Assembly: GCA_003491845.1 (NCBI GenBank)
Contig: DNBN01000253.1
Coordinates: 1-22,144 of the forward strand
Reading direction: 5' to 3'
Source: Porticoccaceae bacterium
GTDB taxonomy: Bacteria > Pseudomonadota > Gammaproteobacteria > Pseudomonadales > Porticoccaceae
DNA length: 22,144 nucleotides
The position numbers and the translations under genes were made by a program. Of this stretch, positions 1 to 22,144 are shown in pieces; the stretch's first letter is position 1; each line of letters begins with the position of its first letter. The notes beneath the pieces were generated by a model that was not told where the DNA came from, searched no databases, and saw only the letters and a program-made list of their open reading frames with translations.

Positions 1-524
1 TCTGGGCTCAGATTGGCAGAAACTTGCGTCATTGACCCCAGCATCGATAGATCAGTCCCTGCTTTTGCATTACTTACTATTGATGAGAAGTTATCGGGCG
101 TTGAGGGTATATCTGACATCAGTAAGGATAAAAGATCCGCATCGATCCCCTGAGCTTTAGCATATTCTGCCAGACCCTCTTGAGACGGCTCAAGTCCACC
201 TAATATCAGAGCGGTACCTCCTTTTAAGGTCTTACTTTTCAAGCCATCCGTTGAAATAGCGCTGGCTGGAAGAGTGATATCTCCACTTAAGGCATTACTT
301 TTCAAACCATCAGGTGAAATAGCGCTAGCTGGAAGTGCTTGATCTTTGGGTGGCAGATCAATGCCACTTTTTGCCGCATCTAGCGCATCTATATTTTGAT
401 GGTAGATACCCGCAAACCCTCGCTCACGCGAGGAGTCATTGTCGTCTGCTTCCCTATTATCTAGGCTATTGGCCAAGTCAGGCGTCTTATTCTGGCTGAG
501 GATGGAGGTGATTTGTCCAACCAT
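1..524 (-). CDS. fliK: FliK-like flagellar hook-length control protein, N-terminal part (cut by window edge)
   Basis: An open frame runs without a stop from an ATG at 524 to the left edge (about 174 codons). AGGGAG lies about 10 nt before the ATG. The visible part is low-complexity, rich in Ser, Asp, Ala and Leu, with no membrane segment and no catalytic motif, as expected of the poorly conserved N-terminal region of FliK, which is exported as a molecular ruler and switches export specificity when the hook is complete. The conserved C-terminal FliK domain would lie outside the window, so the name rests on position: it directly follows fliEFGHIJ on the same strand, where fliK stands in Vibrio. 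It has its own sigma-54 promoter (567-582) and an internal 21-residue repeat (218-335). Another secreted or linker protein cannot be excluded. Confidence 0.72.
   Translation of the reverse strand, partial: MVGQITSILSQNKTPDLANSLDNREADDNDSSRERGFAGIYHQNIDALDAAKSGIDLPPKDQALPASAISPDGLKSNALSGDITLPASAISTDGLKSKTLKGGTALILGGLEPSQEGLAEYAKAQGIDADLLSLLMSDIPSTPDNFSSIVSNAKAGTDLSMLGSMTQVSANLSP
218..335 (-). repeat. Two 63-bp-period direct repeats inside fliK
   Basis: The stretch 218-272 is repeated at 281-335 with only a few substitutions, an offset of exactly 63 bp, or 21 codons. At protein level both copies read LPASAISxDGLKS followed by a diverged tail. The period keeps the reading frame, so the duplication lengthens the N-terminal region of FliK without breaking it. 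Confidence 0.85.
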
Positions 525-566
525 GCTATCTTTTCTCCCTGTGTCAATCATTATGCATATTTAACC

Positions 567-582
567 AGCAATAAACGTGCCA
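567..582 (-). promoter_or_regulatory. Sigma-54 promoter of fliK
   Basis: Read on the minus strand this is TGGCAC-GTTTA-TTGCT, a complete match to the RpoN -24/-12 consensus (TGGCAC-N5-TTGCW) with the required 10 nt between GG and GC. Transcription would start near 555, about 30 nt before the fliK ATG. It lies in the 81-bp gap between fliJ and fliK and would allow fliK and the genes beyond the window to be transcribed as a separate unit. Confidence 0.85.
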
Positions 583-593
583 GTAATTACTGG
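580..593. promoter_or_regulatory. 14-bp perfect palindrome overlapping the fliK -24 element
   Basis: CCAGTAATTACTGG is a perfect palindrome whose left end overlaps the TGGCAC of the sigma-54 promoter by three bases. It has no T-run and so is not a convincing terminator for fliJ. It could be an operator for a dimeric protein that would compete with RpoN holoenzyme. No binding protein can be named from the sequence. Confidence 0.4.
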
Positions 594-605
594 GGGCGTA
601 CATCT

Positions 606-1049
606 TTATTTCATATTGAACTGCATCATCCCTTGAGCATCACTCTCCCTAGCCTCAAGTGTAAGTAGTGCACTCATTTGATTGTCTTTGTTTCGTTTAG
701 CTAAATAGTCTGCTTTAAGGCACTCTTGCTCTGTAATTAGCAACGCTTTACGTGCCTCTGTAACCTCTGCCTCAATTCCTGCTAGTTCAGTGCTAGTACG
801 ATTTTGAATATCCATTAACTGAAAAATAAAATTTCTATGGTTTTCCGCCTGAGCCGAGTTATGTGAGCCCTCTTGCATAGCCCGCATCCGCTCTTGATAT
901 TCCTTTAATAGAGTATCTACTTTGCTCTGACGACTGATAGTTTGAAGCTTAATTTTCTTTACTTTGTCCAAAGCATACTGTTTGCTTTGACGCGCAGTAT
1001 TGGCTTTTAACACTAGAATATCCCAAACGGGTGTCACTCTACTTTCCAT
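606..1049 (-). CDS. fliJ: Flagellar export protein FliJ
   Basis: FliJ is the small coiled-coil stalk and chaperone-escort protein of the flagellar type III export apparatus; it binds the FliI ATPase ring and FlhA. The 147-residue product is almost wholly charged and helical, without Cys, signal peptide or membrane segment, matching the usual FliJ length. Sequence identity in this family is low, so the call depends strongly on position directly after fliI. Two ATGs occur in frame: 1055, which overlaps the fliI stop (TAATG), and 1049. GGAG lies only 2 nt before the first but 8 nt before the second, so 1049 is preferred; the longer form would add Met-Lys. Confidence 0.85.
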   Translation of the reverse strand: MESRVTPVWDILVLKANTARQSKQYALDKVKKIKLQTISRQSKVDTLLKEYQERMRAMQEGSHNSAQAENHRNFIFQLMDIQNRTSTELAGIEAEVTEARKALLITEQECLKADYLAKRNKDNQMSALLTLEARESDAQGMMQFNMK

Positions 1050-1054
1050 TTTCA

Positions 1055-2377
1055 TTACTCCATTAACTGTTGTAGTAATTGCTGGCTCTGTCGCATAGTA
1101 ACCGCGACATCACTGCTTTGTTGCAGTAACGCCTCTATTTGAGGTCTCAGATTAATCGCTGAGTCCAACTCACTGTTTGATCCAGGCTCATAGGCGCCTA
1201 CCTGAATTAAATCTTTGTTCTGTTGATAGAGCGTCCATAATCTTCGCAACCGATTCGCGATAGTTTGCTGTTCGGGGGTCAATAAATTACTCATCAATCT
1301 TGATATAGATCCAGCAAGATCTATCGCGGGGTAATGCGCTGCATCAGCAAGCTGCCGAGACAACATTACTTGACCATCTAAGGACGCACGGGCCATATCA
1401 ATAACCGGGTCTGAGCGATCATCACCCTCGGCTAAAACAGTATAAATTGCCGTGATAGAGCCAAGGCCATTACGTCCAACACCTGCTCTTTCAATCAATT
1501 TAGGCAGAAGTGCAAAGACTGAAGGCGGATACCCCTTAGCAGTTGGAGGCTCACCAATTGCAAGCCCAATTTCGCGTTGGGCGTGAGCTACCCTTGTCAA
1601 GCTATCACAGAGCATCAGGACGTTCTTACCCTGATCACGAAAATACTCTGCAATTAAATGCGTAAGATTTGCCGCCTTTAAGCGCACAACCGGCGACTCG
1701 TTCGCAGGTGATGCAACAACAATCGCCTTTTTCAGACCGTTAGGCCCCAACGTTTGGTGAATGAACTCTTGTACTTCACGTCCACGCTCACCAATGAGAC
1801 CAATAACTACCACATCTGCTTCTGTGTTGCGTGTCAACATACCTAACAGGACACTTTTACCAACGCCTGAACCAGCCATTAAACCAATACGCTGTCCTTG
1901 TCCGAGAGTTAAGCAGGTGTCGATGGCCTTAATGCCCGTATCTAAAACCTTTTCAATTGGTCCCCGCTCCATAGGGTTGATTGGCTCTCCCTCTAGGGAA
2001 AGATGGGCATCATATTGGATAGGCCCTTGGCCATCGATAGGACGACCCAAACCATCTACTACTCTGCCTAGCATATTTCGACCTATAGGCATTTTGGAGT
2101 TTTTAGAACGCACCCATATTTTAGCACCAGGCCCAATACCGCTAGGATCAGTGAAAGGCATCAGATATAAAAGGTCTGCCTGAAAGCCCACAACTTCTGC
2201 GTCAATAAAGGTTCCAGAATCTGAATTTTCTACCTGACAGTAGGCTCCCAATGGCGCAGCTATGCCCTTAGCTTCTAAGGTTAGTCCCACCACACGAACA
2301 ATTTGGCCGCTACTCACCACCGGGGCAACCGAGAGCTGTGGTACCAAGGATGCAACATGATCTGCAAAGTTAATCAT
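1055..2377 (-). CDS. fliI: Flagellum-specific ATPase FliI
   Basis: FliI is the hexameric ATPase that drives delivery of rod, hook and filament subunits to the flagellar export gate. The product (440 residues from ATG 2377) closely matches the F1-beta-like family: P-loop AGSGVGKS near residues 168-175, catalytic-Glu segment GERGREV about 22 residues later, Walker B region VLMLCDSLTRVA, and the signature PSVFALLPKLIERAG. Length is near the family norm (E. coli 457). A GTG at 2389 would add four residues and overlap fliH by 20 nt; the ATG at 2377 gives an 8-nt overlap and fits the family N-terminus better. The overlaps with fliH and fliJ indicate translational coupling of the soluble export complex FliH-FliI-FliJ. 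Confidence 0.97.
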   Translation of the reverse strand: MINFADHVASLVPQLSVAPVVSSGQIVRVVGLTLEAKGIAAPLGAYCQVENSDSGTFIDAEVVGFQADLLYLMPFTDPSGIGPGAKIWVRSKNSKMPIGRNMLGRVVDGLGRPIDGQGPIQYDAHLSLEGEPINPMERGPIEKVLDTGIKAIDTCLTLGQGQRIGLMAGSGVGKSVLLGMLTRNTEADVVVIGLIGERGREVQEFIHQTLGPNGLKKAIVVASPANESPVVRLKAANLTHLIAEYFRDQGKNVLMLCDSLTRVAHAQREIGLAIGEPPTAKGYPPSVFALLPKLIERAGVGRNGLGSITAIYTVLAEGDDRSDPVIDMARASLDGQVMLSRQLADAAHYPAIDLAGSISRLMSNLLTPEQQTIANRLRRLWTLYQQNKDLIQVGAYEPGSNSELDSAINLRPQIEALLQQSSDVAVTMRQSQQLLQQLME

Positions 2378-3362
2378 TAGCAGGCTCACTATCCATAAAA
2401 ATGTCGTCTTCTTGATTTGGCCCTAGCGTTGAGTCTCCAGCGCTTTGATCAATAATATTTGCCTTGTCAATTTGTTTAGCCAATGCCTTATCAACAGCAT
2501 CTTTGAGCCCCTCCCCCTCTGGCAAAGATTGTTCATATTGCCCTTCGATTTCATCTGACACTGGGACCTGACTAGTCAATTCACCGGATGCAACTGACGG
2601 ACTAATCGGTATGTCAGTCATCATAGAATCGAATAGTTCGGCCAACCTGTTTTCCATCAGGTCTTCGATTGATGCATTGTCAAAGGTTAATTTGATACTC
2701 CCTCTTTGTAGTAAAGGGTCCTCACGTAGCACTAATTGTGGTTGGTTTTCAACCAGATGTTGCTCAATCAAACGCATATCCATTGGGTTGAGACTTAGCA
2801 CAGTCGGCATGTTGCCCTGAACCTCGATATCTTTCAGCGCCTCAGTGACAAGCCTTTCAATAACCACCGATGAACTACTCAACTCTCCACGCACTAACTG
2901 CTGGGCCATGCTAAGCGATAATTGCTTTAGCGGTGCAAAAAATGCGGCAGGGTCTCTGTGTGCTGCCTCAACACTGTTGGTAAGCTGCACAAATAGGTTT
3001 TTGGCGTCAGTAAATTTTTGTTCAGCTTCTGCATAACCTTTGTTATATCCTTCCTGAAATGATTTCGTCTCGGCATCTCTCACCACCTCTATGCCGAACA
3101 TTTCTGGTTCCGGTTCACTTTCAATTGGCGCGTCCTTCACCTGGTCTTTTTGATCACTTTTTAATGCGCCACTTGCGTCCAAAAATCCTTCTGTTGGCTC
3201 TTCTACAGCAACTATTTCTGTTGGCGCCCAGAGCTTAAAACCATCCTGCTGGATTGCGTCATTAGGCGTGCCCCAAGAAACACTTGAGAAAGACTGTTTT
3301 TGTTTATCTGCAAGTAAAAAGTCATTTAATTGCCAGTTGGATTTGTTCGCATTATTAGACAA
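2370..3362 (-). CDS. fliH: Flagellar assembly protein FliH (TTG start)
   Basis: FliH is the stator-like regulator of FliI, binding the ATPase and anchoring it to the C-ring. The product has a Trp-containing N-terminal segment (FKLWAPTE), a central coiled-coil part (SFQEGYNKGYAEAEQKF) and a conserved C-terminal domain ending near residue 255, followed by an extra acidic tail. The open frame reaches back to 3491 inside fliG, but that upstream part overlaps FliG coding and is not FliH-like. The TTG at 3362 is preceded by AAGGGAG with 6-nt spacing, giving 330 residues, and overlaps the fliG stop by 8 nt. At about 330 residues it is longer than E. coli FliH (235), mainly because of the acidic linker and C-terminal tail. 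Confidence 0.9.
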   Translation of the reverse strand: MSNNANKSNWQLNDFLLADKQKQSFSSVSWGTPNDAIQQDGFKLWAPTEIVAVEEPTEGFLDASGALKSDQKDQVKDAPIESEPEPEMFGIEVVRDAETKSFQEGYNKGYAEAEQKFTDAKNLFVQLTNSVEAAHRDPAAFFAPLKQLSLSMAQQLVRGELSSSSVVIERLVTEALKDIEVQGNMPTVLSLNPMDMRLIEQHLVENQPQLVLREDPLLQRGSIKLTFDNASIEDLMENRLAELFDSMMTDIPISPSVASGELTSQVPVSDEIEGQYEQSLPEGEGLKDAVDKALAKQIDKANIIDQSAGDSTLGPNQEDDIFMDSEPAND

Positions 3363-4413
3363 AGTCGTCTCCCTTACCAACCAACACGATTTCGCCATCG
3401 TCTGACAATTTCTTAGCAATTCGAATGATATTTCGCTGCGCAGCTTCAACCTCAGCAATTCGAATAGGGCCTTTATCTTCCATGTCATCAAGGAATAATA
3501 AACGCGCTCGCTCTGACATATTATTCAAAAAATTATCTTTAGTAACATCATCGGCACCTCTAATTGCTGCCATAAGAACATCTGAACCGACAGTTGAAAG
3601 AAGTTTTTGTATACCTTTGCTATCAACCGTTGCCAGATTATCGAAGGTAAACATTTTGTCTTGTATCTTCGTGGCAAGAGCTTCATTGCTCGCAGTCATG
3701 CTATCCATTACTTCGTTGCTTAAATCAGAGTTCACAAAGTTCATTATGGTAGCGGCAGTTTCAATACCTCCTAGAGAAGAGGATTTCGCCGACGTATTGG
3801 TAAACTGTCGAGTCATAATACCCTCAAGTTCCGCCATTGCTGCGGGCTGAACTGAATCCAAGGTTGCTACACGCCTAACGATTTCAGCACATTTGTCTTC
3901 AGGCAGTAAGCCAAGAACCTGTGCCGCCATATCGCCTTCAAGTACCGATAAAATGATTGCCGAAATTTGTGGGTGTTCTGATTCAATGATCTCTGCAATA
4001 GAACGAGCATCCATCCACTGTAGAATTTCTAAACCTTTACTGGTGCTGGCCGGCATAATTTTGCCCAAAACCGTTGCTGCCTTGTCATCACCTAAAGCTC
4101 TTTTAAGAACATTCTTGACATAATCTGCTGTTCCCAAGCCCAGGTTAGTTTGTTTCTTAATTGTAATAATAAATTCATCAAGAACCTTATTTACCAAATC
4201 TTGTGACAAATCTGATACATCGACCATCGCAGCGCCAACAGCGCTTACCTCTTTGGGGTTCAGAAATTGTACAATCTCAGCGGCTTGCTGCTCACCCAAC
4301 AAAAGCATTAATACTGCAGCTCTTTGACTACCAGACATCATTAAATAGTCTTTTTGAATTAGCTCATCCATAGGATCAAGCTGCACGGCTTCTTGTTGTT
4401 TTTTCTTAGCCAT
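3355..4413 (-). CDS. fliG: Flagellar motor switch protein FliG
   Basis: FliG is the C-ring protein that sits on the FliF MS-ring and contacts the stator A subunit to produce torque. All three regions are present: an N-terminal FliF-binding domain (AAVLMLLLGEQQAAEI), the middle-domain EHPQ motif (ESEHPQISAIILSVL), and the C-terminal torque helix with the conserved charged residues in SERARLLFLDDMEDKGPIR. The 352-residue length is normal for the Vibrio/Pseudomonas type. AAGGAG lies 8 nt before the ATG. It follows fliF by 20 nt and overlaps fliH, consistent with one transcript. The charged torque residues fit interaction with the PomA-like protein encoded at 12744-13511. Confidence 0.98.
   Translation of the reverse strand: MAKKKQQEAVQLDPMDELIQKDYLMMSGSQRAAVLMLLLGEQQAAEIVQFLNPKEVSAVGAAMVDVSDLSQDLVNKVLDEFIITIKKQTNLGLGTADYVKNVLKRALGDDKAATVLGKIMPASTSKGLEILQWMDARSIAEIIESEHPQISAIILSVLEGDMAAQVLGLLPEDKCAEIVRRVATLDSVQPAAMAELEGIMTRQFTNTSAKSSSLGGIETAATIMNFVNSDLSNEVMDSMTASNEALATKIQDKMFTFDNLATVDSKGIQKLLSTVGSDVLMAAIRGADDVTKDNFLNNMSERARLLFLDDMEDKGPIRIAEVEAAQRNIIRIAKKLSDDGEIVLVGKGDDFV
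3369..3375 (-). promoter_or_regulatory. Ribosome binding site that decides the TTG start of fliH
   Basis: AAGGGAG is embedded in the last codons of fliG and lies 6 nt before TTG 3362. No ATG or GTG is comparably placed, and this is the strongest Shine-Dalgarno match in the neighbourhood. Confidence 0.75.
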
Positions 4414-4433
4414 TTTATTACTCCTTGTGTCGC

Positions 4434-6200
4434 TTAAGCGTCTCGAATCATTTTCTTAAGAACGTTTGCTACTCGGCCAGAATCTTCTGAAACCAACATA
4501 CGAACAAGCGCTACCTTACTGTCATAAGTGTTTGCTGTATCTAACATATCTTCGGTGATGCCACCAGTGCCAGTATCCAACGTCAACGGAGTACCACCAC
4601 CAATCTTTGAATCATTAACCTTACCACCGCTGTCTGCTCCAGTATGTACCGCTGGAAAAGCTAAACTTGGTGCAGGATTAGGTTTCATAGACGACGTATA
4701 AGAAGTCACTACTGGCTTTATTACAAAAAGCACAATGACAATAAACGCTACAGCAAAACTAATATTTTTGATCAATCCAGTCACAAAGGTGTTTTCAAAC
4801 CAAGGATCACTATATTCTGCTATGGCTTCGGGCTGTTCAAATTTAGCAGAAACAATGGTGACTACGTCACCACGCTCTTGATCATAACCAACAACGCTTT
4901 TCACCAAATCAGTAAAGCGCATAAGTTCAGCCTCGGAGTAAGCACCTGGCACTTCGGTCTGAACACCGTCTTCGTCTTCAATCATCTTCGCTGCCGGCGG
5001 ATTCACCACTACAGCAACAGAAATTCGTTCTACTGTGCCACCTTGACGTTTTACATGGCGCACCGCGCGATCCATCTCATAGTTTCGTGTCGACTTACTG
5101 CTCAGTGTTCCACTATCCAGCCCTTGACCACTTTGGTCACCAGAAGATACTCCGGGAATACCCATAGCGCCGCCTGATGCGTTTTGCTCCACACTTAACA
5201 CTTCAGAGCGAGCGCGAGGACCATTATCATTACCATCATATTCTTCAAAAGTAGATTCAATCTCAGTGAAATCTATTAGCACATCAACTTCTGAGCGAAC
5301 ATTTCCAGTGCCAACTACAGGAGTTAGAAATGCCTCGATACGACCTCGATAGGTATCTTCCATTCTCTCTTTATGCGACGACTGTTCTGCATTCATTTGC
5401 ATCGAAGAGAATCGATTATCATTGGTCAATAATTGTCCTCGCTGATCCACAACCGAGACATCTTCTGTCGCTAGGTAGGGAACACTAGACGCCACTAAAT
5501 GAACAATGGCCTGAACCTGAGAGTCAGAAACTGATCTTCCAGGATAGGGGGCAACAACAACAGACGCTTTAGCAGGCACTCGATTTCGCACAAAAACACT
5601 CTGTTTTGGTGAAGCTAGGTGTACTCTGGCTGACTCTATCGTTGAAATTTTAGATACACTAAGGGCTAACTCTCTCTCAACAGCTGACACATAGCGGACT
5701 TGCTCCATAAACTGACTTGTAGTCATAGCATTGTCTTGGCCAAGTGCCTCTATGCCACCAAGAGCAGCACTCTTGGGTAGTCCGAGAGATGATAGGTATA
5801 ATCTTGCTTCATGATAACGTCCAGCCGGTACCTTTAACTCGCCAGTTTGAACATCAATTTTAGCGCTGTATTCAGCCGAGGATAAGGCCTCAAAAGCTGC
5901 TTGACGATCTGACTCTGATAGACCAGGAAAAACTGTTCTATAGGGGGGTACTTGACTCCAAGAGTAAATCAAAAGAAACACAACAATTGTCAGCAAGGCG
6001 ATAATCGCTGGCATGGCCTTTCTAATAGCCGGTTGTGAAAAAACATCAAAAACACCCCCACTGGTGTTCTGGGTACTAGTGTTTGACGTTAAAATCTGTC
6101 CCTGCTGTGGCGATGGTACACCTTGATTTGGCGTAACCTGTGCGGGCGCTGAAGTCGTATTCGCAGAAAGATTTTGGGGTGCTGCAATTGCGTTGTCCAT
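4434..6200 (-). CDS. fliF: Flagellar MS-ring protein FliF
   Basis: FliF forms the MS ring in the cytoplasmic membrane, the first structure of the basal body. The 588-residue product has a Gln/Ser/Thr-rich cytoplasmic N-terminus, a first membrane segment at about 63-82 (AMPAIIALLTIVVFLLIYSW), the periplasmic ring-building modules with RVHLASPKQSVFVR, a second membrane segment at about 479-497, and a cytoplasmic C-terminal tail ending in a helix (VRMLVSEDSGRVANVLKKMI) of the type that binds the FliG N-terminal domain. Length is typical (E. coli 552; polar-flagellum types somewhat longer). It starts 29 nt after fliE with a weak AGAG site. Confidence 0.97.
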   Translation of the reverse strand: MDNAIAAPQNLSANTTSAPAQVTPNQGVPSPQQGQILTSNTSTQNTSGGVFDVFSQPAIRKAMPAIIALLTIVVFLLIYSWSQVPPYRTVFPGLSESDRQAAFEALSSAEYSAKIDVQTGELKVPAGRYHEARLYLSSLGLPKSAALGGIEALGQDNAMTTSQFMEQVRYVSAVERELALSVSKISTIESARVHLASPKQSVFVRNRVPAKASVVVAPYPGRSVSDSQVQAIVHLVASSVPYLATEDVSVVDQRGQLLTNDNRFSSMQMNAEQSSHKERMEDTYRGRIEAFLTPVVGTGNVRSEVDVLIDFTEIESTFEEYDGNDNGPRARSEVLSVEQNASGGAMGIPGVSSGDQSGQGLDSGTLSSKSTRNYEMDRAVRHVKRQGGTVERISVAVVVNPPAAKMIEDEDGVQTEVPGAYSEAELMRFTDLVKSVVGYDQERGDVVTIVSAKFEQPEAIAEYSDPWFENTFVTGLIKNISFAVAFIVIVLFVIKPVVTSYTSSMKPNPAPSLAFPAVHTGADSGGKVNDSKIGGGTPLTLDTGTGGITEDMLDTANTYDSKVALVRMLVSEDSGRVANVLKKMIRDA

Positions 6201-6229
6201 AATTAATTTCTCTTATATATCTTCAGTGC

Positions 6230-6577
6230 TTACACTGGCATGTTCATGATTTCTTCATAGGCTTTAAGAACTTTATTGCGTATCTGCAATGTTGCTTCAA
6301 AGGCTAAAGATGATTTTTGCATACCAATAACAACGTCTGTTAATGGAACATTATCGCCTTGCTCATAGGCGGTACGCAGATCTTTCGATGTCTGCTGCGC
6401 AGCATTTACTTCTTCAAGAGCAGTTTTAATAGTATTACCAAAACCAGATGCCTCACGCCCTTCAGATACTCCAGCTACATCAGGTGATATATTGATACCC
6501 TGAGAAGCCTCAGACTGATAACTTCTTATTTGACTGAGCATAGATTGGATATTTTGCGCATTTGTTGGGTTAATCAT
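6230..6577 (-). CDS. fliE: Flagellar hook-basal body protein FliE
   Basis: FliE is the small export substrate that joins the MS ring to the rod. The 115-residue product has the family pattern: a variable N-terminus, then FGNTIKTALEEVNAAQQTS, the acidic/Pro segment GDNVPLTDVVIGMQKSSLAF, and the C-terminal rod-type helix TLQIRNKVLKAYEEIMNMPV. Length is normal. AGAGGA precedes the ATG by about 8 nt. It begins only 17 nt after the stop of the FlrC-like gene, so no separate promoter is expected and the regulator gene is probably co-transcribed with the basal-body genes. Confidence 0.97.
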   Translation of the reverse strand: MINPTNAQNIQSMLSQIRSYQSEASQGINISPDVAGVSEGREASGFGNTIKTALEEVNAAQQTSKDLRTAYEQGDNVPLTDVVIGMQKSSLAFEATLQIRNKVLKAYEEIMNMPV

Positions 6578-6594
6578 TATATAGTCCTCTAACC

Positions 6595-8028
6595 TTATCG
6601 AGCGTAGGCGCGCATAACATCAACGCCTTCTTCTCTAAATCGCTGTAATTTATGCCTAAGTGTTCTAGCACTAATGCCTAATGTTTCCGCCGCCTCATCT
6701 CGACTTGTTGAAGATCTGAGAACATCCATAATTCGTTTATGCTCACTACTTTTGATCGCTTGTGAGAGGGACTCAATTTTTTCAACAGAAGCGTGCTGTT
6801 GATTAACATCAATTTCGCTCTGCGAGGTGCCAAAATGATTTTGTGGTCTATCAGAAACGCCACGCTTGAAATCTCCTATGTCATCAAAAATAAGATGCTG
6901 TGGCTGAATGACACCTTGCTGAGCAAGAATGTTGGCTCGTGTAATGACATTTTGTAATTCTCTAACATTACCCGGCCAAGAATATGAAACAAGTAATTGT
7001 GCAGCTTCATCTGAAATTCTAGAACCCTGCCCTGCGGACTGTGAGTCTCCCGCTATTTGATCGGCCAGGGGCATGATATCCATGGGCCGCTGGCACAACG
7101 CTGGTAAGGTAAGTTTGAAGGCGCTCAAACGAAAATAGAGATCTTCGCGAAATGTTCTTTGAGCAATTGATTCTTTAAGATCTCTGTTAGTGGCGGCTAC
7201 CACTTTAATATTAAGATTGATTTCCTGTTGGCCACCCAAGCGAGTAATACGGCGCTCTTGCAAAACCCGAAGTAATTTTGCCTGAAGGTGAAAAGACATT
7301 TCACCAATTTCATCTAAAAAGATAGTGCCTTCTTGCGCCTGTTCGAACAATCCAGGTTGGCATTTTGAAGCCCCAGTAAATGATCCTCTTTCATGACCAA
7401 ATAACATGTCTTCAATAAGGTTTTCTGGCATCGCAGCGCAGTTAAAGGCAATAAAAGGACCCGCATGACGTGGAGAAGAATCGTGTAATATGCGAGCCAA
7501 AACTTCCTTTCCAGCCCCAGTGGGGCCAGCAAGTAAAACACTAACTTCTGCCTGAGCAACCCTTTCGGTAAGCGCCAGAAGATTTCGACTAATGGGGTCA
7601 ACAAAGACAAAGCCTTTGGCTGACTGAGCTGACTGAGCACAGATGTCAGCTTTTGATAGTATATCTGCCCATTCCATAGCATCGGTAATATGAGCTGGCA
7701 CAACAGTTTTAGCGCCAAGTTGCATTGCTTCAATGCCTAATGAAAATTGATCAATCGGTACTCTTACAATAATCGGTAAGGTATGTGCTGATGACTTTAA
7801 ACGGTCTGTTATCTCGGCCACTTTCGACAAATCATGTAATGCACTTATTACTAAGACATCTGAAGTGTCGAACATTGCGTCAGAGCAATCTGGTGAACTG
7901 GCATCACAAACAACAATTTGGTTATTAGCAAATGCTTTGACCTGATCTTCTGTCATTGGTTGAGTTGCGTCCATCCACAACATAGTTATTGATGCTTTGC
8001 TTGCCACGTAAAAAATCCTCTTTGTCAT
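6595..8028 (-). CDS. flrC: FlrC/FleR-like sigma-54 activator with a degenerate receiver domain
   Basis: A 477-residue enhancer-binding protein placed directly before fliE, as FlrC/FleR is. Order: receiver-like domain (about 1-130), AAA+ domain (about 140-370) with Walker A GPTGAGKE (168-175), GSFTGA loop (215-220) and Walker B FLDEIGE (237-243), then a Fis-type HTH at the C-terminus (TSRDEAAETLGISARTLRHK). The receiver-like part aligns in its second half with FleR (IEAMQLGAKTVVP against the conserved segment before the switch Lys), but the acidic pocket, phospho-Asp (Ser62 instead), switch Thr and Lys are all absent. It is therefore probably not controlled by phosphorylation. The sigma-54 loop reads GSFTGA rather than the canonical GAFTGA. 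A strong sigma-54 promoter lies just upstream (8056-8071). Confidence 0.9.
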   Translation of the reverse strand: MTKRIFYVASKASITMLWMDATQPMTEDQVKAFANNQIVVCDASSPDCSDAMFDTSDVLVISALHDLSKVAEITDRLKSSAHTLPIIVRVPIDQFSLGIEAMQLGAKTVVPAHITDAMEWADILSKADICAQSAQSAKGFVFVDPISRNLLALTERVAQAEVSVLLAGPTGAGKEVLARILHDSSPRHAGPFIAFNCAAMPENLIEDMLFGHERGSFTGASKCQPGLFEQAQEGTIFLDEIGEMSFHLQAKLLRVLQERRITRLGGQQEINLNIKVVAATNRDLKESIAQRTFREDLYFRLSAFKLTLPALCQRPMDIMPLADQIAGDSQSAGQGSRISDEAAQLLVSYSWPGNVRELQNVITRANILAQQGVIQPQHLIFDDIGDFKRGVSDRPQNHFGTSQSEIDVNQQHASVEKIESLSQAIKSSEHKRIMDVLRSSTSRDEAAETLGISARTLRHKLQRFREEGVDVMRAYAR

Positions 8029-8055
8029 TGCCGCTTTTGTGTATGAAGAGGATAA

Positions 8056-8071
8056 TGCAAGTAGTATGCCA
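8056..8071 (-). promoter_or_regulatory. Sigma-54 promoter of the flrC-fliE operon
   Basis: On the minus strand this reads TGGCAT-ACTAC-TTGCA, matching the RpoN consensus (TGGCAY-N5-TTGCW) with 10 nt between GG and GC. Transcription would begin near 8045, about 17 nt before the flrC-like ATG at 8028. It would make flrC and the following fli genes dependent on an upstream activator, most simply the FlrA-like protein encoded next door. Confidence 0.85.
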
Positions 8072-8110
8072 ATATTAAAATAGTATATTTATCAATACGT
8101 TAAGGAAATT

Positions 8111-8139
8111 GTGGCAATCAAGTGTCGGATTTTTGCCAC
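8111..8139. promoter_or_regulatory. Inverted repeat upstream of the flrC promoter, candidate activator site
   Basis: GTGGCAA (8111-8117) and TTGCCAC (8133-8139) are perfect 7-bp inverted arms separated by 15 nt. The centre lies about 80 nt upstream of the predicted start of transcription, where enhancer sites of sigma-54 activators are often found. There is no adjacent T-run on either strand, so it does not look like a terminator of the FlrA-like gene. Confidence 0.45.
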
Positions 8140-8220
8140 CGGCAAGGCGTCAAAAATATGACGACTATTAAACTTTAAGATAGTACATTGACTATTTTGG
8201 CTACTAATTTGTAGTGGTGA

Positions 8221-9348
8221 TTACTCGGTTTCTGATAAACCAAATTTATTAATTTTTTCTATTAAAGTAGTACGTTGGACGCTTAAGAGCCGGGCACTTT
8301 TTGAAACATTCCCTTCGGATCTTAACAAAGCTTCTTTTATCAGACTGCGCTCAATTTCCAACATACGCTCTTTGAGCTGAACGCCCTCTTCAGGAAAATC
8401 CACGCCACCTTGAGCAAGAGCTATAACGCTCTGAATATGATTAAAAGGCTCCATGACCTCGTCGCTGGTAACACTTCGCAATGCATCTGCGGGAGATAAG
8501 CCTTCATCTATAGGGGTATCAACGGATGCTACCAGCGCGCTGGGCACTTCATTAGTATTGCTTCCTGTTAATAAACTACGCATACCTTGGGGAATCAAAC
8601 TAACAGGTATCTTTTGTAAGTTAATCTCTTGACTAGGGTAAAGAGTGGTGAATCGTTGAATAAGGTTGAATAACTCCCTAACATTTCCTGGCCAGTGGTA
8701 AGCCAAAAAAACCTCCATTGACTCAATACTTAGCCCTATCGGCCTCTTCTCGGGGGTAGCAACCTGAGCTGCAAATTCTTGAAACAGTTCTGGAATATCT
8801 ATACGCCGATCAGAAAGTGCTCTAATTTCGATGGGAATCACGTTCAACCGATAATATAAATCTTCCCGAAAACTCCCGTCATCAATTAATTGATGGATAT
8901 TTTGGTGCGTTGCAGCCACGACCCTCACATCAATAGAAATGCTGTTGACTGCGCCCACAGGATCAATGGTCCTTTCTTGCAAAACGCGTAATAACTTCAC
9001 CTGCAAATCCATCGGCATATCACCGATTTCGTCAAGAAAAAGTGTTCCCCCATCAGCCAACTGAAATCGTCCTTTGCGATCCGATATTGCCCCGGTAAAT
9101 GAACCTTTGCGGTGACCAAACAATTCGCTTTCAAGTAAGTCTTTTGGAATTGCGCCACAATTGATCGGGATAAAGGGGCCCCTTTTGCGCAAAGAACAGT
9201 CATGAATCGCTTGAGCTACTAACTCTTTGCCGGTGCCACTCTCACCTGTTATGAGGGTTGTAGAGTCACTAGGAGCTATGGCTTTTATCAAACCACGAAG
9301 CTCTTCCATCTCTGGGCTTGAACCTACAATAGCAGTTAGCTTAGACAA
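8221..9348 (-). CDS. flrA: FlrA/FleQ-like sigma-54 activator lacking the N-terminal FleQ domain
   Basis: The 375-residue product begins directly with the AAA+ domain: Walker A GESGTGKE at 35-42, sigma-54 loop GSFTGA at 82-87, Walker B LFLDEIGD at 103-110, FREDLYYRLNV arginine region. It ends in a Fis-type HTH with RTTLIEKINKFG, very like the FleQ ending RTTLVEKMRKYG. This, the FleQ-like AAA+ sequence and the position before flrC identify it as the master-regulator homologue. FleQ and FlrA are about 490 residues; the roughly 130-residue N-terminal domain is missing, and the frame is closed by a stop at 9366. The start is uncertain: TTG 9348 is the only usual initiation codon before the AAA+ domain and has only a weak ribosome site. 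Residues that contact c-di-GMP in P. aeruginosa FleQ (LFRS, Arg185, Asn186) are replaced by KLTA, Gln46 and Ala47. Confidence 0.88.
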   Translation of the reverse strand: MSKLTAIVGSSPEMEELRGLIKAIAPSDSTTLITGESGTGKELVAQAIHDCSLRKRGPFIPINCGAIPKDLLESELFGHRKGSFTGAISDRKGRFQLADGGTLFLDEIGDMPMDLQVKLLRVLQERTIDPVGAVNSISIDVRVVAATHQNIHQLIDDGSFREDLYYRLNVIPIEIRALSDRRIDIPELFQEFAAQVATPEKRPIGLSIESMEVFLAYHWPGNVRELFNLIQRFTTLYPSQEINLQKIPVSLIPQGMRSLLTGSNTNEVPSALVASVDTPIDEGLSPADALRSVTSDEVMEPFNHIQSVIALAQGGVDFPEEGVQLKERMLEIERSLIKEALLRSEGNVSKSARLLSVQRTTLIEKINKFGLSETE

Positions 9349-9398
9349 TAGTCTTTTCTCGCATTAATTGATTATGACCTTGCTCAAAAACTCAATTC

Positions 9399-9412
9399 CA
9401 CGATTAATCGTG
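9399..9412. promoter_or_regulatory. 14-bp perfect palindrome upstream of flrA
   Basis: CACGATTAATCGTG is a perfect palindrome centred about 57 nt upstream of the TTG of the FlrA-like gene. Its symmetry and position suit an operator for a dimeric regulator, possibly autoregulation by the activator itself. No flanking T-run makes it a terminator. Confidence 0.45.
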
Positions 9413-9642
9413 TAACGAAGCACAAGAATATACACTAAATTCAACCCATGCACATAAAGAGATGTAACTCTGCGTATAATAAAGGACTAATATATAAATT
9501 CAATTATGGAATTGAAAATATTTGAAGCCACGTTACTTAGTGTTTTAATGACAACAAACGTCGACTTTAGAAAATCAACCAACAAATAATAAAACTTTCA
9601 AGAGAATTACCTTATTAAACCGTTAAATTATACTTTTTGCAT

Positions 9643-9669
9643 TAAGGTTAATCGCTCTGTTGCCGATAT
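9643..9669 (+). promoter_or_regulatory. Sigma-28 (FliA) promoter of fliS
   Basis: TAAG-N15-GCCGATAT differs by one base in each element from the flagellar sigma-28 core TAAA-N15-GCCGATAA, and the spacing is exact. Transcription would start near 9676, leaving about 28 nt before the ATG at 9705. It also shows that the upstream in-frame TTG at 9660 lies before the transcript start and cannot be the fliS start. Confidence 0.8.
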
Positions 9670-9704
9670 ATAAATCACGGCTCACTAATAAAGCGGAAAA
9701 TAAT

Positions 9705-10124
9705 ATGTTGGCAAATAAAAGACGCGGTGCAAATGCTTATCGCAGTGTTGGAGTTTCCTCGACAGTACCATACTCTGATAGTATGCAGCTGATTCAATTG
9801 TTGTTTAATGGTCTAGTTGAGACACTGGCAACGGCGGAGGGACATTTTTCCAGAAATGACATTGAGGGCAAAGGGGCGTCGATTGAAAGAGCGCTGAAGA
9901 TTCTTGGCGGCCTTCAAAGTTCTTTGAATTTTGAAGATGGCAAAGAACTGGCAAGAAATTTGTCAGATATCTATGATTACGCATCTAGGCAGCTTCTAAA
10001 AGCAAATATCAGCAACAACATCGATATCATTCGAGAGGTAAAGAGCTTAATTGTTGAAATTGATAGCGCATGGCAAACGTTACCCACGGCCATTAATCAG
10101 CGTTCAGTATCCATGGCATCGTAA
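9705..10124 (+). CDS. fliS: Flagellar export chaperone FliS
   Basis: FliS binds the C-terminus of unexported flagellin in the cytoplasm and prevents its premature polymerisation. The 139-residue product carries the family N-terminus (GANAYRSVGVSSTV), the following helix (SMQLIQLLFNGLVETLATAEGH) and the rest of the four-helix bundle (ASIERALKILGGLQSSLNF, DIYDYASRQLLKANI, VKSLIVEIDSAWQ). Start ATG 9705 has GGAAA 6-7 nt upstream; an in-frame TTG at 9660 overlaps the promoter and is rejected. fliD and flagellin genes are not in the window. fliS is divergent from flrA, whereas in Vibrio and Pseudomonas it normally points the same way. It ends just before an intrinsic terminator. Confidence 0.93.
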   Translation: MLANKRRGANAYRSVGVSSTVPYSDSMQLIQLLFNGLVETLATAEGHFSRNDIEGKGASIERALKILGGLQSSLNFEDGKELARNLSDIYDYASRQLLKANISNNIDIIREVKSLIVEIDSAWQTLPTAINQRSVSMAS

Positions 10125-10163
10125 TAGTGTACATTGTGAGTAAATCACAGAACAAACCGAAAA

Positions 10164-10191
10164 AGAGAGGATTCAGCATCCTCTTTTTTTT
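10164..10191 (+). terminator. Intrinsic terminator of fliS
   Basis: AGAGGAT (10166-10172), a five-base loop and ATCCTCT (10178-10184) form a perfect 7-bp stem followed directly by an unbroken run of T to 10191. It lies 40 nt after the fliS stop. Confidence 0.93.
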
Positions 10192-10400
10192 ACCTCCAAG
10201 AAAATAGTAACAAACCAGCATATTATGAATTTAACTAGCACGTCCAAAAGACCCTAGTCACCTCCTCTTCTAGAAGCTGCTCAAGACATACATGATTTAT
10301 GTACCACAGGTATTCGTAAAAGAGAACGTCTCATAACTACCTTGATATTTGCTGAAATATATTTGGAGACGTAACGCTAATAAGTTTTTATCTTTACGCT

Positions 10401-10416
10401 CTGTGTTTAGGCACAG
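10401..10416. other. Short hairpin after the stator operon
   Basis: CTGTG and CACAG form a 5-bp stem with a six-base loop, 10 nt beyond the stop of the second PomB-like gene. No T-run follows on the minus strand, so it is at best a weak or factor-dependent transcription end. The rest of 10192-10400 shows no gene I can support. Confidence 0.25.
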
Positions 10417-10425
10417 GTAGCTAAC

Positions 10426-11544
10426 CTAATTTGCGTCAATAACCACTTCTATTCTACGATTTCGGGCACGCCTTGAAGAAGTGTTATTAGGTGCTAATGG
10501 CTTTATGTCTGCCATGCCGCTGGCCATAATATTGCCCGCTGAAGCGGGCGCAATGTCTAACAAAAATTCTACTACAGCAGAAGCTCTGGCGGCGGACAGA
10601 TCCCAATTAGATCTAAACTGTTCGTTATAAGCCATGGGAACATTGTCTGTGTGGCCCTCTACGGTAATAAGACCAGTAACGCCTTCTATAGACGCGCCTA
10701 ATTTGTTAAGTACTGGCTCAAAAGCAGTTTTAATGGTCGCCCGACCACTGGCAAAAGATCCCTGCTCAGCGAGGCGAACAATAATTTTATCTCCTTCCCT
10801 AAGAACTTCAGCCTGACCTTTGTTAATCTCAGCTGCCATGTCTCTTCGTATTTTTTGATATTTATCAGCAAAAGCAGCTTCTCTTGCTAAAATTTTAGCT
10901 TCTTTTGCATCTTGGCTGTCGGACACCTCACGTAAAGAAAGCTCAAGTTCAAGCTCGCTTTGTAAGGCAGCTACCTTGGCGTAGATGTTCAAATCATCCT
11001 CACGTACTCGAGTACCAAATTTACTATTTTCACCCTTACCCACTGTACCAGTAGAATCATCTGTAACAATTTCAATCACAGCTTGAAAAGTACCAGCCCT
11101 AATTCTAACCTTCCCTTCTGCTATTTCCTTAGCTAAGGAGCGCTTGATTAATTCAACGTCATCATTTGACTTGAATGGCTCTTGTTTACTAAAGGCTGTC
11201 AACACAACATCTTTGGGAACTTTAATATCTGTTGTATCTTCTTGAAGTTCTTGGATTAATGTTTGTTCAACTTGTGCCGGCGAAAATGTTTTAGCAATAA
11301 CACTATCACCCTCTGGCCTGTCCACAATAGGAATTTCATTTTGCACACCAAAGTCACCATCTTCAGTACCTGAGACGGTTTGAGCACCAGCAGTATCCAT
11401 ATCTGCAAAAGCAATTAGCAACACAAAAAAAGCCATTAACAAAATCGCCATGTCTGCAAATGTTGCCATCCACATGGCGACACCCGCCGGACATGGCTTA
11501 CAATTATTAACAAGTGTCTCATCATCTGCGATATTGTCAGTCAC
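10426..11544 (-). CDS. PomB/MotB-like stator subunit, second paralogue
   Basis: A stator B subunit links the A-subunit ion channel to peptidoglycan. The 372-residue product has a CxxC motif at residues 15 and 18, one membrane segment (MWMATFADMAILLMAFFVLL, 24-43) with the ion-binding Asp31, a long charged periplasmic region, and a C-terminal OmpA/MotB peptidoglycan-binding domain (GHTDNVP, SNWDLSAARA, RRARNRRIEVVI). PomB and MotB are usually about 310-320 residues, so the linker is about 55 longer. It starts with GTG at 11544, overlapping the stop of the first paralogue (GTGA), with AGAGG 7 nt upstream, so translation is coupled. Ion specificity cannot be settled from the sequence. Confidence 0.9.
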   Translation of the reverse strand: MTDNIADDETLVNNCKPCPAGVAMWMATFADMAILLMAFFVLLIAFADMDTAGAQTVSGTEDGDFGVQNEIPIVDRPEGDSVIAKTFSPAQVEQTLIQELQEDTTDIKVPKDVVLTAFSKQEPFKSNDDVELIKRSLAKEIAEGKVRIRAGTFQAVIEIVTDDSTGTVGKGENSKFGTRVREDDLNIYAKVAALQSELELELSLREVSDSQDAKEAKILAREAAFADKYQKIRRDMAAEINKGQAEVLREGDKIIVRLAEQGSFASGRATIKTAFEPVLNKLGASIEGVTGLITVEGHTDNVPMAYNEQFRSNWDLSAARASAVVEFLLDIAPASAGNIMASGMADIKPLAPNNTSSRRARNRRIEVVIDAN

Positions 11545-12674
11545 TGTCGTGCCTCTTCTGCAGTGGCGGCAGTTACAATAATTTCAATACGGCGATTCAT
11601 TGCTCGACCTAACCGGGTTGCATTGCTGCCAATAGGTTTAGAATCTGCAAAACCAGCTATTTTTAACCGTCCCTGCCGTATAAATGAGCCATTAATCATT
11701 GCCGCTGCCACAGATGAGGCCCGTGCGGTTGATAGATCCCAGTTAGACTTGAAACTCTGGCTAAACATCACCGGAATATTGTCCGTATGGCCTTCAACTC
11801 TAATTTTCCCTTTCGCAGTTGATAGGGTTTCTGCCAATCTGCCAACTAAATCTTTAGCCTGGGCTGTCAAGTCAGCTCTGCCTGAAATAAAAGAGTCTTG
11901 ACTTGCCAATCGCACAGAGAGCCGGTCTTCTTGCAACACCGCTTTTAAGGTTCCCTTGCTAATTTCATCCTCAAAAGCCTCGATAACTGCATCGTACTGG
12001 TCTTTAAGTTGCTGTTTTTCACGTTCTTTGGCAGCCTGTAGGGCACGAAGATCTTGTGATCTCAACTCAACCTTTGTACCCATCTGTGAGGTAATACTTA
12101 GTACTTTTGCAGCAATATCAATGGTACTTTGCCTTACTCTGGCGCCTTTACGAAGACCATCATCTGGCTCACCTGACCCACCGCTGGTAAATAGCGACTG
12201 AAGCTCCACGACAATTTGCTCATCTTCTATACGTATTAAGGCATCCCCTTTTTCCATAGCTTCAGAAAGCGTGTCAGTCAAACGACGAAAATCAGATTCG
12301 ATACTAAAATCGCCTATATCACTCAAAGTGTACCGCTTTCGGTATTTCCTAAGAGTATCATCTGAATCTGTGAATGGGGCAGACAAAGGCGTTCCCTTTG
12401 CAATAACGGCAGCAAAACGTTCATCCAACATACTCGTGGCTGTAGGAATATTATCGATAACAACTTTGCGATCAACACCAAAAGCGGCACGGATAGATGC
12501 CGCAAAATTTGACTGCAACATAATGTTGATTTCCGTAAAAGAATAGAGCAACGCAAAGAACGCCATCAATAAGATCGCCATGTCTGCAAACGTTGCCATC
12601 CACATAGGCGCAACTGGCTTACATTTTGGGCACTTTATTGGCTTAACTTCTTCCTGTTGGGCAAATTCCGGAAT
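11541..12674 (-). CDS. pomB: PomB/MotB-like stator subunit, first paralogue, probable ATT start
   Basis: The product has the PomB layout: CxxC at residues 15 and 18 (KCPKCKP), membrane segment MWMATFADMAILLMAFF from residue 24 with Asp31, a long charged coiled-coil-like periplasmic part, and an OmpA-type domain (GHTDNIP, SNWDLSTARA, GRAMNRRIEIIV). The first ATG in the frame (12605) would place the membrane helix at the very N-terminus, removes the CxxC leader and has no ribosome site. Upstream to the stop there is no ATG, GTG or TTG. An ATT at 12674 has GAGGAG 7 nt before it and yields 377 residues whose CxxC, Met24 and Asp31 coincide in number with the paralogue. The ATT start is inference; a sequence error is the alternative. 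It follows pomA by 69 nt. Confidence 0.85.
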   Translation of the reverse strand: MPEFAQQEEVKPIKCPKCKPVAPMWMATFADMAILLMAFFALLYSFTEINIMLQSNFAASIRAAFGVDRKVVIDNIPTATSMLDERFAAVIAKGTPLSAPFTDSDDTLRKYRKRYTLSDIGDFSIESDFRRLTDTLSEAMEKGDALIRIEDEQIVVELQSLFTSGGSGEPDDGLRKGARVRQSTIDIAAKVLSITSQMGTKVELRSQDLRALQAAKEREKQQLKDQYDAVIEAFEDEISKGTLKAVLQEDRLSVRLASQDSFISGRADLTAQAKDLVGRLAETLSTAKGKIRVEGHTDNIPVMFSQSFKSNWDLSTARASSVAAAMINGSFIRQGRLKIAGFADSKPIGSNATRLGRAMNRRIEIIVTAATAEEARQ

Positions 12675-12681
12675 AGCTCTT

Positions 12682-12687
12682 CTCCTC
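12682..12687 (-). promoter_or_regulatory. Ribosome binding site pointing to an ATT start codon
   Basis: GAGGAG on the minus strand lies 7 nt before ATT 12674 and is a near-perfect anti-16S match. No other initiation codon stands at a workable distance from it in this frame. Confidence 0.6.
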
Positions 12688-12743
12688 GTCGATGAAAAGC
12701 AACAAATAAATAAGCAATAAGTCTGTTATCACTATAATAAAAC

Positions 12744-13511
12744 CTAAGCTGCAGCATCAGCGGCAGCATCTCGTTTAGCTTTTCTTTTCGGTGCTATATA
12801 GGGCGCTAGAATGTCCTCCATAAGGCGAGGGTTAGTGCCATTTTTAATAAACATAATGCCAATAATAATCAAATCATTGTTGCTTTCTTCAAGCTTTGCA
12901 TAGCCCTCTAGTTTCATCCCCATAGGTATAAAAAATACGTTAGCCATCACCGACCCGTACAATGTGGTTAAAAGGGCTAGCGCCATGGCTGGACCAATCC
13001 CAGACGGATCTGCAAGGTTAGCTAATAGATTCACCAAACCAATAAGCGTGCCAATCATGCCCATACCAGGGGCCAATTCAGCCGCGGCACTTAACATATC
13101 AGCGCCCGTTTCGTGTCGAGCGGCAGTCTTTTCTTTCTCACGCTCCAAAGACTCCTTAATCAACTCAGCTTTAGTTCCATCGACCAGAGCCGTGACTCCT
13201 TTACTCAGAAATCGATTCTTGATTTCAACTCTTTCTAAGGCAATCATGCCCTCTTTTCGGGCAATCGTAGCTAACTCAAATAACTGATCTATTAACTCTT
13301 CAGGTTCTTCTACTTTATTGGAAAAGACCTTCCCTATTACCATTGGCAACCCTAAAGCATCTGAGAGTTTGGAGCGCATTACCGTAACCATGACCGCGGC
13401 ACCAAAGACAAGTGCGGCGGAGCTAGAATCCCATAGTGCTCCGGGGTCCTCAACCGCTATACTGATGAAGCCAAAAGCACCCAGCAACCCTACAATCGTT
13501 GCAATATCCAT
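12744..13511 (-). CDS. pomA: PomA-like flagellar motor stator subunit A
   Basis: This 255-residue four-helix membrane protein is the ion-channel subunit that pushes on FliG. It resembles Vibrio PomA throughout: N-terminus MDIATIVGLLGAFGF, cytoplasmic-loop segment ARKEGMIALE with charged residues that contact FliG, third membrane segment ELAPGMGMIGTLIGLV (Pro148, Thr155), and fourth segment ALLTTLYGS (Thr183); Thr155 and Thr183 match PomA Thr158 and Thr186 with a constant offset. The PomA resemblance suggests a sodium-type motor, but MotX/MotY are not visible and specificity is inference. It ends in an Ala/Lys-rich tail. It heads an operon with two B subunits and has a sigma-28 promoter at 13624-13650. 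Confidence 0.94.
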   Translation of the reverse strand: MDIATIVGLLGAFGFISIAVEDPGALWDSSSAALVFGAAVMVTVMRSKLSDALGLPMVIGKVFSNKVEEPEELIDQLFELATIARKEGMIALERVEIKNRFLSKGVTALVDGTKAELIKESLEREKEKTAARHETGADMLSAAAELAPGMGMIGTLIGLVNLLANLADPSGIGPAMALALLTTLYGSVMANVFFIPMGMKLEGYAKLEESNNDLIIIGIMFIKNGTNPRLMEDILAPYIAPKRKAKRDAAADAAA

Positions 13512-13595
13512 TTAATTATCCGCTAACTTCAAGTATTTCAGTAAAGGTATCCAAAAGGTTACCCTGTATTCAGGCGCGATCTCAGCACCCGCCAG

Positions 13596-13616
13596 ATAAG
13601 AATTTGTGATTCTTAT
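13596..13616 (-). promoter_or_regulatory. Hairpin at the predicted 5' end of the pomA transcript
   Basis: ATAAGAAT (13596-13603) and ATTCTTAT (13609-13616) are perfect 8-bp inverted arms around a five-base loop. The predicted sigma-28 start of transcription is near 13616, so the pomA mRNA would begin almost exactly with this stem-loop, about 100 nt before the ATG. Such terminal hairpins can protect mRNA from 5'-dependent decay; that role is inference. Confidence 0.5.
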
Positions 13617-13623
13617 AAGGTAG

Positions 13624-13650
13624 ACATCGGCACTTTAAGCTATTAATTTA
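13624..13650 (-). promoter_or_regulatory. Sigma-28 (FliA) promoter of the pomA-pomB-pomB operon
   Basis: On the minus strand TAAA (13650-13647), exactly 15 nt, then GCCGATGT (13631-13624). It matches all four bases of the -35 core and seven of eight bases of GCCGATAA. It lies 113 nt before the pomA ATG. Sigma-28 control is usual for stator genes in many flagellated bacteria. Confidence 0.8.
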
Positions 13651-13720
13651 GTAGCTTCTGCAGTTAACCTCATTGCTGTTAAGAATAGGATTTTTTACTG
13701 CATTTTAATTGCTCAAATAT

Positions 13721-13747
13721 CAAGACTTTTGGATCTATTGCCGATAT
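13721..13747 (+). promoter_or_regulatory. Sigma-28-like promoter of the DUF1566 lipoprotein gene
   Basis: CAAG-N15-GCCGATAT has a near-perfect -10 element, identical to that of fliS, with exact spacing, but only two of four bases match in the -35 core. Transcription would start near 13754, about 70-105 nt before the candidate start codons. A short hairpin (GCCCT at 13787, AGGGC at 13802) lies in the leader. Confidence 0.6.
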
Positions 13748-13825
13748 AGAACCTAGAAGGTGCAAAATAAAATGCTAATGACATTTGCCCTATAAATTTT
13801 AAGGGCGTAAACGAGTGGTCTTGGA

Positions 13826-14476
13826 ATGATTGAAATAGGTTCTCTTGGGTATATAAATTGTTTGGCGGAAATATCTCGATTAGCGTTATCACGGACAATA
13901 ACCCTGGTATCGATAATATTCTTTTGTTTACTTAACATCGGATGTAACGATCGCTATGAAATTAAACCCACTTGTGATGCCACAGTAGACCAAGGCAATT
14001 TGGATCGATTTACCTTTGGCGAAAAAGGTGCCGCAACCGATTTAGCCACTGGCATTACATGGTATCGATGCCCTGCTGGGTCTTATTTTGAAAAACAGAC
14101 CTGCACCGGAGAACCTTTTAGGCTTAGCTGGGACGAAGCAATAGAATATACCGCCGAATTGACTGAAATTTCCGGACTTGCATGGCGTATGGCCACTCTG
14201 GAAGAAGTTCAATCTATTATTATTTCTGGATGCGTTGGTCCGGCGCTAAATCCAAATGTATTTCCGACCATAAAGCCGGTCAATGTTTGGACTCTCAGCC
14301 AGCGTGATAATAACGACGATTTAAAGTGCACCATATACACCTACAATGGGGCATTTGCATGTAGGCACATTAAGAGCGTTACCCGACCATTTATGTTAGT
14401 TAGAGATGAAGATTCACCAAATGCGTCTGCGACTCAGGTTGCAGAGGAATACCAGCCGATGATGCCTTCGGACTGA
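13826..14476 (+). CDS. DUF1566-like putative lipoprotein
   Basis: The 216-residue product has an N-terminal hydrophobic segment (TITLVSIIFFCLLNIGC) ending in a possible lipobox Cys at residue 40, followed by a domain with DUF1566 hallmarks: TDLATGITWYRCPAG, LSWDEAIEYTAEL and WRMATLEEVQSII, the last resembling the WRLPTxxEL core. Several further Cys in the exported part (CPAG, QTCTGE, SGCVG, LKCTI, FACRH) suggest disulphides. The -3 residue of the lipobox (Asn) is unusual, so a cleaved or anchored form is also possible. ATG 13826 makes the n-region long; a TTG at 13862 would put the Cys at residue 28. A sigma-28-type promoter upstream and the divergent stator operon suggest co-regulation with motility. 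DUF1566 has no settled biochemical function. Confidence 0.72.
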   Translation: MIEIGSLGYINCLAEISRLALSRTITLVSIIFFCLLNIGCNDRYEIKPTCDATVDQGNLDRFTFGEKGAATDLATGITWYRCPAGSYFEKQTCTGEPFRLSWDEAIEYTAELTEISGLAWRMATLEEVQSIIISGCVGPALNPNVFPTIKPVNVWTLSQRDNNDDLKCTIYTYNGAFACRHIKSVTRPFMLVRDEDSPNASATQVAEEYQPMMPSD

Positions 14477-14636
14477 ACGCCAAACAAGCGTGGCCTTGGA
14501 TTGCAGTGACTTGCTGAGAAGGTAACGTTTTTGACTTAAACCCCATTGAAGAACAACCATAAGGTCTGCGTCGATCATGGGTTATATTAAAAAACTTACA
14601 CTGAAAACAGCTTTTATTAGTCAGTGGTTTCACCAT
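14400..14636 (-). CDS. Small conserved Cys-rich protein of unknown function
   Basis: A 78-residue product with an evenly spaced Cys pattern: CFQC at 10-13, PYGC near 25-28, and GHAC near residue 51, plus FKSKTLPSQQV between them. The CxxC...C...C arrangement looks like a small metal-binding or redox fold, and I recall similar short proteins with PYxC, MGFKS and PS..V elements in gammaproteobacteria, without a proven function. The C-terminal 20 or so residues look unstructured and overlap the 3' end of the convergent lipoprotein gene by 77 nt. Its ATG overlaps the end of the preceding small membrane-protein gene by 20 nt, suggesting co-translation. Confidence 0.65.
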   Translation of the reverse strand: MVKPLTNKSCFQCKFFNITHDRRRPYGCSSMGFKSKTLPSQQVTAIQGHACLAFSPKASSAGIPLQPESQTHLVNLHL

Positions 14637-14868
14637 ATTTTGGTTTCCAATACTCCAAATAGATCTTCCACACTATAGTAATTACCAATCCAATAGCAAC
14701 AAGATCCGCTGCAACTGCAGTAAGGTCAATATTTTTTATAAAAGGCAAATACCCTCTCGCCGCCAAAACACCAATGGTTAGCATTATAAGAATCACTAAG
14801 ACCCTAATCCTGCGACATAACTGGCAAGGAGTTTGTTGATTATTAGATTTAAAGATAATGTTCTTCAT
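14617..14868 (-). CDS. Small two-helix membrane protein, unknown
   Basis: From ATG 14868, with GGA about 5 nt upstream, the product is 83 residues: a polar N-terminus with CQLCRR, a first hydrophobic helix (VLVILIMLTIGVLAARGYL), a short loop, a second helix (AVAADLVAIGLVITIVWKIYL) and a charged tail. The frame extends to a GTG at 14943, but that part has no ribosome site. I do not recognise the family. It is followed with overlap by the Cys-rich small gene and both point away from yaaA. Confidence 0.6.
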   Translation of the reverse strand: MKNIIFKSNNQQTPCQLCRRIRVLVILIMLTIGVLAARGYLPFIKNIDLTAVAADLVAIGLVITIVWKIYLEYWKPKYGETTD

Positions 14869-15067
14869 AAATTCCAAATCGACAGCTAAACTATTTCCAT
14901 GAGCACTTTTTAGGTTGCACAACAATATATTCTTGCTGTTCACTATTATCGCGTCATTTTGGTAATTAAATTTATAAGACCAGAGTGGCCGTTAAAAACG
15001 GATAATCTTTTTGCTACGAATATATTAATATTCCGCAAGCCAATGGTCCAGCATAAATAAATGTTAG

Positions 15068-15073
15068 TATAAT
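15068..15073 (+). promoter_or_regulatory. Possible -10 element for yaaA
   Basis: A perfect TATAAT lies 38 nt before the yaaA ATG. No good -35 hexamer is found 16-18 nt upstream, so the promoter may depend on an activator; E. coli yaaA is OxyR-controlled, but no OxyR site was demonstrated here. An AT-rich inverted repeat (15018-15033) lies further up. Confidence 0.35.
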
Positions 15074-15110
15074 AATGGTGTTCAAATTATGATTTTTTGA
15101 GGCAACAATC

Positions 15111-15875
15111 ATGCTAACAGTCATTTCTCCAGCTAAAAAGCTCGATTACAGTGGTACACAAACCGCCCAACCTTTTACGCAGCCAGCGCTTATAGAGCAT
15201 GCTAAGGAGCTGCACAAGGGTCTCAAAAACCTCTCACCCCAAGACGTCTGCGCATTAATGGGGCTTAGCGATAAATTAGGCGCTCTCAATTATGAACGCT
15301 TCCAAGAATGGCACACACCGTTTAACGCCGAAAATGCGAAGCAAGCTGTTTTAGCATTTAAAGGTGATGTCTATCAGGGTCTTGACGCTGATAGCATGAC
15401 TCAAGCCGACTTAGAGTGGGCCCAAAACAATTTATGTATTCTCTCTGGCCTCTATGGTGTTCTGCGACCGTTGGATCTAATGCAACCCTATAGACTTGAA
15501 ATGGGTACTAAGTTTGTAAATCCCCGAGGCAAGGATCTTTATCATTTTTGGGATGGCATTATTAATCAGCACTTAAATTCGCTTTTGACGGGATCAAATC
15601 CGGTGCTCGTTAACTTAGCATCTAATGAGTATTTTAAAGCCACCAAAGAAAAAACCCTTTCCTGCAGAATTGTTACGCCCATTTTCATGGACAACAAAGA
15701 CGGCACGTATAAAACAATTAGCTTTTTTGCCAAAAAAGCCAGAGGCTTAATGGCTGCATTTATTATTAAAAATAGAATAACCAATGTTGAAGATTTAAAA
15801 GGCTTTAACAGCCATGATTATATTTTTAATGCCGCCTTAAGTAATACGGACAAATGGGTCTTCACCCGAGGTTAA
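15111..15875 (+). CDS. yaaA: Peroxide stress resistance protein YaaA (DUF328)
   Basis: The 254-residue product matches the YaaA family over its full length: N-terminus MLTVISPAKKLDYSG, central QADLEWAQNNLCILSGLYGVLRPLD (given here only as the segment around residues 105-127), MQPYRLEMGTKF, LVNLASNEYFKA and the ending GFNSHDYIFNAALS. In E. coli YaaA lowers free intracellular iron during hydrogen peroxide stress and binds DNA; it is cytoplasmic. GAGG lies about 9 nt before the ATG. The next gene begins 18 nt after its stop on the same strand. Confidence 0.95.
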   Translation: MLTVISPAKKLDYSGTQTAQPFTQPALIEHAKELHKGLKNLSPQDVCALMGLSDKLGALNYERFQEWHTPFNAENAKQAVLAFKGDVYQGLDADSMTQADLEWAQNNLCILSGLYGVLRPLDLMQPYRLEMGTKFVNPRGKDLYHFWDGIINQHLNSLLTGSNPVLVNLASNEYFKATKEKTLSCRIVTPIFMDNKDGTYKTISFFAKKARGLMAAFIIKNRITNVEDLKGFNSHDYIFNAALSNTDKWVFTRG

Positions 15876-15893
15876 TGCTAATAGGAGCTACAG

Positions 15894-16487
15894 ATGGTCA
15901 AGCCCTTTTCCGCAGCTTGCGAAAACAACCGAGAGGCTATTGGATCTGTGCTCAAAAAGCTGTTGTTTAAAGCTAAAAGCGTCTTTGAAATCGGCAGTGG
16001 CACGGGCCAGCATGCAGTATGGTTTGCCGAAAACTTGCCACACTTGCAATGGTATACCAGTGACAGAAGAGACAATCATACCGGTATTAACCAGTGGTTA
16101 GAGGAAAGTGGCTTGGAAAATGTTCAGCCGCCTATCACTTTAGATGTTGCTAAAGATATATGGCCAACAATAACAGTTGACGCCGTTTTCTCTTCTAATA
16201 CCGCACATATTATGGCGTGGCCGGACGTACAGTGTATGTTTCGCGGAGCCTCAGCGTTATTGGCTGCCGATGGGTTGTTTTTTCTATATGGCCCTATGCA
16301 ATACGGTGGTGTAATAACACCTCAAAGCAATAGAGATTTTAATGATCACTTAAAAAAAACTAACCCTGCACAGGGCATTCGAGAATTTGATGATCTAGAT
16401 CAACTGGCCAAGTCACAGAACATGTATTTGTTAGAAGACAACGCCATGCCTGCAAATAATCAGCTGCTGGTGTGGAAGAAACAGTAA
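15894..16487 (+). CDS. DUF938 family SAM-dependent methyltransferase-like protein
   Basis: The 197-residue protein opens with FSAACENNREAIGSVL and the glycine-rich SAM loop VFEIGSGTGQHAVWFAENLP (about 29-48), typical of the DUF938 (UPF0585) family with a class I methyltransferase fold. Further family segments are SSNTAHIMAWPDVQ and FLYGPMQYGG, and the C-terminal part NRDFNDHLKKTNP. Substrate is unknown. AGGAG lies 6 nt before the ATG and the gap to yaaA is 18 nt, so the two are probably co-transcribed. It faces ubiA with only 21 nt between stops and no obvious hairpin terminator. Confidence 0.9.
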   Translation: MVKPFSAACENNREAIGSVLKKLLFKAKSVFEIGSGTGQHAVWFAENLPHLQWYTSDRRDNHTGINQWLEESGLENVQPPITLDVAKDIWPTITVDAVFSSNTAHIMAWPDVQCMFRGASALLAADGLFFLYGPMQYGGVITPQSNRDFNDHLKKTNPAQGIREFDDLDQLAKSQNMYLLEDNAMPANNQLLVWKKQ

Positions 16488-16508
16488 CAAGGTACAACTC
16501 TGTATCCG

Positions 16509-17393
16509 CTAAGGAAATATCCCATAATCAAAAAAAATTCCGACAAAAATAACCATCCCCACGCGATGGTTATTTAAAAACGCGGCAAAACATGCCTTTG
16601 GATCTCGTAATGCCGTTGTTCGATACTGATGCACAAAAAATACCCCGGCAACAAGTAAGCTAGAAAAATACACACCACCACGGTCAAACTCAAGCCCAAC
16701 CAAAACCATTAGAACTAAACTAGCAAATTGTAATAACGCAATAATAAAACGATCAAATTGTCCGAATAGTATCGCTGTAGACTTTACACCAATCTTAAGA
16801 TCATCTTCGCGGTCAACCATTGCATAATAAGTATCAAAAGCAATGGTCCAGGTGATAATAGCAGCACAAATAATCCATAATTCAAAAGGCAATTCGGCAC
16901 GTTCAGCAGCGAATGCCATAGGCACCACCCAAGCCCATGCAACCCCTAAACCAAGTTGTGGTAAATTAGTGAACCGTTTCATAAACGGGTAAATTGCGGT
17001 GATAGCAAGACCGCCAAGGGATAGCACTATAGTTAATGTATTAGTCATCAATACCAATACCAGTGCAACCATTAGCAAACCAAAAAACAACCAAAGAGCA
17101 TGTTTCGGCGCTATCTCTCCTGAGGGTAATGGCCTAGTCTTAGTCCGCTCTACCAAACCATCAATATGACGATCTGCATAATCATTAATCACACAGCCCG
17201 CTGCCCGCATTACTAAGAGGCCAATGATGAAAATCACCAAATTATGCCAAGCAGGTACACCTGAGCCCGCAAACCACAGGGCCCAAAGAGTAGGCCACAT
17301 CAAGAGATAGACCCCAATTGGCCGGTCCATGCGAACCAACCGCAACCAAGGATTAGACACTAAGAGGGTTCTGGGCTCACCAAATGTAGGCAT
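16509..17393 (-). CDS. ubiA: 4-hydroxybenzoate polyprenyltransferase UbiA
   Basis: UbiA attaches the polyprenyl tail to 4-hydroxybenzoate, the second committed step of ubiquinone synthesis, in the cytoplasmic membrane. The 294-residue protein carries both Asp-rich motifs: NDYADRHIDGLVERTKTRPL at about 69-88 and DTYYAMVDREDD at about 187-198, with multiple hydrophobic helices between and after them. Length is normal (E. coli 290). It follows ubiC by 15 nt on the same strand, so the two consecutive steps are encoded in one operon. Confidence 0.97.
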   Translation of the reverse strand: MPTFGEPRTLLVSNPWLRLVRMDRPIGVYLLMWPTLWALWFAGSGVPAWHNLVIFIIGLLVMRAAGCVINDYADRHIDGLVERTKTRPLPSGEIAPKHALWLFFGLLMVALVLVLMTNTLTIVLSLGGLAITAIYPFMKRFTNLPQLGLGVAWAWVVPMAFAAERAELPFELWIICAAIITWTIAFDTYYAMVDREDDLKIGVKSTAILFGQFDRFIIALLQFASLVLMVLVGLEFDRGGVYFSSLLVAGVFFVHQYRTTALRDPKACFAAFLNNHRVGMVIFVGIFFDYGIFP

Positions 17394-17408
17394 ATGTATC
17401 CGTATTAG

Positions 17409-17978
17409 TCATATATCATCACTTCCATTGGGCTCAAACGTTGACAAAAATATCTCACTGACCAGCAGCGGTTTTTGATCTAATCTAAATACCGATCGTC
17501 GACCCCACAGCATCGCATTACTATTACTCACCCCAATGGGAACTGCAAGTTCTTGAGCATTAAAATAGGCCACTTCTACCGTCTCTCTTGACATTGAGGA
17601 GTCACTGAATAAACGAGCGCCTAATGGTTGATTGTCAAGATTTCTAAGTTCTGCAACCCGTCCTGTAAGAGTAGTCAGTGGCATTATGCTTCTTGCAAAC
17701 ACCCACGGGATATGATCTCCATAGAGAATAACCTGTCTGACCAATACCGGTGTTTGAACTGTAATGTTTAAGGCTTGGGCTTCAGTTGCTAAAGGCACAT
17801 CCTCACGCTGGCTTAGCACTTTAACAGAAAATCGATTACCGCTTGCCTTAACAAGACGAGACGTTAAAGAGCCCCGATCAGACAACCACTGATACCAAAA
17901 ATATGGCAATTGTTCAGATTCAAAAGCCGACAAAGGTTGCCAAAATATTGGTTCAACTGGCATTTTCTGTTTATACAT
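17409..17978 (-). CDS. ubiC: Chorismate pyruvate-lyase UbiC
   Basis: UbiC converts chorismate to 4-hydroxybenzoate and pyruvate, supplying the substrate of UbiA. The 189-residue product shows WLSDRGSLTSRL near the N-terminus, the segment VLVRQVILYGDHIPWVFARS in the middle, PLGARLF, and the C-terminal LWGRRSVFRLDQKPLLVSE with the conserved acidic residue in SEIFL that corresponds to catalytic Glu155 of E. coli UbiC. ATG 17978 has GAG 8 nt upstream; a second Met at residue 6 is possible. Identity to E. coli is modest but the core is intact. Confidence 0.93.
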   Translation of the reverse strand: MYKQKMPVEPIFWQPLSAFESEQLPYFWYQWLSDRGSLTSRLVKASGNRFSVKVLSQREDVPLATEAQALNITVQTPVLVRQVILYGDHIPWVFARSIMPLTTLTGRVAELRNLDNQPLGARLFSDSSMSRETVEVAYFNAQELAVPIGVSNSNAMLWGRRSVFRLDQKPLLVSEIFLSTFEPNGSDDI

Positions 17979-18021
17979 TTGTGTTACTCATGAAACTAAA
18001 ATAACACCAATTTGTGTGTGC

Positions 18022-18897
18022 CTAATCATAAACAGACCCCATTGCATTTGGACGCTCCCGAAAACGCTTGTATTCCCATTGATACTGTTCAGGTGCTAAA
18101 TCGACCATTGCAGCGACACTGTTGTTCATCGCTTTCAAGCTTACCGCCTGATCAGCGTTATATACATCTTTATCTACCGGTAGAAAATGTAATGTCCATC
18201 CAGATGGTGCACGTAGCGCTGTGCACATGAGAGCCTGAGCACCAGAGCGCTGCAGTAATTTATGAATTAACGTCATAGTACGGGTTTCAACACCCATAAA
18301 AGATGCAAAATCGCCACTTGCCGGCGGCGGCTTTTGGTCAGGTAAAATACCAGAGATTTCGCCCCGCTTTAAAGCCTTGATAAGTGCGGAGACACCCCGA
18401 ACATTTGTCGGCACCAAGGTTGCACCGGACTGTTGGCGGGATGTCTTAATCCAATTTTCTAAAACAACCATTTTTGGAGGATCATATAAAGAGGTCATCG
18501 GCTTAAACTGACCGGCCCATAATCCCAGAACTTCCCAATTACCCAAGTGCGGAATAATTAAAATAGTTCCCGAGTCTTTTTGCAGCGCATCTTGGAAAAG
18601 ATCTAGTCCCTCTATAGCGACAACTTTGTCGGTTATCCAAGGATTACCTTTTCGCCATACCTTGGGCGTCTCAAATATGGCTTTCCCAAGATCTAGCATA
18701 CGTTTTTTACACAGGCTCTCTAACTCTGATGGACAACGATTTGGATAGCACAGGGATAAATTGATCCGAGTAATCTGGGTGGGACGCGCATTAAAACTAT
18801 ACAGAAACCAGCCACAAATTCTGCCCTTGCTCCGAGCAATTCGTGAAGGCAACCAAGAGATAATTTTTAGTAATCCCAAAATCACTAAATTTCTCAC
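18022..18897 (-). CDS. LpxL/HtrB-type lipid A acyltransferase
   Basis: The 291-residue protein belongs to the lysophospholipid/lipid A acyltransferase family that adds secondary acyl chains to lipid A at the inner membrane. The catalytic HX4E motif is present as HLGNWE (about residue 117), followed by SLYDPPK, the RGVSALIKALKRGE segment and GILPDQKPP. An N-terminal hydrophobic helix (LVILGLLKIISWLPS) anchors it. Length is slightly below E. coli LpxL (306). It starts with GTG at 18897, with AGGAGA 8 nt upstream. Which acyl position it acts on (LpxL, LpxM or LpxP-like) cannot be decided from sequence alone. Confidence 0.9.
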   Translation of the reverse strand: MRNLVILGLLKIISWLPSRIARSKGRICGWFLYSFNARPTQITRINLSLCYPNRCPSELESLCKKRMLDLGKAIFETPKVWRKGNPWITDKVVAIEGLDLFQDALQKDSGTILIIPHLGNWEVLGLWAGQFKPMTSLYDPPKMVVLENWIKTSRQQSGATLVPTNVRGVSALIKALKRGEISGILPDQKPPPASGDFASFMGVETRTMTLIHKLLQRSGAQALMCTALRAPSGWTLHFLPVDKDVYNADQAVSLKAMNNSVAAMVDLAPEQYQWEYKRFRERPNAMGSVYD

Positions 18898-18928
18898 CTA
18901 GATTATCTCCTATGGCTTAATAAAAAGT

Positions 18929-18955
18929 TAAAATCATTGCTGAAAAAGCCGATTT
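18929..18955 (+). promoter_or_regulatory. Sigma-28-like promoter sequence between the acyltransferase gene and glyQ
   Basis: TAAA (18929-18932), exactly 15 nt, then GCCGATTT (18948-18955): all four -35 core bases and seven of eight -10 bases match the flagellar consensus. It points toward glyQ, whose start is 149 nt away, and no small gene is visible between. It may be fortuitous, may drive a short RNA, or may add motility-linked transcription to glyQS. Confidence 0.4.
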
Positions 18956-19054
18956 GGTGTGTTTGGAAGGCAGTATATCTAAAGCGTGGACTAGCCTGCT
19001 AGCTAATTCATACTTTTGCGCGCCATAACCCCTATCTTTATCTATTCGCGGCTT

Positions 19055-19060
19055 TATAAT
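19055..19060 (+). promoter_or_regulatory. Possible -10 element for glyQ
   Basis: A perfect TATAAT lies 44 nt before the glyQ GTG. The -35 region at the proper distance is poor, so this is only a candidate housekeeping promoter. Confidence 0.35.
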
Positions 19061-19103
19061 TCACACTTGGTTTTATTTTATTTTGCACAGTGAGTAAACT
19101 TTC

Positions 19104-20054
19104 GTGAGTAACCTTCCCGCACCACCAGATACCTTTCAGGATTTGATCGCTAGACTTCAACAATATTGGGCTGACCAAGGTTGCGTTATCATGCAGCCAC
19201 TTGATATGGAGGTTGGTGCCGGCACATTCCATCCGGCGACATTCTTAAGGTCCATAGGACCTGAGAACTGGAATAGCGCTTATGTGCAACCCTCACGGCG
19301 ACCCACAGATGGGCGCTATGGTGAAAACCCTAATAGATTGCAACATTACTATCAATTTCAGGTTGTCATGAAGCCATCACCAGAGGACTTTCAAGAATTG
19401 TACCTAGGCTCCTTAAGAGCACTGGGTATTGATACCTTGGTGCATGATATTCGGTTTGTAGAAGACAACTGGGAGTCACCGACACTCGGAGCCTGGGGTC
19501 TAGGCTGGGAAGTATGGTTAAATGGAATGGAGGTGTCTCAATTTACCTATTTTCAGCAAGTTGGTGGCCTTGAATGCTATCCCGTAACCGGGGAAATAAC
19601 CTACGGACTAGAACGTATAGCTATGTACTTGCAAACTGTTGATAGTATTTACGATTTAGTCTGGGCAAAAGGTCCGCAAGGCAATGTGAGCTACGGCGAT
19701 GTGTTTTTGCAAAACGAAATTGAAATGTCGACGTTTAACTTTGAACATGCGGATGTTGCCTTTTTGTTTGACGCTTTTGATCAATATGAAAAAGACAGTA
19801 ACCATTTAATTAAAAATAATTTACCACTACCAGCTTACGAAATGGTTATGAAGGCCTCACACACCTTTAATTTACTAGATGCTCGGAAAGCTATTTCCGT
19901 CACTGAGCGTCAACGATTCATCCTACGAGTACGTAGCTTGGCCCGAGGAGTCGCGCAAAGTTATTTTAACTCACGGATGGAAGCGGGGTTCCCCCTAGCA
20001 TGTGAAGAAATTGCAAAGGAAGTGCTGGCCCAGCACGCTGGGGAATCGATATGA
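19104..20054 (+). CDS. glyQ: Glycyl-tRNA synthetase alpha subunit
   Basis: GlyQ carries the class II catalytic core that activates glycine and, with GlyS, charges tRNA-Gly as an alpha2-beta2 enzyme. The 316-residue product is nearly canonical: [78 protein letters not shown] (written [19 protein letters not shown] here), and [15 protein letters not shown]. Start is GTG 19104, fixed by the [12 protein letters not shown] beginning. Its stop overlaps the glyS start (ATGA), so the two subunits are translated in a coupled way. Confidence 0.98.
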
Positions 20055-22135
20055 AAGGTGATTTATTATTCGAACTGGGAACCGAAGAGCTACCACCTAA
20101 AGCATTGAAAAGTTTATCCTTAGCGCTAGGTGAAGGCGCTAGTATCGGCCTGTCAAATCATAACTTGTCCTTTGATAAGATCCAGTTATTCGCTGCACCA
20201 AGACGGCTTGCTATTCTTATAAGCGATTTAGATACTCAAACACCAGACACAGAAACAGTGAGTTGGGGACCGCCACTAAAGGTGGCCTTTGACGCTGACA
20301 ATCGACCAACAAAAGCAGCACAGGCATTTGCCAATAAAAATAGATTAAACCTCTCAGACCTATCCTCCTACATTGAGAACGATGGTAAACAAGATAAGCT
20401 TTGTGTGCGCAGTGTTCTTAAGGGAAGACCAACCGCTGAACTACTTGGAATGGTTTTATCAGAGACTTTGCGCACACTGCCAATACCCAAACGGATGCGT
20501 TGGGGTAAGAGTAAGGAAGAGTTTGTAAGGCCGGTACAATGGGCAGTGTTGCTATTTGATGGAGTCACTCTACATGAAGATATCTTTGGTCTGATCAGTG
20601 GCAATATAAGCCAAGGGCATCGATTTCTGGGGGAGGGTGACATTCAAATTATCTCTCCGAAATCCTATGAGCAGCAATTGCACGATGGCTTTGTGATCGT
20701 GGATTTTAATAAACGTGTCGATATTATCCAATCCTCTGTCAACCAGCTTGCGGAAAAAATCCATGGCGTGGCAGTAATTGATCCTGACCTTCTTATTGAG
20801 GTCGCTGCGCTTAATGAGTGGCCTGTAGCGTTGCTGGGCCATTTTGACGACGCATTTTTAGCTGTACCTCCTGAAGCACTTGTATCCTCGATGAAGGAAC
20901 ATCAAAAATACTTTCACGTTATAGACTCTAAGCAACAATTAATGGCAGCTTTTATTACCGTTGCAAACATCATTAGCAAAGATCCACAAGAAATTATCAG
21001 TGGGAATGAACGAGTAATTCGGCCACGACTAGCAGATGCCGCGTTCTTTTATAAAAATGACTCTGCTATTAGCCTTATTGATCGACGTGACGCACTCAGA
21101 ACAGTAGTGTTTCAAGAAAAATTAGGATCGGTTTTTGATAAAACAGAACGAGTCGCGGCGCTTGCTGAAGCAATAGCGCCATTCGTGGGAGCAGACCGTT
21201 CCCTTGCTAAGCGAGCTGGCCAGATAAGTAAATCTGATCTTGTCTCTGACATGGTAGGTGAATTTGCTGATTTACAAGGCATTATGGGTCGTTATTATGC
21301 TATAAACGATGGGGAACATCCTGACGTAGCTCAAGCTCAGCTAGAACAGTACTTACCACGCTTTGCTAAAGATAATTTGCCAGCGACAGCTGTGGGCACT
21401 GCAGTGGCGTTAGCCGACAAGCTTGATACACTGGTAGGTATATTTAGCATAGGTCAACAACCTTCAGGGTCTAGAGACCCCTTTGCATTGCGACGTGCAA
21501 GCCTGGCAATATTGCGCATTCTAGTGGGAGGAAATATTGATCTTGATTTAAAAACGGCTATTGAACAAGCAGCAATTAACTTTAAATTGACCCCTGAGAA
21601 TCACGAAAAAACATGTAAGCAAGTACTTACATATATATTAGAGCGATTTAAAGCTTGGTATAAAGACGAAGGCCTGAAGGCAGAAATTTTTCTATCAGTA
21701 GCCTCACTTAATTTGTCAAACCCCCTTGATATAAATTCTCGAGTAAGAGCTGTATATGCATTTTCATTGTTACCAGAAGCTAACGACTTGGCTGCTGCGA
21801 ACAAAAGAGTATCTAACATTTTAGTAAAACAGGCCCACAGTGGTTCTATGGGAGAAGTAAATTCGTTACTTTTTCAAGACCCCGCCGAAAAAATACTTGC
21901 CAATGCTGTAGCAATTTTGAAAACTGAATCTAAGCCACTATTAGAAAAACGTAATTACAGTCAGCTACTTACGAATTTAGCTAGCCTACGTGATCCTATC
22001 GATAGTTTTTTTAATGATGTGATGGTGATGGTAGACGACGACGAGGTTCGGTCAAACAGACTGAGGTTACTACAAGATCTACGTATCCTCTTCGTCAACG
22101 TAGCTGATATCGCTCAAATGGCAGTAAGTAAATAA
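20051..22135 (+). CDS. glyS: Glycyl-tRNA synthetase beta subunit
   Basis: GlyS provides tRNA binding and is required for aminoacylation by the GlyQ-GlyS complex. The 694-residue product has the family N-terminus ([16 protein letters not shown]), [14 protein letters not shown], the [18 protein letters not shown] block, [34 protein letters not shown], the [19 protein letters not shown] block, [20 protein letters not shown], and a C-terminal DALR-type anticodon-binding region ([20 protein letters not shown] onward). Length matches E. coli (689). It is complete and stops 9 nt before the window edge. Confidence 0.98.
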
Positions 22136-22144
22136 TACAGCATA

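Follow-up and report, generated by a model that had tools for sequence, protein, structure and literature searches.

We identified an ATT codon (12672..12674, minus strand) as the best-supported start of pomB1, a gene for a PomB-like stator B subunit, and from the sequence comparisons below we estimate the probability that pomB1 is translated from this codon at about 0.85. The window, i.e. the whole stretch of 22,144 nucleotides that was analysed, is part of a single draft genome (341 contigs, 4.51% contamination). On its minus strand, pomA, pomB1 and pomB2 follow each other in a row. The first gene (12744..13511, minus strand) encodes a PomA-like stator A subunit of 255 aa, with a Pfam MotA_ExbB match of 93.4 bits and an ATG start at 13511 that has weak Shine-Dalgarno (SD) pairing (-3.3 kcal/mol). 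Read from the ATT, pomB1 (11541..12674, minus strand) encodes 377 aa with an N-terminal CPKC motif. Its MotB_plug and OmpA domains score 43.5 and 56.7 bits, each over the Pfam cut-off, and this combination of a MotB_plug N-terminal helix with an OmpA-like C-terminal domain is that of a stator B subunit; the placement of pomB1, adjoining and downstream of the MotA/PomA gene, fits this assignment as well. The second PomB-like gene, pomB2 (10426..11544, minus strand), has a GTG start and the same two domains. The two PomB proteins of the window share about 32% identity, and one pomA stands ahead of both. Many genomes of the genus carry such a tandem pomB pair.

Start signals of pomB1 in the window

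Reading the pomB1 frame codon by codon, we found a TAA at 12728, then 40 sense codons without a single ATG, GTG or TTG, and then the ATG at 12605 (12603..12605, minus strand), which confirms what had been claimed in an earlier, sequence-only reading of this DNA. The frame thus lacks a usual start between its stop and the conserved coding sequence. The ATG at 12605 is its first usual start; it encodes Met24 of the full protein, directly before the WMATFADM helix, and is where the catalogue cluster P0002 begins, probably falsely. The upstream stretch contains three ATH codons: ATT 12707, ATT 12674 and ATA 12638. The GAGGAG motif noticed earlier was indeed found 7 nt ahead of ATT 12674 (12682..12687, minus strand), with an anti-SD pairing energy of -8.9 kcal/mol, compared with -4.3 kcal/mol for ATA 12638, -0.6 kcal/mol for ATG 12605 and +0.4 kcal/mol for ATT 12707. 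Among the seven pomB1 codons tested here, ATT 12674 had the strongest pairing and was the only one that combined a strong SD with suitable spacing; ATT 12707 and ACG 12689 were rejected as starts, having no SD pairing. On this basis, the strong SD would bring the initiator tRNA to AUU, and the product would be a PomB of 377 residues whose N-terminal tail carries CPKC.

To see how often such a site arises by chance, we used dinucleotide shuffles. An in-frame ATH 5-9 nt after AGGAG occurred in 115 of 5000 shuffles of the window region and in 109 of 5000 shuffles of the corresponding region of the relative G031; after GGAG, the counts were 251/5000 and 225/5000. A single region would therefore be expected to contain such a site by chance in about 2% (AGGAG) to 5% (GGAG) of cases, so one case by itself is only mildly unusual, and it is the recurrence in two lineages at equal spacing, described below, that bears weight. 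If the lineages are taken as independent, the double coincidence would be expected about once in 2000 (AGGAG) or once in 440 (GGAG).

Several other features were considered. The sequence-only reading had pointed out that Cys15, Cys18, Met24 and Asp31 have the same residue numbers as in the paralogue starting at GTG 11544. The numbering is correct, but we set it aside as evidence for the start, since relatives differ widely in how far the start lies from the conserved Trp. A hairpin around the SD was not supported: a 32-nt stretch gave z = -2.23 in the window but -0.98 in the relative's locus L032, and 86-nt stretches gave z = -0.13 and +0.75. The mean unpaired probability was 0.43 for the SD and 0.32 for the start, so that unusual openness is not predicted. 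A promoter scan of positions 12500-13700 gave no sigma-70-like site and one terminator-like site on the plus strand, and shuffled sequences gave about as many. No relative was found among the viral contigs. Elsewhere in the window, the mechanically assigned fliH reading frame starts at TTG 3491 and overlaps fliG by 137 nt (3355-3491, minus strand); from the sequence, TTG 3362, which is preceded by GGGAG and overlaps the fliG stop by 8 nt, looks the likelier start.

The start region in relatives and in catalogue entries

The pomB1 type was present in 5 of 112 family genomes (match to cluster P0013 at E 1e-85 or better). The nearest relative, G066/L032 (JAQWYJ010000091.1), which we treated as one genome and which is probably a single record, has a PomB1 with 97% protein identity and a pomB1 with 92.9% nucleotide identity. 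It keeps the ATT, the SD (-8.9 kcal/mol) and the 7-nt spacing, and the SD sits in a 20-nt stretch identical to that of the window, while the remaining intergenic stretch is altered at several places. In the more distant G031 (PomB1 52% identical), AAGGAG (-8.4 kcal/mol) is followed after 7 nt by ATA, with no ATG, GTG or TTG between the stop of the frame and CPKC; the subsequent residues, NQDDCPKC, align with the annotated starts MNQNDCPKC (P0007) and MSQDDCPKC (P0008), which were compared as protein only. The comparison with relatives that had been proposed as a check thus gave ATT or ATA in these genomes, yet it also gave ATG in two others. G020 has AAGGAG, 7 nt and ATG, and G015 (L116) has AAGGAG, 7 nt and ATC GCC ATG. 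A usual start is therefore tolerated in the clade. In G015, the ATG at which cluster P0005 starts lies 13 nt away from the SD, so its pomB1 may start at the ATC two codons earlier. In all clade members compared, the SD pairing was strong (-8.2 to -8.9 kcal/mol).

Among 62 distinct PomB-like N-termini (matches to the pattern C-x(2-5)-C ... TF[AS]D[ML] among the loci, identical copies counted once), three had no usual start: those of the window, of G066/L032 and of G031. The direct DNA evidence for a missing usual start thus comes from two lineages. In the protein catalogue, ten of the 15 closest clusters (P0002-P0016) begin at MWMATFADM or MATFADM, and five begin upstream. Genome DNA of 99-100% identity was available for four of the 15 (P0002/window, P0014/G031, P0005/G015 and P0006/G020), and in 4/4 the catalogue label, truncated or full, matched what the DNA showed about a usual start. 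Two of the ten clusters starting at the internal Met are covered by DNA of genomes with 99% identity, and the eight others (P0003, P0004, P0010-P0013, P0015 and P0016) probably also lack a usual start. Entries can also be truncated because the contig itself is cut, from which P0013 is exempt because, according to one source, its gene is complete from base 2225 of its contig. The G031 gene (L114), with its apparent ATA start, a start codon rare in bacteria, is represented by P0014 (99% identical), which is listed as truncated.

Truncated and full entries were intermixed within the larger sub-clade of a 22-row tree, which suggests that the start state was altered there more than once, provided that the catalogue labels hold. 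Two entries without the N-terminal domain, P0122 (230 aa) and P0123 (206 aa), were excluded from the tree and from the count of 15; among P0017-P0121, P0047, P0088 and P0097 were inspected, and P0047 and P0088 served as the outgroup. Probably as a consequence of the rare start, gene catalogues list a shortened PomB1: gene finders that assume ATG, GTG or TTG are blind to such starts, and this omission appears to strip the motor protein of its N-terminal tail in 10/15 of the closest clusters.

We then weighed other origins of the PomB1 N-terminus. Initiation at ATG 12605, with the upstream frame untranslated, would agree with this codon being the first usual start and with the P0002 entry, and we regard it as very improbable. 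It has nearly no SD pairing, and in G015, G020 and G031 Pro stands at the position of this Met while CPKC is still present upstream. Between the window and G015, the nine codons Cys15-Pro23 comprise four identical, five synonymous and no non-synonymous codons; G020 and G031 compare less cleanly with the window, each showing three non-synonymous differences there. The MotB_plug match reaches into the upstream residues and gains 11 bits from them (43.5 bits from the ATT versus 32.5 bits from ATG 12605), and the Vibrio PomB chains 8bri_F and 8zyv_A align beginning at residue 14 of the ATT-started PomB1. From these alignments we conclude that the stretch ahead of ATG 12605 is coding and that the N-terminal tail of PomB1 is under protein-level constraint. 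Nor is pomB1 a decaying copy, since the window and G066 differ in it by 66 synonymous and 10 non-synonymous codons (dN/dS 0.048). As for a start at ATA 12638, two codons ahead of CPKC, the codon is kept in G066 and has partial SD pairing (-4.3 kcal/mol in the window, -6.5 kcal/mol in G066). We nevertheless consider it improbable: its SD is weaker and its spacing longer, and the stronger SD before the ATT lies within the identical 20-nt stretch. Moreover, between the window and G066, the codons from the ATT to Lys14 show two synonymous and two non-synonymous differences in 14, whereas the frame upstream of the ATT shows two synonymous and five non-synonymous differences in 17, both being small numbers.

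An error in sequencing or assembly, or initiation in a different frame followed by a frameshift, would be conceivable in a single draft genome of this fragmentation and contamination, and we give it hardly any credence. The base error that the sequence-only reading had wished to see excluded is unlikely because the ATT of G066/L032 is identical and stands in a diverged context. A frameshift from another frame was rejected for want of a conserved start: in G066, the other two frames contain no ATG, GTG or TTG in the stretch examined before +41 from the ATT, and the other-frame candidates of the window are not conserved in G066 and meet stop codons at +29 and +37. Taken together, the SD pairing, the ATT in G066/L032 and the ATA in G031 support the earlier proposal of an ATT start well.

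Overlap with pomB2 and a possible role of the start codon

In the window, the GTG of pomB2 at 11544 overlaps the stop of pomB1 by 4 nt (GTGA). We surveyed 25 pomB1/pomB2 junctions, a subset of the loci. In all five genomes with the pomB1 type, pomB2 has its nearest start ahead of where pomB1 ends, so that start and stop overlap by 4 nt in the window and G066 and by 8 nt in G015, G020 and G031. Among the remaining 20 junctions, all from the genus, the first candidate start comes after a gap of 6-65 nt in 17; in three (L016-L018), the genes may overlap by at least 11 nt. Gene overlap often couples translation. Because of the overlap, both B subunits may be limited together, and the junction suggests that both could be affected by the pomB1 start, a point absent from the earlier reading.

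AUU initiation at pomB1 would be several-fold weaker than AUG initiation and sensitive to IF3, and by analogy with the AUU and AUA starts of Staphylococcus aureus, pomB1 would be produced at a reduced rate. The stator usually consists of five A and two B subunits, according to extracts of PMC12505986. A weak pomB1 start would then lower the amount of both B subunits compared with PomA and help to set the A:B ratio of the stator operon. The link to IF3 drawn in the earlier reading, by which the B subunit may be kept low or tied to the initiation-factor level, is plausible, since IF3 counters such starts (PMC5472188, in extract) and infC has ATT in the loci examined in this genus. If the weak start does limit both PomB proteins, the stoichiometry of the stator would be controlled at the level of translation, by the initiation codon.

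Whether the codon serves as a selected throttle is a separate matter, and we put such a role at somewhat below even odds. Equal weight is given to a real ATT start devoid of regulatory role, in which the strong SD frees the codon to drift among ATG, ATA, ATT and ATC. In favour of such drift are the four different codons seen 7 nt past the SD within the clade (ATT in the window and G066, ATA in G031, ATG in G020 and ATC in G015) and the uniformly strong pairing before them. Drift sits less well with the purifying selection toward AUG that generally acts on bacterial start codons (Belinky et al., PMC5622118, in extract) and with the truncated annotation in 10/15 clusters, which suggests that the state persists and is not quickly repaired; the overlap with pomB2, too, gives the ATT start a consequence. 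The proposal in its widest form, which we consider rather unlikely, is that a whole SAR92 sub-clade kept or repeatedly gained AUU, AUA or AUC starts of pomB1 behind a strong SD, and that a gate sensitive to IF3 and shared through the pomB2 overlap would set both the A:B ratio and the amount of flagellar stators, so that motor power would be linked to the condition of the translation apparatus.

Comparison with known systems

Non-canonical starts in bacteria have been experimentally characterised in very few cases (PMC5472188), and Belinky et al. counted one AUG-to-AUU switch among 61,358 ancestral AUG starts (PMC5622118), both as given in the extracts of these papers. The earlier statement that ATT starts are very rare agrees with this count; AUU and AUA starts are, however, described beyond infC and pcnB, the two genes that it named, in extracts of PMC13009471. 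AUU and AUA starts behind a strong SD are known from infC and from S. aureus cvfC1 and ccpN, and the class is therefore not new. What is new, to our knowledge and within the open-licence papers searched, is pomB1 as such a gene and the exchange of AUU and AUA between relatives; in this literature we found nothing on start codons of SAR92 flagellar genes and nothing joining motB, translational coupling and the stator.

The closest parallel is infC, which in E. coli and in the genus studied here has, like pomB1, an ATT preceded by a GGAG core (at 8 nt in infC of this genus, at 7 nt in pomB1) and belongs to the IF3-sensitive start class (PMC5472188, in extract). The last 50 codons before the conserved motif were inspected for 33 of the 43 genomes with an infC match, and ATT was found 8 nt after GGAG in 33/33 loci, including those of G000, G066 and G031; locus L084 also has an ATG 14 codons past the ATT. 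In L111 (G000 C146), an N run with similar repeats on both sides lies in the thrS frame ahead of infC and is probably an artefact of scaffolding in this draft genome. infC is autoregulated, whereas pomB1 encodes a motor subunit for which feedback is not known. In E. coli pcnB, AUU keeps the protein low (Binns and Masters 2002, as cited in extracts of PMC9764084 and PMC13009471); unlike pomB1, that gene also has a poor ribosome-binding site (same extracts). We dropped pcnB as a second AUU control, since all 20 loci examined, from 20 of the 45 genomes matching above the family cut-off, have an in-frame ATG. AUU use can therefore not be assumed from E. coli, and the ATT of infC together with the ATG of pcnB leads us to expect that AUU initiation works in this genus in a gene-specific manner.

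In S. aureus, cvfC1 starts with AUU, and ccpN and citZ start with AUA, the codons found in pomB1 of the window and of G031, respectively; as for pomB1, a strong SD and a conserved start are reported for cvfC1 and ccpN. The natural starts of cvfC1, ccpN and citZ give about 10% of the expression from AUG in poor medium; in rich medium, the AUA of ccpN rises to up to 30%, and the AUU of cvfC1 is unaffected. These cases differ from ours in that they concern other genes of a Firmicute with an extended SD and measured expression, while pomB1 is known from sequence (all from extracts of PMC13009471). In Streptomyces, the rare start of sigR helps to set the ratio between two partner proteins encoded in one operon, as would be the case here; there, the start is GTC, the partners are a sigma factor and its anti-sigma factor, and repression by IF3 has been demonstrated (PMC5472188, in extract).

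At the protein level, PomB1 resembles the Vibrio PomB of the chains named above, which has a Cys-containing N-terminal tail, a WM-TFAD transmembrane helix and an OmpA-like C-terminus. Vibrio is described as having one pomB beside pomA, whereas here two tandem pomB genes stand behind one pomA.
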